A DNA stretch of 64,000 bases from assembly GCF_018613715.1 (NCBI RefSeq), contig NZ_JAGGPT010000003.1, forward strand, positions 1-64,000, read 5' to 3'. Positions within the stretch are counted from its first letter, which is position 1. Every line of letters starts with the position of its first letter. Under the pieces are notes generated by a model. That model saw only the letters and a program-made list of their open reading frames with translations. It was not told the origin of the DNA and ran no database searches. A program made the position numbers and the translations under genes. Source of the stretch: Chryseobacterium sp. ISL-6. GTDB lineage: Bacteria; Bacteroidota; Bacteroidia; Flavobacteriales; Weeksellaceae. This document shows positions 1-64,000 of the stretch, in pieces.

Positions 1-44
1 TTTTTGCTGACGATTTACATACAGAGAACGTATTGATGCAGTAA
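1..44 (+). CDS. C-terminal tail of an upstream gene (partial)
   Basis: Only 13 codons and the TAA stop at 42-44 are visible in frame 3, reading FADDLHTENVLMQ. The next gene starts 11 bp later on the same strand, so the two are probably co-transcribed. In Hachiman systems the helicase HamB is preceded by the DUF1837 nuclease HamA, and this tail would be in the right place for hamA, but 13 residues cannot establish identity. Confidence 0.5.
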   Translation, partial: FADDLHTENVLMQ

Positions 45-55
45 TAAGACAACAT

Positions 56-2476
56 TTGGACGTCGCTAAAAAAGTGTCGAAAAGCCAACCTCGTATTGTT
101 AGTATTCTGAACATATTTGAACTTGGATTAAATATTTTGCACAAAAATGCAATCTGGACAAATACAAAGTTCAATGATAAAATTAGAGAATTGTGTAAAA
201 TTAAAGCAGATATGGGAATGCTCGAACTTTTACCATCACAACGAAAAGCTTTAGGCGACAATCTACTAGATGTTGCAGCCAATGTCACTGTATTACAGAT
301 GCCAACAAGTGCAGGAAAAACTCTTCTTGCCGAATTCAATATCATAATTACTAAAGCGCTTAGAGCAGATGCAAAAATAGTATATATTGTACCCTCACGA
401 GCGTTGGTAAACCAAGTATACTTTGATTTAAAATCCGATCTTGGAGAACTGGGTTTTGCTATTGAAAAAACCTCATCGGCTATTGAAATTGATCCTACCG
501 AAAATTCATTTCTAACTGGAGATGAGAAAATTGATGTGCTTGTGTCAACTCCTGAAAAATTAGATTTATTAATTAGGAGAAGACACCCATCTGTAGAAGA
601 TGTCTCAATGTTCATAGTAGATGAAGCACATACAATACAAAATGGAGAAAGAGGTGCAAAATTAGAATTACTGCTAGCTATCTTACGGAGGGAAAAGCCC
701 AATGCTAAATATATGCTTCTTTCACCCTTTATTAAAAATGCTAATGAAACCATTACAGAGTGGCTCGGTGGAGGGAATTCAATTTTTGTAGATTGGAAAC
801 CTTCTGAAAAATTAATAATTGGTCTTAACACAAAAATCAACAAAACTAAAAACGAAATTCATCTTGAGGTCCTAAATTCACCTTATGATTCAATAAAACC
901 AATTGAAAAAACTGTTTTCAATAATCCTTATCAGATTGAAAGCTCTGGTGAAAAAGATAAAATTTTTGAATTTTCAATCAAACATTTTTCTGAAAGTGAT
1001 AAGACTATGCTGATTTTATGTTATGGAAAAGGTACTGCAAATAGCAGAGCTGATTTTATTTATAATAGAATCGAGAAAAATAGTTTATCTGATGATGTTA
1101 AACTTGTGAAAAAATTCATTGAAGACGAAGTTGGTAGCGGGACAACATTATCAAAGGTTATCAGTAAAGGAATTGTGACTCATCACTCTGGCATGTCGGA
1201 TGAGACCAAGCTACTTGTCGAACATTTAATCCGACAAAAGCAAATTCAGTATGTTTGTGCTACTACTACCATTGCAGAAGGTGTGAACTTCCCGGTATCT
1301 TCAGTTTTTTTTGATGACTTCAGAAGAGGGCAGCACAGTAGGCTAGATTCTAATGATTTTTGGAATATTGCTGGAAGAGCGGGTCGAACTCTTGTAGATA
1401 ATTACGGAAAAATAATAATGCCTTTTAACAGTGCGGCTAACATCAATAATGCTAAGGAACTAATAAAAGACAGTGCAAATGTTTTAACAAGTGTACTAGC
1501 TCAGCTGTTTGACAATGCAGATTCAATCGAAAGAAGCTTAACTACACCTAACGGATTCACACATTTATTTAGTAATTATTCTGACTCTCTTGTCCCTCTG
1601 TTCCAATATTTTGTGCACTTACTGAATGTGAGTGAGCACGAATATTACATCACAGAAATAGAGGACCTATTTAAGGATTCATTACAATATCACCTGCTGG
1701 ATGATAATGATAAGCGTGAGAAATTCATATCAATATGCAAATCAATTTATTTACATCTTCAAAATAATTATAAAGACCGAGGAGTTATAGCATTTGCTGA
1801 TAAAACAGGATTTTCTGTGCCATCAGTATTAAATGTCATGAGAGAAGCACGTTCAAATATTGAAATAAGAGATCTCTCTACTTGGTCAAAAGAACAATTG
1901 TTTGACAGTTCCAATCAACAAAATTTAACTGAAAAAATAAAGGTTATAGCGGCACTGAGAGAAACAAGATTAGGTGTTCAAGCCAATACACCATTCAATG
2001 CAGAACTTTATGCAAAGATTATAATAGATTGGGTAAAAGGTGATAATTTGGTTAGTATTGCAAATTTGCATCCGACTTTTAATATTCAAGATGCAAATGC
2101 ACACGATACAGAAAATCGAATAACAAATTTCGTAAAAAAAATGAACGACATCAGATTTAAAGCATCTTGGGGACTCAGCGTATTAGAAGGCATTGTTAAG
2201 GGAGATACTGATATTAAAGATTCGCATATCCCATCTCTGGTATACTTTGGGGTTGATAATGAAAAATCACTTGCTTTTAGGATGATTGGTGTTCCTCGAT
2301 CACTGGCTTTTTCATTTCAAAATCTTATTGAAGGAAATTTAAATGAATATTCTTACAGATCACTTAGAAATACTGTAAGTTCTCTAACTAATAATGATTG
2401 GGACGATTTTAGACCACGGAATTCCTCTTTGACAGGGATGGAATGGAAAAGAATTTCAGAAATTCTAGTGAAATAA
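56..2476 (+). CDS. Ski2-like superfamily 2 DEAH helicase, HamB-like
   Basis: This 806-residue protein is an SF2 helicase. The sequence shows a Walker A motif (MPTSAGKT, residues 82-89), motif Ia (PSRALV near 113), motif Ib (STPEKLD near 164), DEAH (189-192), THHSGMSD (375-382), TTIAEGVNFP (404-413) and the motif VI sequence NIAGRAGRT (437-445). This order is that of the Ski2/Hel308 group, which includes HamB of the Hachiman anti-phage system, where the helicase senses damaged DNA and licenses the HamA nuclease. The start is uncertain: an in-frame stop lies at 8-10, no ATG or GTG follows, and TTG at 56 is the first usual codon. A short intergenic gap to an upstream gene and location in a defence-rich region fit a defence role; the partner gene lies outside the window. 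Confidence 0.75.
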   Translation: MDVAKKVSKSQPRIVSILNIFELGLNILHKNAIWTNTKFNDKIRELCKIKADMGMLELLPSQRKALGDNLLDVAANVTVLQMPTSAGKTLLAEFNIIITKALRADAKIVYIVPSRALVNQVYFDLKSDLGELGFAIEKTSSAIEIDPTENSFLTGDEKIDVLVSTPEKLDLLIRRRHPSVEDVSMFIVDEAHTIQNGERGAKLELLLAILRREKPNAKYMLLSPFIKNANETITEWLGGGNSIFVDWKPSEKLIIGLNTKINKTKNEIHLEVLNSPYDSIKPIEKTVFNNPYQIESSGEKDKIFEFSIKHFSESDKTMLILCYGKGTANSRADFIYNRIEKNSLSDDVKLVKKFIEDEVGSGTTLSKVISKGIVTHHSGMSDETKLLVEHLIRQKQIQYVCATTTIAEGVNFPVSSVFFDDFRRGQHSRLDSNDFWNIAGRAGRTLVDNYGKIIMPFNSAANINNAKELIKDSANVLTSVLAQLFDNADSIERSLTTPNGFTHLFSNYSDSLVPLFQYFVHLLNVSEHEYYITEIEDLFKDSLQYHLLDDNDKREKFISICKSIYLHLQNNYKDRGVIAFADKTGFSVPSVLNVMREARSNIEIRDLSTWSKEQLFDSSNQQNLTEKIKVIAALRETRLGVQANTPFNAELYAKIIIDWVKGDNLVSIANLHPTFNIQDANAHDTENRITNFVKKMNDIRFKASWGLSVLEGIVKGDTDIKDSHIPSLVYFGVDNEKSLAFRMIGVPRSLAFSFQNLIEGNLNEYSYRSLRNTVSSLTNNDWDDFRPRNSSLTGMEWKRISEILVK

Positions 2477-2607
2477 AGACACCATTTTCCTTTCTAAATA
2501 TCACTTTGTCATAATTCCAATTAAAGATTTTTCATATTCATTATCTTATAAAATTGATGAAACAGACACAAAGAAAAAAAAGCATATTTGAAATAGTATA
2601 AAAGTTT

Positions 2608-3039
2608 TTAATCGTCTTTTTCCATTCTGCTTCTCAAATCATTCATTCTACCAATATCATCCCAATCGCAGTCAAAGTCTTTCATATCTGCCTCAAAATT
2701 TAGACCCAAAAGTTGAACTCGTTCATTTAAATCATCCATTTTTTCTCTAAACTCTCCTACTTCACTTACATCGATCACGTAGTCCTTTATATTATCAAGT
2801 TCATTTGATATATGTTCAGAGAATAAATCGTGCAAATGTCTTTCAATCTTAAAAGTGTTAAAAATAGAGAAGTCTAAGTTGAAAGTGTCTTTTAAGTCTT
2901 CTAAAAGATCAACTGCCCTTTCAAGGTCGTACTCTCCGGAAAATAATTCATTTACAATATCTTCGGTTTTGGAAATTAAAGCTCTATTAACACTCCTGTT
3001 AAGCTTTGTGGACTCAACAAATTTCTTAAATAATAAGAT
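2608..3039 (-). pseudogene. Detached C-terminal part of the nSTAND3 gene, frameshifted
   Basis: Downstream of the stop of the nSTAND3 gene, a second minus-strand frame stays open for about 141 codons, beginning LFKKFVESTKLNRSVNRAL and ending RMNDLRSRMEKDD at 2608. This frame is closed by TAA at 3040-3042, immediately before it takes over, and the upstream frame closes at 3026-3028, so the two frames meet within 14 bases. The tail is acidic and probably helical. There is no ATG near its beginning; the first ATG-like starts are well inside. The simplest reading is one gene of about 735 residues broken by a single indel in an AT-rich run. Confidence 0.7.
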
Positions 3040-4816
3040 TTAGTTCGTAGTTGTTATGTAAAGCCTCCCAATCTCTGATTTCTAATACAATTTTAACTAA
3101 GACTTTATTTTTATTTTCATTATTATCTTGTACAATATTGTTTATTATTGTGGCAACATGAATAAGATCATAATTTATATTTTTTGGTCTAAGATAATGC
3201 TCATAATTTCTCATCAAGTTATCTTTAAAGTCTTCGGTAACCGCGATCTGATTTGTACTTACCATTGAAAGAAACAAATCTGAGAGTTGCTTCACATATT
3301 GAACTGAATTAAACATCTTTGCTATTTCCAGTCGATCAGTTCCAACAAAATTTATTAAAAAATCTTTTAATGATGGATTAATAAAATCGACAGTACCACT
3401 CTTCCTTATAATGAATCCTTTATCCAGTTTTTCAATACTTCTTGTGAAAGGATGTACAGGAATTGAAGGATCATCATTGCCGAAGATTTCAAGCCTTTTA
3501 TTGAATGCCTTATTAAGTAAACTTTCTTCAACCTTTCCATCAAAAGTTAATAATGTATTTAAGACCCAACGATCAAAATGATTTATTTGATGCTCATAAG
3601 CTTTCCTCCATATTTCAGATGGGTTCCTAAAATTTGCTACAATATACTTTAGATATTCATCTGGTCGAAAGTTTTTAACATTTTCATTTAACGTAATGAA
3701 TTCAACAGAACGTGGATTAAAGTTTTGATGAGATACGATATATTCAATTACCCTTCTGTTATAAAAAACACTCTTTAAAACATCACTCATTTCAGATTCC
3801 TCAATATGATTTCTAAGAAGTTGTTCTTTGATGCCTTTGGAATATTCGGTAAGGTGAAAGACCTTTTCATTAATCGTTCTACTAAACCTTGTAAATCTAT
3901 CAGACTCATTGATTACTGTATTTAAAATTATACTTCTGGTCGTAAATATGAGCTTCTTATTGACCATTTTTTTAATGCGTCCTATAATTCCTATCAATGC
4001 ACTCTCACTACCTTGTGCTTTATTAACCTCCATTGCGTTGCTACCTAAGAAATCATCAAAGTAAAATATCTGTTTTGAATCATCATTCCTAATTACTTTT
4101 TCAATATCCTTAATATCGTCCATAATGTAAAGCAATTCGTAGCCTTGACTAATGTTTTCATACGTCAGCATCTCTGCTAATGTAGTCTTACCCACCCCCG
4201 GTTCTCCAGTAATAATAATGAAATTATTTGTTTTCAAATTCTCTCTAACCTGATCTAACAAAGGTGTTCTTACATAAATGCGTATTCTTTTTTTTAGTTC
4301 ATCTTCAACAAAGTCGGACGAACGAAACTGAAGGTCAGAGTTTAATATTTTACTAAGTATTGAAGTATCAGAAAACCAAAGTTTATAGTGAGCAGTAAGA
4401 ACATTCTCATGAAGTTCTAATAATCTATTGAGATCTTTTTTCCCATAAATATCATGCAAATTCCGAATATATGGTTGAAACACATCACTTATTTTCTTGA
4501 TTTGTCCAACGCTAAGATCTACTGATGTAGCGAAAATATAATTATTCGGATTAAGTTTTATAACTTTATCAACTTCTTCATTTTCAAGCTTACTTAACAT
4601 ACCTTTGAATCCTGTACGATAATAATGTTTAACTTGTCCTACATGCTCATGCATTTTACCTTCAATAGAATACAGAAAATCTATTCCTTGATCTTTACCT
4701 TCTTTAAAAGTCCTGTATTTAACTGAAGAATCTGCTCCCTCCCGCGCATTTAAAAGATCACAAACTAATTCTTCTAAATCTGTACTGTTTAAAGTTGAAA
4801 AATCATAATCGGCCAT
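3026..4816 (-). CDS. Mrr-like nuclease fused to an nSTAND3 NTPase (truncated by frameshift)
   Basis: The 596-residue product begins with a restriction-endonuclease-like domain: DLEELVCDLL near 13-22, the acidic residue in QGIDFLYS (D46) and the QVK signature (61-63), as in Mrr-type PD-(D/E)XK enzymes. An NTPase follows, with Walker A ITGEPGVGKTT (202-212) and a Walker B of the form FYFDDFLG typical of the nSTAND3 family. STAND proteins with nuclease N-termini act in phage defence by sensing an invader component with their C-terminal region and firing the nuclease. Here the sensor end is cut: the frame stops at 3026-3028 and continues in another frame. The gene stands alone on this strand, in a defence-rich neighbourhood. 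Function may be lost unless frameshifting occurs. Confidence 0.8.
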   Translation of the reverse strand: MADYDFSTLNSTDLEELVCDLLNAREGADSSVKYRTFKEGKDQGIDFLYSIEGKMHEHVGQVKHYYRTGFKGMLSKLENEEVDKVIKLNPNNYIFATSVDLSVGQIKKISDVFQPYIRNLHDIYGKKDLNRLLELHENVLTAHYKLWFSDTSILSKILNSDLQFRSSDFVEDELKKRIRIYVRTPLLDQVRENLKTNNFIIITGEPGVGKTTLAEMLTYENISQGYELLYIMDDIKDIEKVIRNDDSKQIFYFDDFLGSNAMEVNKAQGSESALIGIIGRIKKMVNKKLIFTTRSIILNTVINESDRFTRFSRTINEKVFHLTEYSKGIKEQLLRNHIEESEMSDVLKSVFYNRRVIEYIVSHQNFNPRSVEFITLNENVKNFRPDEYLKYIVANFRNPSEIWRKAYEHQINHFDRWVLNTLLTFDGKVEESLLNKAFNKRLEIFGNDDPSIPVHPFTRSIEKLDKGFIIRKSGTVDFINPSLKDFLINFVGTDRLEIAKMFNSVQYVKQLSDLFLSMVSTNQIAVTEDFKDNLMRNYEHYLRPKNINYDLIHVATIINNIVQDNNENKNKVLVKIVLEIRDWEALHNNYELNLII

Positions 4817-4856
4817 GGTTAAATCATTTAAATATGAAAATATGATTTTTTTTACT

Positions 4857-4880
4857 GTTATATAAATTTGTTATATAAAA
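4857..4880. repeat. Direct repeat in the nSTAND3 gene promoter region
   Basis: The sequence GTTATATAAA occurs twice, separated by three bases, about 40 bp upstream of the nSTAND3 start. It could be an operator or just an AT-rich promoter. The rest of 4817-5083 is AT-rich with no other recognisable element except the ATCGTTTTTTGAGATT motif listed separately. Confidence 0.3.
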
Positions 4881-5058
4881 TCTAAAACTTTTATATTTTA
4901 CCTCAATTACACTTTATATCAATAATCTAAGTTTTCTAAAATAACTTACTTACATATCATATTAGAAGAGAGTAGCTAAAAAAAATCAGCGTCATTTTAT
5001 TTTATTTATTATATTGAACTTACTAAAGTAAAAGCAATGGATAAGGATACTAATTCTG

Positions 5059-5076
5059 ATCGTTTTTTGAGATTTA
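5059..5076 (-). repeat. Recurrent motif AATCTCAAAAAACGAT, copy 1
   Basis: On the minus strand this reads TAAATCTCAAAAAACGAT, just downstream of the 98-residue gene. Near-identical copies occur at 7169-7185, 10755-10770, 11367-11385 and 11523-11541, with a looser variant at 5384-5400. All copies lie on the minus strand at gene boundaries. Confidence 0.5.
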
Positions 5077-5083
5077 TTCATTT

Positions 5084-5380
5084 CTATTTTACTCTCTCGG
5101 TTATTACATCGAATTTTTCCATCAATAGTAGCTTATAAAGTTCTGTGACTTCCTTCCAATCTTTAGCCTGATACTTGGTTTGTCGTCCTTCGAAAATTAC
5201 AAAAAGTGATAAATCTTTATTTACTTCAATTACATTTTCATCATCGGTTATAACTGAAACCCAAAATGCTCCATGTTCGTCATCCATTAATTTAATGTCT
5301 GATATAGCTTTTACTATGTCCTTTTCATCAATATTATCTTTTTGATAGCCGCTTGCATATTGAATATAATTTTCTGTCAT
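5084..5380 (-). CDS. Small cytosolic protein of unknown function
   Basis: The 98-residue acidic protein (start MTENYIQYASGYQKDN) has no signal peptide or membrane segment. Alternating strands (AFWVSVITDDENVIEV, LSLFVIFEG) followed by a C-terminal helix suggest a small alpha/beta fold, vaguely like small immunity proteins of the Imm1 type, but I do not recognise it with confidence. Just upstream of its ATG is a variant of the TCTCAAAAAACGAT motif that recurs in this region, and upstream of that is an attC-like structured sequence, so it may be part of a cassette-like unit. Confidence 0.55.
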   Translation of the reverse strand: MTENYIQYASGYQKDNIDEKDIVKAISDIKLMDDEHGAFWVSVITDDENVIEVNKDLSLFVIFEGRQTKYQAKDWKEVTELYKLLLMEKFDVITERVK

Positions 5381-5413
5381 ATTATCGTTTTGTGAGAATT
5401 AGTTCGATCTATC

Positions 5414-5552
5414 ATTAACGTATAGTGGCTTTGTGATGGTGGGCAATCGAAGCACAAATATTCAATTTTGCACAAAAGTTCAATCGAAGAAATACCGTTG
5501 AACTTTGCAGTTTCGCTCTACTACTTTTGCCAAACATGTTCATGTTGGCTGC
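5414..5552 (-). repeat. attC-like structured intergenic repeat, site A
   Basis: The segment begins TTAACGTATAGTGGCTTTGTG and ends TTTTGCCAAACATGTTCATGTTGGC. Head and tail match, with divergence, those of the clearer site at 6341-6475. It lies directly downstream of the minus-strand pair 5561-6300. The core pairing is weaker than in site B, so identity rests mainly on similarity to that site. Confidence 0.45.
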
Positions 5553-5560
5553 AGTATTTT

Positions 5561-5839
5561 TTAATTTTCGATAACATAATCATATCCAATTTCTTTAATT
5601 CCTTTAAAATCTTGTTTTAATTTTCGTTGAGATAAAACTCCTTCTTTATTAAGTTTTGCGAGAATTTTTTTAAGTTTTAAAATAGTTGATTTATTTTCAA
5701 GCATAAATTTATGTTCCGAAACCGGAAAACCCATATTTTTTAAAATTGAACTTGGGGTAATTACAAACTTGTTTTTACTTGTATGAAGTTTGAGAAATTC
5801 AGTGATTTTTACTTGGTCAAGTTCTTCTAAATTTACCAT
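5561..5839 (-). CDS. Small protein of unknown function, coupled to the lipoprotein gene
   Basis: The protein has 92 residues from the ATG at 5837-5839 (MVNLEELDQVKITEFL). A TTG three codons upstream would also be possible, but the ATG overlaps the stop of the preceding gene, which is a typical translational coupling. It is basic, lacks a signal peptide, and has a winged-helix-like pattern (FLKLHTSKNKFVITPSSILK, KLNKEGVLSQRKLK). I do not recognise the family. Together with the lipoprotein gene it forms a two-gene unit bounded on both sides by attC-like repeats. Confidence 0.55.
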   Translation of the reverse strand: MVNLEELDQVKITEFLKLHTSKNKFVITPSSILKNMGFPVSEHKFMLENKSTILKLKKILAKLNKEGVLSQRKLKQDFKGIKEIGYDYVIEN

Positions 5840-6300
5840 TCTCTCCAATTTTCGGTAAGATCTTCTTCTGGTTTATTATAGCCTTTTTTACTACTTGATA
5901 AAATTATTATTTCAACAATTTGTTCTCGTTCAGAAGTTTCTATTAGCTCAAAATTGCATTTTTCATTCAGCTTGTTTAATTTTTCAACAATGTTTTTTAC
6001 GATATTCATTCCATCTTCTTTTGATTTTGAATTTGAAATTTCAGAAAGATAATTTGTTAGAATTTTCCCGCATTCTTCAACGTCATTTTTTGAATATGAT
6101 GGATTTGCGGTTTCCATATATTCAATCATTGATTTTTTTAGAAATACAATTTGGCTTTCAAAACTTGGTTCCTCTTTTAAATCCATTTTTTCAATTTTAC
6201 TAGTTTTTTGTTCAGAAATTTGAAGCTTATTATCTTGTCCGTTACAAGATTTTGTAATGAAAATCAAGGCTGAAAAAATAAAAATTGAATTTTGTTTCAT
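5833..6300 (-). CDS. Putative lipoprotein of unknown function
   Basis: The 155-residue protein has an N-terminal hydrophobic segment followed by a lipobox-like TKSC (Cys19), so it is probably exported and lipidated. The mature part is charged and helical with no recognised domain. The stop overlaps the start of the next gene (5839). Both genes lie between two attC-like sites, which suggests acquisition as one cassette. Confidence 0.6.
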   Translation of the reverse strand: MKQNSIFIFSALIFITKSCNGQDNKLQISEQKTSKIEKMDLKEEPSFESQIVFLKKSMIEYMETANPSYSKNDVEECGKILTNYLSEISNSKSKEDGMNIVKNIVEKLNKLNEKCNFELIETSEREQIVEIIILSSSKKGYNKPEEDLTENWREW

Positions 6301-6340
6301 TGTGTAAATTTTCTTTTGATAACTGCTTTTTAATATTGCA

Positions 6341-6475
6341 GCTAACGTCCTGTGGCTTTGCGACTGCTGCGGAAATTGGAACTAAGTTCGCTTGGCTGGA
6401 CAAAACGAAATTAGGAAATTAAAACATAATTTGATAACTTAAAGCAGCTATAGCGCAAAACCGATGTTAGCGGCT
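6341..6475 (-). repeat. attC-like structured intergenic repeat, site B
   Basis: The ends are complementary in two boxes: GCTAAC at the left pairs with GTTAGC at the right, and GGCTTTGCG near the left end pairs (one mismatch) with CGCAAAACC near the right end, leaving a variable central part of about 90 bases. This two-box imperfect palindrome with R and L sites is how integron attC sites are built. It lies immediately downstream of the minus-strand DUF4468-like gene and upstream of the next gene pair, as expected for cassette boundaries. No integron integrase is visible in the window. Confidence 0.55.
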
Positions 6476-6480
6476 GTACG

Positions 6481-7032
6481 TTACCATTTATCTTCAACTG
6501 TTTTACCTTGCAAAAAATTTGATAAAGAAAGAATATTTGCATTAAAATACTCTTCAATACTATTTTTAGCATCTTCTTTTTTTAATTCACCTTTCTTATT
6601 AAATATAAAGAATGAAATTTCGCTTCCCGTAAAATTTAGCTTATAATTTGCCTCATTATACATTTCTAGTTCAATGATCTCGTATTTTACTTTATTATCT
6701 TTAAAAGAAAGTTCCGTTGTATATTTTGCTGTAAATGGTGCTTTTGCAAATCCATTTTTAATTGTGATAAAACTTGGCGCGAAAGTCACAAATTTCAAAT
6801 ATTCTCCATCTGTTTTACCTTTTATAACATCATCAGCGCTTTTGTAATTTTTATTGATATATTTTAAAGATTCATCGTATAACTGTTTAGCAGTTTTACC
6901 TTCTGCGTGAATTATTACAAAAGATTTCTCAATATTTCCCGAGTCTTTTAAACCTGTTGGAGTGACAGTTATTTTCTGTCCGAAACTAAAATTTGCAAAC
7001 ATTAGTAACAGTAAAAGCGTAATTTTTTTCAT
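6481..7032 (-). CDS. Secreted DUF4468-like protein
   Basis: The 183-residue protein has a clear Sec signal peptide (MKKITLLLLLMFANFSFGQ, cleavage after about residue 19). The mature part has the pattern of DUF4468 proteins of Bacteroidetes: a leading region ending in FVIIHAEGKTAKQLYDESL, then beta strands around KNGFAKAPFTAKYTTELSFKDNKVKYEI. These proteins are periplasmic or outer-membrane associated and their role is unknown. The stop directly abuts attC-like site B, and another related head/tail pair lies upstream at 7061-7150. Confidence 0.6.
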   Translation of the reverse strand: MKKITLLLLLMFANFSFGQKITVTPTGLKDSGNIEKSFVIIHAEGKTAKQLYDESLKYINKNYKSADDVIKGKTDGEYLKFVTFAPSFITIKNGFAKAPFTAKYTTELSFKDNKVKYEIIELEMYNEANYKLNFTGSEISFFIFNKKGELKKEDAKNSIEEYFNANILSLSNFLQGKTVEDKW

Positions 7033-7060
7033 AATAATATAGGTTTAAAGTTAAATATTA

Positions 7061-7150
7061 ATCGGATGTGTGGTCTTGTCGCCAACTTTCAAATTTACGC
7101 ATTGTGTCAATCCGATAGATATAACATACGTAAAGCCATTTATGTTACTA
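7061..7150 (-). repeat. attC-like structured intergenic repeat, site C (degenerate)
   Basis: ATCGGAT (7061-7067) pairs with ATCCGAT (7110-7116). The head TGTGGTCTTGTCG resembles TGTGGCTTTGCG of site B, and the tail GTAAAGCCATTTATGTTA resembles the site A and B tails. It lies just upstream of the DUF4468-like gene. Weaker than sites A and B. Confidence 0.35.
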
Positions 7151-7160
7151 AAATAAAATT

Positions 7161-7298
7161 TTATTTTGATCGTTTTTTGAGATTAATTATGTTAAAATCA
7201 TTTAATTTTTCGTCCCAAGTTTTATATTCTTTTTTCTTAAAGTCTAAAATTGATAATTCGCTCTCAGTGAGTAGCATTTGAAAAATTTCTTTAGTCAT
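7161..7298 (-). CDS. 45-residue ORF, possibly coding
   Basis: The frame starts at ATG 7296-7298 and reads MTKEIFQMLLTESELS, then a lysine-rich middle, ending NLKKRSK. The last codons contain one copy of the recurrent AATCTCAAAAAACGAT motif. There is no signal peptide. It may be a small gene or the remnant of a larger one; support is limited to start, length and its position between two minus-strand genes. Confidence 0.3.
   Translation of the reverse strand: MTKEIFQMLLTESELSILDFKKKEYKTWDEKLNDFNIINLKKRSK
7169..7185 (-). repeat. Recurrent motif AATCTCAAAAAACGAT, copy 2
   Basis: Minus strand TAATCTCAAAAAACGAT, overlapping the 3' end of the 45-residue ORF. It matches the copies at 5059, 10755, 11367 and 11523. 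Confidence 0.5.
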
Positions 7299-7357
7299 TA
7301 AATTCTACTAATTATATACTTGTCGATATCACATTTTCCAGCTATCCCAAATAAATT

Positions 7358-9124
7358 TTATTTATTAAGTTTCTTCTCAAAGCGATAATTACCGAGTCTT
7401 AGTAAGGCAACTATTAGTAATAGCATTGTGGCAGAGCTATAATTCTCTGTTTTATAAAAACAATGTGCAATATTATTTCTTAGATTCATACCTTCTGTCG
7501 TAAAAAGATATTTAAAAAAAGCAATATCATTGGCTGGTATTAAGTCCGTGATTTTTTCGTTATCTAAGAGCTTATCGAATGAAATACGCTCTTCAGTTCC
7601 GTCTGCTTTAAATTCGATTGTTTGCGCTTCGATTGCTCTAGAAAATTCCCTGAGCAAGCCTTCAAATTTTAAGACCAAACTATCTATCGCAACAATATAT
7701 CCCTGATTATGATTTGTAGTCGTCTTAATATCAGCTTCGATCTGATTAAAAAAACCTTGTAAAGAAGGTGTCAGCAATTCAATCCAGTCAAATCCCTGTT
7801 TTTCGTTATTGTTATCTAAATAAGTAAAATCTGTTGCGTACCATGTATAATTTTTCAGGTAGTTAATTAAAGATTCGAATGTAATTTTTCCTTCCTTTAT
7901 ACCTTCCAAAAATACACAGCTAATTTGTCGAAAAGTAAAATTATTAATATGGAAATGATACGAGTTGATCATTCCGGATTTATTTTTATTTACATTTCTA
8001 TTAATGTCAAATGTCATCGTTGTAACCAAATCGAATAATGCTGATTTAGGTTGCTCTTCTTCTGAATTTGGTTTAGGTAAAAAATCCTCTAGTATAAGAT
8101 ATTCATAAATATCTTTACTTGATTTTTCAGTTACAATCCGCTCAATATTATCATAGGTTATTTTCCAATATTGATTAAGTTTTTCCAATATTTTATCATC
8201 TTTAATTTCAAAAGGAATTCTCTTTAAATTAATCGTCTTCTTAGCTTGTTCAAGCAATACACTTGTTTGCTCAATTTTCTCTTTCTGATTTGCTTGTCTA
8301 TACTCTTCTAATGCATTCAAATAAAAATGGTGAGCCACAAAACCTTGTTTATCTTCCTTTTTCAGTTGCGAAATATGCCAATCGCCAAGTTTCTCGTGGA
8401 AAGTCGCTGGGGATTTTTTTAGTTTTTGACTAAGAATTATCAATAATTTCAGAAAACTTTCTAATAATCTATCCTCTGCAATCTCCAATTGATTACTGGC
8501 ATAATCGAAAAACTTCTCAAAAAGCGAAGTATCACTTTTTTTAATATTCTCAACTATAAATTTCATGATGGCATATTTGGAGAACTCGGTTATTTTATCT
8601 CCTGACAAAAGTGCGATAAAGTAATCAATAGTTTCAAGACTTTTATAGTTTATGCTCTGCGTTAAAAGAAAAAGATTTTCGAAATATGTTCTAAAAGAAT
8701 GATTAAGTAAATTATCAGCAGCAGCAAAATTAGAATTTTCAAGAAGAGTCATATAACTTTCAATCGCCTGCTTTGCATAGTTATAATGTTTTTGAGGACT
8801 AAGCCAAAGTATATGATTGTATCTAGATTTGTATTTCGGATTAATAGTTTCCTCAGCTCTTTTTTTAAGGTAAACGAAATTATCATCAAACATTTCCAAT
8901 GTTGGGTACTTATAATTACCCATTTGATATTGGGGAATGTGTTCTCCTTTTTTAATTGAAAAGTCGCAAAAAAACTGCTCGTAAGAACATATTTTTTTAA
9001 GCTCTATTTTAGAAAAGCTGTCACCAAGAATTTTTAGATATTTAGTTGTATTAAAATCACGAATGGAAAAATTTTCATCTTCTTCCAAATAAGTATAATA
9101 AGATTCAAGATCTGTAAATTGCAT
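7358..9124 (-). CDS. DUF4209-type protein with a HEPN-like RNxxxH motif
   Basis: This 588-residue cytosolic protein is helical throughout. Its C-terminal part has the DUF4209 layout, ending in LRNNIAHCFY near residue 550, where R-N-x3-H matches the catalytic signature of HEPN-fold ribonucleases. The N-terminal two thirds look like an all-helical repeat region. HEPN proteins are common effectors in abortive infection and toxin-antitoxin systems, where they cut RNA. The next minus-strand gene upstream (9311-10648) has a second RN-x3-H motif, so the two may belong to one system; the 186-bp gap leaves co-transcription open. RNase activity is inferred from the motif only. Confidence 0.6.
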   Translation of the reverse strand: MQFTDLESYYTYLEEDENFSIRDFNTTKYLKILGDSFSKIELKKICSYEQFFCDFSIKKGEHIPQYQMGNYKYPTLEMFDDNFVYLKKRAEETINPKYKSRYNHILWLSPQKHYNYAKQAIESYMTLLENSNFAAADNLLNHSFRTYFENLFLLTQSINYKSLETIDYFIALLSGDKITEFSKYAIMKFIVENIKKSDTSLFEKFFDYASNQLEIAEDRLLESFLKLLIILSQKLKKSPATFHEKLGDWHISQLKKEDKQGFVAHHFYLNALEEYRQANQKEKIEQTSVLLEQAKKTINLKRIPFEIKDDKILEKLNQYWKITYDNIERIVTEKSSKDIYEYLILEDFLPKPNSEEEQPKSALFDLVTTMTFDINRNVNKNKSGMINSYHFHINNFTFRQISCVFLEGIKEGKITFESLINYLKNYTWYATDFTYLDNNNEKQGFDWIELLTPSLQGFFNQIEADIKTTTNHNQGYIVAIDSLVLKFEGLLREFSRAIEAQTIEFKADGTEERISFDKLLDNEKITDLIPANDIAFFKYLFTTEGMNLRNNIAHCFYKTENYSSATMLLLIVALLRLGNYRFEKKLNK

Positions 9125-9310
9125 CGCAATGTATTTTTAGGTTATTAATTTAATTCATTTAAAATTCTGAAGTTGATCAAATTTTCAGCCTGTCAATTCA
9201 TTAAATCTACCACTAAGCTTTTTTTCATCAATTCCATTCAACGAACTGAAAGACACAATTGATTTCTTCTGGTTTGCTTTCAGTAAATTCTTTAATATAA
9301 TTATCAATTT

Positions 9311-10648
9311 TTAATAATCCCAATCCAGCATTTCGATTTTATGAAAAAAGAAAGAATCCATATACCTCCAAACACCTCCGCTTTGGCCGTACACCATATT
9401 TTCTCGTTGCTCATTCTGATAAAGCATTCGCAACATTATTTCTTTTGCATATTCTATTTCGTTAAATAACACAATTACTATTACCTTTACTTCTGCAATT
9501 GCAGGCGCTTGATGTTCAACTGATAATATTTCAAAGGTTTTCAAATTCTTTTGGTCAAAAACTTTTCGAACTCTTCCGGCTTCTTTACCCATATTAAATT
9601 CATCGGAAAATAAGCAAATCTGTTTAGCCATTTGACCGTAATTACTTTTCTGCCAATTTGTTAAAAAGTAAACAGCATCTCGCTCTGGCGTAAATTCTGT
9701 ATATTCTTCCTCTGTTCCCTGAGTTGGAAAATCTATATTTACGACAGGTTTTCTGGATTTCCAATGATTCATGAATTTATCAGTTTCCGCTCTTTTTTCT
9801 TTCTGCAGTTTGTATTTATCAGTAGTTTCTTTCAAGTCTGATAGTGCCTCTTTCAGTGTAGACTTCTTAGTCTCCTTGGGTGGGTTTTCTTTATTTTTTT
9901 GCAAAGCTTTTGCCCAATCATTAATAGCAAATAATGTTAACCATGCTTTGCCAGCAACATATTTATTAGCATAAGAAATATCTCTTCCATGCAATATTCC
10001 ATTTCTGTAAGGGAAAAATATCTCTTCAGTAGTTGTCGACTTTCGTGTCACATTTAAAATGTCCCTAAGCTTGGAGAGACCTGTACTATGCGCAGCAATA
10101 GAATCCCACGCGGTAAGATCAGTATTTTCCGCAAAAAAGCCTTTGCTCTTACTGATGTCATTGACAGTACCATCAATAATCATTAACAGTAATGGGATGG
10201 CAGAGTGAAATCTTTGGGCTTTTGTATCTTCAAAGGCTGCACTAATTAAATTATTTCGCTTTCTAAACTCAGGAACACCGTATGTTGAAGTTACCAACCA
10301 TTGTATTTCCTCGGAAGTATAGTGATCGGCTAGTTTCTCCTCAGCAGCTTTTATATTGTCAGATTCTGCCAAATTAATGCATTCCATAATCAGATCGTGA
10401 TTACCTGACTCGTGAGCAATCCAGCCAAGTCCGCTGAAATAATTATTAAATTGGTCAGGACTTTTGGAAATCTCGTCGAATTGTTTTTCAATCTCATCAA
10501 AATTTTCAAAAGCATCCAAAATTTCTTTAGCTTTTGAACTAAAAGGTGCTAAGAGTGATACAATTTTTTTTACTGACTTCCCCCCCTTTAAATTATTTCT
10601 AAATTCTTCAAACGAAGAATTATCTTCAATTTTATCTTTGTCTGTCAT
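9311..10648 (-). CDS. Large protein of unknown function with RNGILH HEPN-like motif
   Basis: The 445-residue protein is not one I recognise by name. Residues 130-230 form a helical region ending FFPYRNGILHGRD, where R215-N216 and H220 fit the HEPN RN-x3-H signature. A lysine/glutamate-rich linker (about 250-295) follows, then a C-terminal alpha/beta region with conserved-looking strands (AIAEVKVIVIVLFN) that resembles an NTF2-like fold. The start codons carry a seven-C run (GGG GGG in the gene) at about 10579-10586, which could be a slippage site. The minus-strand neighbour is the DUF4209-type gene with the same short motif. Confidence 0.55.
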   Translation of the reverse strand: MTDKDKIEDNSSFEEFRNNLKGGKSVKKIVSLLAPFSSKAKEILDAFENFDEIEKQFDEISKSPDQFNNYFSGLGWIAHESGNHDLIMECINLAESDNIKAAEEKLADHYTSEEIQWLVTSTYGVPEFRKRNNLISAAFEDTKAQRFHSAIPLLLMIIDGTVNDISKSKGFFAENTDLTAWDSIAAHSTGLSKLRDILNVTRKSTTTEEIFFPYRNGILHGRDISYANKYVAGKAWLTLFAINDWAKALQKNKENPPKETKKSTLKEALSDLKETTDKYKLQKEKRAETDKFMNHWKSRKPVVNIDFPTQGTEEEYTEFTPERDAVYFLTNWQKSNYGQMAKQICLFSDEFNMGKEAGRVRKVFDQKNLKTFEILSVEHQAPAIAEVKVIVIVLFNEIEYAKEIMLRMLYQNEQRENMVYGQSGGVWRYMDSFFFHKIEMLDWDY

Positions 10649-10754
10649 TTTGCGGGAATTATAATTTATTTAATACAAAAATACACTCCTACTACGCAAC
10701 CAATTTGCGTAAATATTATTTTTTAACTGCCATATTCTTTATTTCTTCATTTGT

Positions 10755-10770
10755 ATCATTTTTTGAGACT
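10755..10770 (-). repeat. Recurrent motif AATCTCAAAAAACGAT, variant copy 3
   Basis: Minus strand AGTCTCAAAAAATGAT, downstream of the lipoprotein gene 10808-11368. It differs from the consensus at two positions. Confidence 0.4.
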
Positions 10771-10807
10771 TAGCTTAACTCTTTTAAGTCAAAGTTATGT
10801 ACATCTA

Positions 10808-11368
10808 CTATTTTACTGCTCCAAATTTTTTAAAAAATGCTTCTCTGCCTTTTTTGTTATAAACGTAAGGATCAGAGAATGTTTTATTCCAATTGTCCGT
10901 AATTGATTTAAAATCTGTTCCGATGAATTTTTCAAGTTCTGATTTATTTACTGAAATTTTATACATTTTTTCCTCATAAGGTAAAATGATATTTACTTCG
11001 TCTATAAAGTCGAGTTTTCGCATTATTCTAACAGAGCCATCAATAAGTGCTTTTTCAATAGCATCTCCAGATTCCCAATATGCTTTCAATTCTGATTCAG
11101 TCAAAGATGATTGCGGATTGATTTCTTTGTAATCCGTAAAGTTTGATACATAAGTTATGGTCGCTTTTCTGTCGATTAATTCTACAGTCTTTATTGAACC
11201 TCCAGCCCTTAAACGAGATGCTTCAGTTTTGAGTTCCTCAAGTTTAGGGTGGTTGATTGATATTTTTTTATTAGACACGTTTCCCTTTATATTTTTCTTT
11301 TGTTCTCCATTTCCACAGCTAAAGAAAATACAAGATATAATGGTTATAGTTAATAGTTTAATTTTCAT
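10808..11368 (-). CDS. Putative lipoprotein of unknown function
   Basis: The 186-residue protein begins with a short lipoprotein signal ending IFFSC (Cys18). The mature part carries charged helices and a beta pattern (TVELIDRKATITYVSNF) but no domain I recognise. Its ATG directly follows a copy of the recurrent ATCTTAAAAAACG motif, and the stop codon of the 49-residue ORF upstream lies inside that motif, so the two are tightly spaced and probably co-transcribed. Confidence 0.6.
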   Translation of the reverse strand: MKIKLLTITIISCIFFSCGNGEQKKNIKGNVSNKKISINHPKLEELKTEASRLRAGGSIKTVELIDRKATITYVSNFTDYKEINPQSSLTESELKAYWESGDAIEKALIDGSVRIMRKLDFIDEVNIILPYEEKMYKISVNKSELEKFIGTDFKSITDNWNKTFSDPYVYNKKGREAFFKKFGAVK

Positions 11369-11385
11369 CGTTTTTTAAGATTTTA
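11367..11385 (-). repeat. Recurrent motif AATCTCAAAAAACGAT, copy 4
   Basis: Minus strand TAAAATCTTAAAAAACGAT, with the final AT being the first two bases of the lipoprotein ATG. One mismatch to the consensus. Confidence 0.5.
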
Positions 11386-11524
11386 AATACTTTAAATAAT
11401 CTTCTTCATTTTTTATTCTCTGAAAAATATCAGAAATTTGAACATCATTTAAACCTCGTTTAATCAGTGATAATCTAAGATTATTTTCTTGTTCTGTGGT
11501 CATTCTAAAAGGTGCTTTTTCCAT
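11375..11524 (-). CDS. 49-residue ORF between the nuclease-like and lipoprotein genes
   Basis: The frame starts ATG at 11522-11524 and reads MEKAPFRMTTEQENNLRLSL, ending YLKYLKS with TAA at 11375-11377. The product is charged and helical, with a pattern (RLSLIKRGLNDVQISDIFQR) that could be a small helix-turn-helix. Upstream and downstream copies of the same motif flank it exactly. It is short but composition and spacing (14 bp to the upstream gene, 6 bp to the downstream gene) favour a real gene. Confidence 0.5.
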   Translation of the reverse strand: MEKAPFRMTTEQENNLRLSLIKRGLNDVQISDIFQRIKNEEDYLKYLKS

Positions 11525-11541
11525 CGTTTTTTGAGATTTTA
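11523..11541 (-). repeat. Recurrent motif AATCTCAAAAAACGAT, copy 5
   Basis: Minus strand TAAAATCTCAAAAAACGAT. It spans the stop of the PD-(D/E)XK gene and the start of the 49-residue ORF, so the ORF is framed by two copies. Confidence 0.5.
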
Positions 11542-11946
11542 AAATGAATCTTTGTTTAGTTTTTCCCAGTTACCTAGAAAATCCACATTGTTTAGAGTTG
11601 AAAGATCTACAATACCTCTAGTTGAATATTGTTTGCACTTGTCATAGGCTTCTTTACCTGTAGCAATAAAAAAGTTAGGAGCAGACATTTGATCTCCATT
11701 TAGATTTACAAAAATATAATAGTGATTCAAATTAATTTTGTCTTTCATTATTGGCCACCCTACATTCTTTCTTTTATAAATTGCTTTGACTTGAATAATA
11801 AATTGTTTGCCATCTTTTTCTGCAAGAATATCGATTGACTTTGCATTTCCCATAATAATTCCAACGCTGAATCCTCTCCTTAGAAGTTCAGCTGCAACAA
11901 AATACTCTCCAGAAAGACCAGTACTATTTCTTTGAATTTCTGCCAT
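11539..11946 (-). CDS. PD-(D/E)XK restriction-endonuclease-fold protein
   Basis: The 135-residue protein has the compact nuclease fold signature: a helix with Glu14 (SGEYFVAAELLRRG), then KSIDILAE with Asp39, and the QVK motif at 52-54 (FIIQVKAIYKRK). This fits the group of small Mrr/Hjc-like or intron-associated PD-(D/E)XK endonucleases. It lacks any further domain. Upstream is a 67-residue gene and the HD-domain gene, all on the minus strand. A role in DNA cleavage within a defence or mobile unit is inferred. Confidence 0.65.
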   Translation of the reverse strand: MAEIQRNSTGLSGEYFVAAELLRRGFSVGIIMGNAKSIDILAEKDGKQFIIQVKAIYKRKNVGWPIMKDKINLNHYYIFVNLNGDQMSAPNFFIATGKEAYDKCKQYSTRGIVDLSTLNNVDFLGNWEKLNKDSF

Positions 11947-11985
11947 AATCTCATTATTTTTTTGTGGATCAAATCTATATTTTTC

Positions 11986-12189
11986 CTACTTAATCAGTTC
12001 TAAATGTTGAAGATTTTCAATGTAAATAGTTTCTGTAATTCCTTTTGAACTATTATTAAATTTAAAAGTTTCAGTGGAATTATCATATTCTCCTTCATAC
12101 ATATCAGAAAAACCTTCTCCCTTTTCATCTATTAAGAATATAAAATCTCCGTATTTTAATTCTAACTCTCTAAAAGTAAATGGATTCAT
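11986..12189 (-). CDS. Small protein of unknown function
   Basis: The 67-residue acidic protein begins MNPFTFRELELKYGDFIFLI. It appears to be a small all-beta fold (repeated strands GDFIFLIDEKGEGF, TEFKFN-like, TIYIENLQHLELI). It lies 10 bp downstream of the HD-domain gene, which suggests an operon partner. No family recognised. Confidence 0.5.
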   Translation of the reverse strand: MNPFTFRELELKYGDFIFLIDEKGEGFSDMYEGEYDNSTETFKFNNSSKGITETIYIENLQHLELIK

Positions 12190-12199
12190 TTTATAATTA

Positions 12200-13777
12200 T
12201 TATTTCGTTGAATAATTTTCTAATTCAGAAATTTCTGTAGAAACTGTTTGCAGAATTAATTTCTTTTTTGTTTCAAAATCTTCGGAATTTACAAATGTTC
12301 TTCTTGTATAAATTCTAATCATCACAACATTCATATCCATTAAAGAGAACTCTTTGTTTACATTTTCCCACATCGCATCAAATTTATAATCACCCACATC
12401 TTTTTGTGCGATGAGTATAGATTTTAGATCTGAATCTTTGAATGTTTTATTTTGATATATATCTGCTGTCGCATAAATATTTTCAGAAACAAGCGGGGTT
12501 AACTTTTCGTCAATGCATTTTTTTATTAATTGTAGTTTCTCAAATTCTGCAAATTCCGAAGGACTTAATATGATTTTTGCTTGATATACCCTTTTAAATA
12601 ATTTTCTATCTAATAATTCATATAAAATATCCTTTTCAAGTTGACCTTTAATAACGTCTTTTTTAACTGTATATCGTAAAAAAACGTCGTCACCATTTTT
12701 TATATAAAAATCTCTTAGATCTTCTAATGTCCTACTTTTATCCAACAGCTTTACATTTTTTACTCTGCTTGATGTTGTGGCAAAAGCTAACATTGAATTT
12801 GCGGATCTATTTGTTTTATGAAAATATACCTGATTGTATAAATGGGATCTGGATTGTATAAATCTAAGCATTGAATCTAAACCACTTTCTTTATAAGTAA
12901 GATATACAATATTATCATCTACGGTTGCCATAAAAGAGGAAAAAATTCTATTAATATCATAAATGCCATATGTTACTCCAGAAAAATAACTATCCCTTAA
13001 AAGATAATCCATTCTATCGGCGTCAATGGGAAAAGCAGTAATTATTCGAGAAAAGAATGATGTGTAATTATTATCTTGGGAATCCGAATAATCTAATAAA
13101 TCTTCAAAATCTGGTTCAATCAATTTTACTATTCTTTCAGCAGATAAATCTTCAATATTTTTCTTTATAGAGTTGGAAAATTTGTGCACATTATGAAGAT
13201 TTTCTTTCTTCAATTCATCAATTAGCAGAAAAATGAACGCACACGAAATTATTTCATGTTCAACTTTTTCTTTATTAGCCTTAATTAGCTTTTCAAATCC
13301 AGAATGATAACGACTTATAACCGATGAACTTTTTACAATATTTAAAAAGACATCTTTACTTATTGCAAATTCATCGAAAAGATGTGATAATGGACCATGC
13401 CCAATATCGTGTAAAAGTGCTGCTAATCTTAATTCTTGATAGAAAACCTCTTCTCGATCACCTAAATTATTTAAATCAAAGAAACTAGTTTCTCCTTTGA
13501 TGGAGTACTTTTCCTTTTTCTTTTTTCCTGTAGCAAAATTCTCTTTACAAGAATCAAATATTTTTCCCGCTAAATGCATAACACCGATTGAATGTTCAAA
13601 ACGCGTATGATTTGCAGAAGGAAAAACGTAGTATAGAAATGTATTTTGTTTTACTCTTCGTAACCTTGTAAAAATAGGCTGTTGAATTATCCATTTTTCA
13701 ACTTCTGATAATTTTATATCTCCATGTAATGGATCAAGAATACTTCCGTAGTAATTATCTCTGTAATTTTCAATCAT
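12200..13777 (-). CDS. HD-domain phosphohydrolase, dNTPase/SAMHD1-like
   Basis: This 525-residue protein has the COG1078-type HD fold: GSILDPLHGDIKLS at the N-terminus, RFEHSIGVMHLAG (His62) and LLHDIGHGPLSHLFDE (His123-Asp124), with a later metal aspartate in IDADRMDYLLRD. These are metal ligands of dNTP triphosphohydrolases of the dGTPase/SAMHD1 type, which remove deoxynucleotides; some bacterial relatives restrict phages by depleting dNTPs. The C-terminal third is unlike the housekeeping enzymes I know. A 50-residue membrane peptide lies 18 bp upstream, and two small genes follow. A defence role is inference from neighbourhood. Confidence 0.75.
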   Translation of the reverse strand: MIENYRDNYYGSILDPLHGDIKLSEVEKWIIQQPIFTRLRRVKQNTFLYYVFPSANHTRFEHSIGVMHLAGKIFDSCKENFATGKKKKEKYSIKGETSFFDLNNLGDREEVFYQELRLAALLHDIGHGPLSHLFDEFAISKDVFLNIVKSSSVISRYHSGFEKLIKANKEKVEHEIISCAFIFLLIDELKKENLHNVHKFSNSIKKNIEDLSAERIVKLIEPDFEDLLDYSDSQDNNYTSFFSRIITAFPIDADRMDYLLRDSYFSGVTYGIYDINRIFSSFMATVDDNIVYLTYKESGLDSMLRFIQSRSHLYNQVYFHKTNRSANSMLAFATTSSRVKNVKLLDKSRTLEDLRDFYIKNGDDVFLRYTVKKDVIKGQLEKDILYELLDRKLFKRVYQAKIILSPSEFAEFEKLQLIKKCIDEKLTPLVSENIYATADIYQNKTFKDSDLKSILIAQKDVGDYKFDAMWENVNKEFSLMDMNVVMIRIYTRRTFVNSEDFETKKKLILQTVSTEISELENYSTK

Positions 13778-13795
13778 ATCTGTATTTTTTTAAAA

Positions 13796-13948
13796 TTAAA
13801 AAATTGGGTTATATAAATTATTATCTTTTTTAGAAAATAAACTATACGTAAGATAAGATGCTATTATAGCTGCGAAAAGAGGAATTACTAATTTAGTAAT
13901 ATCAGCTAATGATAATAACAGTTCATTGTCTATATCGAATTTTGTCAT
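13796..13948 (-). CDS. 50-residue single-pass membrane peptide
   Basis: The frame starts ATG at 13946-13948 and ends TAA at 13796-13798. It reads MTKFDIDNELLLSLADITKL followed by one hydrophobic segment (LVIPLFAAIIASYLTYSLF, about residues 20-38) and a polar tail SKKDNNLYNPIF. It is 18 bp upstream of the HD-domain gene on the same strand. The layout of a short membrane peptide beside a cytosolic enzyme recalls toxin-like effectors, but this is speculation. Confidence 0.5.
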   Translation of the reverse strand: MTKFDIDNELLLSLADITKLVIPLFAAIIASYLTYSLFSKKDNNLYNPIF

Positions 13949-14014
13949 ATTTATTAGTTTCTCGAAATATAATAAATATGTTTCTTATGAAGAAAAAAAT
14001 TCTGAGTATAGTGA

Positions 14015-14650
14015 TTAATTATATGAGTTGTCCATTTTAAAATTAATACTTTTAATTCCCATATTTTTAATTTCTTCATCTGTATGATTATCCAAAATTT
14101 TAGCGTACCTATAAAATGTTGCCCTGGTCAATCCAAATGGCTTATAAATTTCTTCTGGACGTTTAGTGACATCCTTATATATAGACCGCAGGAGTAATAG
14201 TTTGGAAATTGTTCCCCCAGTGTAACCCTTTGGTCTGCCACCCAATCTCCCCCTTGCCCTGGCAGATTGCAATCCTGCATTGGTTCTTTCTCTTATCAGC
14301 TCGCGCTCGTATTCAGACAGCGATGTCATTATATTTAAAAAAAGCCGACCATTCATAGTTGAAGTATCCACTCCATCGGTAATTTCTTTTATAATAATCC
14401 CTTGATCACTTAAACTTAAAACCAGATCAATAATATTTTTCTGGCTTCTCCCTAATCGATCCAGTCTCCAAACATAAAGTTCATCATCTTCTCTGAACTG
14501 TTCAATCATTTTATCAAGTTCAGGTCGATTTTTTGTTGCACCTGAAATTTTCTCCTGATAAATTTTCTCACAACCTGCTTTCTATAAAGCTTCAATATGT
14601 AAATCTAAATTTTGGTCTTTGGTCGAAACCCTTGCATATCCAATTTTCAT
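14015..14650 (-). pseudogene. Serine recombinase (resolvase/invertase), interrupted by TAG
   Basis: From ATG at 14648-14650 the frame reads MKIGYARVSTKDQNLDL, a normal resolvase start with catalytic Ser10, then meets TAG at codon 23 (14582-14584), and continues open to 14015 with KAGCEKIYQEKISGATK, DELYVWRLDRLGRS, the resolvase signature EYERELIRERTNAGL and a C-terminal helix-turn-helix (RPEEIYKPFGLTRATFYRYA). A CAG-to-TAG change would explain the stop. Translation restarting at the ATG at 14507-14509 gives 164 residues without the catalytic serine. It is thus probably inactive. Confidence 0.8.
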
Positions 14651-14735
14651 ATTTTGTTATATTAAACTCATACTTCGTAAGTTTATGAAACTTTGTTTAA
14701 TGATACGAGATTTTGAGAAAATAAATTAAAAAAAT

Positions 14736-14757
14736 AAGATGTGAATTTCCACATCTT
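14736..14757. terminator. Hairpin with T tail
   Basis: AAGATGTG pairs with CACATCTT around a 6-base loop, followed by TTTT on the plus strand. It lies between the recombinase remnant and the XRE gene. TTTTGAGA (14711-14718) and TCTCAAAA (14763-14770) flank it as an outer inverted repeat. Confidence 0.45.
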
Positions 14758-14880
14758 TTAAAATCTCAAAATACTACCGTATATCTATATTAGTATTACC
14801 AAATATTTTAAAAATATCTTAAATCATTTAATCAAACTGATTAAAATATCTATATCCCAAATACTCTCATCATTTTTACA

Positions 14881-14922
14881 AGATGAATAAAATACCGACG
14901 AGAATCGGTATTTTATTCATCT
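14881..14922. terminator. Perfect 18-bp stem hairpin downstream of the XRE gene
   Basis: AGATGAATAAAATACCGA pairs perfectly with TCGGTATTTTATTCATCT around a 6-base loop. It lies 34 bp downstream of the stop of the minus-strand XRE gene and could terminate it, although there is no T run; the stem is long enough to be a binding or recombination site instead. Confidence 0.45.
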
Positions 14923-14955
14923 ATGAGTTTAAAAATTGTTCAAGAGTAATTTTTC

Positions 14956-15180
14956 TTACTTTAATTTAAAATCAAATAGTTCCTGTGGATGTACATCTAG
15001 TCCTTTGGCTAACTCTTGAATAGTAGAGATTCTAAGATCTGTTTCCCCTTTTTCTATTTTACTAATATTACTATGATCTACATCACATTTTTGAGCCAAC
15101 TCTCTATAACTCAAATTCAGCTTTTTTCTAAATATCTCAACTCTTTTACCAAATGCTATTCTAAATTCTAATTTATTCAT
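14956..15180 (-). CDS. XRE-family transcriptional regulator
   Basis: The 74-residue protein (start chosen at ATG 15178-15180, MNKLEFRIAFGKRVE; a frame 13 codons longer exists) is a single Cro/C1-type helix-turn-helix: RVEIFRKKLNLSYRELAQKC, then DHSNISKIEKGETDLRIST with the recognition helix, ending PQELFDFKLK. It is divergent from the sigma-dCas12f operon, with about 400 bp between the starts, so it could regulate that operon. No ligand or dimerisation domain is present. Confidence 0.75.
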   Translation of the reverse strand: MNKLEFRIAFGKRVEIFRKKLNLSYRELAQKCDVDHSNISKIEKGETDLRISTIQELAKGLDVHPQELFDFKLK

Positions 15181-15267
15181 TACGGTTGACTTTGATAAGA
15201 CAAAATGATGAGATTTCAATAAATTTTTGTAGTCGAATTAACCTACATAAAGAAAAATGTTTTATAT

Positions 15268-15299
15268 TTGCTAAATAAGTTACAATAAAGGTAACTTTG
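15268..15299 (+). promoter_or_regulatory. Flavobacterial promoter for the leader of the sigma-dCas12f operon
   Basis: TAACTTTG at 15292-15299 matches the Bacteroidetes -7 consensus TAnnTTTG. A TTG at 15268-15270 lies 21 bases upstream and could serve as -33. Transcription would start near 15305, giving a structured leader of about 270 bases before the sigma gene. The spacing is a little long, so the -33 assignment is weak. Confidence 0.45.
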
Positions 15300-15342
15300 C
15301 AATACTTCAAAAATAATAATCGAAGCTATTGCTTAGATTCTC

Positions 15343-15448
15343 GACTAGAAAACTGGTAATTTTTATGTGTACGAGAAGATAAGTAAATTAGCTCACGACC
15401 GCGGCGTGGGCTCTCTTATCGTACACGGGTATACCAGTACCTCTAGTC
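15343..15448 (+). ncRNA. Structured leader: nested long hairpin upstream of the sigma gene
   Basis: Four stems nest in order: GACTAG 15343-15348 with CTAGTC 15443-15448; ACTGGTA 15352-15358 with TACCAGT 15432-15438; GTGTACG 15367-15373 with CGTACAC 15420-15426, with ATAAG/CTTAT inside it; and AGCTCACG 15390-15397 with CGTGGGCT 15405-15412 closing a 7-base loop. This degree of pairing is far more than chance and signals a folded RNA or a cruciform-prone DNA. It contains the 12-base sequence shared with the guide region at 17570-17581. It may be a regulatory leader, the guide's target, or part of the guide RNA itself. Confidence 0.55.
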
Positions 15449-15577
15449 AATAAGTTGAGTTCCACGCTTTTTCTTTTGTGCAAAATTTAAAGAATAGTGG
15501 TATGAATAATAAGTAGAATTCTTCTTAGAGATCTAAGCAGTTCCTTCCAGCAATAATTTAGCTAAAAAACGCTGCTT

Positions 15578-16393
15578 ATGAAAAGAACAGACTCTTTACC
15601 CCGGAAGTTGAGCAATCTTCAGTTGTACGAACTGCTGAAAAAAGGCAATCCGACCGCTCTGGAACACATTCATCTCCGTTATAAAAGACTTCTTTTCTGG
15701 GTTGGATGGCAGGTGCTTAAGGATGATTTTGTAGTGGACACTATTGTTCAGGATACATTCCTTAAATTATGGCTACACCGTGACACCATTGAAACGCCTA
15801 ATCATATTACTGGCTTTTTACGGTTTGTTATGAAAAGAGATTGTATATCGTATGTCACTGCTCCAAAAAATAAATTCAACCGCTTAATGGCTTCTCTTGA
15901 CAGTTTTGAGAATTATCAGGATTATCTTGCAGGTTACGATCCTTTGAAAGATAAAGAGTATTTACTTAGCCAGAAATCCGATCAGAAAAATTTCGATGAA
16001 GTCAAAAAGGTTTTACCCGTTCTGGATCCCAAAAGGAAACACCTGATTGAACTTTGCCTTGAATATGGCTTTCAGCACAAACCTATCGCAGAAGCAATGG
16101 GAAGCAGTGTGAAAGACATTAGCAATGAGGTGAGCAGAGCTATAAATGACCTTCGGAAAATTCTTAATAGAAGTTCTTTTGAACAGCCACAGGAAAAAGC
16201 TTTCGATAATAAGGAACAGAGAGAAAAACTCAGCAGTCAACAACTTGAGATCATGAAAAGAAGGTTTGATCAGAAATCCTCTTTCAAGGTTATTGCCCAA
16301 GAACTCAAATTACCTGAAAAGGAGGTTCATCGGGAATTTCTGTATGCATATCAATATCTACAAAATCAAAACACTTCTGAAATACCTCTTTGA
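15578..16393 (+). CDS. ECF-type sigma factor with extra C-terminal HTH, partner of dCas12f
   Basis: The 271-residue protein has a sigma-2 region (about 25-95: RYKRLLFWVGWQVLKDDFVV, VQDTFLKLWLHRD, GFLRFVMKRDC) and a sigma-4-like helix-turn-helix (about 140-195: LDPKRKHLIELCLEYGFQHK, then AEAMGSSVKDISNEVSRAI). Ordinary ECF factors end there, near 180-200 residues. Here 75 more residues repeat the sigma-4 pattern (SQQLEIMKRRFDQKSSFKVI, AQELKLPEKEVHREFLYAY), so a second DNA- or protein-binding HTH is likely. No anti-sigma gene is adjacent. The stop is 1 bp from the dcas12f start, so the two products are surely made together. It should direct RNA polymerase to sites bound by the dCas12f complex; that role is inferred from the gene pair. 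Confidence 0.85.
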   Translation: MKRTDSLPRKLSNLQLYELLKKGNPTALEHIHLRYKRLLFWVGWQVLKDDFVVDTIVQDTFLKLWLHRDTIETPNHITGFLRFVMKRDCISYVTAPKNKFNRLMASLDSFENYQDYLAGYDPLKDKEYLLSQKSDQKNFDEVKKVLPVLDPKRKHLIELCLEYGFQHKPIAEAMGSSVKDISNEVSRAINDLRKILNRSSFEQPQEKAFDNKEQREKLSSQQLEIMKRRFDQKSSFKVIAQELKLPEKEVHREFLYAYQYLQNQNTSEIPL

Positions 16394-16394
16394 A

Positions 16395-17489
16395 ATGGAA
16401 AAATCCACGATTACACTTACCCGAAAAATTCAGCTACTGATCGATCTTCCTGCAAATGAAAAAAACGAGATGTGGGAAAAACTTTATCGGTATCAGAACC
16501 GCTGTTTCCGGGCAGCTAATTTAATTGCTTCCCATCTGTATGTTCAGGAAATGATTAAGGATTTCTTTTACCTCACAGAAGAAATCCAATATAAGCTGGC
16601 CGATGCAAGCAAAGATGAAATGGGAATGTTCACACGTTCGAAAACAAATTCAACTGCACGGATGGTCTTTGACCGTTTTAAAGGAGAAATCCCCACCGAT
16701 ATTCTGGGAAGCCTAAATAACACGATTCAATCAACCTTTTCTAAAAACAAAGCCAACTACTGGCAGGGCTTAAAGTCTTTGAGGAATTTTAAAAAAGACA
16801 TTCCAATTCCGCTTCCAGTCAAATGCATCAGTAAAATGAAATATGATTTACAAAAGAAAGCATTTTGCTTCAACATGTTTGCTATTCCTGTTAAAACGTA
16901 TTTAGGTAAAGACTTCTCTGATAAGCGATTGATAATGGAACGCCTCTTAAGAGAAGAGATAAAACTTTGCACATCGCAAATACAACTGAAAGCCGGGAAA
17001 ATCTTTTGGCTTGCAGTATTTAAATTTGAAAAAGAAGAACACATTTTAAAACCCGAAATCATTGCAGAAGCTTCCCTGTCTCTGGAACATCCTATCGTAG
17101 TAAAAACCAACAATGTGCGAATGAATATAGGCTCGAAAGAAGAGTTTTTATACCGCAGGCTTGCAATTCAGGCAAGTCAAAAAAGGATTCAAACCGGCAT
17201 CGCCTTTGCCCGTTCAGGAAATGGAGCCAAACGGAAACAAAAAGCTCTTTATAAAACAGAAAATTTGGAAAGCAGGTATGTAAGTCATCGACTTCATTTG
17301 TATAGCAGGAAGCTTATCGATTTCTGCATTCAGCACCAGGCGGGCACACTTATTCTTAAAAATCAGGAAGACAAGATAGGAATTGCAAAAGAACAGGAAT
17401 TTGTGCTTCGCAACTGGAGTTATTATGAATTGCAGACCAAAATAAAATATAAAGCAGAAAAGGCTGGTATCGAATTAATTATTGGATAA
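16395..17489 (+). CDS. Nuclease-dead Cas12f/TnpB homologue (dCas12f)
   Basis: The 364-residue protein starts at ATG 16395-16397, 1 bp after the sigma stop. It has the TnpB/Cas12f layout: a helical REC-type N-terminus with QNRCFRAANLIASHLYVQEM, the wedge-like segment around 130-225, then the RuvC core with EEFLYRRLAIQASQKRIQ (250-266), GNGAKRKQKAL (276-285), SHRLHLYSRKLIDF (297-310) and NWSYYELQTKIKYKAEKAGI (340-359). The catalytic sites are gone: the RuvC-I position reads HPIVVKTNNVRMNIG (232-246) without the Asp, the RuvC-II strand reads TLILKNQED (318-326) with Lys where the Glu should be, and the protein ends before RuvC-III and the zinc finger. It should bind DNA with a guide RNA but not cut. 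Confidence 0.88.
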   Translation: MEKSTITLTRKIQLLIDLPANEKNEMWEKLYRYQNRCFRAANLIASHLYVQEMIKDFFYLTEEIQYKLADASKDEMGMFTRSKTNSTARMVFDRFKGEIPTDILGSLNNTIQSTFSKNKANYWQGLKSLRNFKKDIPIPLPVKCISKMKYDLQKKAFCFNMFAIPVKTYLGKDFSDKRLIMERLLREEIKLCTSQIQLKAGKIFWLAVFKFEKEEHILKPEIIAEASLSLEHPIVVKTNNVRMNIGSKEEFLYRRLAIQASQKRIQTGIAFARSGNGAKRKQKALYKTENLESRYVSHRLHLYSRKLIDFCIQHQAGTLILKNQEDKIGIAKEQEFVLRNWSYYELQTKIKYKAEKAGIELIIG

Positions 17490-17590
17490 ATGAAAAAAAT
17501 AACGAGGGTGCTTGTACACCCGTAAGGTGAGGTCATGAACACTCACTAAATACTTAGTAGTATATACAACGGCGTGGGCTCCTTTTTTTT
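17490..17590 (+). ncRNA. Candidate guide RNA of the dCas12f, scaffold plus short guide
   Basis: Immediately after the dcas12f stop are three small hairpins: GGGTG 17506-17510 with CACCC 17517-17521; GTGAG 17527-17531 with CTCAC 17542-17546; ATACT 17550-17554 with AGTAT 17559-17563. Then comes ACAAC (17566-17570), GGCGTGGGCTCC (17571-17582) and T8 (17583-17590). TnpB omega-RNAs lie at exactly this place, and Cas12f repeats end in a similar CAAC just before the guide, so GGCGTGGGCTCC is the probable guide and T8 the termination point. The guide would be short, as in other nuclease-dead TnpB systems. Exact ends need RNA data. Confidence 0.6.
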
Positions 17591-17604
17591 AGTAATTACT
17601 TCTT

Positions 17605-17690
17605 AAAGGATAATAATTATTTCTTCAATGACCTCTGCGCTCCCTATTGAGCTTTAGCATGACTCAGTACTACATTTTCAAGATAATCAT
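17605..17690 (-). pseudogene. Decayed fragment of an RHS core
   Basis: This 86-base stretch aligns at roughly three quarters identity with 19261-19345 inside the downstream RHS gene, in the same orientation, including AAAGGATAATAATTATTT. There it encodes the VEVIEENNYYPFG part of the RHS core. Here the frame is broken and no long ORF remains. It is the leftover of an older RHS tip, a usual sign of toxin-tip exchange. The remainder of 17591-17765 shows nothing else except the terminator. Confidence 0.65.
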
Positions 17691-17724
17691 CTCCCTTGCT
17701 CTAAAACTTATGCTCATTAAAAAA

Positions 17725-17750
17725 ATAAGAGTAGAAAATTCTACTCTTAT
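17725..17750 (-). terminator. Terminator of the RHS operon
   Basis: ATAAGAGTAGAA pairs perfectly with TTCTACTCTTAT with a minimal loop. It lies 16 bp downstream of the stop of the lipoprotein gene and is followed on the minus strand by an A/T-rich stretch with T runs. It closes the four-gene minus-strand operon. Confidence 0.7.
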
Positions 17751-17765
17751 CTTAATTATTTAATT

Positions 17766-18254
17766 TTAATGATCACAATAAACCGATGACGATTTTGGAA
17801 TAGGTATCTTTTTTTCTAAATAAAAATCCTTTATGTCTTCCTTTGCAAAATCATCACCCATTTCGTATGATTTCAAAAATGAATATGTTCCAAAAAAACT
17901 AGAAAATTTATATTTTTTAGATAAAGGATCATCAGTTCTTAATGCTAGAATTCTAGATATATCATAATATGCTCTTTTATAATTATTCTTCTCAGCCATT
18001 AGTATTGCATAATATAAGAATTCTTTATCCCTACCATTAGTCGTATATTTTTTATAACTTCTTATATATGCAATAGTATCACCATCTAAAATTGCTTTAC
18101 TCAGATTATTCTGCAACTCTTTATCATTGAAATCAAATTTTACAAACTCTGTTTTATTAATTGTATCATTATCAGAGATTTTCTTTTTTAGTTCAGTTTT
18201 TTTTGTACAGTTAAATAATAAAAGTACTAGTAATAGAAATACTATTTTTTTCAT
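17766..18254 (-). CDS. Lipoprotein, candidate immunity protein of the RHS toxin
   Basis: The 162-residue protein has a lipoprotein signal with Cys16 (LLLFNCTKK) and a helical mature part with a TPR-like stretch (EFLYYAILMAEKNNYKRAYY, DISRILALRTDDPLSKKYKF). It follows the RHS gene by 12 bp. Immunity genes of polymorphic toxins regularly sit directly 3' of the toxin tip, and a lipid-anchored periplasmic immunity protein is reasonable for a secreted toxin. No family is recognised, so the role rests on position. Confidence 0.55.
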   Translation of the reverse strand: MKKIVFLLLVLLLFNCTKKTELKKKISDNDTINKTEFVKFDFNDKELQNNLSKAILDGDTIAYIRSYKKYTTNGRDKEFLYYAILMAEKNNYKRAYYDISRILALRTDDPLSKKYKFSSFFGTYSFLKSYEMGDDFAKEDIKDFYLEKKIPIPKSSSVYCDH

Positions 18255-18266
18255 AATTTCTTTTTA

Positions 18267-21200
18267 TTATTGAAATTTAGGGTAATTTTTTATAAATTCT
18301 TTATACGCTTGCCTTTTCAGGACTTCACCATTTTTATAGAAAATAATTGATCCAAGACCGTCTCCTTTATTTTGTTCTTTGTTAATGTTTCTTATTCCTT
18401 TTACTGAATTGTCATATGTTACAAATTCGTCAAAGGCAATTACAGTAAGGTTAGGGTGTGCTTTTGAAACTATGGAGCCAAAAGATTTGTAAGTCTTTTG
18501 ATCAATAACAAGATCTGTTCCTGTGTGACAAACATATAATATTAAAATCGCATCTTTTATTTTATCTACATTTTTCCAATTATTATTTCTTTGATTCATA
18601 ATTTTATTGAATCCATCCGCATTTCTAACTTCATGTTCACCATCCCATATTGAACCAATCCCTCCATGCCCATAAGCTCTAAAGACGCCATCACCGGCTG
18701 AATCTTTAAAGAAATTAGACATTTCTTTAAATTTTTTATAAAATGGAGCGTCCTCTCCTGTTTTTCCAAAAAAATTAACAGGTTCTTCATCAGCACTTTT
18801 TTCATCTAATGAAAAGTTAAATTTATCAAAAATTGAAACAGCAAGATAAGCCATTATATCCCTAAATTCCTGTGTTTCTCCAAATGTTGCAGGATTTTGA
18901 CTAACCAAATCACCACCGCCATAATTTGTAAACGGCGAAAGATGGGTTCTTTCTCCTGTTACTCCTGCCCACCATCCAGAGTTTGGATCCTGAGGTGTCA
19001 TATCACTAGCTTCATATGGCATTACAAATTTTCTTCCATCAGGATCTATAAAGCTGATAGGATTGTTTACAACATAATTATAAGGTGAAAACCTTCTACT
19101 TGTCTCCGCTAATGGATCTATTACCCCCCATCTTCCTATATCTGCCATATACATCCTTGCGCCATAATCGCTCCATCCTGTTTCCTTTTGCAGTTCTTTA
19201 CCGTTGTATTGATAGTTGTAAGCCTGGTTTCCGCTTAAGCTGATAGTGTGCTTTAATCCAAAAGGATAATAATTATTTTCCTCAATAACCTCTACGCTTC
19301 CTGTTGCACTTTTAGCATAGCTCAGCCTTACATTTCCTAAATGATCGGTATAGTTGTAAATATACTTATTATTTTCAAAATTGTAGTACCCTTCAGCTGT
19401 AGGCACAAACTTGAGAACCTGGTTGAATGCAGTTCCCGTATCTCTGGCTTCATATTGGAACCAATCAAGGTATTCAGTTATTGTTTTAGTTTCTAAGTTC
19501 GTTCTACCCAAGCCAAATGTATACGTTTTTCTAAGCTTTGTTCCATCTGCTCTGTATAGATATTTGGTATTTACATTGATCTCTACATCTTCTGTTATCA
19601 CTCTGGGGCTATAGGTCTTATCAAATACCACATTATCAGGTAGGCTGAGAACATTGTAATCAATCCGAAGAATACCTTTATCCACCTGATCTTTCATGCT
19701 CCCATTATCATCATAAGTAATGGGATTCCCAGAAGTATCAGGATATCCTGCATAGTCACCTGTGGCATCACTTACAGAATTAAGTTTGTTCCCTGTATAT
19801 TGATATGTTAAGTTATCAATCAGTCCTGTGGCACCTAGAGAATTTTTTCCATTTCTCTGAAGAGAAGTGATATTACCGTTTATATCATATCCCACAGATT
19901 CGTTAAACAGGTTATTCTCAGGAACAGAAGTATTTGGTTCAGAATAGGCACCTTTTTTCAGTCTATTTAATCCATCATAGGTATAGGTATATCTTTTTAA
20001 AACATTATCGCTTGCCGTTTTCCAGTCTATCTCACTAATGGTTCCATTATACTTTGATAAAGTACCAACAGGGTTGGTATATTTTACTTCATATCCGAAT
20101 AATTTCCCACCAAGATTCGCTGGATTATTAACTTTGATTACTGAGCCTCTGATGTCATAGGTATACTCAATATTTTGTAGGTTATTTCCTATTTTTTTAC
20201 TGGAAAGCTGAGAGAGCTCATTATAAGTATTCTCTGCCAGCAGCTCCTGAGGCTGACCAGTCACCTGATGCCATTGCTTTTTGAGTCTGTTTTGATTATC
20301 ATACTCAAATGTCTGAGTGATGATCCTTTCTGTGTCTGTAGAGAGTCTTTTATGATAGACTTTAGATTGTTTGGGTACTCCAACAAAATCAAGTTCTGTT
20401 TCTGTTTTAGTATATCCACCTAGGTGGTTAATAGCGTACGCTCCAATAGACCTCCCTTTAGCATCATAATAAACATAACTTTTAGTCCAGTTATCATCTT
20501 CAATATTTTTCACTAAGGACATCACAGGCAAATTTTTAGTATTTACAGCAGCATTTTGTAGATCAGGAATAACAGGTTTACCCAATATAGTCGTCGGAAA
20601 AGAAGGGTTAAAGGAATAAGTTGGATAAGTATCATAATAATTAACAGATAAAATCTTCTGTATAGTAGTAGGATATACTAAGTTGCTATAATATATAGGC
20701 ATTGTGCTGTTGGTGAATCCCGTTGTATTTCTTACTTCATCAGACGGTTGTCCTTGATTAATATAGTTATCAACATTACTTTGAACCTGTTCTCTAATAA
20801 ACTGCGCTCCAATAGCAGCTATTCCCGTATAAAGTATTCTGGAGAATTTATCATATTTGGTAAACAGCCAATTTCCAGATGCTTTCATATTGGTATCCTG
20901 ACTCATAATGACTCTGTCTGATTTGTCATACACCATATATTCCCACCCTTTTCCTGGAAGCTTTTTCTCTACCAGTCTACCAACAGTATCATATTTATAC
21001 TGATAGCATAAATTATCTAGAATAGTTTGATCCGGTATTGAGGTTGTGACTGCCAATGGAGGAATTACATACGCCAACCATCCATATTCATTATAAATAT
21101 AATAAGTATCTATGCTCTTGGTTCCATCATTTTTTCTTACCAGAATTACCTGTTCCAAGCCATTGGTAAACTCGATGGTAGTATTACCATCTGCATCAGT

Positions 21201-21791
21201 TACTGTACTTTTATATAGAGTATTGGCTGCATACATACCAGTATAAGAAATGGCAGTAGAGGTTGCTCCATTTTCCCATGTAGTAACCGTTGTTATTTTT
21301 TTTACGTCGCTTGCTGCATTAGCGGAATAAGAAAGCTGAGTGGGATGGGTAGCCCAGTTAGTTCCTATCGAAGCAACCTGTTTCAATCTTCCGGCTGGAG
21401 ATTTTTCTAATGTTTTCTCACCATAAATTCTTTCGTTTCCATAAACAGCAGTGGCGTTATTCAAAGGAGTATTGTAAATAGCTCCGCCTTGAGTTCCCAC
21501 TTGAGGAATAGGAAGGTAGTTTTGCGTTTGTCTTCCAAAGTCATCATAAACAATAGGAATTACCACGTCTCTTCCTGCTGGTGTTGCTTTGACACTAATA
21601 GACTGTTTAGCTCTTCCCAGTCCATCAAAATACTGAATGGCCTGGATTTGTCTCGCATTGGGGCTGGTAGAAGTTACTTCTTCCAGATAGGTTCTGGTCT
21701 GTACATAATTTTCATTAGTACTCGGACTTGTTTGCGCATAAGACGATCCTGCTACAAACAATATGCTAAATATACTTAAAATTCTTTTCAT
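18267..21791 (-). CDS. DUF6443/RHS-repeat protein with peptidase-like C-terminal tip
   Basis: The 1174-residue protein has a Sec signal peptide (cleavage near residue 19), the DUF6443 region (QAIQYFDGLGRAKQSISVK), many YD/RHS repeats, and the RHS-associated core (YTDHLGNVRLSYAK, NYYPFGLKHT, YGARMYMADIGRWGVIDPLA, NPISFIDPDG) ending near residue 919. The last 255 residues form a variable tip. It contains FRAYGHGGIGSIWDGE followed by ILILYVCHTGTD; a His-Gly then hydrophobic strand-Cys arrangement is that of caspase-fold (CHAT/C80) cysteine peptidases. The RHS shell would hold the tip for delivery outside the cell. Toxin activity is inference. It is the third gene of the operon; the next gene, 12 bp away, may be its immunity. 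Confidence 0.8.
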   Translation of the reverse strand: MKRILSIFSILFVAGSSYAQTSPSTNENYVQTRTYLEEVTSTSPNARQIQAIQYFDGLGRAKQSISVKATPAGRDVVIPIVYDDFGRQTQNYLPIPQVGTQGGAIYNTPLNNATAVYGNERIYGEKTLEKSPAGRLKQVASIGTNWATHPTQLSYSANAASDVKKITTVTTWENGATSTAISYTGMYAANTLYKSTVTDADGNTTIEFTNGLEQVILVRKNDGTKSIDTYYIYNEYGWLAYVIPPLAVTTSIPDQTILDNLCYQYKYDTVGRLVEKKLPGKGWEYMVYDKSDRVIMSQDTNMKASGNWLFTKYDKFSRILYTGIAAIGAQFIREQVQSNVDNYINQGQPSDEVRNTTGFTNSTMPIYYSNLVYPTTIQKILSVNYYDTYPTYSFNPSFPTTILGKPVIPDLQNAAVNTKNLPVMSLVKNIEDDNWTKSYVYYDAKGRSIGAYAINHLGGYTKTETELDFVGVPKQSKVYHKRLSTDTERIITQTFEYDNQNRLKKQWHQVTGQPQELLAENTYNELSQLSSKKIGNNLQNIEYTYDIRGSVIKVNNPANLGGKLFGYEVKYTNPVGTLSKYNGTISEIDWKTASDNVLKRYTYTYDGLNRLKKGAYSEPNTSVPENNLFNESVGYDINGNITSLQRNGKNSLGATGLIDNLTYQYTGNKLNSVSDATGDYAGYPDTSGNPITYDDNGSMKDQVDKGILRIDYNVLSLPDNVVFDKTYSPRVITEDVEINVNTKYLYRADGTKLRKTYTFGLGRTNLETKTITEYLDWFQYEARDTGTAFNQVLKFVPTAEGYYNFENNKYIYNYTDHLGNVRLSYAKSATGSVEVIEENNYYPFGLKHTISLSGNQAYNYQYNGKELQKETGWSDYGARMYMADIGRWGVIDPLAETSRRFSPYNYVVNNPISFIDPDGRKFVMPYEASDMTPQDPNSGWWAGVTGERTHLSPFTNYGGGDLVSQNPATFGETQEFRDIMAYLAVSIFDKFNFSLDEKSADEEPVNFFGKTGEDAPFYKKFKEMSNFFKDSAGDGVFRAYGHGGIGSIWDGEHEVRNADGFNKIMNQRNNNWKNVDKIKDAILILYVCHTGTDLVIDQKTYKSFGSIVSKAHPNLTVIAFDEFVTYDNSVKGIRNINKEQNKGDGLGSIIFYKNGEVLKRQAYKEFIKNYPKFQ

Positions 21792-21796
21792 GATTT

Positions 21797-24550
21797 TTAG
21801 TGTTTGTAGTTATACTCGTATTCTTTTAATAGTTTACCATTCTTATCTTCCACCCTTTGTAATCGGCCCGATTTATCATACCTATACACTTCTCTTGTCC
21901 CATTAGGAGCTGTTATGGAAGTTGTCCCTATTAAAGGATCATATGTATAGGTGGTAATGGAATAATCTTTTATTGCGGTATCTTTTCTCAGGTTTTCCAA
22001 AGCCACAAGTAATGCAGGTTCTTTAGAAGGATCAACTGCATCAGCATCAGAGGCAGTAATAGCTGCTGTCACCGTAGCAAGAGATGCGATCTGGCTGTAA
22101 GATGCTCCTATAATTTTTGCAATGGGTTGGGTTCCTTTATATCCATAAATAATAGCGCTAGGAATACCTGATTTAGAAATAACTTCTCTTGGATTTCCTT
22201 TTCCATCATAATTATTGATGGTCATTTCTGTCATCGGAGTTTGATTTTTAAGGTCAAAAGAAAGTATAGAGCTAGGATATAAGTTGGAGGCATTATCAAA
22301 TTTAGTTTCTGATTTTCCTACCAGTTTTCCATTAACTTTAGTTTCACTCTGTAAAGCAGTGGTAAGCATACGGGCGTTAATGAGCTTTGTATTGGAAACG
22401 TCTGATGCATATTTTACCGTTTTTTCAGTAATAATTCCTTCAGGAGAGGTTTCTTTTACGGTTAATACTGAAAAGTTATACGGGCTGAATGTCGTTTCAG
22501 AAGTGTTTTCAAGACTGGTAGAATTATCGAAAAATGTCTTAGAAGTTACTTTTGTAGATTTGATCCATGCTGCTTTTGAATTATAACCTGAGCAGGTACT
22601 ATATTGAGGAGCTCCAGGAATATCATCCATTACATAATCAGTATTTTGTGAGCTGGTTATTGCATTCTGACTATTATATACTTCCTGCTTATACAATAGG
22701 CCTGTAGAAGTAATGTTATAATATGGCCTGAATAGAGGTATAGTAGACGTAAAATCTTCAGCCATTTTAAAGTAATACTTTGTAGAACCGAGGTTCTTCG
22801 TAGTGTCTCCATAAATTTCCTTTACATTTTTGTAAAGTACAATTGTATTATCATAAAACTCACTACTACCCTGACAATTTTCAGAGGTATAAACGGCCCC
22901 ACTTGAGTCATTAGGATTTGCAAATGAATTATATTCGTAGCTTGTTTTCTTTTTTAAAACATGGTCGACATCAAACTGTTCGATACTGGCTATTCTAACA
23001 CCTGCTGCAAATGCAGCATTTTTATAGGGTAATGGTACTGTAACAATTGATTTAAGCTTAATATTACCATTTCCATAACCAGGATTGTTGCCAAAACCTT
23101 TAATTTCGAAGGTATAGTCTCCGGGACTAAGAATATATTTCTCACAACCTAAAGTAGTAGTTGGAGTGACTTCTATCCCGGATTTCTTGAACTTAAAATT
23201 AATAACATGAGGCATATGAATAGGATACTTATCATCATACATCTCATACGTTAGATAAACAATATAGAAAGTCTTTGCGACATCGATATGAAGATTATAA
23301 ACACTGCTTTGGTTCGTGTCAAAATCTATACTCTGTTCTTCAATTAATTTTTGGAAGGATGGATTAGTTAAACTATTATTATTTAGGTGAACAGAACTAT
23401 TGTCAACGTATACTTCGTTAAGCTGAAAGTTATATTTGGTATACCCGCCCTCCGGATGTCTCATCATCTCTAAAGTTCGTCTCTTATAATTAGTTGGATT
23501 ATAATATTCACCAGAGCAGGCATAATCATTACCCCCAATGTCCTTATACACTGAAAAGTAAAGATCAATATATCCAAAATCTCTATTTTCAATTCTCTCC
23601 TCGTTACTGTTAAGCTTTTCCAAGCTTGTTAACTCTCTTCTATCTCCACCTTGAAACAAAAACTTATACTTCGAAATTAGCCTGTTTGATTTATCAAGAA
23701 GAGATACACTATTTATTTTGTATGGATCATCAAGCCCATTTTCTCTCATTGATTCATATACGTTTTCAAAACTTATTTTTCCAAAATCGGTCGAGATTTC
23801 CTTCAACTTACAGCTCTGGTATAATAAAACCGAAGATCCATTTTTGTTTATACTTTCTTTCTGGTAAGTGAAAGTGGCAACTTCAACGTTACTTTCATCC
23901 AATATTTTACTTAAGAAAAAAGCAGATTTATAATAAAAATTAGGGTCCAATAGAGATTTACTGTAGTCATCAAAAATATATTTAAACCCTTTTTCATCTG
24001 TAATTTTAAAAGAATTTATGATTAGAGTAGCCGTATTAGGATCTCTGGTATATTCAATTTTTATATTGTTCCCTGAAATATGATTTAAAGTAAAGGTATT
24101 ATTGGTTACATCTCTGATAAAACTGAACTTACCAGAATTTCCAGGAATATTATAATAGTACAGATCATCAAATTCATTCTTTTTATAGTCAGGTTTCGAT
24201 GCATTATCATAAAACTCGTCAACATACTCATTGATAACCCGAGAAACGCTTCCTCCTTTAGCTAAGGACCAGCCAATACCTACTTCACTACCAGGTTTAT
24301 CAATCGCAGCATTAGCAACATGATAACTTAAAACAACAGGGAGTTCAAGGCTTTTATTGCTGGTCTGAAGCTTTAATAAAGGAAGCGATATATCCGGTAT
24401 TCCAGTAGATAACGAAACAGGGGTATTGACATAGGAAGAAAAAGACGAAACGGAAGGAACCGGTTCGGGAGTATTCCCAAAATTTCTTTGCGCCTTTCCA
24501 GAGCCAAAGATCAAGATAGAGAATGATAGTAATTTATATATGGTCTTCAT
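21797..24550 (-). CDS. Secreted RHS-operon shell protein
   Basis: The 917-residue protein has a signal peptide (MKTIYKLLSFSILIFGSGKAQ) and an extended N-terminal region typical of proteins paired with DUF6443/RHS genes in flavobacteria (PVSLSTGIPDISLPLLKL, VVLSYHVANAAIDKPGSEVG, IGWSLAKGG). The C-terminus carries RHS-like YD repeats (VYRYDKSGRLQRVEDKNGKL). It lies 5 bp upstream of the RHS gene in the same operon. Likely it forms part of the surface-exposed beta-cocoon; no catalytic domain is visible. Confidence 0.7.
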   Translation of the reverse strand: MKTIYKLLSFSILIFGSGKAQRNFGNTPEPVPSVSSFSSYVNTPVSLSTGIPDISLPLLKLQTSNKSLELPVVLSYHVANAAIDKPGSEVGIGWSLAKGGSVSRVINEYVDEFYDNASKPDYKKNEFDDLYYYNIPGNSGKFSFIRDVTNNTFTLNHISGNNIKIEYTRDPNTATLIINSFKITDEKGFKYIFDDYSKSLLDPNFYYKSAFFLSKILDESNVEVATFTYQKESINKNGSSVLLYQSCKLKEISTDFGKISFENVYESMRENGLDDPYKINSVSLLDKSNRLISKYKFLFQGGDRRELTSLEKLNSNEERIENRDFGYIDLYFSVYKDIGGNDYACSGEYYNPTNYKRRTLEMMRHPEGGYTKYNFQLNEVYVDNSSVHLNNNSLTNPSFQKLIEEQSIDFDTNQSSVYNLHIDVAKTFYIVYLTYEMYDDKYPIHMPHVINFKFKKSGIEVTPTTTLGCEKYILSPGDYTFEIKGFGNNPGYGNGNIKLKSIVTVPLPYKNAAFAAGVRIASIEQFDVDHVLKKKTSYEYNSFANPNDSSGAVYTSENCQGSSEFYDNTIVLYKNVKEIYGDTTKNLGSTKYYFKMAEDFTSTIPLFRPYYNITSTGLLYKQEVYNSQNAITSSQNTDYVMDDIPGAPQYSTCSGYNSKAAWIKSTKVTSKTFFDNSTSLENTSETTFSPYNFSVLTVKETSPEGIITEKTVKYASDVSNTKLINARMLTTALQSETKVNGKLVGKSETKFDNASNLYPSSILSFDLKNQTPMTEMTINNYDGKGNPREVISKSGIPSAIIYGYKGTQPIAKIIGASYSQIASLATVTAAITASDADAVDPSKEPALLVALENLRKDTAIKDYSITTYTYDPLIGTTSITAPNGTREVYRYDKSGRLQRVEDKNGKLLKEYEYNYKH

Positions 24551-24557
24551 TGTTATA

Positions 24558-26099
24558 TTATTTCTTTATAAGTTTAGCATTCGCAACTTTATTTGTGTCT
24601 GTTTTAATCACAACCAAATAAGCGCCTTGAATTAATGGTTGAGTATTGATCTTAGTCACCTTATTCCTTGTTTTCAAACTCTGTAGTTGTCTTCCACCCA
24701 TATCATATAAAGTGATGTCGGCATCTTTAAAGTCAAAGCCTATTTCTACATAAGCATAATCAGATACCGGATTAGGATAGATCTTGATATCCTGTTTTAC
24801 AATGAGCTGATCAATCTGCTTATCTCCCAGTTTTATAATCTTCCAGTTTTCCTTTCCTAATTCCTCAGCACTGGTTCCTGCAAGTATAACAGAACCATCT
24901 CTGTTGAGTTTAATATCAGATAACCTTTCTTCTCTTTTACTGGATTCCCCTTCCACATGTTTCCTCCACTGTTCATTTCCGTTTTGATCCAGATATAGCA
25001 TCCAGAACTTCTCATCGCCATTTTCGATTCTGCCTTCCGCCTGAGTATAACCTCCTAAAAGAATTCCTTTAGAAGTTTTATCATCAGCTGAATGAATAAC
25101 ACTCATCCCCATCAAAATATCTCTGTTTTTGAAGTTGTAGGATTTCTGCCACTGCTCGTCTCCTCTTTCATTTAAAGATATTAACCACACATCAGTTCCT
25201 TCTTCGATTCCAACGGTTTTATTTCCTGATCTTTCAGATCTTGATTCTCCTCCAATAATGTACCCTGAAGATGTTAGTGCTAATGTTCTTAAATGATCAT
25301 CACCCTTTCCGCCATAATTCTTTTCCCATTCTACTCTGCCCTCTTTGTTTATTTTAATAATATAATAATCACCTTCACCAAAGTTCTCAGTTTGTTTTGA
25401 TCCACTAATACCACTTCTTGAATAAATACCCAGTAATGCTCCACCATCCTTCGTTGGAATCATTTTTTCAACTTCATCCAGCCCTTTTCCACCTAAAACA
25501 ATTTGAGATAGTTTTTTTCCTGTTTTATCCAGTTTGATAATTAAGATATCTTTTGAGCCATAACCTTTAGCTGAGCTCTGGACATTCCCAGCCACAAAGA
25601 ACCCAAGATCTGTAGTCTGAATAACGGCCCTGGCTTCTTCATCGGCACTTGTTCCTAAAGTTTTTTGCCATAACTCATCACCAAATTCATTAAGCCTAAT
25701 TAACCAAATATCAGATCCTCCCTTAGAATCGTCTTTCTTATCTAAAGATTTCCCTGAATAAGAAGTTCCTGAAATTACGAAACCTCCCTCCTCTGTAGCT
25801 ACTGTAGCAGACAGATATTCATGGTTATTTCCCACGAAATACTTTTCCCAAACTTGGTCTCCTTGCTGATTCAATTTTACCAAATGGAAATCATAGCCAT
25901 TATTTTGTTTGGCTTCAGTCTGAACCTTAGAAGGCTGAATTGTACTTCCAGTAATCAGATATTGCCCGTCAATTGTTGTGGTAACCTGACTCAAAAAATC
26001 CTGAGTACTGGATTTAATATCTTTTTGCCAAACTACATCTTGTGCGCTGGCAAATAAAAAAGCATATATAGTAAATGCACCAATTAGTATTTTTCTCAC
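24558..26099 (-). CDS. T9SS type A sorted surface protein with repeated beta-propeller motifs
   Basis: The 513-residue protein has a signal peptide and about seven repeats of the kind WQKTLGTSADEEARAVIQ and GYIIGG, as in delta-60/propeller-like repeat proteins. The C-terminal 75 residues are a type IX secretion sorting domain: IKIYPNPVSDYAYVEIGF, then LYDMGGRQLQSL and GAYLVVI. It should be exported by T9SS and anchored on the surface. It is the first gene of the RHS operon, with the next start 7 bp away, so it may help expose the RHS proteins. Confidence 0.8.
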   Translation of the reverse strand: MRKILIGAFTIYAFLFASAQDVVWQKDIKSSTQDFLSQVTTTIDGQYLITGSTIQPSKVQTEAKQNNGYDFHLVKLNQQGDQVWEKYFVGNNHEYLSATVATEEGGFVISGTSYSGKSLDKKDDSKGGSDIWLIRLNEFGDELWQKTLGTSADEEARAVIQTTDLGFFVAGNVQSSAKGYGSKDILIIKLDKTGKKLSQIVLGGKGLDEVEKMIPTKDGGALLGIYSRSGISGSKQTENFGEGDYYIIKINKEGRVEWEKNYGGKGDDHLRTLALTSSGYIIGGESRSERSGNKTVGIEEGTDVWLISLNERGDEQWQKSYNFKNRDILMGMSVIHSADDKTSKGILLGGYTQAEGRIENGDEKFWMLYLDQNGNEQWRKHVEGESSKREERLSDIKLNRDGSVILAGTSAEELGKENWKIIKLGDKQIDQLIVKQDIKIYPNPVSDYAYVEIGFDFKDADITLYDMGGRQLQSLKTRNKVTKINTQPLIQGAYLVVIKTDTNKVANAKLIKK

Positions 26100-26147
26100 C
26101 TATTTTGTGTTTTATAATTAATATTAGTTTTCATTATAGAAATTTTG

Positions 26148-26155
26148 CAAATTTA
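26148..26155 (-). promoter_or_regulatory. Flavobacterial -7 element of the RHS operon
   Basis: On the minus strand the sequence is TAAATTTG, matching TAnnTTTG, about 50 bp upstream of the first ATG of the operon. I do not see a clear -33 element. Confidence 0.4.
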
Positions 26156-26288
26156 ACACTTTTTAGCATTCATTAATTTCACATTAAAAAGAATTAACAT
26201 GAATTACATCATGTTTTTAACTTTATCATACGTTCTCATTTTTAAGTTGTTATGGTTATTAATTTTTACAATGCAAAGATACTCCTGC

Positions 26289-26311
26289 AATACGACAGAA
26301 CTTGTCGTATT
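26289..26311. repeat. 9-bp inverted repeat, operator-like
   Basis: AATACGACA and TGTCGTATT are perfectly complementary around GAACT. It lies roughly midway between two divergent genes and lacks a T tail on either strand, so a protein-binding site fits better than a terminator. Confidence 0.4.
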
Positions 26312-26582
26312 ATAAATACTCAAAAGTTTTTTAATTTCTATTTTAAGATATCAGTATTAAAAATAGTTTCGTTATGGGTTACCATAAGTTCTAGATATTT
26401 CTGTACCTACATAAAATGTAGTAATACGCTTTACACTTCATTTGTGAAAGTGATTTAATATCGTTTATGTATTGTCTTTGAACAATATCAACTCTTTTTT
26501 ATAGTTAAAGTTTTATATTTTTGCCCTATTATAGCCTTTACGGTACATATATAGTTATTCATTTATCTGCAAAGAATTTTTC

Positions 26583-27761
26583 ATGAAAATACCTATTGAA
26601 CTAGAAGACCGATATGTAAAAGAAGTCCTTTACAATACTTCCCTTCAAAATCTTCCAGATGAAAAGTGGAAGCTTATTGAAAATTTTGAAAGCTATGGAA
26701 TTTCCAACTATGGTCGCGTGAAAAGCCTTGAGCGTTGGATTACCTCATTGGATGGAAGAAAGCGCAAGGCAACAGATCGTATGATGAAGTTACAGTTCAT
26801 GAAATTTTTCAATAAATATCTGAATGAAAACTTTTATAATATCACCTGTTTATTATCATCAGAGGGAAAAAGATCCCGAAAGTCTGTACCTCGTTTGGTG
26901 TATCATCATTTTATTGAAAAGCTCGATTCGGGAACTGAGTCTTTTCTTATCTCATTTAAAGATGGCAATCGGTTTCACCTGCATGCTAATAATTTAGAAA
27001 AGCTCTCTATTAGTGAAGATCGTTTTAAAAGAGTTAAGGAAAATAGGGTTAGAAATAGTCAAAACGATCATGAAAGGGCTATTAGTCAATATACTGTTGA
27101 AGGTGAATTGATAGCTACATTTGAAAATATTGGTGCTGCGAATAATACTCTTAGCATTGGTGACAGGAACATTCTCTATGCATTAAACAAGGAACGTCTT
27201 ACGACAGGAGGATATAGATGGTTTTTTAAAGATTATAGCCCTAAAAAAGAAGATTTTATAATTTCTACAGAAAGCAAGTCGGATTCCTCAGGTAAATTAC
27301 TCAATAACTCACTCTGGGAAAAGTTGGGTAAACCGTCTATTGATAAGAACAATCCACCTGCATGTATGAACCTCTCGCTTAATGATCTTCCCGGGGAACA
27401 TTGGAAACCGGTACCTGGTCTTGAAGATGGATATTTAATTTCTAATAAGGGAAGGGTAAAACGACTTGGTAGCTGGACTACCAGTAAAAATAAAAGCTTT
27501 TGGAAAGAAAGGATTATGTCCATTAATCTAAGAGATAAGTATGGTAGTCAAAACCTTTATTTTTACATCCTGTTAAACCGTAAAGGTCAAAAGATCTTAT
27601 TATCGATATCCCGACTGCTTTATTACTCTTTTGTAGAAGAATTTGATATGAACGATAAAACACTAGTTATAATTAATGAAAATGAACCACTATGGGATCT
27701 CGATGTATCAAAACTTAAATTAAAAACCAGAATTTCTTTACTTAAACAAAAAGATAAATGA
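26583..27761 (+). CDS. NUMOD4/NUMOD1 domain protein with degenerate HNH region
   Basis: The 392-residue protein has two NUMOD4-like modules (LPDEKWKLIENFESYGISNY then GRVKSL near 20-50; LPGEHWKPVPGLEDGYLISN near 275) and one NUMOD1-like module (ISQYTVEGELIATFENIGAA near 173, then a GGYRWFF end near 210). These are DNA-binding modules of homing endonucleases. The HNH that usually follows is degenerate: FKDGNRFHLHANNLE (about 125-139) keeps the ANNLE end but lacks the first catalytic pair. It may bind DNA without cutting, for example as a regulator within a mobile element. Confidence 0.65.
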   Translation: MKIPIELEDRYVKEVLYNTSLQNLPDEKWKLIENFESYGISNYGRVKSLERWITSLDGRKRKATDRMMKLQFMKFFNKYLNENFYNITCLLSSEGKRSRKSVPRLVYHHFIEKLDSGTESFLISFKDGNRFHLHANNLEKLSISEDRFKRVKENRVRNSQNDHERAISQYTVEGELIATFENIGAANNTLSIGDRNILYALNKERLTTGGYRWFFKDYSPKKEDFIISTESKSDSSGKLLNNSLWEKLGKPSIDKNNPPACMNLSLNDLPGEHWKPVPGLEDGYLISNKGRVKRLGSWTTSKNKSFWKERIMSINLRDKYGSQNLYFYILLNRKGQKILLSISRLLYYSFVEEFDMNDKTLVIINENEPLWDLDVSKLKLKTRISLLKQKDK

Positions 27762-27883
27762 TAAAAAAGATTGATCAAAAATAGATGATAAGCTGCAGTA
27801 ATGATCACCTAATAAATTAGAAGCTCAATAGACAATGATAGTGAAAATTTCTGCCATATTTCTGCAAAATAAAAGAAAGATTT

Positions 27884-29044
27884 CTATACGATTTTTCTGC
27901 TTCTTTTCTTTTTATGTTTAATAATTTTATCAGATTCCTCACTATTGTTTTCTCCAACTTGCAATAAGGAGAATAAAGCACTACTCATTCCTGAATCTTT
28001 AAAAATTTCTTCAAAAGCTGAAAAAGGAATACTGTTATCATCAGATACTTTTTTACAGATCTGATTCATTTCGTAAAGTAGTTTTTGAGGGTCATCTCTG
28101 TCTGTCCTTTGATTCCTTAACCTTTCAAACTTGATCGTTTTTTTAATAGTATTAAACGTAGAATCCATATATTTTTTTCTTTCTCCTTTATAAACAGTGG
28201 AATTTGTCAAAAGAACAGACTGTTTATTTTTAAGCTGTGAAATTTCTTTTTTTAAATCTACATTCAACTTTTGCAAATCATTGATTTGCCTTGATTTTGA
28301 TTTAAGCTCTGTTTTATTTTTAAGAAGCTCCGTATTATAGGTTTTAAAAGTCTTCTCATAGTTTTCAATAGTCTTATCTGTTTTAATTCTTTTAAAACCA
28401 AATAGGTCACTTTGCTTTACAATTAGATCTTCAAATTTTTTAGAACTGAGTTCCGATTTCATTTCGTTAATCATTTCATTGAGTACTGAGAGCTCTTCTT
28501 CCTTTTTTTGAATTTTGAAATCTATGGCTTCCAATCTTACCATTGAACCCGAGACTCCTCTTTCCATTCCAAGACATTCAGCTGCTAAGTCCTGCATTTT
28601 GGAATAATGAAATGATTGGTGTTTCAAAGTTTTACCTGTCTCCAGATCCTGCCAGTCTGCAACCAGATGAGCGTGTAAATTAGGTTTCCATTCCTTTGCT
28701 TCTTTATCATAATGTCCCTCATCTTTATGAACAGCAATCTGAAAAATCCTGATTCTTAATTCTTCTTCCAACCTTTTTGCGAGATAATGAAGATCCTTCA
28801 ATGTGGTATCTTCTTTTATAACAACAACCGCTTCCCGAATGGGAAGTGCATTTTTCTGTAATTTTCTTCCTGATTTTTCTTTACAATACGATTCTATTTT
28901 TTGAAGCCTATCTGATATTTTTTCTTCCAGCCAATATTCATTTTTTTCCGTCAAGTCTTTTCGGATATAATCGAAAATCTTTCTTCTGAAATTATGAGTT
29001 TCAGAATCAGATTTTACAGCTTTAAAATTAATCGAAGTTTTCAT
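27884..29044 (-). CDS. Relaxase, MobV/Pre-like mobilization protein
   Basis: The 386-residue protein has an N-terminal relaxase-like fold with the metal-binding histidines in WKPNLHAHLVADW (about 140-152), preceded by EAVVVIKEDTTLKDL and AKRLEEELRIRIFQIAVHKD. The rest is a long coiled coil (about 195-290) and a basic C-terminus. This matches plasmid mobilization enzymes of the MobV/Pre group, which nick oriT and start transfer. An oriT-like inverted repeat lies just upstream (29089-29148). No coupling protein or conjugation pore genes are present, so the element must borrow them from a helper. Confidence 0.75.
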   Translation of the reverse strand: MKTSINFKAVKSDSETHNFRRKIFDYIRKDLTEKNEYWLEEKISDRLQKIESYCKEKSGRKLQKNALPIREAVVVIKEDTTLKDLHYLAKRLEEELRIRIFQIAVHKDEGHYDKEAKEWKPNLHAHLVADWQDLETGKTLKHQSFHYSKMQDLAAECLGMERGVSGSMVRLEAIDFKIQKKEEELSVLNEMINEMKSELSSKKFEDLIVKQSDLFGFKRIKTDKTIENYEKTFKTYNTELLKNKTELKSKSRQINDLQKLNVDLKKEISQLKNKQSVLLTNSTVYKGERKKYMDSTFNTIKKTIKFERLRNQRTDRDDPQKLLYEMNQICKKVSDDNSIPFSAFEEIFKDSGMSSALFSLLQVGENNSEESDKIIKHKKKRSRKIV

Positions 29045-29088
29045 ATCATTTAATTTTTCAATCCGATTTTAAAGCCTCGCAGAGCGAA

Positions 29089-29148
29089 GCAGAAACTTTG
29101 TTAGGACGTTAGGACTTTCAAAGTTGCGAATGAGCTCCTAACTTCTGC
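29089..29148. other. Candidate oriT upstream of the relaxase gene
   Basis: Nested inverted repeats: GCAGAA 29089-29094 with TTCTGC 29143-29148; TTAGGA 29101-29106 with TCCTAA 29136-29141; AACTTTG 29094-29100 with CAAAGTT 29119-29125. A direct repeat TTAGGACGTTAGGAC overlaps them. Such structure right in front of a relaxase gene is typical for the origin of transfer. The nick position cannot be read from the sequence. Confidence 0.5.
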
Positions 29149-29179
29149 GTGTAGTTGGTAAAATATACAGCACGCTTTA

Positions 29180-30163
29180 TTAACGTTTCCTTTTAAAACC
29201 ATTTGTGTTTTTGATTTCCGGCTCCTGAACTCTTACTTTTAGCTTATCCGAATCTTGATGTGATTCCGATTTTTTTTCTGACTTATTTATTACATTATTT
29301 TTTATTCTGTGTATCAAAAATTCGTTAAGATCTTTATGGTCAGGATAGATTCTGGAATGATCTTTTGCTTCCGGAAATAATTTTATAATTTCATTTTTAC
29401 ATTTTATACCAGCCCTATCGTTGTCTAAGAAAAGATTGACATCAGAATAGTTTTTCAAATGTTCTATCGATTTATTCAAAAGAGCGATGGAATTCATTAC
29501 AAGAATACCCCCCTTAAAAGATCTCTGCATTTCGATAAAAGACAAAGCATCCATAAATCCTTCAAATACAGCTATGCTTCTATTATTTTTATTTTGAACA
29601 TTTGAAATATTCTCTATACAGGCATTTGGATTTATAATTGAGATATCCTTCTTCAATAATGAACCTTTGTAAAAAGAATTACGGAGTTCAAAGCCTCCTG
29701 ATAAGTTCTCAAAGCCAATTGCGTAGAGTTTCTTATTGCCGATTGTAAATCGTACTTCCTTTATATGATCGTAGATTTTTGAGCTCAGCCCTCTCTCCTG
29801 CAAATACTTTTTCAGGTTTGGATTCTCGACATTTAGTATTTCATCAATTCTGTAATTTGGTTCTGACTTTTTAACCTGTTGCTCCTGATGAAATGAAGAA
29901 AAATTCTGCTTCTCCGCCCAAACCAAAATATCACCAACCGAGGTATTTAGATATTTCTTCATAAAGTCGGTGTTATTACCACCGATCCCTTCTGAAAATA
30001 GGTACCAATAATTTAGATGTTTATTAATTTTAAACGAGGCTTGGGATTCGCTTGCAAAAGGGTTGAGATACCAAGCTTCTTTTTCATTTTGTTTCGTTGG
30101 AAGGTGTCCGAGAGAAAGAAGGACTTCTTCCAACGATATGCTGTTAAATTGTTTGCAGTTCAT
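29180..30163 (-). CDS. Toprim-domain primase of the mobile element
   Basis: The 327-residue protein is a DnaG-like primase fragment. The N-terminus has a reduced CHC2-like region (YLNPFASESQASFKINKHLN with GIGGNNTDFM), and the Toprim core is clear: SIAVFEGFMDALSF (about 195-208), then NLFLDNDRAGIKCKN (about 240-255) with the DxD-like pair and KDLNEFL. This family primes replication of integrative elements and plasmids. It is paired with the VapE helicase gene upstream, with an iteron-like region between them. Confidence 0.75.
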   Translation of the reverse strand: MNCKQFNSISLEEVLLSLGHLPTKQNEKEAWYLNPFASESQASFKINKHLNYWYLFSEGIGGNNTDFMKKYLNTSVGDILVWAEKQNFSSFHQEQQVKKSEPNYRIDEILNVENPNLKKYLQERGLSSKIYDHIKEVRFTIGNKKLYAIGFENLSGGFELRNSFYKGSLLKKDISIINPNACIENISNVQNKNNRSIAVFEGFMDALSFIEMQRSFKGGILVMNSIALLNKSIEHLKNYSDVNLFLDNDRAGIKCKNEIIKLFPEAKDHSRIYPDHKDLNEFLIHRIKNNVINKSEKKSESHQDSDKLKVRVQEPEIKNTNGFKRKR

Positions 30164-30191
30164 ATTTTTTTCTATGTTTTTTATTAAAATA

Positions 30192-30370
30192 CTTACCTAA
30201 TTACCAATCGATTGAGAATCAAATAAATGATTCATTTTTTTCTACTACCTCTGTTTACCTACTTACCAAAGTTCTTCTAAGAGGTAACTTAAGGTAACTT
30301 AGGATTTCACTACTTACCTAATTAAAACACTCACGTTGTGAAGCTTAGAATTTTCAGGTAGGTTGGTAGA
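30192..30370. repeat. Iteron-like TTACCTA repeats, candidate replication origin
   Basis: Between the primase and the VapE gene are at least six short repeats of a TTACCTA/TTACC core, in both orientations: CTTACCTAATTACC near 30192, TTTACCTACTTACC near 30253, GGTAACTTAAGGTAACTTAGG near 30282-30302, CTTACCTAATT near 30313 and CAGGTAGGTTGGTAG near 30355-30369. Such iterons between a primase and a helicase gene suggest the element's origin of replication. Confidence 0.5.
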
Positions 30371-30384
30371 TTATTTCTGTTTAA

Positions 30385-31614
30385 TTATTTTATAATTTTC
30401 AATCGAATAAGATAACCGTAGATTTGTCTTTGGGGATGTTTAACTCTTGGAAATTTGAAAGAAGATAAAGCTCTCCCAATCTTTAAGTGATTTAATCGAA
30501 CACCGTGAGAATTCAAATCGATCATAACTTCTGTCGCAGTCATAAATTCTTCCAAATTGTCAGAAGGCTCATAAAACTTATTCACGATTTCCTGTTCCAA
30601 AGTCATTTGCGTAAATCTTTCATTACGTTTTTCATTCTCCAGAATATCTGTTACAGTCAATTCTGGAGTATAATTTTTTCTTATAAAAGCGTTGAAATAG
30701 GCTTGAGCCCAGACTTTATCGATATTAATTTCAACCGAATAATTGAAGTTAATCTTCTCAATCACTTCAAAAATAATCCACCTTACACTTCCCGAATCAT
30801 CGGTTAGAAAGTCTGTTTTATTTGTAGAGCCCACAAAACTGCAAATCCTATCTAAGTATTCTGATTTCCTTGCATAAGGTAATCTCTCGTTAATGTGCGT
30901 TTTTGAAATGTATGCTTTCAATGAATTAATGTCAGTTTTAGCTAAAACAGACAATTCATCTAAATTGATAATCAAATTCTTGCACAATTTAATCCTACTA
31001 TCTTTGTCCAAACCAATGTCTTCAGATAAATAATTCATTAGTTTTTTAGGAATAAAAAATCTTAAAAATGTTGATTTCCCACTATTTTGAATTGTATTCG
31101 CAAGAACCAAGCAATGTTTGTTTATTTTTTCTTTCTCCAAAGCGCATAACACTGCTCTGGTGAACCATTTTTCGGTATGATAAAGAAATGCATCATCATC
31201 ATTGGTTTTCACATAAGTGCAAAGCTTTTTGATATAATCTTCACCATCCCAACTTTCCAAACTTTCAAAATATTCTGAGATGGGATTGTACTGTTCTATC
31301 AAATGGCTTCTTACCAAGATTTCCAATTTATTAATTGGAATATCAATTCCTGATTGAATAAGTTCTATAAATAATGAGTTTAAATTTAGATCTGACCATT
31401 TTTTATCTGATCTAAATTTGATTTCAAACTCTAGAGATATGGTATTAAATCGAATTGAATATTTAGAATTTAGATATTTCAATGCTCGGTCAAATATCGT
31501 TTTGGTTTCTGTACCAGTTTGATACAGAGTTTTATTCTCTTCCATAAAACATTTGGGATTGTGGAAACGGAACAAATAATTTTTATATTTGTATTTCACT
31601 TCCAAGTAAAACAA
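30385..31614 (-). CDS. VapE-like virulence-associated E helicase
   Basis: The 409-residue protein belongs to the VapE family (P-loop replicative helicase of mobile elements). It shows Walker A NTIQNSGKSTFLR (about 172-184), Walker B LIINLDELS (about 213-221) and the family stretch LPYARKSEYLDRICSFVGST followed by NKTDFLTDDSGSVRWIIFEV. The start is a bit uncertain, since ATG at an internal Met (MEENKTLYQ, codon 24) is also good. It acts with the Toprim primase. The family is common in phage satellites and integrative elements. Confidence 0.8.
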   Translation of the reverse strand: MFYLEVKYKYKNYLFRFHNPKCFMEENKTLYQTGTETKTIFDRALKYLNSKYSIRFNTISLEFEIKFRSDKKWSDLNLNSLFIELIQSGIDIPINKLEILVRSHLIEQYNPISEYFESLESWDGEDYIKKLCTYVKTNDDDAFLYHTEKWFTRAVLCALEKEKINKHCLVLANTIQNSGKSTFLRFFIPKKLMNYLSEDIGLDKDSRIKLCKNLIINLDELSVLAKTDINSLKAYISKTHINERLPYARKSEYLDRICSFVGSTNKTDFLTDDSGSVRWIIFEVIEKINFNYSVEINIDKVWAQAYFNAFIRKNYTPELTVTDILENEKRNERFTQMTLEQEIVNKFYEPSDNLEEFMTATEVMIDLNSHGVRLNHLKIGRALSSFKFPRVKHPQRQIYGYLIRLKIIK

Positions 31615-31621
31615 AACATTT

Positions 31622-31650
31622 AAACCTAACTACTGCTATAGTTAGGTTTT
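31622..31650 (-). terminator. Terminator of the HTH gene
   Basis: AAACCTAACTA pairs with TAGTTAGGTTT around a 6-base loop. It lies between the HTH gene (stop at 31649) and the VapE gene (start 31614), both on the minus strand, and slightly overlaps the end of the former. Confidence 0.55.
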
Positions 31651-31930
31651 ATTTTTTGCGTAAAGAAAATTCTATCGCTTCTTGCTCAATTTCATCATTT
31701 GATTTATGGCTGTTTTTTAACAACCATTCATCAATTTTTTTGCGTTCAAAAAATAGAACTTTCCCATTAGGTTTAGAAAAAGGAATACTGTTGGTGTGAA
31801 CTAATTTATAGATATAGGATTTTTTAAATCCTGTGTAATCTGAAAGTTCTTCAACATTCAAAATAGCTTTGAGACCGAAAATGTGTTTTTCAATTCGGTT
31901 AAGTTTGTTTAGAATGATTTCGTTTTCCAT
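31649..31930 (-). CDS. Excisionase-like helix-turn-helix protein
   Basis: The 93-residue protein is a HTH_17/MerR-type DNA-binding domain: ILNVEELSDYTGFKKSYIYK, then LVHTNSIPFSKPNGKVLFFE and RKKIDEWLLKN. It is the standard excisionase-type protein of Bacteroidetes integrative elements and could bend DNA for integrase or switch replication genes. A leading coiled coil (LNKLNRIEKHIFGLK) is typical of the family. Confidence 0.75.
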   Translation of the reverse strand: MENEIILNKLNRIEKHIFGLKAILNVEELSDYTGFKKSYIYKLVHTNSIPFSKPNGKVLFFERKKIDEWLLKNSHKSNDEIEQEAIEFSLRKK

Positions 31931-32053
31931 TGCTTTACTTTTTTAAAATTTGTGTGGCAAAGAAAAACAAATGACGATGTCATTAAAATAGTCTAATAAT
32001 CAAAACACCTTTTAATAGAGTTTTTTACAGTATAAAATTTGAATATGGTTAAT

Positions 32054-32854
32054 TTACAGAACAAAATTAGTATAAGCACTATACAGGCTACCATACGGAA
32101 TTTGAGAAATTTCTCCTTTCTCATACTTTACAAAGTTTGCTATAATGAAATTCATTAAGCTCTTTCTCTTTGCTCTCTCAAATTTGATATCACCTCCCTC
32201 TGAAATTAAATGTAACAAAGAAAATAATTCGGTATAAGTAATTACATTTTTTCCCGATGTTCCAACCCATTTTATTTTATCGCCAGGTACTTTTCCATTC
32301 AATAAATCTTGTAAATCATTTGTTGAACTATCTTCAATATTTTTAATATTTAATCTTATGATCTCATTTACTTCGGCTCCTCTCAATTTTCGAATAGAAA
32401 TATTTTGATTAACAAAATTTTTGATTTCAGGTAGAAGTGCAGATTCAAATTTTTTAATCCAAATTAATTTCCCAAGCATAACAGCCCCTATCACTAAATA
32501 GAACATGATGGACAGACGATAGAAGAATAGTACATATTGATTGGAGATCGAAATATCTTTCAGCATCATTAGTAAAATACCAAAATAAATAATATAGATG
32601 AAAATTCTGGGTCTTTCAATCCTAGCAACCCACCAATCACGATCTAAACAAAAAAAATAATATAGAATCCATTTTATATTTACTCTACAAAACCGATAAA
32701 GAATAAAAATAATCAAAATTAGTGCAATACCTTTAAGTAGATAAACCCTAAAGTTTTCTGGGCTTAGATAAACTCCCAGCAGAATTATTAATGAGATAAT
32801 AAATGCAACTAGAATTAATAGGGAAGGTTTACTTTCTATATTTGTTTTGATCAT
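32054..32854 (-). CDS. Membrane protein of unknown function beside the integrase
   Basis: The 266-residue protein has four hydrophobic segments in its first 140 residues (LLILVAFIISLIILLGVYL, GIALILIIFILYRFC, IFIYIIYFGILLMMLK, VLFFYRLSIMFYLVIGAVML) and a cytosolic C-terminal half of 120 residues. Its start overlaps the integrase stop by 4 bp, so both are translated from one mRNA. The C-terminal half looks like a small helical DNA- or protein-binding domain. I do not recognise the family. Confidence 0.55.
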   Translation of the reverse strand: MIKTNIESKPSLLILVAFIISLIILLGVYLSPENFRVYLLKGIALILIIFILYRFCRVNIKWILYYFFCLDRDWWVARIERPRIFIYIIYFGILLMMLKDISISNQYVLFFYRLSIMFYLVIGAVMLGKLIWIKKFESALLPEIKNFVNQNISIRKLRGAEVNEIIRLNIKNIEDSSTNDLQDLLNGKVPGDKIKWVGTSGKNVITYTELFSLLHLISEGGDIKFERAKRKSLMNFIIANFVKYEKGEISQIPYGSLYSAYTNFVL

Positions 32855-33990
32855 AACTCAATATTTAATTCTGGAATAATCTCAGCAGCTTCCTTCATTT
32901 TACTATCAACAATTTTCGCATAAATAGCAGTCGTTCTAATTTCACGATGACCCAATCTTTTGGATACTGTATAAATATCTGCACCGTTCTCCAAAAGCAA
33001 CACAGCATTTGTATGACGAGCTGAGTGAAAAGTGATATGTTTAGGAACAGCTGCACGATTACACCAACGGATAATTTCAGTATTATAAGTCATTCCATAT
33101 TTTAATCCGGTGAAGACCCTATCGGTTTGGCTTCCTCTGTCTCCCAATAATTCACGAGCTTGCTTTGATATGTATAAATATTCCACGCCATCAGTTTTCT
33201 CTTGCCGAAAATTAACTTTAGAGAATTCACCTTCATCACGAACTTCTGACCAGGTTAAAGTATTAATATCCGACCAGCGTAATCCCGATAAACACGAAAA
33301 AAGAAAAGCTTTTTTCAAAACAGGATATTTACATTCAGCTTTGGCTAAAGATTGCAATTCATCAAACGTCAAATATTCTCGCTGGCTTTCAGCTTGTTCA
33401 AATGATTTTACTTTTGAAGCATAATTAATCGTGAGATAACCCTCATCAAAGGCATTTCTTAGTGCTGCTTTAAATTTACTGAAATAAGAATATTTAGAAT
33501 TCTGAGAAAGTGGTAAATCACTTTTAGTAAGGGCATCATTTTCAAAATATTTCCGAACTTTTTTGATGAAATTTTCATCTACTTCTTCAAAAATCATATT
33601 TTTTGAAACAACTTTTTTCAGATGCTGCAAAGTTGAAAACCAGTTTCCATAGTTGTTTAAAGAATCTTGTTTTTGTTTTTCTTCTGTTAAGTCTTCAAAA
33701 TAGCTTAGAAAAGTTCTTTTACTTTTCACTGTATCTTTTAAGTCGTAACGTCCTTGGATATATTCAGCTTTACGAATCGTGAAGATACTTTCGGCTAGAG
33801 CCAAAGTTTCTTTGTTCTCTTTCTTTTCTTTAGCAGAGTTCGGCTCTGGATGTAAATACAATTTTAGATATTCAAAATCTCGCAGATGTATTCTTTTCCC
33901 TTGAACATTAGTGGAAGAACCTTTGTAATATTCGATGAAAAGACTAATCCTTCCATCAGCTAAGTTTTTCTGTTTTAAAGTTATTTTCAT
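32851..33990 (-). CDS. Tyrosine recombinase (integrase)
   Basis: The 379-residue protein has an arm-binding N-terminus (ADGRISLFIEYYKGSSTNVQ), a core-binding region (about 100-195), and a catalytic domain with the conserved set: Arg in LSGLRWSDINTL, the HSARH box (HITFHSARHTNAVLLLENGA), GHREIRTTAIYAKI with the nucleophilic Tyr. It is the phage-type integrase common in Bacteroidetes mobile elements. The gene ends about 170 bp from the 3' end of mnmE, and repeats that may be integrase-binding sites lie in between, so mnmE is the probable attachment gene. Confidence 0.85.
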   Translation of the reverse strand: MKITLKQKNLADGRISLFIEYYKGSSTNVQGKRIHLRDFEYLKLYLHPEPNSAKEKKENKETLALAESIFTIRKAEYIQGRYDLKDTVKSKRTFLSYFEDLTEEKQKQDSLNNYGNWFSTLQHLKKVVSKNMIFEEVDENFIKKVRKYFENDALTKSDLPLSQNSKYSYFSKFKAALRNAFDEGYLTINYASKVKSFEQAESQREYLTFDELQSLAKAECKYPVLKKAFLFSCLSGLRWSDINTLTWSEVRDEGEFSKVNFRQEKTDGVEYLYISKQARELLGDRGSQTDRVFTGLKYGMTYNTEIIRWCNRAAVPKHITFHSARHTNAVLLLENGADIYTVSKRLGHREIRTTAIYAKIVDSKMKEAAEIIPELNIEL

Positions 33991-34001
33991 AATCTATATT
34001 G

Positions 34002-34063
34002 AGGTGTACATTTGTACACCTTTATACTACATTTTGTAGATCGAGGTGTACACTAGGTGTACA
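34002..34063. repeat. AGGTGTACA repeats upstream of the integrase gene
   Basis: AGGTGTACA occurs at 34002-34010, 34044-34052 and 34055-34063, and its complement TGTACACCT at 34013-34021. The first pair forms an inverted repeat. Located between the integrase promoter and mnmE, they could be arm-type integrase sites or operators for the integrase gene. Confidence 0.55.
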
Positions 34064-34187
34064 AATATAAAAATAAACTCCAAAAAGAGAAAATATATTT
34101 TACATAAATAACTGAAAATCAAATAAAAGACAAGAAACGAAATTAAAAGAAAGCAAATTTATTTACCGATACAAAACTTAGAGAAAA
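34064..34187. other. Candidate attachment site at the mnmE 3' end
   Basis: The mnmE stop (34159-34161) and its last codons (FSKFCIGK) lie at the integrase-proximal end of the element. Some genomic islands (SGI1-type) integrate at this same place in the homologous gene trmE/thdF. The core would be within the last 20-30 bases of mnmE. I did not find a second copy of this sequence by eye in the window, so the other end may lie beyond 1 or be degenerate. Confidence 0.35.
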
Positions 34188-35544
34188 TATTCCCCAACAC
34201 CTCATCATTCGTAACTTCTCCGGAAATCTCCCCAAGATGTTCCAGCGCATTACGAAGTTCATAGGCCAATAATTCCGTAGAGATCCGGAAAGTGATCGCT
34301 TCGTTTACTTTGTGTACAGCACTTAATGATTTGTGTAATGATTCAAAGTGACGTTGATTGGTGATGACCACATTACTTTCCTGAGATTGTAACTGTTCTA
34401 CATAAGAAGACAATTCATTTTTAAGATCCTGGATATTTTGGTTTTCAACTGCGGAGATGGTGATAAAATCAAATTCGTGGATGATTTCATTTCTGAAAAT
34501 ATTCTCAACGTTTTCATATTTTGTTGGAATCACCTCATCAATTTTGGTTGCACAAATGATGAGTTTTAAATCATCCCTCACTAAAGACCGGATCATTTCA
34601 ATATCTTCTGAAAAGTCTTCTGTGGCAGCATCTGCTAAATATACCAGGATATTAGCGTTTTCTACTTTCTCTTTTGCTTTTTTGACACCAATTGCTTCAA
34701 TTTCATCTATCGTTTCGCGAAGTCCTGCGGTATCTATTAAACGAAATGCGTGACCTTTTATATGTAAAACTTCTTCGATCGTATCTCTCGTCGTTCCAGC
34801 TATACTGCTTACAATTGCTCTTTCTTCTTTTAGTAAAGCATTCAGCAAAGTTGATTTTCCAGCGTTCGGTTTGCCGATGATCGCCACAGCAGTTCCATTT
34901 TTAATGGCATTTCCATATTGGAAACTTTCGATGAGAGAATTTAATTTTAATTCTATTTTGTTCAATAACTGATTCAAAGCTGACCGGTCTGCAAATTCTA
35001 CATCTTCTTCAGCAAAATCCAGTTCAAGTTCGATCAATGAAACGAAGTTTAACAGATCAGTTCTCAGAATTGATATTTCATTCGTAATTCCACCTTTCAG
35101 CTGATTGATGGCGACTTTTCGGGAAGCTTCATTTTCAGAAGCTATTACATCGGCAATTGCTTCAGCCTGTGAAAGATCTATTCTTCCATTGATAAAAGCA
35201 CGAAGGGTAAATTCTCCTGCTTTTGCCATTCTCGCTCCGTTTTTAGTCAGGGTTTCAAGAATACGTTTTCCAATATGCGGAGATCCATGGAAAGCAATTT
35301 CCACAGAGTTTTCAGTCGTAAAACTTTTAGGAGCTAAGAAAATAGATAGCATCACCTCATCAATAGCCTCATTACCATCCATAAAATACCCATAATGAAT
35401 GGTATGGGATTTTTGCTTCTCAAGATTTTTTCCTGGAAAAGATTTCTGAACCACGGATAAAGCATCGTTACCCGAAACTCTGATAATGCCTAAAGCTCCT
35501 ACTCCATTGGCCGTAGCCAGTGCACAAATGGTATCATTATTCAT
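34159..35544 (-). CDS. mnmE: tRNA modification GTPase MnmE (TrmE)
   Basis: The 461-residue protein is full length. It has the N-terminal dimerisation/folate-binding domain (MNNDTICALATANGVGALGI), a helical domain, the inserted G domain with GKPNAGKSTLLN (G1), TTRDTIEE (G2), DTAGLRE (G3) and ATKID (G4), and the conserved C-terminal FCIGK with the catalytic Cys. With MnmG it makes the cmnm5 modification at U34 of certain tRNAs, in the cytosol. It is probably a single-gene unit. The neighbouring mobile element appears to have left the coding end intact. Confidence 0.97.
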   Translation of the reverse strand: MNNDTICALATANGVGALGIIRVSGNDALSVVQKSFPGKNLEKQKSHTIHYGYFMDGNEAIDEVMLSIFLAPKSFTTENSVEIAFHGSPHIGKRILETLTKNGARMAKAGEFTLRAFINGRIDLSQAEAIADVIASENEASRKVAINQLKGGITNEISILRTDLLNFVSLIELELDFAEEDVEFADRSALNQLLNKIELKLNSLIESFQYGNAIKNGTAVAIIGKPNAGKSTLLNALLKEERAIVSSIAGTTRDTIEEVLHIKGHAFRLIDTAGLRETIDEIEAIGVKKAKEKVENANILVYLADAATEDFSEDIEMIRSLVRDDLKLIICATKIDEVIPTKYENVENIFRNEIIHEFDFITISAVENQNIQDLKNELSSYVEQLQSQESNVVITNQRHFESLHKSLSAVHKVNEAITFRISTELLAYELRNALEHLGEISGEVTNDEVLGNIFSKFCIGK

Positions 35545-35634
35545 GCTGCAAATTTACGTTTTTTAATGGAAATTTTTATAGTAAATGGTTATACGGATTG
35601 TCTATAGCACCGATTGAGATCAGAGGTAAATCTC

Positions 35635-36561
35635 CTATTTTCTTTTAGACTTAAAAAGATCATCCAGATGTTTGACGTAAGAAAGCTGCATGGTAATCGC
35701 AGTCAGACTAAGTTCTTCTCTCTTTACAGGATATACCATCTTATTGTTGATGATGATTGCCAACGAAATCCCCCAGTTATTTTTATGATAATTTCCGGCA
35801 ATCCGGGCAAAAGCTGTCGGATAAACTTCAACTTTTCCTTTTTTCAATAATTTCGGAGCATTTCCAAAATTAGCACCAGCCTGAATGGTTCCTGTCATCA
35901 TCCAACGATCACTCACCACCCAGGAATAAGCATATCCTCCATTTACCCCCAACTGGAAATTTTCTAATTCGTATGTTCCATCAGAATTACTTCTTTCCAT
36001 TCCTTTTAGTTGATAATAATATCCCCCAGATCCTACAAGCCAGCTTCCCGCTGAGTGCAATTGTATTTCATCAAGATCAAAAGCTGCTTTAGATGAAAAA
36101 CGTTTTCCATTGAACAGATAAGTAGCTTCCATACCAATCTGTTTGACGGACATATTCCGGAACATTTGCGGATTTTGATCTTTATCTTCTTCAACATAAA
36201 AACCCCTATAGTCCTGAAAAAATATATCAAATATCATTTTTCTGCCATAGTGATGGATCTGAAAATCCCGGGTTTTCGTTTTTCCGTATTTCTTTTTATC
36301 GGTTAAGGGAATAAAACCATAACCCAACTGTACGCCTACAATGGTATTTTTGATCGCGAAACCTATACCGGTATTTAACGGATAATTTGGTGTATAATGC
36401 CGATCTGTATCGTCCACTTCTAAGGAACTGGTAGAAAGGTATCCTGATATTCTGTATTTCTGAGAATAGGGCTGAATATACAGGGTATCTATTTGCTGAG
36501 CTCGAATGCATGAACCGGATAATAGTACGATTAAGCCGATTAAAAGTTTCCTTAGACCCAT
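35635..36561 (-). CDS. DUF4421 outer-membrane protein
   Basis: The 308-residue protein has a signal peptide ending SCIRAQQ and a DUF4421 pattern: IQPYSQKYRISGYLSTSSLE, PNYPLNTGIGFAIKNTIVGV, FGKTKTRDFQIHHYGRKMI-like segment, FQDYRGFY, and amphipathic strands ending AITMQLSYVKHLDDL. It likely forms a beta-barrel in the outer membrane; the exact role is unknown. No partner gene in an operon is evident. Confidence 0.75.
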   Translation of the reverse strand: MGLRKLLIGLIVLLSGSCIRAQQIDTLYIQPYSQKYRISGYLSTSSLEVDDTDRHYTPNYPLNTGIGFAIKNTIVGVQLGYGFIPLTDKKKYGKTKTRDFQIHHYGRKMIFDIFFQDYRGFYVEEDKDQNPQMFRNMSVKQIGMEATYLFNGKRFSSKAAFDLDEIQLHSAGSWLVGSGGYYYQLKGMERSNSDGTYELENFQLGVNGGYAYSWVVSDRWMMTGTIQAGANFGNAPKLLKKGKVEVYPTAFARIAGNYHKNNWGISLAIIINNKMVYPVKREELSLTAITMQLSYVKHLDDLFKSKRK

Positions 36562-36733
36562 GTATTATATGACAACATTATTTTCAACCATCTGTTCGCT
36601 ATAGTTTCTTTAATAAAAGGTATTATTTTCAGTTTTATCAGGTAAAAATAATATAAAAAAAAGGATTCAGAAAAAATATTAGCACACTTTTAACTATTAT
36701 TAATGATTTATAGAAGCTTCCCCATTTAGGTAT

Positions 36734-37312
36734 TTATTTCCTTTTCTGTCCTAACATCTGTATTTTATTGAGCCATTCAAGACGTTGTTTTTCATCAGAA
36801 GTTTTAATGATTCCAACATAAGTAACTTTCACTGGCTTTACTCCGCAAAATTCCAAAGTTGATTTCTTAAGCTGATTAACGCTGGGCCGGCCATAGAACA
36901 ACCGGTAATACCATCCCGGCTGATCTAAAGTCGTTATAATATGTGCAGTTTTCCCTTTTAAAAGTTTATCCCACCAAACAGAATTCTTACGGTATTTAAA
37001 AGCCATACCCGGTAGAAAAAGCCTATCTATAAAACCTTTAGTAATAGCTGGAAGACCACCCCACCAAACAGGATGAACCCAAACCAGGTGATCCGCCCAT
37101 TGTATTGTTTCCCAGGCTTTAAGTAAATCAGCTTCAAGTTCTATTCTTTTCTGATACCCGAATTTCAGATTGGGGTTGAATTGTAGATCTGATATAACAA
37201 TTTCCCTAACTTCAGCTTCTGATTTGTCAGCTCCTTTTTTATAGGCTTCAGCAAGAGCGAAACCGAAGGAATCTTTATTGGGATGTCCGTTAATGATTGC
37301 TATTTTCTTCAT
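36734..37312 (-). CDS. NAD(P)H quinone oxidoreductase, flavodoxin-like (MdaB/KefF type)
   Basis: The 192-residue protein has the flavodoxin-2 fold: INGHPNKDSFGFALAEAYKK, then IQWADHLVWVHPVWWGGLPA and ITKGFIDRLFLPGMAF, and the family WYYRLFYGRPSVNQLKK end segment. It binds FMN or FAD and reduces quinones or electrophiles with NAD(P)H. It overlaps the upstream gene by 4 bp (ATGA), so the two are co-translated. Confidence 0.85.
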   Translation of the reverse strand: MKKIAIINGHPNKDSFGFALAEAYKKGADKSEAEVREIVISDLQFNPNLKFGYQKRIELEADLLKAWETIQWADHLVWVHPVWWGGLPAITKGFIDRLFLPGMAFKYRKNSVWWDKLLKGKTAHIITTLDQPGWYYRLFYGRPSVNQLKKSTLEFCGVKPVKVTYVGIIKTSDEKQRLEWLNKIQMLGQKRK

Positions 37313-38325
37313 TCTCTTGTTTGTATATTGATGCTTTCGTAAGAATTTAATGAGTCTAATAATACTTCAGGTTTGTGCAGTTGATGACTAAAATAAACTT
37401 TATTCTCATGGCGGCTGTTTAGTAATTCTTCAGTATGTAAAACTGCAGATAAAGCCGTCAGTTCAGCCTGTCCTTTCGCACTTTTCAGACTGATTGTCTT
37501 ACTGCCGTTTTTACTTGTGATCACAATATCAAAAACAGACTGATCTCCTTTGCCACTGGAACCAAAGATCGTTTTCCGTTCTTTTAAAGATAAAATATTA
37601 AAAATTCTTATTTGTTGAAAAGCACCTAACAACCAGGTTATGAATTTTGAATTATAGGTCATTTTTACACTTACGTCAGGAATCTTTTCAATTTTATTTA
37701 AAATATATAAATCCGGTACATCAAAATTGTAAGCTGTTCTTTTTCCTATTCCAAAGGAATAAGTAAATGGTTCAGAATTTAAAAAATGTTTTACGGAAAC
37801 AGGTTTGTTATTCTTGTACATCGAAAAGGGTTTAGAAACATTTTCCGCCATAAAATGTGCTGAACTTTCCCCTGCCAGATCTTTTACGGAATAATAGACA
37901 AAAAGCTGTACTGCATCAACCGCATTTGAAAATGTATTGACCAATCCACCAACAATACCTCCCATCCAACCAGAGCTGAAAACAATTCTGCTTTTCACCG
38001 GTTGTGTTCTAGCGAAATCATAAGCACGCATTAAATCTGGCGTAGGCTTAGTGATATCCAGATAATCGATATTGTTTTCAATGGCAAAACGAAGAATATA
38101 ATCTTCTTTATCATTTACGGACAGAATAATCAGGTGAATCTTTTTATCCAGAATAGTTTGAAAGGTATCTGGTTTTGTCACATCAACAACTAAGTCATGA
38201 TCTGTTTTTCCTGGCTTACGACCCCCAATAAAAATAGGGTGTTGAGGGTTTCTTGATTTAAAAATTCGGGCAATAGTTTTACCGACCATCCCATTTCCAC
38301 CGATAATTAAAATGTTTGACTGCAT
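37309..38325 (-). CDS. Saccharopine-dehydrogenase-like NAD(P)-binding protein
   Basis: The 338-residue product starts at ATG 38323-38325 (MQSNILIIGGNGMVGKTIAR; a TTG 13 codons upstream is less likely). The Rossmann motif GGNGMVG, then FIGGRKPGKTDHDLVVDVTK and DYLDITKPTPDLMRAYD, place it in the saccharopine dehydrogenase NADP-binding family. The substrate is unknown. The adjacent quinone reductase and Crp-type regulator suggest a stress-response cluster. Confidence 0.75.
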   Translation of the reverse strand: MQSNILIIGGNGMVGKTIARIFKSRNPQHPIFIGGRKPGKTDHDLVVDVTKPDTFQTILDKKIHLIILSVNDKEDYILRFAIENNIDYLDITKPTPDLMRAYDFARTQPVKSRIVFSSGWMGGIVGGLVNTFSNAVDAVQLFVYYSVKDLAGESSAHFMAENVSKPFSMYKNNKPVSVKHFLNSEPFTYSFGIGKRTAYNFDVPDLYILNKIEKIPDVSVKMTYNSKFITWLLGAFQQIRIFNILSLKERKTIFGSSGKGDQSVFDIVITSKNGSKTISLKSAKGQAELTALSAVLHTEELLNSRHENKVYFSHQLHKPEVLLDSLNSYESINIQTRE

Positions 38326-38380
38326 CTCTAATTTTTTGACAAAACTATAGCGCAGCGCGATCAATTAACAGGACAAATGT

Positions 38381-38947
38381 CTAAAAAGTAATTTCCTTTC
38401 GGATACGGCTTAAATGTCTTTGGGTAATTCCTAAATAAGAAGCCAGATATTGCAAGGGAATATCCTGGATATAATTGGGCTGATTCTGTAATAGGGAAAG
38501 ATATCTTTGAGTAGCATTATCCCTCTGTAATTGAAAAAACCGCTTTTCAAGTTCGAGGTATTCCTGCTCTGCAATCATTTTTAAAAATAGGATCCACTTA
38601 GGATTTCCATTCACTAATTTTTCAATTTTCTCTTTTCTTAAGACCTGAAGATGAGCTTCTGAAATCGCCTGCATGGTTTCAACACCGGGATTTCCAGAAA
38701 TAAATGAAGAATAAGAGGCAATAAATCCATTGGGAAATCTAAAACAATAGGTGTTATCTTTTCCTTCACTTGAAGTATAATAGGATCTGAAAATACCGGA
38801 TTCTATAAAGGCTATCTCTTTACATTGATCTCCTTCCTGTACAAAATAATCATTCTTATTTAATTCTCTTGCTTCAAAAAGTTGCAAAAAGCTTTCAATT
38901 TCTTTTTCAGAAAATATATTAAAACTTTGGAAGTAGTCCTTTATCAT
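38381..38947 (-). CDS. Crp/Fnr-family transcriptional regulator
   Basis: The 188-residue protein from ATG 38945-38947 (MIKDYFQSFNIFSEKEIES) has a cyclic-nucleotide-binding-like sensor (FVQEGDQCKEIAFIESGIFR, FPNGFIASYSSFI) and a C-terminal HTH (QDIPLQYLASYLGITQRHLS RIRKE). No iron-sulfur cysteines are present. A longer frame starting at 39016 exists but lacks support. Proteins of this type are common in Chryseobacterium next to the regulated gene, here presumably the dehydrogenase/quinone reductase pair. Confidence 0.8.
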   Translation of the reverse strand: MIKDYFQSFNIFSEKEIESFLQLFEARELNKNDYFVQEGDQCKEIAFIESGIFRSYYTSSEGKDNTYCFRFPNGFIASYSSFISGNPGVETMQAISEAHLQVLRKEKIEKLVNGNPKWILFLKMIAEQEYLELEKRFFQLQRDNATQRYLSLLQNQPNYIQDIPLQYLASYLGITQRHLSRIRKEITF

Positions 38948-39017
38948 CTTGAGCCGATTTATGGTCTTTAAAATTCCTTCAAAATTAAATAAAACTAACC
39001 TTTTAACAATAGACAAA

Positions 39018-39100
39018 AAAAATCATCCCATTGCTGCGATGATTTCCCGTTTTAATTTATTAAATGTAATATGAAGATATGAAAATGATGTGCTTATTAT
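39018..39100 (-). ncRNA. Candidate small RNA, copy 1
   Basis: On the minus strand a TATCTTTG -7 element (39106-39113) is followed after about 60-80 bases by a hairpin (AATCATC 39021-39027 with GATGATT 39038-39044) and a T8 run. No start codon with a useful frame lies between. The upstream element 39136-39173 is shared with copy 2. The transcript would be about 85 nucleotides. Confidence 0.5.
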
Positions 39101-39135
39101 TAATTCAAAGATAGTTTCCATCATTTTATAATGTT

Positions 39136-39173
39136 TCAGGGAAATCACTAAAAATATATCCGGGAAAATACGG
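39136..39173. promoter_or_regulatory. Conserved upstream element of small RNA copy 1
   Basis: TCAGGGAAATCACTAAAAAT followed by ATATCCGGGAAAATACGG. It matches 39411-39449 in front of copy 2 at most positions, so it is likely a regulator-binding site upstream of the -7 element. Confidence 0.45.
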
Positions 39174-39289
39174 TAGTGTAATTAAAAAAAATATTGTATA
39201 GAATATTTTTTTAAGTATCAACACTAAAATAATAAATTATTGATACCCTTTAAAACCTTAGGATTTTGATAAAAGTATATTATTTTTTA

Positions 39290-39375
39290 TTAAAAAAATC
39301 GCCTCATTGCTGAGGCGATTTCTACTGTCTGTGTTTTTAAAAATATAAATAAAATGAAGTGGTGTCTGTTTTGAT
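39290..39375 (-). ncRNA. Candidate small RNA, copy 2
   Basis: On the minus strand TACTTTTG (39381-39388, TAnnTTTG) is followed by about 75 bases and a perfect hairpin AAATCGCCTCA (39296-39306) with TGAGGCGATTT (39311-39321) and a T7 run. It has the same organisation as copy 1: upstream element, promoter, short transcript, terminator. The two are tandem, about 270 bp apart. Confidence 0.5.
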
Positions 39376-39410
39376 TGATACAAAAGTAGAATATAACCCG
39401 AGCTGAACCA

Positions 39411-39449
39411 TCAGGGTAATCCCTAGAAATACATCCGGGAAAACCCGGA
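39411..39449. promoter_or_regulatory. Conserved upstream element of small RNA copy 2
   Basis: TCAGGGTAATCCCTAGAAAT followed by ACATCCGGGAAAACCCGG, similar to the element of copy 1. CCGGGAAAACCCGG itself is a small inverted repeat. Confidence 0.45.
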
Positions 39450-39480
39450 TACCCATTTTTTTTAATTCATCATACTGATT

Positions 39481-39573
39481 GACGTCATTGCGAGGTGCGA
39501 AGCGACGAAGCAATCTCTTACAGATTGAAGTCGTTATGGTAAAGAATTAGTTCACCTACGGCTCTCAATGACA
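39481..39573. repeat. REP-like palindromic element 1
   Basis: Left arm CGTCATTGCGAGGTGCGAAG followed by CGACGAAGCAATCTC, a central loop with GATTGAAGTCGTTATG, and a right arm with ACGGCTCTCAATGACA. It is the degenerate sibling of 41771-41863. Such intergenic palindromes are dispersed in Chryseobacterium chromosomes; function unknown. Confidence 0.75.
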
Positions 39574-39779
39574 GTACTTAAGATTTATTGCATATGGTAC
39601 TTTAAGAATTCATACATTTTAGAAATCTTTGAATTTTATAACCTGCTTAATCTGCGAGATAAAAAATTATACCACAAAAGTTTTTAAACACTTAAGTTTT
39701 TTAAGTTTAATACATGCTGCATAAGAAGAACACATAAGTTCTTTTAAAAATCAAAGATTTTTCTGCAAATAAATTAAAA
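39574..39779. other. Non-coding stretch downstream of the REP-like element
   Basis: AT-rich with no coding frame or recognisable RNA. It separates REP-like element 1 from the terminator of the aminopeptidase gene. I see nothing further in it. Confidence 0.6.
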
Positions 39780-39811
39780 AAAGCCCCGTAAGAAATTCTC
39801 ACAGGGCTTTT
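39780..39811 (-). terminator. Terminator of the aminopeptidase gene
   Basis: AAAGCCC pairs with GGGCTTT across about 17 bases including CGTAAGAAATTCTCAC (CGT/ACAG partly pairs), and a poly-T on the minus strand follows. It is 20-50 bp downstream of the aminopeptidase stop at 39830. Confidence 0.6.
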
Positions 39812-39829
39812 AATGTATCTAACAAATTT

Positions 39830-41599
39830 TTACAGTGGACTTACCAGTTGTAAGAACCATTCTTTAACGTCACCTTCTAAATATGGAGACAATTTTTGTT
39901 GACAAGTTTGGTGATATTGATTTAACCACGTTATTTCTTTGTCAGAAAGAATTTCTTTTACAATCGTATCTTTAAAGAAAGGACAGAATGTAAGTGTTTC
40001 AAATTCATAGAAAGTTCCTGAACCTGTTTTTTCTGATTCTTTTACAGCGATAAGGTTTTCATGACGAATTCCGTAATCTCCTTCCAGATAGTATCCAGGT
40101 TCGTTAGAACAAACCATTCCGGGAAGAAGATCCTGTGGATTCAGATCTTTTCTGATACTATGAGGCCCTTCATGCACATTCATAAAGCTTCCTACTCCAT
40201 GACCTGTTCCATGGTTAAAGTCTTTCCCTTCCATCCATAACGGAAGTCTTGCAATAGCATCCAGATGAACTCCCTTCGTTCCCTTTGGAAATTTTACCAT
40301 TGATAAACGGATCATTCCCTGCAATACCAAAGTAGAGTTTCTTTTAAAATCCTCAGAAACTGTTCCCAATGCAAAAGTTCTTGTGATATCTGTCGTTCCT
40401 TCTAAATACTGGCCTCCTGAATCTACCAGGATGCTCGCGTCATTGGTTACTTCTTTACTGCCTTCACTTTTTGCTGAATAGTGCATAATAGCACCATTGT
40501 CTTTGTATCCAACAATACTTCCGAAACTTTCACCCACAAAATTTTCTCCTGCTGCACGGAATCCTAATAGTTTCTCACCAATAGAATATTCTGTCATGGC
40601 TTCTTTTCCAGCATTATGAGTAAGCCAGTAAAGGAATTTTACCATAGCTACTCCATCTCTCACCATCACCTTTCTGAAACCCTCCAATTCAGTTTCATTT
40701 TTCTGAGCTTTCATTAAGTTCCCGGGAACCGGAGCTTTTAAAAACTGATTATCTGCTTTTAAGGTCTCAAAAATAGACTGATTGCTGTTTGGAGAAACTA
40801 GGACTTTTTCATTTTTAACCATTTTTAAATGATTATAAAACTCCTCATAAGGCATCATTTTTACAAAAGAATCATCAAGTTGTCTTCTTGAAACCACCTC
40901 TAATTTTTCAAGATCTGTAAACAAAATCGCATCATTCTTTGTGATAATGATATATCCTAAAAATACAGGATTACTTTCTACATCACTCCCTCTTAAGTTA
41001 AGGGTCCATGCTACATCATCAAGACTTGAAATGATATGAACTGTTACTTCCTGTTCTTCCATTTTCTGACGGATAGCAGAAAGTTTATCAGTTACAGATT
41101 TCCCCGCTCTTTCTACGGGCTGGATATATATTGGATTTTTTGATGGCGTTCCTCTTTCCTTCCAAACTTCTTTCAGCAAAGGAGCATCTACCAAACTTAT
41201 ATTTTTGTTGCTTAGTTTTTGAGAAAGTAATTCCCAGTTGGCATTGGATGTTGCTACTGCATTAACGGCTACTTTCCCGCTTGCAGGAATTTCGGAAATA
41301 ATCCAATCGATATAGTTGGGAGTTCCTTCAACTCCATCTTTAAAAAGATCAATCCCAGAGCCTTCCAGCTCTATGGCAGCCTGGGTAAAATATCTTCCGT
41401 CAGTCCAAAGTCCGGCTTTATCTTTTGTGACAACCACAAAACCTGCTGATCCTAAAAATCCGGAAAGCCAAGCTCTTTCCTGCCATTCTTTCGGTAAATA
41501 CTCGCTCATATGCGGATCTGCAGAATATACTATAAATGCATCAACATTATTTTTCTGCATTTCTTCACGAAGCGCAGCTACTTTTTCCTTTGAAGTCAT
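39830..41599 (-). CDS. Xaa-Pro aminopeptidase P (M24)
   Basis: The 589-residue protein is a full-length family M24B aminopeptidase P. It has two creatinase-like N-terminal domains and the C-terminal pita-bread domain with metal ligands: DSGGQYLEGTTDITRTFALG (first Asp pair), HGTGHGVGSFMNVHEGP (His), NEPGYY and GIRHENLIAV (Glu and His). It removes the N-terminal residue from peptides with proline in position two, in the cytosol. Single-gene unit. Confidence 0.93.
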   Translation of the reverse strand: MTSKEKVAALREEMQKNNVDAFIVYSADPHMSEYLPKEWQERAWLSGFLGSAGFVVVTKDKAGLWTDGRYFTQAAIELEGSGIDLFKDGVEGTPNYIDWIISEIPASGKVAVNAVATSNANWELLSQKLSNKNISLVDAPLLKEVWKERGTPSKNPIYIQPVERAGKSVTDKLSAIRQKMEEQEVTVHIISSLDDVAWTLNLRGSDVESNPVFLGYIIITKNDAILFTDLEKLEVVSRRQLDDSFVKMMPYEEFYNHLKMVKNEKVLVSPNSNQSIFETLKADNQFLKAPVPGNLMKAQKNETELEGFRKVMVRDGVAMVKFLYWLTHNAGKEAMTEYSIGEKLLGFRAAGENFVGESFGSIVGYKDNGAIMHYSAKSEGSKEVTNDASILVDSGGQYLEGTTDITRTFALGTVSEDFKRNSTLVLQGMIRLSMVKFPKGTKGVHLDAIARLPLWMEGKDFNHGTGHGVGSFMNVHEGPHSIRKDLNPQDLLPGMVCSNEPGYYLEGDYGIRHENLIAVKESEKTGSGTFYEFETLTFCPFFKDTIVKEILSDKEITWLNQYHQTCQQKLSPYLEGDVKEWFLQLVSPL

Positions 41600-42031
41600 T
41601 TTTTAAATTTTTAAGAACGGAAAGTTACAAAAAATTTGAGGTTTCGAATTCAAATTATTAACTGATTTTTCAGGAATTGATGGTATTTTTTCTTTTTTAA
41701 AATAAATTAAAAACAAGAGTTTCATTATGCTTTTAAGGCGCAAGGATTTTATCGTAGATAAAAATGATTAGCGTTATTGCGAGGAGCGAAGCGACGAAGC
41801 AATCTCTTATAAATTGAAGTCGTTATGCTAAGGGATTGCTTCGCCTTCGGCTCGCAATGACGATATCTACTTTTATATTCCCGGTTTGTCTAAGTAACAG
41901 ATACCACACTTCTTTAATGATTGAACAAAGAATCAACCATTTAACTTTAAATTAAATATTATAAAACTCAAAAATCACAATTATTATTAAAAATATAAAG
42001 CTTTGGAAAGATTCTTGCTATATTGTTTTCC
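41600..42031. other. Divergent intergenic region with REP-like element
   Basis: It separates the aminopeptidase gene and the DUF6526 gene. The REP-like element at 41771-41863 is its main feature. The rest is AT-rich; no clear TAnnTTTG pairing with -33 is visible. Confidence 0.6.
41771..41863. repeat. REP-like palindromic element 2
   Basis: GCGTTATTGCGAGGAGCGAA then GCGACGAAGCAATCTC pairs with GGGATTGCTTCGCCTTCGGC then TCGCAATGACG. It is the cleaner copy of the element at 39481-39573 and can fold as a long hairpin with a central AAATTGAAGTCGTTATG. Confidence 0.8.
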
Positions 42032-42469
42032 ATGGGAAAGCAGAATTATAAAAATCATAGGAAATTCTATCCACCACATCATTTTATTTACCTTCCATTG
42101 TTATTGGTTTTAGAAGGTATTGGAATTTATAACATCTGGAATGATCCTGATAATAAATTGATCTGGATATTATTTTCAATTATTATTTTTCTTATTCTCT
42201 ATTTAGCGATCATGCTGAGACAGCATTATGCATTGGGCAATCAAAACCGCATTGTGAGACTGGAATTCAGGCAGAGATACTTTGAGATCTTTAATAAAAG
42301 ATCTGATGAAGTTTGTGAGAAATTAAGTTTTGATCAAATGGCTGCATTGAGATTTGCTTATGATGATGAGTTTAAAGAGCTTTTATATAAAGCATTAAAC
42401 GAAAATATTTCCGGAGATCAGATTAAAAGATCTATTAAAAACTGGAAGCCTGATCAACACAGAATTTAG
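42032..42469 (+). CDS. DUF6526 membrane protein
   Basis: The protein (145 residues from ATG 42032, MGKQNYKNHRKFYPPHHFIY) has two hydrophobic segments (IYLPLLLVLEGIGIYNIW; IWILFSIIIFLILYLAIML) and a polar C-terminal half. The PPHHFIY start is characteristic of the DUF6526 family, whose role is unknown. The next gene, a small lipoprotein, starts 26 bp downstream. Confidence 0.7.
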   Translation: MGKQNYKNHRKFYPPHHFIYLPLLLVLEGIGIYNIWNDPDNKLIWILFSIIIFLILYLAIMLRQHYALGNQNRIVRLEFRQRYFEIFNKRSDEVCEKLSFDQMAALRFAYDDEFKELLYKALNENISGDQIKRSIKNWKPDQHRI

Positions 42470-42494
42470 AACTAAACACCAAAAATAAATCAAT

Positions 42495-42662
42495 ATGAAA
42501 AAGTTAACCTTATACAGTATTGCCATATTCAGTTTATTGTTACTAACAAGTTGTGAAGCCATTGAAACCATCTTTAAGGCTGGAATGTGGTGGGGAATCC
42601 TTTTGGTGGTGGCAGTTGTCGTTATTCTATTATTAATTTTTTCGAAGGGTAAAAACTCTTAA
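42495..42662 (+). CDS. 55-residue lipoprotein with a membrane segment
   Basis: The frame begins ATG at 42495 and ends TAA at 42660-42662. It reads MKKLTLYSIAIFSLLLLTSC (Cys20), EAIETIFKAGMWWG and a second hydrophobic stretch ILLVVAVVVILLLIFSKG. This is the layout of the short phosphatidate cytidylyltransferase-like proteins annotated in Bacteroidetes. It lies between the DUF6526 and topoisomerase genes on the same strand and is likely expressed with them. Confidence 0.65.
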   Translation: MKKLTLYSIAIFSLLLLTSCEAIETIFKAGMWWGILLVVAVVVILLLIFSKGKNS

Positions 42663-42674
42663 CCATTTTTCATT

Positions 42675-43778
42675 ATGGATAATGACGATTTTGAATTGAT
42701 CTCCCATCTTAGGCCTTCTAAGATTGTAAAGATTATGAAAGATCCGGTAGCTTCTGCAAAAGCAGTGAATCTTATTTACACTTCTGATACAGAAACTGCC
42801 GGAATTATTCGTAAAAGAAAGGGTAAGAAATATTCATATTTTAAAGATGGTGAAAAGGTTAAAGATCAGGATGAAATTACCAGGATCAATAAACTGGTCA
42901 TTCCTCCGGCGTGGGAAAATGTATGGATCTGTGCCTTGGACAATGGTCACCTTCAGGCAACTGGATTTGACATAAAAAAAAGAAAACAGTATAAATACCA
43001 TTCTCTTTGGAGCGCCTTAAGAAATCACACCAAATTTTACAGAATGCTTCAATTTGGGTATGCTCTACCTGAAATTCGCCTGCAGGTGGAAAAGGATCTT
43101 GCTTTAAGGAATTTCGAAAAAAGAAAAATCCTTGCGCTGATCGTTAGCCTCATGCAACGTACCAATATCCGTATCGGAAATAATGCTTATGAAAAACTGT
43201 ATGGATCTTTTGGACTGACTACTTTAAAAGATAAACATGTAAAGATAAACGGACAAAAAATGACCTTTTCCTTTAAAGGAAAGAAAGGGGTTATGCACAA
43301 TGTGGATCTTAAAAGTAAAAGACTGTCCAGACTCGTTCAGAAATGTAAAGATATTCCGGGAAAGGAACTTTTCCAGTTTTATGATGATGAAGGAAACAGA
43401 CATTCTATCGACTCCGGAATGGTAAATGATTATATCAAAGAGATCAGTGGTGAAGATTTTACCGCTAAAGATTTCAGAACCTGGTCAGGTACTGTGAGTG
43501 CTTTAATTGCCTTTAAGGAAATAGGATATGCTGAAAGTAATACAGAATATAAAAAGAAAGTAAAAGAAGCTCTTGATATCGTAGCCTCACATCTTGGCAA
43601 TACCAGTACAGTATGTAGAAAATATTATGTTCATCCTCTGGTCATTAATCTTTACGAAAATAATACGATTAAAAAATACCTTGACGAATTGGAAGATATA
43701 GAAGTGAATGATGGCAAAGCTGATCTCACTCAGGAGGAAAAACTGGTTTTAAAAATTCTCGAGAACGAAAAAATGTAA
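42675..43778 (+). CDS. DNA topoisomerase IB
   Basis: The 367-residue protein is a bacterial/poxvirus-type topoisomerase IB. It shows IPPAWENVWICALDNGHLQA, ATGFDIKKRKQYKYH, the catalytic Arg/Lys region (RNFEKRKILALIVSLMQRTN, IRIGNNAYEK, YGSFGLTTLKDKHV), and the end region with DFRTWSGTVSALIA and the nucleophile Tyr in CRKYYVHPLV. It relaxes supercoils without ATP. The start is 12 bp after the lipoprotein stop. Confidence 0.9.
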   Translation: MDNDDFELISHLRPSKIVKIMKDPVASAKAVNLIYTSDTETAGIIRKRKGKKYSYFKDGEKVKDQDEITRINKLVIPPAWENVWICALDNGHLQATGFDIKKRKQYKYHSLWSALRNHTKFYRMLQFGYALPEIRLQVEKDLALRNFEKRKILALIVSLMQRTNIRIGNNAYEKLYGSFGLTTLKDKHVKINGQKMTFSFKGKKGVMHNVDLKSKRLSRLVQKCKDIPGKELFQFYDDEGNRHSIDSGMVNDYIKEISGEDFTAKDFRTWSGTVSALIAFKEIGYAESNTEYKKKVKEALDIVASHLGNTSTVCRKYYVHPLVINLYENNTIKKYLDELEDIEVNDGKADLTQEEKLVLKILENEKM

Positions 43779-43782
43779 TCTG

Positions 43783-44040
43783 CTATTTAGACATAAAAAT
43801 AGCTGGTAGAAATTCATACTCTTTAATTTCAATAACAGATTCTTCTTTGTCAAAGAAAACATCAAGATTTCTTTCTAAGAAAAAAATTAATCTATCCATG
43901 CATTTTTGATTTGTTGCGTAGGTAACTTTAAAGGGATGTTTACCAAAAGTGGCTGCAGCCCCTTTCATAATCTGATAGGTTCCTTTAATGATACTTTTAC
44001 AGTTTTCCTGATTGATATTAATTTGAAAATGAGTTAAATA
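43783..44040 (-). pseudogene. C-terminal fragment of a small conserved gene, degraded start
   Basis: From an ATG at 43966-43968 the frame gives 61 residues (MKGAAATFGKHPFKVTYATN). The same frame is open further upstream to about 44040, reading LTHFQININQENCKSIIKGT, with plausible protein composition but no ATG/GTG start and a TAA before it. It looks like the end of a longer gene that has lost its beginning. Function unknown. Converges with topoisomerase IB. Confidence 0.4.
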
Positions 44041-44075
44041 TAATTATTCTTAGAACGAATAAATTACAACATTGA

Positions 44076-44960
44076 TCACAATTTTTCTTTGTGTAAAAAC
44101 TGAACCCGGTATTCTTTTGGGGTAATTCCTGTTATTTTTTTAAATAATTGGGTGAAATGCGAAGCGGTATGAAAATTAAGTTCATAGGCTATTTCTGCAA
44201 TATCTTTACTGGAATGCAACAGCGCTTTGCTGTAATTGATATCAATCTCATTGATCCATGTTTTTGGAGATTTCTGAGTTACATTTTTGACACACTTATT
44301 AAGATAGTTTTCTGTCACCGACAGTTTATCGGCATAAAAAGCCACTCTCTTTTCCCCTACATGATATTTAAACAAAAGATCCCGGAACTGCAATGAAATT
44401 TCCATAGAGCGGGTGGCAAGTTTGTGATGACTCTCCAAATCCGTACTCAGCATTTTAACGAGAATAAGGTGTAACATCGTGATGACGACTTCATTCACAT
44501 TGAAATTATTCAGCCATAATTCCTGTTCCATGATAGGGAGAAGCTGGGTAATAGTTCCGTAAGTCAGCGTATCTAATTTCAGAAAAGGCGTCATGAAAAA
44601 AATACTGGTTTTATGTTTGGGAAGCTCCTGTTCGGATAAAATACTGTTTTCATACGCAAGGAAAAAACCTTCTGCATCATCTGATAATTCTATGGTTGCC
44701 GTAATTGTTCCCTGCTTAATAAAAATAACACCTCCTTTTTCAGCCTGATATTCTTTATTTTCAAGATATTGTTTGATATGACCATTGGTAATGAATATAA
44801 TGAAATTAAAGGTCGTCCGGTATGGGATTACCGGCATCAGAATCCCTTTAAGATAATTCTCAAGCCGGTAAAGCTGTATATCCGCATTGTTAGCTAATAT
44901 TTTCTCGGTAATATTAGGGAGAAAAAGTTTTTTATACTGAAAATTGGATAATACCTCCAT
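44076..44960 (-). CDS. AraC-family transcriptional regulator
   Basis: The 294-residue protein has an N-terminal cupin-like sensor (VIPYRTTFNFIIFITNGHIK, GVIFIKQGTITATIEL) and a C-terminal double HTH: ENYLNKCVKNVTQKSPKTWI, and IAEIAYELNFHTASHFTQLF followed by KKITGITPKEYRVQF. The N-domain recalls the NimT/HTH-18 regulators of Bacteroidetes. It is next to the TonB receptor gene at the end of the urease operon, on the same strand, and might regulate it; no direct evidence. Confidence 0.8.
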   Translation of the reverse strand: MEVLSNFQYKKLFLPNITEKILANNADIQLYRLENYLKGILMPVIPYRTTFNFIIFITNGHIKQYLENKEYQAEKGGVIFIKQGTITATIELSDDAEGFFLAYENSILSEQELPKHKTSIFFMTPFLKLDTLTYGTITQLLPIMEQELWLNNFNVNEVVITMLHLILVKMLSTDLESHHKLATRSMEISLQFRDLLFKYHVGEKRVAFYADKLSVTENYLNKCVKNVTQKSPKTWINEIDINYSKALLHSSKDIAEIAYELNFHTASHFTQLFKKITGITPKEYRVQFLHKEKL

Positions 44961-45004
44961 ATCCTTGATTATAGGTTATTAAAATTAAACAAAATAATAT
45001 AATG

Positions 45005-45055
45005 TATAGTGTAACAATATAACAGTGTACCAATGTAACAATGTCATAATGAAAC
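45005..45055. repeat. Imperfect tandem TGTAACAA repeats
   Basis: The stretch contains AATGTATAGTGTAACAATAT, AACAGTGTACCAATGTAACA and ATGTCATAATG, several imperfect copies of a TGTAACAAT unit. Low-complexity intergenic repeats of this kind are common in the group. The rest of 44961-45167 is AT-rich with no gene. Confidence 0.55.
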
Positions 45056-45167
45056 TGTTTGATAATAATGAAACAGTAGTCTTTTATAGACTATACTGCA
45101 ATACAATCACAGTCCAAAATTCATACACACTAACAGTTTCAACTCTCAATTTTCCACTTTCCACTTT

Positions 45168-47420
45168 TTAAAACTTATAATAAACCCCTACTTTCAGCCC
45201 AAAAGGACTTCCAGGGGTGTACGTAAGATCAGTAGTCGATTCCGTTTCGTTTTTCAATTGGGTCTCAGTTGCAAACTGTGCTTCGTTCCATTTTACATTG
45301 AAAAGATTGTTTACCTGAATATTAGCACCCCATTTTGCCTGATTATACGAAAGCATCAGATCATTAACAAAATATGCTTTTGTTCGTATACTGTTATCTT
45401 CAACAGCAGGTCTTGCTCCCAGATAACGGTACTGAATCCCTAATGAGAAACCGTGTAAAAAGTCCCAATTCACAGAACCTGTACTTGTAATAACCGGAGC
45501 TAAAGGCACATAATCCTTCCCCTTTTCTTCTTCAGTAAATCTGGCATGTGCATAATTGACATCCGCATTCAGATAGAAATTTTCCAAAGGCTGAAAACGA
45601 ATTCCCAAATCGGCTCCAAGACGCTGAGATTTACCCGAAGGTTCTACTACCGCATCATCTCCTACATATACAAATTCCTGCTGTAAGAATAAATACCATA
45701 CCGTAGGGGTAATGATCAGTGATTTAAAAGGATGCAAACGTAATCCGAAATCTCCACCGACCGAATAAGGAAGCGTCTTCTGTCCCTGTTGCTCGATTAC
45801 AACCCTCATATCATTAGAATGAAATCCCATTCCGGTTTTTAAAAACCACATCACATTATCACTGGCTGCATAAGAAAAATTAAGTTTTGGACTTAACCGT
45901 GTTCCTTCTGAAGACTGGCCGGAAGGCAATTGTTCCGGATCCAACAGGTTGTGCATATTAAAGATAAAATGATCTATCCTTAATCCAGGATTAATCGTCC
46001 ATTTTCCCGTTTTCCAAACCAATCCAGTATAGGCGTGAAGATTGGTTTCCGTTCCATTAACGTTAGATAATCGGTCTAAAAGCAAATCCCTGTGATAGAC
46101 ATGATTCAGCTGAAGGGTATTGATATCATCATTTCTGAATCCCACTCCTGATATCCAATCTAAAGTTCCATTTGGTAATGAAAAATTCTTGGTATACTTT
46201 ATTTCTGAACCGTAGATATTTCTTCCGTCTGTCTGCTGAATTTCATCTCCATGATCCTTATCTTTTAAATAAAAAGTAAAATCTGAATAGAGGTTAAAAT
46301 CATATTTAGAATACCAGGCCATTGCATCAATCTGTTCAGACGGTGAGATGATATGCTTGTAATTCATCTGAAGGTTGGTTCTGGAAGTACTTCCGCCTTC
46401 TGTAGGATCAATACTTCCCCATCTGCCGATGATCCCCTCATTTACCGCACGCTCAGGAATTTGTCCTGATGCATTCCATGAAGAATTAAACGTAGAAAAC
46501 TGAATATTAAAATAGTCCTTATCTGTTAACCATTGATTGTATTTACCAAAAATATTGACCCTGTTGAAGTTTTGTTTTACATCGAAAGGACCATCTGTAT
46601 AATTATATTCTGCGGCTAAATAAGCACTCTTTCTTCCGGCAGCATCATTAAGAATATTAAACATTCCTAAAATCCTTTTACTGTTAAAAGATCCACCCTC
46701 TAATTTGATCATACTGTTGGCTAAACGGTCGTAGGTTTTAAAATCTACATACCCTGAAGTATTAAAATCTCCACGATCCATATAATAAGCTCCTTTTCCA
46801 AAATCGATGTTATTTACCGTTTCAGGAATCACAAAATGCAAATCAGAATAACCCTGTCCATGGGCATGAGACACCATATTCACTGGCATTCCGTCAACAT
46901 TTACACTTACATCTGTCCCATGATCTGAATCGAACCCTCTAAGGAAAAGCTGTTCTGCCTTTCCACCTCCTGCATGCTGAGCGATAAAGAGCCCAGGTAC
47001 TTTACGAAGTAGATCCTGTGCGGAATTAACCGGAAATTTATTAAGATCTACTTTGGTAATCGCAGACAAAAATGAGCTGTGATTAATCGCCACTTCTGAA
47101 ATCTGAAAAGGTTTATGCTGCATAAAAACAACTTTATTCTTTTCGTCATCATTACTGATCACCCACTTTACGTCATCATATCCTTTATGGCTGATCACGA
47201 GAGTATCAGGAAAGGAAGCAACATTTAATTTCACCGATCCATCGGCTCCTGAATGCGTATGATTATTTCCATGGTCAAATGCTACCAAAGCCTCTGAAAT
47301 AGGAAAATGATCATCAAAATCTTTAATTAACAATTGTTTTTGTGATCCTGCCTCTTGTGCTGCTACTTCTACATTCACCAACACGCCTAAAAGGACGATC
47401 ATTACTTTTGTTACTTTCAT
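45168..47420 (-). CDS. TonB-dependent outer-membrane receptor of the urease operon
   Basis: The 750-residue protein has a signal peptide (about 22 residues), a CarboxypepD_reg-like domain (NHTHSGADGSVKLNVASFPD), the plug (NSAQDLLRKVPGLFIAQHAG, GGKAEQLFLRGFDSDHGTDV) and a 22-stranded barrel ending FGLKVGVYYKF. A histidine-rich segment FDHGNNHTHSG sits in the N-terminal domain and could bind metal. As the last gene of the urease operon, it probably imports nickel or another urease-linked solute; the ligand is inferred. Confidence 0.8.
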   Translation of the reverse strand: MKVTKVMIVLLGVLVNVEVAAQEAGSQKQLLIKDFDDHFPISEALVAFDHGNNHTHSGADGSVKLNVASFPDTLVISHKGYDDVKWVISNDDEKNKVVFMQHKPFQISEVAINHSSFLSAITKVDLNKFPVNSAQDLLRKVPGLFIAQHAGGGKAEQLFLRGFDSDHGTDVSVNVDGMPVNMVSHAHGQGYSDLHFVIPETVNNIDFGKGAYYMDRGDFNTSGYVDFKTYDRLANSMIKLEGGSFNSKRILGMFNILNDAAGRKSAYLAAEYNYTDGPFDVKQNFNRVNIFGKYNQWLTDKDYFNIQFSTFNSSWNASGQIPERAVNEGIIGRWGSIDPTEGGSTSRTNLQMNYKHIISPSEQIDAMAWYSKYDFNLYSDFTFYLKDKDHGDEIQQTDGRNIYGSEIKYTKNFSLPNGTLDWISGVGFRNDDINTLQLNHVYHRDLLLDRLSNVNGTETNLHAYTGLVWKTGKWTINPGLRIDHFIFNMHNLLDPEQLPSGQSSEGTRLSPKLNFSYAASDNVMWFLKTGMGFHSNDMRVVIEQQGQKTLPYSVGGDFGLRLHPFKSLIITPTVWYLFLQQEFVYVGDDAVVEPSGKSQRLGADLGIRFQPLENFYLNADVNYAHARFTEEEKGKDYVPLAPVITSTGSVNWDFLHGFSLGIQYRYLGARPAVEDNSIRTKAYFVNDLMLSYNQAKWGANIQVNNLFNVKWNEAQFATETQLKNETESTTDLTYTPGSPFGLKVGVYYKF

Positions 47421-47445
47421 TGATTAAAATTGATATTTTTTTTAA

Positions 47446-48336
47446 TTATTTTTTTGCCTTTTTTATAAAAATTTTCTGAATCACTAAGGTCATCCATGTT
47501 CCCACCACAAATGGAAATGTAAGAACTCCCCCAACTTCATTGAGCACATTATAGTCGATCAATAAATCATCTATAACCACCGTAAGAACTACCGCAATAA
47601 GCACCCAGATACCATCAACTTTTTTAAAACCTGAAAAAGCAATGGCAGAAAGAACAGCATTAAAGCCAAACAACCCCATGTGAATTTTATCAATCGGTTC
47701 TCCATTGATGTGAGAGATATAAGCACCAAGGACTGATCCCGCCAAACCATATAATGCAGCAGCAGGAGAATTAATAAAAACAGCAACAAAAAAAATAATC
47801 CCTGAAAGAATTCCTCCCTGAAAGATCACTTCACCAAATCCATTGGTACACGTTAAAAAATCATCATAATCAACCGGTTCAATTTTAGCGGTCATCATTT
47901 CAGATGGTGGAATCTGTGTGAAATGGTGAAGCATATAGATACTGATCCATGTCACGATGATAAAAGGAAATGTAAATACAGGAATCTTCTTTTGGATAAA
48001 AAAGTACTGAATGACAGTAGCCAATGCACCTCCTACAGCAATAAGAAACCATATCAATAAGGTGGTCTGAAACACAAAAGACAGGGCAACACCCACTAAA
48101 GCTGCACTAAACCCATACAGTCCTGCATTAATTTCCGATTGGGGATACCGTAACTTCATGGCTGTAAATGTACCAGCAGCTGTTGATAATAAAACGGCTA
48201 CACCGCCTTGCCAGCTTCCCATAAAAATTCCAACCAGAAATAACAAACCTGTCCATCTGTTTTCCTGAAGCATGATCTGCCCGATTCCTTTTAATACATG
48301 ATCAATAAAAGGGAATTTCTCAAAAAATTTGTTCAT
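47446..48336 (-). CDS. Urea transporter
   Basis: The 296-residue membrane protein has about ten hydrophobic segments and the repeated urea-transporter motif: LYGFSAALVGVALSFVFQTT in the first half and MGLFGFNAVLSAIAFSGFKK in the second, with FPFIIVTWIS and TFPFVVGTWMTLV at the pore ends. It forms a trimeric channel for urea in the inner membrane. It lies 25 bp from the TonB receptor gene within the urease operon, giving a route for substrate. Confidence 0.85.
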   Translation of the reverse strand: MNKFFEKFPFIDHVLKGIGQIMLQENRWTGLLFLVGIFMGSWQGGVAVLLSTAAGTFTAMKLRYPQSEINAGLYGFSAALVGVALSFVFQTTLLIWFLIAVGGALATVIQYFFIQKKIPVFTFPFIIVTWISIYMLHHFTQIPPSEMMTAKIEPVDYDDFLTCTNGFGEVIFQGGILSGIIFFVAVFINSPAAALYGLAGSVLGAYISHINGEPIDKIHMGLFGFNAVLSAIAFSGFKKVDGIWVLIAVVLTVVIDDLLIDYNVLNEVGGVLTFPFVVGTWMTLVIQKIFIKKAKK

Positions 48337-48346
48337 AGTTTTTTAA

Positions 48347-48380
48347 TTAGATATTAGATGCTAGATGTCAGATGTTAGAT
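48347..48380. repeat. Imperfect AGATGTTAG microrepeats
   Basis: AGATATTAGATGCTAGATGT followed by CAGATGTTAGATC gives four imperfect copies of AGATGTTAG. It fills the gap between the urea transporter and ureH genes. No gene function implied. Confidence 0.5.
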
Positions 48381-48458
48381 CTGATGGTTCGAGATTCGGG
48401 TTACGGGTTACATAACTAAGAATTATATTTCCAGGATCCTGCCCCATAACTCGTACCA

Positions 48459-49160
48459 CTACCATCCCAGAAATACCATTCCAATTCCACAAACCGTAAC
48501 CACAGCTCCACTTACTGCTCCCATATACCGTTCTAATTTTTCGGTATTGAATAATGTGGAATATCCATAACGTCCCAGTAATACCATTCCCAGCATTGTT
48601 AATACCGTTGTTATGGTAAAAGAGGTAACGAGTGCGAAAATTTCATAAGTCGAATGCTTTACCCCTGAATAAAATAAAAGTGGAATTAAAGGCTCGCTGG
48701 GTCCCATTACAAAAATCATAAACAAGACCAGTGGAGTTACTTTAATCCTTGTTTGAGGCATTACCATTTCAGTGTGATTATGTTCATACACATAGACATC
48801 GTCTCCCATCACATCAAAATGCTTGTGAGGCTTATTTCGAACAGCCTGAATTAGCCCATAGATCAGATAAATCCCACCTACAATAAGCAGTGCCCAGCCT
48901 GAAAAATTACCTCTTATATCCTGAAACCATGAAATTTTATTCAGCTGCCAGCCTAAGAAAACGCCAATAAAACCCAATACTAAAGAGCTCATTACATGCC
49001 CAAATCCACAAACTATTGTCAAAACAGCTGTTCTCATTCCACTCCATCCCTTTGATTTTGAAAGTACAATAAACGGGAGGTAATGATCCGGCCCCGATGC
49101 CGTATGTATAAAACTTATAGAAATTGCACTGATTAAAAGTGCCCAAATCGTTGTATCCAT
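48459..49160 (-). CDS. ureH: Nickel permease UreH (NicO-type)
   Basis: The 233-residue membrane protein has six hydrophobic segments, the motif FIHTASGPDHYLPF in the first helix and a histidine-rich loop VYVYEHNHTEM in the middle. These are features of UreH/RcnA-like nickel transporters, which put Ni2+ into the cytosol for urease. The gene lies between ureD and the urea transporter on the same strand. The GPDH motif and histidine loop would bind nickel. Confidence 0.8.
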   Translation of the reverse strand: MDTTIWALLISAISISFIHTASGPDHYLPFIVLSKSKGWSGMRTAVLTIVCGFGHVMSSLVLGFIGVFLGWQLNKISWFQDIRGNFSGWALLIVGGIYLIYGLIQAVRNKPHKHFDVMGDDVYVYEHNHTEMVMPQTRIKVTPLVLFMIFVMGPSEPLIPLLFYSGVKHSTYEIFALVTSFTITTVLTMLGMVLLGRYGYSTLFNTEKLERYMGAVSGAVVTVCGIGMVFLGW

Positions 49161-49170
49161 TAATTAATTT

Positions 49171-49959
49171 TTATGGTAAGCTCCAAAGCTTTTCCTGTAC
49201 ATAAAGAAAAAAGTTATACATCAATTCCCCTCCATTTCCAAGGGCTCTGATGATAAACCCATTATTTTCCATTGCCGAAATCCCAATTTCCATATCCTTA
49301 TTGTTTGCTTCGCTTGTTGCTAAAATAGATTCAATTAAAGCTTCTTTATCCACATTATCTTTTGTACTGTAAAAGATCAAAGTTCCCTGATGGGTAAACT
49401 GCTCTAGATTACCAATCCCATTGATTGGAATAAGATCAGGCTGAATAAGCACATTATCTTTGATCATAAGTTTATTTTCATGATAGATTTCCATCAGATT
49501 CTGAAATCGTTTCAGCTTGAATACTTCTCCATAATGCTTTCTTCCACAGGTGATAATTTCACTGATAATGATCTGACTGTTCTTTCCAATATGAATCTGT
49601 GCTTCACTTTTAAAATTTGAACTTTCATGAGGAACGATCGGATGCGGAACATATGCGAAGGAAGTATGATCCTCCATGGAAACATTTAAAAGCTGGACAG
49701 CCTTATCTTCCATATTGAATAATCTTTGGTATGACTGTGATTGCAATTGCAATGAAGCTCCCTTTTCAAGTGTGATTTCCAAATGATAACGGTCTCCATC
49801 CAGAATTCCTGGCGAAGAACTCATGATCATCTGATAAAGTTTGTTGTCATTTTTACGCTGACCTACGGAAACAACTCTGAAGGGAAGGGAAGCATAGAGG
49901 TCTTTCACATAAGACGTCCCTTCCTTGAATCCGGCAACCAATTCTAAACGGCTATTCAT
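49171..49959 (-). CDS. ureD: Urease accessory protein UreD
   Basis: The 262-residue protein matches UreD: LPFRVVSVGQRKNDNKLYQM, SSSPGILDGDRYHLEITLEK, SQSYQRLFNMEDKAVQLLNV, and the family GRKHYGEVFKLKRF. UreD forms the scaffold with UreF and UreG that loads nickel into apo-urease. The start of ureD is 1 bp from the ureG stop. Confidence 0.9.
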   Translation of the reverse strand: MNSRLELVAGFKEGTSYVKDLYASLPFRVVSVGQRKNDNKLYQMIMSSSPGILDGDRYHLEITLEKGASLQLQSQSYQRLFNMEDKAVQLLNVSMEDHTSFAYVPHPIVPHESSNFKSEAQIHIGKNSQIIISEIITCGRKHYGEVFKLKRFQNLMEIYHENKLMIKDNVLIQPDLIPINGIGNLEQFTHQGTLIFYSTKDNVDKEALIESILATSEANNKDMEIGISAMENNGFIIRALGNGGELMYNFFLYVQEKLWSLP

Positions 49960-50598
49960 CTATCGTACAAGATTCGGTTCTTCACATTCTTCCAGCAATG
50001 CATATTTTTTGATCCAGCCAATCACTTTATCCAATCCTTCATCGGTTTTAAGATTGGTAAAAACAAAAGGACTTCCGTTTCTCATTCTTCTTGCATCCCT
50101 TTCCATTACTTCCAGACTTGCTCCAACATGTGGTGCCAGATCAATTTTATTAATAATTAAAAGATCCGAGCGGGTAATACCAGGTCCTCCTTTTCTTGGG
50201 ATTTTTTCTCCTTCCGCTACATCGATGATGAAAATAGTAACATCAGCAAGGTCCGGACTAAAGGTTGCTGATAAATTATCCCCCCCACTTTCTATTAGAA
50301 CCAATTCGATATCCGGAAAACGGGCAGTTAATTCATCTACTGCTTCAAGATTCATACTGGCATCTTCTCTGATAGCGGTATGAGGGCAACCTCCTGTTTC
50401 TACCCCGATAATTCTTTCGTGAGACAAAAGGCTGTTTTTAGCCATAAATTCTGCATCTTCTTTGGTATAAATATCATTAGTGATCACTCCAAGATCGTAG
50501 GTTCCAAACATTTTTCTGCTCAAACGTTCCAGTAATGCGGTTTTTCCTGATCCTACAGGACCTGCCACTCCTACTTTTATATATTTTCTATTTTCCAT
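49960..50598 (-). CDS. ureG: Urease accessory GTPase UreG
   Basis: The 212-residue protein is a SIMIBI-class GTPase with P-loop [16 protein letters not shown] (about 12-27), [19 protein letters not shown] with the CPH nickel site, [17 protein letters not shown] and [14 protein letters not shown]. UreG delivers nickel to urease with GTP hydrolysis. It is 40 bp from ureF. Confidence 0.95.
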
Positions 50599-50638
50599 TT
50601 TTTTAATTTTAATTAAAGATAAATTTGTTATTTAGCAT

Positions 50639-51337
50639 TTAAGACATATACAACCTAGAGTACAGCCTTTCATGCTGCATACAGTGAATATCAAAAGACG
50701 TATTACAGATTCCCACCAGTTCCCTGTCTATTCCCATCGTCTCCTGTGCAGTCTGTTCCATCACACTATAAAGCTCAAATAGAATATCCTGTCCATCAAG
50801 CTGTCCAAGAGGTACTAATTTTACGGCATTGGTAATCATTCCAGCTACTGATGTATAATAAAACCCTAACAAAGCTTCATACAAAGGAATATTCATCAAA
50901 GCCGTGTAAATGCCAAATACAATGCAGTAGTGAGAATTGACTTCTCCTTTTCGGATGACCGCTTCATATGATTCCATAAAAGAAAAATGCTCCCTTCTTT
51001 TGAAGATCTTAATCAAACGCAGTCCTAATTTCTGACTGGCCTGACGTATTTCTTTGGGACATTTTAATGCATTACATTCCTGATCAAGTTTTATGATTGT
51101 TGCTAAATCTTCCTTTTTAGACGCTTCATAGGCGAACCTCATCAAAGCTCCATCGTTATATTTCAAATTATAGATCAGCATATTTTCTACAAACTCTTTT
51201 GCCGTTTTCAGATTATTGACAATTCTTTTCTGCACATACGTTTCCAGTCCGTTAGAATGGCTATACCCACCTATTGGCAATGTGGGATCGGCGATATGCA
51301 GCAAACCTGCCAGAAAATTTAAGTTCATATTATTCAT
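50639..51337 (-). CDS. ureF: Urease accessory protein UreF
   Basis: The 232-residue helical protein has the UreF start LAGLLHIADPTLPIGGYSHS and GLETYVQKRIVNNLKTAKEF, then LKCPKEIRQASQKLG and the C-terminal region MERHERLYSR-like motif. It bridges UreG and urease. It overlaps ureE by 8 bp. Confidence 0.9.
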   Translation of the reverse strand: MNNMNLNFLAGLLHIADPTLPIGGYSHSNGLETYVQKRIVNNLKTAKEFVENMLIYNLKYNDGALMRFAYEASKKEDLATIIKLDQECNALKCPKEIRQASQKLGLRLIKIFKRREHFSFMESYEAVIRKGEVNSHYCIVFGIYTALMNIPLYEALLGFYYTSVAGMITNAVKLVPLGQLDGQDILFELYSVMEQTAQETMGIDRELVGICNTSFDIHCMQHERLYSRLYMS

Positions 51338-51842
51338 CCTTTGGCGCTGCCATTTTAAGTATTTTAGTAAATAAAGTAGATCCTAAACTTCCATGTCCGT
51401 GAGGTTCCACATTCGATTTAAGAAGGTTCAGGAGCTTTACATTCTGTAATTCAGGAGCAAACCCACTTGCCTCCAGCCATCTGTACATCGGCATTTCAAA
51501 GGGTAACAATACCTGATCATTCTGAATAAATAATGGAATATGTTTATTCCCGATCTCATAACATACCGTTCCCATCTCCAGCATTGATGCAGGCTTCATG
51601 ACAATGGCTTCGGTTTCCAGAACATTTACGATAATCAATTTCCCTTCATCCTGATAGAGAATATCTCCTTCACGCAGTCTTTGCCCTTCTCTAAGGAATT
51701 TGATCGCAATATCCTTCCCTCCACGGGTTTTCTTACGCTGAATTCTTTTGGTGGTTTCAAACCATTCCAGATCCAGATAATCTATTTCTTTTTCCATCGA
51801 AGGATATTCAGAAATATTACCTAAGGTTTCATTAATAATCAT
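51330..51842 (-). CDS. ureE: Urease accessory protein UreE
   Basis: The 170-residue nickel chaperone has the N-terminal domain (EKEIDYLDLEWFETTKRIQR, KTRGGKDIAIKFLREGQRLR) and the metal-binding C-terminal domain (GNKHIPLFIQNDQVLLPFEM, then NVEPHGHGSLGSTLF). The usual long His tail is absent; only the short HGHG is present. It overlaps ureF by 8 bp and the OMP gene by 11 bp. The OMP start inside ureE suggests a compact operon. Confidence 0.85.
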   Translation of the reverse strand: MIINETLGNISEYPSMEKEIDYLDLEWFETTKRIQRKKTRGGKDIAIKFLREGQRLREGDILYQDEGKLIIVNVLETEAIVMKPASMLEMGTVCYEIGNKHIPLFIQNDQVLLPFEMPMYRWLEASGFAPELQNVKLLNLLKSNVEPHGHGSLGSTLFTKILKMAAPKDE

Positions 51843-52497
51843 TGTTCTTATTTTTTTTTCTGAAATCGATATTCTTAGAAATTCCTACTCCAAAAGTGGA
51901 AGCACTTATTCCTGCTACATATGTTTTTGTCCAGCCTTCCTGTTTTGTTTTCGTCTGCAGCATTGAGAGTTCTGCAAACTTGAATTTCAGAGCCCATCCA
52001 CCACCTAAGAAAATGGCAAATAAAGGATAAGCACGAAGACGGTACCCATTAAAGTTATTCATAGCATCCGAAGTCTCTGATAATTGCTGACCCCAGACAT
52101 AATGAGCGTCGACCTGACCAATCAAAGCAAAGTATTTCCCCAAACTGACAGATGGGCTGTACCAGATCCCGGCTTCATTCTGCTTGTATATTGTACGGTG
52201 ATCTGAAACATTCTGGGCATAAGCATAATTAACTCCGATTACATCATTATTGTTGAAAAAATATCCTATGCCAATAGGAACACCCGCATTAGCACTTGTT
52301 CCTACAGAGCTGTTACTGCCTGAAGGCGCATTGGTTTTTGAATAATCAAAAGAGCCATACACCATAAATTGCCCTTTGGGTCCTTCTTCATCACTTTTTA
52401 ATCTTTTCCCGCCCAGAAACTGTGCATGCATCTGAACAGACATAAAAGAAGTTCCAGCTATAGCTATTGACAGTGCTTTTTTATTAAAGTATTTCAT
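51832..52497 (-). CDS. Outer-membrane beta-barrel protein inserted in the urease operon
   Basis: Using ATG 52495-52497 gives 221 residues with a signal peptide (MKYFNKKALSIAIAGTSFMS, then VQMHAQF). The mature part has alternating amphipathic strands ending FGVGISKNIDFRKKNKN, as in porin-like barrels; a frame 16 codons longer exists. It is located between ureC and ureE and overlaps ureE by 11 bp, which makes co-expression certain. It may be a channel for urea or ammonia in the outer membrane. Confidence 0.65.
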   Translation of the reverse strand: MKYFNKKALSIAIAGTSFMSVQMHAQFLGGKRLKSDEEGPKGQFMVYGSFDYSKTNAPSGSNSSVGTSANAGVPIGIGYFFNNNDVIGVNYAYAQNVSDHRTIYKQNEAGIWYSPSVSLGKYFALIGQVDAHYVWGQQLSETSDAMNNFNGYRLRAYPLFAIFLGGGWALKFKFAELSMLQTKTKQEGWTKTYVAGISASTFGVGISKNIDFRKKNKNNDY

Positions 52498-52566
52498 CTG
52501 ATCTTTAGATTTAATTGATATTCTTTGAAAGGCCCGGATTTTCACCGGGCTATATAAATGTCTTTC

Positions 52567-54288
52567 TTAGAACAGATAATACAACTGAGTTAAAGGAAGT
52601 TTTTCAGCAGGCTCACAAGTGATGTATTCACCATCAACAGTCACTTTATAATTTTCAGGATTCACTTCAATTAAAGGAGTTTTATCGTTGTGGATGAGGT
52701 CAGCTTTAGAGATGTTTCTACAGTTTTTTACCGGTAGGATCATCTTTTCCAGCTTAAATTCTGCTATAGAACCATTGTCTATAGAAACCTGAGAAACAAA
52801 AGTAGCACAGGTTCCATATTTTGCTCTTCCATGCGCACCAAACATATTTCTGTAAATAACAGGCTGCGGTGTTGGAATAGAAGCGTTCGGATCACCCATT
52901 TTGCTGGCGATTACCATACCCCCCTTGTAGATCATTTCTGGTTTCACACCAAATAATGCAGGTCTCCAGATCACTAAATCTGCCAATTTCCCTTCTTCAA
53001 TAGAACCTACATATTCCGAAATTCCGTGGGCAATAGCCGGGTTGATCGTATATTTTGCTACATATCGTTTAGCACGGTAGTTATCATGTCCGGAACCTTT
53101 ATCCTCATCAAGCTGACCCCGTTGTTCTTTCATTTTACTGGCAGTCTGCCATGTTCTGGTAATGACTTCTCCTGGTCTTCCCATAGCCTGAGAATCCGAG
53201 CTCATAATACTGAACACACCCATATCGTGAAGAATATCTTCAGCGGCAATCGTTTCGGGACGGATACGGGAATCTGCAAATGCAACATCTTCAGGAATAT
53301 TTTTACTTAAATGATGACAAACCATCAGCATATCCAAATGCTCATCGATGGTATTAATGGTATAAGGACGTGTAGGGTTAGTAGATGCAGGCAGGACATT
53401 CGGATACATCGCGGCTTTAATGATATCCGGTGCATGACCTCCCCCAGCTCCTTCAGTATGGAAGGTGTGGATTACTCTTCCATTAATGGCACGCATCGTA
53501 TCTTCAAGAAAACCTCCCTCATTCAAAGTATCAGTATGGATAGCCACCTGAACATCATATTTGTCTGCCACTTTTAATGCAGCATCAATCGTTGCTGGTG
53601 TTGCACCCCAGTCCTCATGAATTTTAACACCCAAGGCTCCGGCTTCAACCTGCTCTTCAATCGGTTCTTCAGCCGAACAGTTTCCTTTTCCAAAGAATCC
53701 AAGGTTCATAGGATATTCTTCAGCAGCCTCCAGCATTCTCTGGATATTGAATCTTCCTGGTGTAACCGTTGTCGCGTTGGTTCCGTCATTAGGACCTGTT
53801 CCACCACCAATCATAGTTGTAATCCCACTATATAAAGAAGTTTCAATCTGTTGTGGGCAGATGTAATGAATGTGAGTGTCAATTCCTCCTGCTGTTACAA
53901 TATATCCTTTTCCACCATGTACCTCCGTAGAAGCTCCGATGATCATATTGGGAGCGACTCCATCCATAGTGTCAGGATTTCCTGCCTTTCCGATGCCTAC
54001 AATTTTACCGTCTTTAATTCCAATATCAGCTTTTACAATTCCCCAGTGGTCGATGATCACAGCTCCCGTGATACAAAGATCCAGAACTCCTTCATCTCTT
54101 TTACGGGTTACATTTTGTCCCATTCCATCACGAACGGTTTTTCCGCCTCCGAAAACGGCTTCATCTCCATAATGGGTAAAGTCCTTTTCAATTTCAATGA
54201 TCATCTCAGTATCTCCCAAGCGGATTCTATCTCCGGCGGTAGGACCTAATATATTGGCATATTGTTTTCTATCTACGTGTAAACTCAT
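52567..54288 (-). CDS. ureC: Urease alpha subunit
   Basis: The 573-residue catalytic subunit is complete. Nickel ligands are His139 and His141 ([12 protein letters not shown]), carbamylated Lys222 ([13 protein letters not shown]), His251 ([11 protein letters not shown]), His277 and the Asp365 (SSDSQAMG). The active-site flap [10 protein letters not shown] carries Cys324-His325. It hydrolyses urea to ammonia and carbamate in the cytosol. It begins 1 bp from the ureB stop. Confidence 0.97.
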
Positions 54289-54289
54289 C

Positions 54290-54658
54290 TTACAGATTTT
54301 TAAAATTTAACTGAATCGCTTTTGTAAGGCTTTCCACTTTCTGTTGTTCTGAATCTACAGATCCATCCACAAGATTATTGAAGCCCATTGCTTTTTTGCT
54401 TCCTCCTATTTCTACAAGCTCTACCTCTTTTTCTTCCCCCGGCTCAAAACGAACCGCTGTGCTTGCTACAATGTTCAGTCGCTTACCGAAAGCTTTTTCT
54501 CTATTAAAACTCATCGCTTTATTCACTTCAAAAAAATGAAAGTGAGAACCCACCTGAATAGGACGGTCTCCGGTATTTACAACCTTTAGTTTTACAGTTT
54601 CTCTGCCTTCATTGCAGATAATTGTACCTTCTTTTACAAAAATTTCTCCTGGTATCAT
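54290..54658 (-). CDS. ureB: Urease beta subunit
   Basis: The 122-residue subunit has the conserved start [40 protein letters not shown] and [16 protein letters not shown]. It assembles with UreA and UreC. The gap to ureA is 9 bp. Confidence 0.95.
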
Positions 54659-54667
54659 ACGTATGAA

Positions 54668-54970
54668 TTAGCGGATTGGATTATGTACGGTTACGAGTTT
54701 TGTTCCATCGGGAAATGTCGCTTCTATCTGAACATCGTGGATCATTTCCGATACTCCAGGCATCACATCATCTTTGGTAAGAATTTGTGCACCTTCCTGC
54801 ATCAGTTCAGCTACTTTTTTCCCATCCCTGGCTCCTTCCAACAGGAAATGGCTGATGATAGCAATAGATTCCGGGTAGTTAAGCTTAAGCCCTCTGGCTT
54901 TTCTTTTTAGAGCCAGCTCACCTGCCATATATAGCATGAGTTTCTCTGTTTCTCTGGGTGTTAAATGCAT
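54668..54970 (-). CDS. ureA: Urease gamma subunit
   Basis: The 100-residue subunit [20 protein letters not shown] continues with [20 protein letters not shown] and the family end [15 protein letters not shown]. It is the first gene of the operon ureABC-OMP-ureEFGD-ureH-urea transporter-TonB receptor. The upstream 151 bp hold two hairpins (GCCTTTT/AAAAGGC near 55000 and ATCTGTA/TACAGAT near 55063-55090), but no TAnnTTTG element is convincing. Confidence 0.95.
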
Positions 54971-54989
54971 TATATGTTATTTAAAATTG

Positions 54990-55095
54990 AACATGCGATA
55001 TCCTGTCTGCCTTTTAGAAAAGGCAAATCGAAATGCTTTTAGTATTAAAAAATTGAAAACGGATCTTATGAATCTGTATAGAAATACAGATCGTA
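54990..55095. promoter_or_regulatory. Urease operon leader with two hairpins
   Basis: GCCTTTT and AAAAGGC near 55006-55022, and ATCTGTA/TACAGAT near 55070-55090 on the minus strand leader of ureA. They could be regulatory or the terminator of the upstream small gene. No known nickel-responsive site is recognised. Confidence 0.35.
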
Positions 55096-55121
55096 TAAGT
55101 ATCGATTAATAAAAAGAAAAA

Positions 55122-55484
55122 TTAGCAGATGTCTATCTGTAAAGAATGATATAGAATATATCTTGGTGTTGTAATGTACACAGGTTCATGAACAACCAGA
55201 GACTTTGTTTCATAAGAATAAGTACCAAAGAAAAGATTGATGCACTGTTGTACGATTGCTGAATAATCAAATTTCACTTTTTCCAGATCATTGAGATCAG
55301 GCTCGTCCTGATTATCTAATAATGCATACCCTTCGTCTGGAGTTTGATGATCAGATTTCTGTGAAATTTTATTTTTTGAAATGGTATTAGAAGACGATTG
55401 AATCTCTCCTCTGTACCCATAAAAACAGGTGCACAAAGCCGTGAAGAAAACCACGAAAGAGAATAGTACAATCTTTTTAATCAT
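55122..55484 (-). CDS. Small exported protein of unknown function
   Basis: The protein, about 120 residues from ATG 55484 (MIKKIVLFSFVVFFTALCTC), has a membrane-like N-terminus and a hydrophilic C-terminal region (SIVQQCINLFFGTYSYETKS, ending HSLQIDIC). It lies upstream of ureA on the same strand but 150 bp away, so operon membership is uncertain. No family recognised. Confidence 0.5.
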   Translation of the reverse strand: MIKKIVLFSFVVFFTALCTCFYGYRGEIQSSSNTISKNKISQKSDHQTPDEGYALLDNQDEPDLNDLEKVKFDYSAIVQQCINLFFGTYSYETKSLVVHEPVYITTPRYILYHSLQIDIC

Positions 55485-55490
55485 ATCCAT

Positions 55491-55875
55491 TATTGATGAC
55501 GTAAAATTAGACTAATGAAATCTCCTGCCCTATCAAAAAGATCATTTAAAATGTTCAAAATCGTGACAAATGGAAGTGATCTTTATTTTTAAATATCTTA
55601 TAAGTCTTTTATAGATAGGGTTATCCTTTATTATAAAAATAGGACAACTTATATGTGATGATATTAATTACTATTCACATTAGATACATTCTCTCATTTA
55701 ATTATAAAATCGAAATAAAAACAACCTAAACAATTTATTTTCATTCATGAATTAATGCAATTATTATAGAGTATATTAATGTAAATGATATTTTTTAAAA
55801 ACTATGGTTTATTTTTTCTTTGCACGAATTATCGTAAATTTGTGGTACAGACTTAATTAAAAACAATTTAAATAT
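55491..55875. other. Intergenic region in front of pruA
   Basis: It carries TAAATTTG at 55835-55842 (TAnnTTTG) 34 bp before the pruA start. The remaining 300 bases are AT-rich and show no gene or RNA structure I can support. Confidence 0.55.
55835..55842 (+). promoter_or_regulatory. pruA -7 promoter element
   Basis: TAAATTTG matches TAnnTTTG; the start of transcription would be around 55848, close to the ATG at 55876. Confidence 0.45.
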
Positions 55876-57501
55876 ATGTCAAAAGCAATTTCGCAAGTTC
55901 CACTTGCAGTGAATGAGCCCGTAAACTCTTATGTACCAGGTTCAGCTGAAGTAAAAAGCCTTATTGCCACATACAAAAAAATGTGGGCTGAAAAAATAGA
56001 AATCCCAATGGTCATTAACGGAAAGGAAGTAAAAACTGACGAAAAAGTTCAGCTTCAATCTCCTCAGGATCATGCTCATGATTTCGGATTTTACTACAAA
56101 GGAACAATGCAACATGTGGATGATGCGATCAATGCTGCATTAGCTGCTAAAAAAGAGTGGAATGAGCTTGGATGGGAACAGCGTGCTGCCATCTTCTTAA
56201 AAGCTGCAGATCTATTAGCAGGACCATACAGAGACGTGATCAATGCTGCAACAATGATCGGACAATCTAAAAACGTACACCAGGCTGAAATTGATGCAGC
56301 TTGTGAGTTTATCGATTTCCTACGATTCAATGTTGAATTTATGACAGAAATGTATTCTGAGCAGCCAATTTCTGATAATGGAATTTGGAACCGCGTAGAA
56401 TACAGACCATTGGAAGGGTTCTGTTTTGCAGTAACTCCATTTAACTTTACAGCGATTTCAGGAAACCTGCCAACTTGTATGGCAATGCTTGGAAACGTAG
56501 TGGTTTGGAAGCCTTCTGATAAGCAGGTTTATTCTGCTAAAGTGATTATGGATGTATTAACTGAAGCGGGTCTTCCTGCAGGGGTTATCAATATGATCTT
56601 CACTGATGGAAAAGATACAGCTGAAAAAGTATTAGCACACCGTGATTTTGCAGGACTTCATTTTACAGGTTCTACAAAAGTATTCCAGGGAATGTGGAAA
56701 ATGATCGGAGATAATATCCATAACTACAGAACCTATCCAAGAATAGTTGGAGAAACTGGTGGTAAGGACTTTGTTATTGCTCACCCTTCTGCTAATGTTG
56801 AAGCTGTAGCTACTGCTTTAGTAAGAGGAGCTTTCGAATATCAAGGTCAGAAATGTTCAGCTGCTTCGAGAGCATATGTTCCTAAATCTCTTTGGGAAGA
56901 TGTGAAAAAAGTAATGGAAGCTCAGATGAGTACTATAAAAATCGGTTCCCCTGAAGATCCTTCTAACTTTGTAAATGCAGTAATCGATAAAAATTCTTTT
57001 GAAAAATGCAAAGGATATATCGACAGAGCTCAAAACTCTAGTGAAGCTAAAATAGCAATTGGTGGGAAATGTGATGATTCAAAAGGTTGGTTTGTAAGCC
57101 CTACCGTTATTGAAACTACAAATCCTCAGTATGAGAGCATGGTTGAAGAAATCTTCGGTCCTATCTTAAGTATTTATGTATATGAAGACAAAGACTGGAA
57201 AGAAACTTTACAATTAGTAGATTCTTCATCTCCTTATTCATTAACAGGTTCTGTTTTTGCACAAGATCGTTATGCTGTAAACGAGGCTTTCAAAGCGTTG
57301 GAAAATGCTTCAGGAAATTTCTACATCAATGATAAGCCAACAGGTGCTGTAGTAGGACAACAACCTTTCGGTGGTGGTAGAGCATCAGGAACAAACGATA
57401 AGGCAGGTTCTAAAATGAATCTTCTAAGATGGACGTCTGTAAGAAGTATCAAGGAAACTTTTGTTTCTCCTAAAGATTACAAATATCCATATTTGGGATA
57501 A
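55876..57501 (+). CDS. pruA: L-glutamate gamma-semialdehyde dehydrogenase (1-pyrroline-5-carboxylate dehydrogenase)
   Basis: The 541-residue enzyme is an aldehyde dehydrogenase of the P5CDH type. It has QSPQDHAHDFGFYYKGTMQ, the NAD-binding HFTGSTKVFQ region, the catalytic Cys in GQKCSAASRAYVP (about residue 320) and the catalytic Glu region ETGGKDFVIAHPS, with the C-terminal GQQPFGGGRASGTNDKAGS. It oxidises glutamate semialdehyde to glutamate in proline breakdown. A hairpin terminator follows. Confidence 0.95.
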   Translation: MSKAISQVPLAVNEPVNSYVPGSAEVKSLIATYKKMWAEKIEIPMVINGKEVKTDEKVQLQSPQDHAHDFGFYYKGTMQHVDDAINAALAAKKEWNELGWEQRAAIFLKAADLLAGPYRDVINAATMIGQSKNVHQAEIDAACEFIDFLRFNVEFMTEMYSEQPISDNGIWNRVEYRPLEGFCFAVTPFNFTAISGNLPTCMAMLGNVVVWKPSDKQVYSAKVIMDVLTEAGLPAGVINMIFTDGKDTAEKVLAHRDFAGLHFTGSTKVFQGMWKMIGDNIHNYRTYPRIVGETGGKDFVIAHPSANVEAVATALVRGAFEYQGQKCSAASRAYVPKSLWEDVKKVMEAQMSTIKIGSPEDPSNFVNAVIDKNSFEKCKGYIDRAQNSSEAKIAIGGKCDDSKGWFVSPTVIETTNPQYESMVEEIFGPILSIYVYEDKDWKETLQLVDSSSPYSLTGSVFAQDRYAVNEAFKALENASGNFYINDKPTGAVVGQQPFGGGRASGTNDKAGSKMNLLRWTSVRSIKETFVSPKDYKYPYLG

Positions 57502-57531
57502 AATAATAAGTGATCATTGATCATTAACATA

Positions 57532-57563
57532 AGCCTCGGAATTTTACTTTCGGGGCTTTTTTG
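57532..57563 (+). terminator. pruA terminator
   Basis: AGCCTCG (57532-57538) pairs with CGGGGCT (57551-57557, one G-T) and is followed by T6 and more T. Confidence 0.75.
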
Positions 57564-57972
57564 TGCTTGTCCTTTTGAAGAACATTCTTTTATGCTTTCG
57601 TAGATTTTGCGAATTAAGCTGATGTGTTTATTCTATCTGAGAAATCTCCATAATTGCAAGAAATGATAATCATTGATAGAAATTTAGATTCTTACAGAAT
57701 GACAAAGTTCGACATAATTTATAAAAACATGCTATAGATAAGAACGAAACCTATCATTGCAGCCGAAAGCAATCTCTAGCCTATTTCTTGTTATGCAGCT
57801 TTTATTGTTGCTCGTAAGTTTCCGGCACAATCAGCAGTCCTCTATTCCTCCATATACCAACTTTCCGTCCATTATTAACAAAATTTTAATCATTTTATTA
57901 TTTTTTTAATAATTTATAAACCCAGTTAGGAACAATTATTGAACTTTTACTAGTACACCAAAATAGGATAAT
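57564..57972. other. Intergenic region downstream of pruA
   Basis: It contains a degraded REP-like fragment (CTATCATTGCAGCCGAAAGC then AATCTC near 57753-57777), otherwise AT-rich sequence without a gene. No RNA or promoter is convincing. Confidence 0.5.
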
Positions 57973-58194
57973 ATGAAAAAGTTAGTGTTATTAACCCTAG
58001 GTTTAGGGATATTTGCAGTGAGTTGCGGAACGAAGGAGCCACAGATGTCATCAGGAAATAAAGATTCTACAGCAGTAGATCAGTCCGTAAAAACGACAAC
58101 ACCATCTACTACTGATACAATGAAAACAAAGATGGCGACTCCTGATAGTATCAAGATGAAAACTGATACGGTTAAAGCTCCAGCTACTCGATAA
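57973..58194 (+). CDS. Small Thr/Lys-rich lipoprotein
   Basis: The 73-residue protein has a lipobox (MKKLVLLTLGLGIFAVSC, Cys18) and a low-complexity mature part rich in Ser/Thr/Lys (STTDTMKTKMATPDSIKM). It resembles the lipoprotein at 60732-60944 in start and repeat-like tail. Function unknown. Confidence 0.6.
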   Translation: MKKLVLLTLGLGIFAVSCGTKEPQMSSGNKDSTAVDQSVKTTTPSTTDTMKTKMATPDSIKMKTDTVKAPATR

Positions 58195-58216
58195 TCATTT
58201 TTAAACTAAATATGGA

Positions 58217-58248
58217 AAATCCGCAGTTGAAACGCTGCGGATTTTTTT
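58217..58248 (+). terminator. Terminator of the lipoprotein gene
   Basis: AATCCGCAG pairs with CTGCGGATT around an 8-base loop, followed by T7 (58242-58248). Confidence 0.8.
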
Positions 58249-58385
58249 GATATATGAAGGCTTTATAAAGGGGCTGATCTTTTTTATTTCATTAATAACA
58301 TATTAATTTTAGTTTTCATGGTCATTAAATATGTATCAAAAATAAAGATCAGGAAAACAAAAAAATTGTAAAATTGTAAAGTAAG

Positions 58386-59198
58386 CTAAAGAAATAACCA
58401 TTTCACTTTTCCTTCACTATAGACTTTAGCAAAAAAATTCTTGGGCGTTAAACCGGTTAATGATTTAAAATCTTTTATCAGATGAGATTGATCGTAAAAC
58501 AAATGATCATAACTTAGTTCTGTGAGTGTTTTTTTATCTACACTCTGTATAAGTGTTTCACGAAAGCGTTGGATTTTTCTGAAATCTGAAGGGCTTTTAC
58601 CTAAATGAATATCAAAAAGTTTATTGATCGTTTGCCTACTGGTTTTATACTGAGTGGCATGGCTTTCCAGCGATTTATCCAGATCTTTCATTACATCATC
58701 TACCAAATCAGTAAAAAAAGAATGATTAAAACCAACGTATTTAGACATCCAGAATTCTTCGATCATGTCGATTTGCTTTTCATTATTTTTCTCATTCAAA
58801 ATAGAAATCATGGATTCCTTATAATCATCATAAGGTAAAAAAACTTGGGAAAAATCTTTGGTATATTCTTTAAGTGGTTTTATTAAAAAAGCATTAAGCC
58901 CTAACGGCTTAAAATAAAAAGTGATCTCATTGAAGTGACCTTGTATAGAGACTTTTATAGGTTTTTTGTAGTGACATATTAAATCGGATGAAAATCTACC
59001 ATTATTAATTCCTATTGCTTTTATCTCATTTTCACCGAATTTCAATTCTATATTTTGTGATACAGATAATATACTATAATTATTGGGAAAAGTAAGATAT
59101 TCTATATCCTTAGAACTGCGGTCTTTATTAAGGAAATAATATCCTTCCATGTACTTAGCCAGCGTTTTGTCCTTCGGCCTCATTAATTTCAGTTCCAT
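58386..59198 (-). CDS. AraC-family transcriptional regulator
   Basis: The 270-residue protein has an N-terminal region of the DUF6597/sensor-like type (DIEYLTFPNNYSILSVSQNI, FSSDLICHYKKPIKVSIQGH) and the C-terminal HTH_18: KTSRQTINKLFDIHLGKSPS, RKIQRFRETLIQSV and LSYDHLFYDQSHLIKDFKSL with TGLTPKNFF. No operon partner is near. Confidence 0.8.
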   Translation of the reverse strand: MELKLMRPKDKTLAKYMEGYYFLNKDRSSKDIEYLTFPNNYSILSVSQNIELKFGENEIKAIGINNGRFSSDLICHYKKPIKVSIQGHFNEITFYFKPLGLNAFLIKPLKEYTKDFSQVFLPYDDYKESMISILNEKNNEKQIDMIEEFWMSKYVGFNHSFFTDLVDDVMKDLDKSLESHATQYKTSRQTINKLFDIHLGKSPSDFRKIQRFRETLIQSVDKKTLTELSYDHLFYDQSHLIKDFKSLTGLTPKNFFAKVYSEGKVKWLFL

Positions 59199-59252
59199 TT
59201 TTTTTCAATATAATAATGTGATATACAATGAGTCTCAAAAATAGTTTAAAAA

Positions 59253-59456
59253 TTACATGCTATTTTCTTTTTTTATAATTAATGCCCATTTAATTAACTT
59301 GTCTAAAGTTTCCTGATTAGAATACAGTAAAAAGCGATGAGGTGATTCATTGAAGTTCAATAAAATGGCACCATATTATCTAAAGGAAAGCCCAAAATAC
59401 AAATGATCCTTCTCATTAATAATATTTTCAGCGAATTTAACCCTCTTTGATACAAA
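59253..59456 (-). pseudogene. Degraded gene fragment with an internal TAA
   Basis: The minus strand reads VKFAENIINEKDHLYFGLSF then R and TAA (59376-59378), then continues in frame YGAILLNFNESPHRFLLYSN and QETLDKLIKWALIIKKENSM to the stop at 59253. Amino-acid composition is protein-like on both sides. There is no start codon with a usual upstream region. It resembles the tail of a small membrane-associated protein; family not recognised. Confidence 0.45.
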
Positions 59457-59761
59457 AAAGCTCAACGATTTCTAAAATCAGATAAAAAAATAATTTACCT
59501 ATCCTACTTAAAAAATTGGGATATTTTTTTGAAATTAAAAAAAAATCACCACTTATTGATTTATAATTTACAATATCAATCAATTATAAATTATAAATAA
59601 AAAAGCAGTTACAAATACCTTCTAATAACCATTATTTATAAATTTTGAATCTATTACTCATTATAATAATTCAACTACATTTGAATTATTATTACAAATA
59701 TTTCTTGAAAAAAAACATGCTTTTTAAATTTAAAAATAACAAAACAATTAAAAAAATCAAA
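59457..59761. other. AT-rich intergenic stretch
   Basis: This 305-bp stretch is very AT-rich (over 80 percent) and precedes the secreted-protein gene. I see no gene, hairpin or consensus promoter in it. Confidence 0.5.
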
Positions 59762-60472
59762 ATGATGAAAATTAAAACTTGCACTCTGATTTTAGCTGCT
59801 TTCTCAACTTCATTATTTTCCCAAATAGGGATTAATACACCAACTCCAACAGCTTCTTTAGACATTAATGGAAACACAAAAATCCGAACGGTTCCACAGG
59901 TTCCCTCTATATCTGGCTATCAACTTTTAGCAATCAATCAAAGCACTAATGAGGTCTCAAAGATGGATCCATCGATAATCAATACGCTTGTCAATACAAA
60001 TACCACTGCTTATGCAGCAAAAAAAACTTCAGGTATCAGTCTTCTTAGTCTGGGATTATTTCCTGCTGGGTTTAGAGCGGTTAATTTTGTAACAACTGAA
60101 AGAACAGTTGGAAATATCGCTTTATTTTCTAACACTGACTATACATATACAGTACCATCAGCCGGAATTTACGCTATAGGCTACACCTTTCGCTATGGCA
60201 CTGGATTGCAGGCATCTGTATTAGCTAATTCGCCTGGTATTGGCATATTGAAAACGACAGGTACAACAGTCACTCTTTTAGACACACGGGTTTTTAGTGG
60301 GATCAATCTACTTCTCCTTAGCTTAACAATATCCGAAAGTAATATTAATTCAGTATATCCTCTACAAGCTGGTGATAAGATCTCTTTTGGACTTACAGGC
60401 TCTTCTCTTTTAGATCTTGGGCTATTAGGCTCCAGCGCCTCTTCTTTTTACATTTATAAAATCTCTAATTAA
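59762..60472 (+). CDS. Secreted protein with TNF/C1q-like beta pattern, unknown function
   Basis: The 236-residue product from ATG 59762 (MMKIKTCTLILAAFSTSLFS; a longer frame from 59645 is unlikely) has a Sec signal peptide and then the flavobacterial secreted-protein start QIGINTPTPTASLDINGNTK IRTVPQVPS. The remainder is beta-rich (SGISLLSLGLFPAGFRAVNF, GTTVTLLDTRVFSGINLLLL). Its terminator is strong. Likely an exported surface or structural protein, since leaders with GINTPTPTASLDI occur in Chryseobacterium cell-surface proteins. Confidence 0.65.
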   Translation: MMKIKTCTLILAAFSTSLFSQIGINTPTPTASLDINGNTKIRTVPQVPSISGYQLLAINQSTNEVSKMDPSIINTLVNTNTTAYAAKKTSGISLLSLGLFPAGFRAVNFVTTERTVGNIALFSNTDYTYTVPSAGIYAIGYTFRYGTGLQASVLANSPGIGILKTTGTTVTLLDTRVFSGINLLLLSLTISESNINSVYPLQAGDKISFGLTGSSLLDLGLLGSSASSFYIYKISN

Positions 60473-60500
60473 GTAACATCAAATAATTGTGTATATAGTC

Positions 60501-60537
60501 TAATCCATCATACGAAAAATGTGATGGATTAATTTTT
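60501..60537 (+). terminator. Terminator of the secreted-protein gene
   Basis: TAATCCATCA (60501-60510) pairs with TGATGGATTA (60522-60531) and is followed by A then T6. Confidence 0.85.
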
Positions 60538-60731
60538 TCTGTATTTGAAATAGCCTATTTTCTCATTATCATATTTAATTACAGTTTTTCTATATCCTGT
60601 CTAACGCAGCTTTTTTTGAAAGAATGAATCTCTATTTGAAAAATGCCATATCATCATTTCTTTTACTTTAGATAAATTCAATATTAATATTTTTCTATAT
60701 TTGATTGATACAAACATTAAAAGAATATACT

Positions 60732-60944
60732 ATGAAAAAATTATGGATAGGAGCGGTTTTAGGTTTACTTTTTTTAGGTAGCTGTGCTCAGAACAAGGAA
60801 AAACGTGAAGAATTTAAAGATGAGCATGATAAAAATGCAATGCGAAATACGATGGGAGATTCTGCGGTAGCCAATTCAGATCAAGCTCCAGCCACAAAAT
60901 CAGATACCGTAAAAATGAAATCAGATTCTACAAAAACAAAATAA
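60732..60944 (+). CDS. Small Lys/Ser-rich lipoprotein
   Basis: The 70-residue product from ATG 60732 has a lipobox (MKKLWIGAVLGLLFLGSC, Cys18) and a charged tail ending DTVKMKSDSTKTK. It is a likely paralogue of 57973-58194. A terminator follows directly. Role unknown. Confidence 0.6.
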   Translation: MKKLWIGAVLGLLFLGSCAQNKEKREEFKDEHDKNAMRNTMGDSAVANSDQAPATKSDTVKMKSDSTKTK

Positions 60945-60950
60945 TAAAAG

Positions 60951-60974
60951 ATCCGCGGAAATTCTGCGGATTTT
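60951..60974 (+). terminator. Terminator of the lipoprotein gene
   Basis: ATCCGC (60951-60956) pairs with GCGGAT (60966-60971), followed by TTTT. Confidence 0.7.
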
Positions 60975-61104
60975 CGCTTTCAGTGACGTGGTTAAAAAAT
61001 CAAATCATTAGTCAAATAGCTCAATCATTAGAAATAATTTTTAAAAATAAAAAAACATCGCAACTATTTTCACTTAAATGCGACTTACACATTAACATAA
61101 TTAT

Positions 61105-61112
61105 TACATTTG
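61105..61112 (+). promoter_or_regulatory. -7 element of the thioredoxin-like gene
   Basis: TACATTTG matches TAnnTTTG, 20 bp upstream of ATG 61133; no -33 element is obvious. Confidence 0.4.
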
Positions 61113-61132
61113 CAATCAATAAAAAAGTATTT

Positions 61133-62293
61133 ATGAAAAAGTTAGCTATACTCTCTTCCATTTTTATCGGAATTGTCACATTTGGACAAGGGATAAAATT
61201 TGAAGATACCAGCTTCGCAAGCGTTGTTGCCAAAGCGAAAAAAGAAAACAAACTTATTTTTATCGATGCCTATGCTTCTTGGTGTGGACCATGTAAACTA
61301 ATGGTAAAAAATATCTTCCCATTAAAAGATGTTGGAGATTATTATAATGCTCATTTCATCAATGCAAAAATTGATATGGAAAAGGGTGAAGGGATCGATC
61401 TGGCTAAGAAATATAATGTAAAAGCTTTTCCAACGTATCTATTTATCAATGGAAATGGTGAAGAAGTACACAGAACTTTAGGATATGTAGAAGAGAAAGA
61501 TTTTATTCAATTTGCTAAAGATGCTGAAGATCCTAACAAGAGATTGACTGCTTTAAAGCAAAAATTTGAAGGGGGAGAAAAAGATCCTGAATTTTTAAAG
61601 AATCTTGCAGGACTTACCATTTATAATGACAGCGAATTTGCTGGTAAAGTCTTAGACCGTTATTTCCAGGCAAAACCAACTTTGGACCAGGAAGATATTC
61701 AATTGTTACTTTCTGGAATTCAAAGTACGGATAGCCCTTTATATAAAATCTTTAAGGATAAAAAAGCTTCTATCATTGCTATTCTCCCTGTAGATAAGTA
61801 TGATAAGATTGATAAAAACATCAAGCTAAACAGTATTCTGAAAAAATCTTATAATGCAGATACTAAAACCTGGGATGAGAAATACTTTTCAACTGAAACT
61901 CAAAAATTCATGAGTAAGGATGAAGCTGATAAAGTATTTAAAAAAGTAAAAGCGAGCAGGGCTTTAAAAAATAAAGACATCCCAACTTATGAGAAGCTAA
62001 CTTTAGAATTATACAAAGATTATTCTACTGCATCTTCTGAGGAATTAAACTCTATTGCATGGGATTTCTTTGAAAATGTAACCACAAAATCATCTCTTGA
62101 AAAAGCTGTTCTTTGGGCTCAGGAATCTGTAAAGAAAAGTGAAAATTCTGCCAATACTGACACTCTAGCCAATCTTTATAACAAAGTTGGTGATAAGAAA
62201 AATGCGAAACTTTGGGCTGAAAAAGCAATAGCACTTGCTAAAGCTTCAGGTGAGGATGCTTCAGACACTGAAAAATTACTAAAAAGTCTTTAA
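61133..62293 (+). CDS. Periplasmic thioredoxin-fold protein with TPR-like C-terminus
   Basis: The 386-residue product from ATG 61133 has a signal peptide (MKKLAILSSIFIGIVTFGQG), a thioredoxin domain with the active-site WCGPC (FIDAYASWCGPCKLM), and a C-terminal alpha-helical region (about 190-386, including LNSIAWDFFENVTTKSSLEK then AVLWAQESVKK). The longer frame from 60983 would place the signal sequence internally and is rejected. It likely reduces or transfers disulfides in the periplasm. Confidence 0.8.
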   Translation: MKKLAILSSIFIGIVTFGQGIKFEDTSFASVVAKAKKENKLIFIDAYASWCGPCKLMVKNIFPLKDVGDYYNAHFINAKIDMEKGEGIDLAKKYNVKAFPTYLFINGNGEEVHRTLGYVEEKDFIQFAKDAEDPNKRLTALKQKFEGGEKDPEFLKNLAGLTIYNDSEFAGKVLDRYFQAKPTLDQEDIQLLLSGIQSTDSPLYKIFKDKKASIIAILPVDKYDKIDKNIKLNSILKKSYNADTKTWDEKYFSTETQKFMSKDEADKVFKKVKASRALKNKDIPTYEKLTLELYKDYSTASSEELNSIAWDFFENVTTKSSLEKAVLWAQESVKKSENSANTDTLANLYNKVGDKKNAKLWAEKAIALAKASGEDASDTEKLLKSL

Positions 62294-62313
62294 TTAAACT
62301 TTTAATAAAACAA

Positions 62314-62343
62314 AAAACCGTAGCATTGCTCTACGGTTTTTTT
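62314..62343. terminator. Bidirectional terminator
   Basis: AAAACCGTAG (62314-62323) pairs with CTACGGTTTT (62331-62340) with a 7-base loop; T runs on both sides serve the plus-strand thioredoxin-like gene and the minus-strand fabH. Confidence 0.85.
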
Positions 62344-62354
62344 ATTTTTAATAA

Positions 62355-63377
62355 TTAATATTGGAACAGCACACTTCCCCAGGTAAATCCACTTCCAAAA
62401 GCAGAAAGAAGAACCAAATCTCCTCTTTTGATCTTACCCAGCTCAATCGCTTCATTTAAAGCAATTGGAATAGATGCTGCGGTTGTATTTCCATATTTCT
62501 GGATATTGTTATGAATTTTCTCATCGGGCAGTCCAAATTTCTGCTGTACAAACTGTGCAATTCTTAAATTCGCCTGATGTGGAATAAACATATCAAGATC
62601 TTCAATTGTCTTTCCTGCTTTATTTAATGCTTCCTGCATCGTTTCAGGAAATCTTGTTACCGCATGTTTAAATACAAAATTTCCATTCATAATTGGATAC
62701 ACTTCCTTGTTGGTGACATTTTCCGGTTCTTTTCTCATCCTGTCACTCCATCCGTATTTTGAACCTGGAAACTGTGTACACAATTCATCAGCATATTTCC
62801 CTTCAGAATGCATATTGAAAGCTAAAATATCTCCAGCATTCTCATCTTCAGTAGCAGAAAGTATAATAGCTCCTGCTCCATCTCCGAAGATCACAGAAAC
62901 GCCTCTTCCTTCATCAGAAAAATCCAGTCCAAAAGAATGAACTTCAGCACCTACTACTAAAATATTTTTATAAGCTCCTGTTTTAATAAAAGCATTCGCA
63001 ACGCTCATTGCATATACAAACCCGGAACATTGATTCCTTACATCAAGGGCACCAATGGTATCACAGCCCAACATATCCTGAAGCAGTACCCCACAGCCTG
63101 GAAAATAGTAATCCGGAGAAAGAGTAGCAAAAACAATATAGTCTATATCCTTAGCCGTTAAACCAGCTTTTTCAAGCGCTTTTTCAGAAGCTTTGAAAGC
63201 TAAATAAGCAGTAGTTTCCTGAGAATCGTTTCTGTTTTTTCTATGTCTTCTTTCTTTGATGCCTGTCCTTTCTGTGATCCATTCATCATTAGTGGTCATT
63301 AATTTCGCTAGATCATCATTCGTTACAACATTATCCGGGACATAAAATCCTATTCCTTTTATTGTACTTTTAATCAT
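62355..63377 (-). CDS. fabH: 3-oxoacyl-ACP synthase III
   Basis: The 340-residue KAS III starts MIKSTIKGIGFYVPDNVVTN. The catalytic Cys117 is in RNQCSGFVYAM, and the His/Asn residues are in FIPHQANLRIAQF and QKYGNTTAASIPIA. It condenses acetyl-CoA or another starter with malonyl-ACP to initiate fatty-acid synthesis in the cytosol. No fab operon partner is in the window. Confidence 0.92.
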   Translation of the reverse strand: MIKSTIKGIGFYVPDNVVTNDDLAKLMTTNDEWITERTGIKERRHRKNRNDSQETTAYLAFKASEKALEKAGLTAKDIDYIVFATLSPDYYFPGCGVLLQDMLGCDTIGALDVRNQCSGFVYAMSVANAFIKTGAYKNILVVGAEVHSFGLDFSDEGRGVSVIFGDGAGAIILSATEDENAGDILAFNMHSEGKYADELCTQFPGSKYGWSDRMRKEPENVTNKEVYPIMNGNFVFKHAVTRFPETMQEALNKAGKTIEDLDMFIPHQANLRIAQFVQQKFGLPDEKIHNNIQKYGNTTAASIPIALNEAIELGKIKRGDLVLLSAFGSGFTWGSVLFQY

Positions 63378-63450
63378 ATAGTTTTTTTAATTTTGGCAAA
63401 GATAAACTTATTTAATCCATAGTATTTCAAAATATTAGTATTTTTACTTT

Positions 63451-64000
63451 ATGCCAATTGACACTATATACAGAGATTCCCACTGCGAATGGGTAGACGT
63501 AGAAGCTCCTACTGCAGAAGATCTGCAATTTCTTCATGAACGATATGAGATCAATAACCTTCTTTTGGAAGATACTCTGGATCCTAATCACTTACCTAAA
63601 TATGAAGAGGATGGAAATGTAAAATTCTTTTTATTAAGGGAAAGTACTGAATTGGAAAGAAAAAACCTGAATACAATAAGTGATATCAGCACCAAAATTG
63701 GAATCTTTATTTTAGAGAATACCATTATCACTGTTCACAGGATGAAAACAAGAAGTATCTCTGAAACGAAAAAACAATTATCTCAAAATCAGGAAAACAC
63801 ATCATGCGTAAAAATAGCATTAATGATTGCTTTACTGATCATGAAAAGTTTTGATGATGAATCGATCAGTTTACTGGAAACCATGGATAATATCGAAAAT
63901 GAGATCTTCCTGAAAAATACCAATCATACGACACAGATCCGCAGACTTTATAAATTAAAAAGAAAATCGGGATTAAATTCCAGAGTATTGATCATTTCTA
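63451..64000 (+). CDS. CorA-type divalent cation transporter (N-terminal part)
   Basis: A frame opens with ATG at 63451 (MPIDTIYRDSHCEWVDVEAP) and runs open to the window end, 183 codons. It shows the CorA funnel domain: LQFLHERYEINNLLLEDTLD, IGIFILENTIITVHRMKTRS, FLKNTNHTTQIRRLYKLKRK. The membrane helices and the GMN motif lie beyond 64000. It should be a Mg2+/Co2+ channel of the inner membrane. It is divergent from fabH with about 70 bp between the starts. Confidence 0.8.
   Translation, partial: MPIDTIYRDSHCEWVDVEAPTAEDLQFLHERYEINNLLLEDTLDPNHLPKYEEDGNVKFFLLRESTELERKNLNTISDISTKIGIFILENTIITVHRMKTRSISETKKQLSQNQENTSCVKIALMIALLIMKSFDDESISLLETMDNIENEIFLKNTNHTTQIRRLYKLKRKSGLNSRVLIIS

Follow-up and report, generated by a model that had tools for sequence, protein, structure and literature searches.

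A sigma factor-dCas12f operon of Chryseobacterium with an adjacent predicted guide RNA that matches the operon's own structured leader

In Chryseobacterium sp. ISL-6, an operon encoding an ECF sigma factor and a nuclease-dead Cas12f (dCas12f) is followed by a predicted guide RNA (gRNA), and the guide matches the leader of the same operon. Because of this match, the operon is probably an RNA-guided autoregulator, which would direct RNA polymerase to the leader that precedes it. The operon was studied in a window of 64,000 nucleotides (positions 1 to 64,000 of contig NZ_JAGGPT010000003.1), and its features are collected in Table 1. New here are the adjacent gRNA with a conserved guide, its target in the operon's own leader, which is well supported by sequence comparison, and the structured leader family.

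Table 1. Features of the sigma-dCas12f locus, in window coordinates
Feature	Position	Strand	Details and basis
Divergent small regulator gene, Cro/C1-type (HTH_3)	14956-15219	-	ORF; Met start near 15180
Candidate TAnnTTTG promoter boxes, TATATTTG (15263-15270) and TAACTTTG (15292-15299)	15263-15299	+	Consensus match only
Predicted structured leader RNA, P1-P5 and alternative terminator-like stem	15334-15485	+	Covariation; model R2, E=2e-36; fold energy
Candidate guide target GGCGTGGGCTC	15403-15413	+	Lies in P5 and equals guide nt 1-11; doubles as 5' strand of the terminator-like stem
3' strand of the terminator-like stem, ATAAGTTGAGTTCCACGC, and T-tract	15450-15472	+	Pairing in alignment; fold energy
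ECF sigma factor gene	15578-16393	+	271 aa, stop TGA; ORF, Pfam, match to 9n9q_C RpoE
Nuclease-dead Cas12f gene	16395 (ATG)-17489	+	364 aa; ORF, match to 9n9c_A
Predicted guide RNA scaffold	17500-17570	+	Alignment and covariance model R1
Predicted guide GGCGTGGGCTCC	17571-17582	+	Followed by T-tract 17583-17590

A first-pass annotation, made from the DNA letters, had described an ECF sigma gene followed after one base by a Cas12f/TnpB homologue of 364 residues. Both reading frames are present as described, and the ORF positions leave a gap of one base between the sigma stop and the dCas12f ATG. The sigma factor scores above the cut-offs of both Pfam Sigma70_r2 and Sigma70_r4, has an extra helix-turn-helix region at its C-terminus (alignment and structure model; pLDDT 72.5 and pTM 0.36 for the predicted structure), and matches 9n9q_C, 'RpoE', at E=3.9e-78 over residues 17-263 of 271. 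Among the sequences of solved structures, dCas12f matches 9n9c_A, 'Nuclease-deactivated Cas12f', at E=1.4e-162 over all its residues (1-364), the next-best Cas12f match being far behind (E=8.2e-39). Its match to the guided_TnpB profile (E=2e-14) is under that family's cut-off, and its AlphaFold model is poor (pLDDT 50.8). Matching proteins at E<=1e-20 number 809, which argues against a chance finding; among the matches listed, the named ones are mostly from Chryseobacterium and Elizabethkingia.

The RuvC domain of dCas12f has lost its catalytic residues. That the RuvC-I Asp is missing had been recognized in the first pass, only it was placed wrongly, at PIVVKTNNVRM; in the alignment, the Asp of Al3Cas12f (VGVDLG) falls on Ser227 in AEASLSL, six residues earlier. 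The Lys proposed in place of the RuvC-II Glu is indeed there, as Lys322 in LILKNQEDK, and in more distant relatives the position is occupied by Ile, Leu, Met or Val. The protein terminates ahead of both RuvC-III and the zinc finger, as had been stated, and so does the solved protein of 365 aa. An active Cas12f/TnpB nuclease was considered as an identity and rejected, since the alignment gives Ser227, Lys322 and no RuvC-III where the Asp-Glu-Asp triad would stand.

The near end-to-end matches to the solved dCas12f/RpoE pair indicate that the system is a known one and the window unit a member of it. Four structures of the system are available (9N9C, 9N9M, 9N9O and 9N9Q; 9N9C, 9N9M and 9N9Q were released on 24 Dec 2025), and their titles include 'dCas12f-gRNA complex', 'dCas12f-gRNA-DNA complex (partial R-Loop)' and, for 9N9Q, 'RNA-guided transcription complex'. 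The proposal that the locus is a sigma-dCas12f unit for RNA-guided transcription is thus supported by the fact that both proteins have homologues in a solved complex of that kind, and is further backed by the loss of catalytic residues, the operon, the conserved adjacent gRNA and the site in the operon's own leader. Its side remark, that the sigma factor is longer than usual and the unit possibly a divergent branch, finds no support, because the solved sigma is of like length (261 aa, against 271 aa here) and aligns through the extra C-terminal helix-turn-helix region.

The 5.2-Mb genome (24 contigs) has four dCas12f genes, which share 87-100% identity with the query (C19, which is the window copy, C20, C18 and C15), each located behind a 271-aa sigma gene. 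By eye, several near-identical copies adjoin genes that look mobile. At E<=1e-60, dCas12f was found in 23 of 395 genomes in an order-level survey and in 18 of 397 in a family-level one, the two results overlapping. When genome contigs were scanned, 41 loci were obtained, of which 40 were kept; all but those of Salegentibacter and Mesonia are from Chryseobacterium and its kin. The analysis below is based on 67 loci (4 from the own genome, 38 named loci of Weeksellaceae type and 25 of Flavobacteriaceae type), with L053 (38% identity over 50 residues) excluded.

The gRNA (17500-17590) is directly 3' of the dCas12f gene and is predicted from its conservation. Its scaffold consists of three hairpins, mostly ending in TATACAAC, and is followed by the guide and then usually by a T-tract. 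Among 42 aligned scaffolds (alignment A1, from which L040 was excluded), 33 columns are invariant. In the own genome, covariance model R1 finds exactly four gRNAs, one behind each dCas12f, and no gRNA in trans; with a covariance model, one to four matches were seen per locus at all 25 loci of Flavobacteriaceae type. No known RNA family in Rfam corresponds to the gRNA. The guide begins with GGCGTGGG in 40 of the 42 Weeksellaceae-type loci, the exceptions being TGAGCGG (L022, identical to L096; also L106) and AGAGCGCC (L032, identical to L113).

The sigma gene is preceded by a leader of about 150 nt, which contains the target and is present in 44 of the 67 loci; two leader patterns were used, each of which picks 44 loci, the sets differing slightly. 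Both TAnnTTTG boxes precede the leader in the window, TAnnTTTG being a Bacteroidetes-type promoter consensus according to a passage of PMC6414381, and a promoter scan found no sigma70-type promoter nearby. Further upstream, the product of the divergent gene matches Pfam HTH_3 at E=9.2e-15, and a motif search found a similar divergent gene in 19 of the 67 related loci.

The structure of the leader was studied in alignment A5, which holds 33 distinct leaders (10 of 43 were excluded). Unaided, RNAalifold proposes from them the helices P1-P5 with 13 covarying pairs. Evaluated as a named structure, P1-P5 has 94.9% of cells paired versus 84.0% in shuffles, and 31-41% when it is slid; 16 pairs are changed on both sides versus 10.4 in shuffles. 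The 3' strand of P4/P5, GGCGTGGGCTCnCTTAT, can also pair with a later strand, TAAGTTGAGTTCCACGCC, behind which 40 of the 44 leaders carry a T-rich stretch, and this alternative, terminator-like stem and the P4/P5 pairing are mutually exclusive. The alternative stem has 98.2% of cells paired versus 96.7% in shuffles, a value that the shuffles reach because there is little variation in the columns. Four of its pairs are changed on both sides, versus 0.7 in shuffles. In the window, the fold of 15339-15456 has an energy of -42.9 kcal/mol (z -5.86) and the terminator-like fold of 15402-15475 one of -25.8 kcal/mol (z -4.34). A simple scan found no short-loop terminator near the leader, the terminator-like stem going unreported at its loop limit of 8. 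The leader has the layout of an attenuator, with termination predicted.

Rfam 15 gave no match at E<=1 in window positions 15200-15600 and, at the gathering score, none at the leader of seven trans loci. Judged by these searches, the leader family has no counterpart in Rfam 15 and appears to be an uncatalogued structured RNA. Searches of the open-access PMC literature, whose coverage leaves most subscription papers and preprints outside, gave no report of the leader.

The start of the guide recurs in this leader, roughly 175 bp before the start codon of the sigma gene, with an identity of 11 nt between guide and leader. In the own genome, CGGCGTGGGCTC occurs at five sites, which are three operon leaders and two gRNAs, while no site was found for the reversed control; three of the four sigma-dCas12f operons thus have a leader that matches the guide. 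The shorter GGCGTGGG has 23 sites versus 9 for its control, and they comprise 13 in reading frames, 4 in gRNAs, 1 in a gRNA remnant (C21), 2 in tRNA-Leu genes and 3 in leaders. The fourth copy, C20, has neither the leader nor a match of 8 nt or more to its own guide. When the region from -1300 to -850 of each locus was compared with the guide of that locus, an exact match of at least 8 nt was found in 34 of the 67 loci, versus 18 of 1340 Markov-shuffled regions, and was absent in 33. The matches concentrate in loci bearing the leader (30 of 44, leaving 14 with none of that length) relative to those classed as leaderless (4 of 23). Those four are L118 and L119, which have another type of leader, L029, whose leader was missed by the pattern, and L134, whose match is not at the usual place and probably arose by chance. 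Matches on the minus strand were seen in 2 of the 67 loci, and the reversed-guide control matched in 9 of 67, 8 of them T-rich.

The longest match between guide and leader is 16 nt (L128). In five loci (L028, L050, L051, L122 and L127), the leader mismatches its own guide at position 7 or 2, and for the guides of L022, L032 and several Flavobacteriaceae loci a target was not found. In L131, guide and site have changed jointly, both reading GCGTGAGT. In L118 and L119, an unrelated leader (GCCTTCCC and GCCTTTCCC) is paired with differing guides that have this sequence, and the spacing is similar; 8-nt pieces of these guides also find chance matches in the upstream regions of other loci (7 of 65). 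The joint change and the L118/L119 pairing speak for coevolution of guide and site, whereas the leaders that mismatch their own guide and the roughly one half of the 67 loci without a self match speak against it. A further guide at L116 matches 15 nt immediately ahead of the divergent HTH gene. For two other guides, those of G666/G486 (TCGCAGCTAACCC, one mismatch) and G381 (TTTGTGCGCCGAA, one mismatch), target searches gave nothing above control counts.

The leader is not confined to sigma-dCas12f operons. Of the 395 genomes surveyed in the order, at least 98 have it by the leader covariance model, often with several matches per genome; these survey counts are lower bounds, as stricter filters were applied and few candidates were scored per genome. 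All 23 genomes with dCas12f are among the at least 98 (leaders of their own operons counted), and 75 have the leader without dCas12f. A trans sample was made of 60 copies chosen, not at random, from the listed, best-scoring matches, and of 13 more, giving 73 entries of which 71 are distinct (L170 is identical to L206, and L156 to L207). In 69 of the 71, the downstream gene on the same strand is SusC-type, of a 187-aa family, or thioredoxin-like, the counts being 35 for SusC-type TonB-linked proteins, 37 for the 187-aa proteins and 5 for the thioredoxin-like ones, with some occurring together. The one protein of the 187-aa family that was tested has no Pfam match. A short divergent ORF is located upstream in 13 of the 14 copies inspected, including the C22 copy of the own genome (L159 is the one without it), and HTH_3 was above the Pfam cut-off in 4 of the 9 such proteins tested.

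The sequence GGCGTGGG is found in 25 of 27 trans leaders from genomes without dCas12f, versus 22 of 33 from genomes with it. Since it is commoner where dCas12f is absent, conservation of the target is independent of dCas12f. This makes GGCGTGGG a feature of the leader family, with the guide following the leader and not the reverse.

We favor the following scheme for the autoregulation, which is built from sequence and homology. The gRNA-bound dCas12f would open the leader DNA at the target, and the partner sigma would recruit core RNA polymerase there. Transcription would start downstream of the target and beyond the stretch of about 18 bases, counted from 15403, that forms the 5' strand of the terminator-like stem; RNA-guided transcription reportedly starts some 46 nt beyond its target. 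A start at such a position would leave the 5' strand out of the transcript, making attenuation impossible. The sigma factor, dCas12f and gRNA would then be made, giving a positive feedback under the control of the signals, of whatever kind, to which the leader and the divergent HTH protein respond. Because the transcript would escape attenuation, positive autoregulation with a bypass of the leader terminator is the favored form. Points against the scheme are the conservation of GGCGTGGG in leaders of genomes without dCas12f, the loci that have no self match or a mismatched leader, the guides for which a target was not found, and the small variation behind the terminator-like pairing. SusC-type operons would be additional targets in relatives, in many of which the same guide fits their leaders; in the own genome the guide has no fit to a SusC-type trans leader.

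A wider claim can be advanced only tentatively, namely that a riboswitch-like leader family of Flavobacteriia, which normally precedes SusC-type operons, has been adopted as a landing site for sigma-dCas12f, so that the decision of the leader is overridden by an RNA-guided bypass of the attenuator. The guide copies the 5' strand of the terminator, hence the complex would start transcription beyond the terminator. Were this true, the override would act on the sigma-dCas12f operon itself and also, in many relatives, on operons of SusC type, and a CRISPR-type machine would have taken over an existing attenuation switch.

The main job of the complex could instead be the control of SusC-type operons in trans, the self match following simply from the borrowing of a susC-type leader. 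This is possible, if rather doubtful. The leader family does stand before susC-type genes, and in dCas12f-bearing genomes a match of at least 8 nt to a guide of the same genome is seen for 19 of the 33 trans leaders (in 14 of 19 genomes). Published sigma-dCas12f systems, moreover, are said to act on susCD-type genes. However, the one strong trans leader of the own genome (C22:45235, before a susC/susD-like pair) reads GGCATGAGCCC and has three mismatches to the guide, the only other trans copy, the fifth leader, being weak, and the guides of L118, L119 and L131 follow their own leaders.

Negative autoregulation is an unlikely alternative to the positive kind. Here dCas12f-gRNA on the leader DNA would block elongation from an upstream housekeeping-type promoter, and the sigma factor would act only elsewhere. 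The site is well placed for this, since it falls within the leader, which is presumed to be transcribed, some 100 bp past the TAnnTTTG boxes, and nuclease-dead TnpB-like repressors, TldR, are known from a passage of PMC13418256. For a roadblock, however, the sigma partner would be needless. The one-base gap between the sigma and dCas12f genes, seen in 41 of 44 loci, together with the solved complex of sigma, dCas12f and polymerase, points to initiation.

That the gRNA acts on RNA is improbable. The guide has the sequence of the terminator 5' strand, and could in principle pair with the 3' strand (CCACGCC) of the nascent leader and block termination in trans. The strand bias speaks against this: guide nt 1-8 are on the plus strand in 29 of 44 leaders and on the minus strand in none, and in the 60 trans leaders GGCGTGGG is on the plus strand in 47 and on the minus strand in 1. 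The 3' strand in these 60 also reads CCATGC (32) more often than CCACGC (12). Least credible of all is a functionless remnant of an IS605-type TnpB element, to which the dCas12f/TnpB ancestry and the near-identical copies beside mobile-looking genes might point, as the ORFs are intact and the operon, gRNA and leader are conserved across proteins 59-96% identical to those of the window.

With autoregulation as the preferred reading, the locus provides an RNA-guided sigma factor with a natural guide, a natural target and a circuit that can be checked in culturable Chryseobacterium relatives. It also links RNA-guided sigma factors to a structured RNA family that stands before SusC-type uptake operons, a major route of nutrient import in Bacteroidota.

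Among known proteins, the nucleases Al3Cas12f and CnCas12f1 (PDB 9nzo and 8hr5) resemble the window dCas12f in sequence and in the fold over the RuvC part; unlike them, it has the RuvC Asp and Glu replaced and is without RuvC-III and the zinc finger. The closest likeness is to the dCas12f-RpoE (sigmaE) system. Both proteins are homologous over their full length to those of that system, the same RuvC residues and C-terminal domains are lost, a gRNA is present in the solved complex as a gRNA with a conserved scaffold is predicted at the window locus, and the partner ECF sigma is encoded directly upstream, one base away in the window. In that system, transcription is said to start at the guided site without promoter motifs. 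The guide-matched DNA upstream of a gene is here the operon's own leader, and trans sites are found only in relatives. TldR is similar in being a nuclease-dead TnpB-type protein serving gene regulation, and to our knowledge it has no sigma partner. Finally, the leader resembles those of attenuators and riboswitches in being structured and in having a mutually exclusive terminator-like stem; unlike them, it has no family in Rfam 15, and its terminator strand doubles as the predicted target of the guide.

The genome of Chryseobacterium sp. ISL-6 (G000) carries four copies of the sigma-dCas12f-gRNA unit (Table). The leader is absent ahead of the copy on contig C20, unlike the other copies of this genome. 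About 5 kb away from the C15 copy lies a putative Cas9-Cas1-Cas2 locus, recognised by eye (L012, 9278-14870).

Features of G000 with their positions
Feature	Location	Strand	Remark
Unit copy	C15		locus L012
Unit copy	C18		locus L011
Unit copy	C19		window
Unit copy	C20		locus L010
Leader family member, trans	C22:45235-45389	-	
5_ureB_sRNA match	window 53840-54135	+	Rfam, 87 bits

The leader belongs to an RNA family present in at least 98 of the 395 genomes of the order (examples, loci L153-L233) and without a match in Rfam 15. Most members precede SusC-type operons, a small divergent gene often accompanies them, and the predicted structure is overlapped by a terminator-like stem. Many leaders are followed by a gene for a protein family of about 187 aa (L177:1268-1828 and 36 further distinct loci), of which the one member searched had no match in Pfam; thioredoxin-like and SusC genes sometimes come after it. 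In L153, a Whalefall-1 RNA (RF01762; 1902-1954) is found 3' of the trans leader. In genus g99, sigma-dCas12f (L118, L119, L134, L135) is preceded by a second leader type, unrelated to the first, with GAAAGCCTTCCC and an inverted copy, GGGAAGGC.

A solitary gRNA 3' end, comprising the last hairpin, TATACAAC and GGCGTGGGTTTTTTT, lies near a tmRNA gene on C21 (128230-128237, minus strand; L069) and is not reported by R1, the covariance model of the scaffold. It is perhaps what remains, at an integration site, of a lost copy. Of the four gRNAs arrayed in L116 (genome G352), the third has a 15-nt guide match (7016-7030, minus strand) that lies immediately 5' of the point where the divergent HTH gene starts.

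The 5_ureB_sRNA family is antisense to ureB, and its match in the window may therefore only mirror a conserved urease gene.
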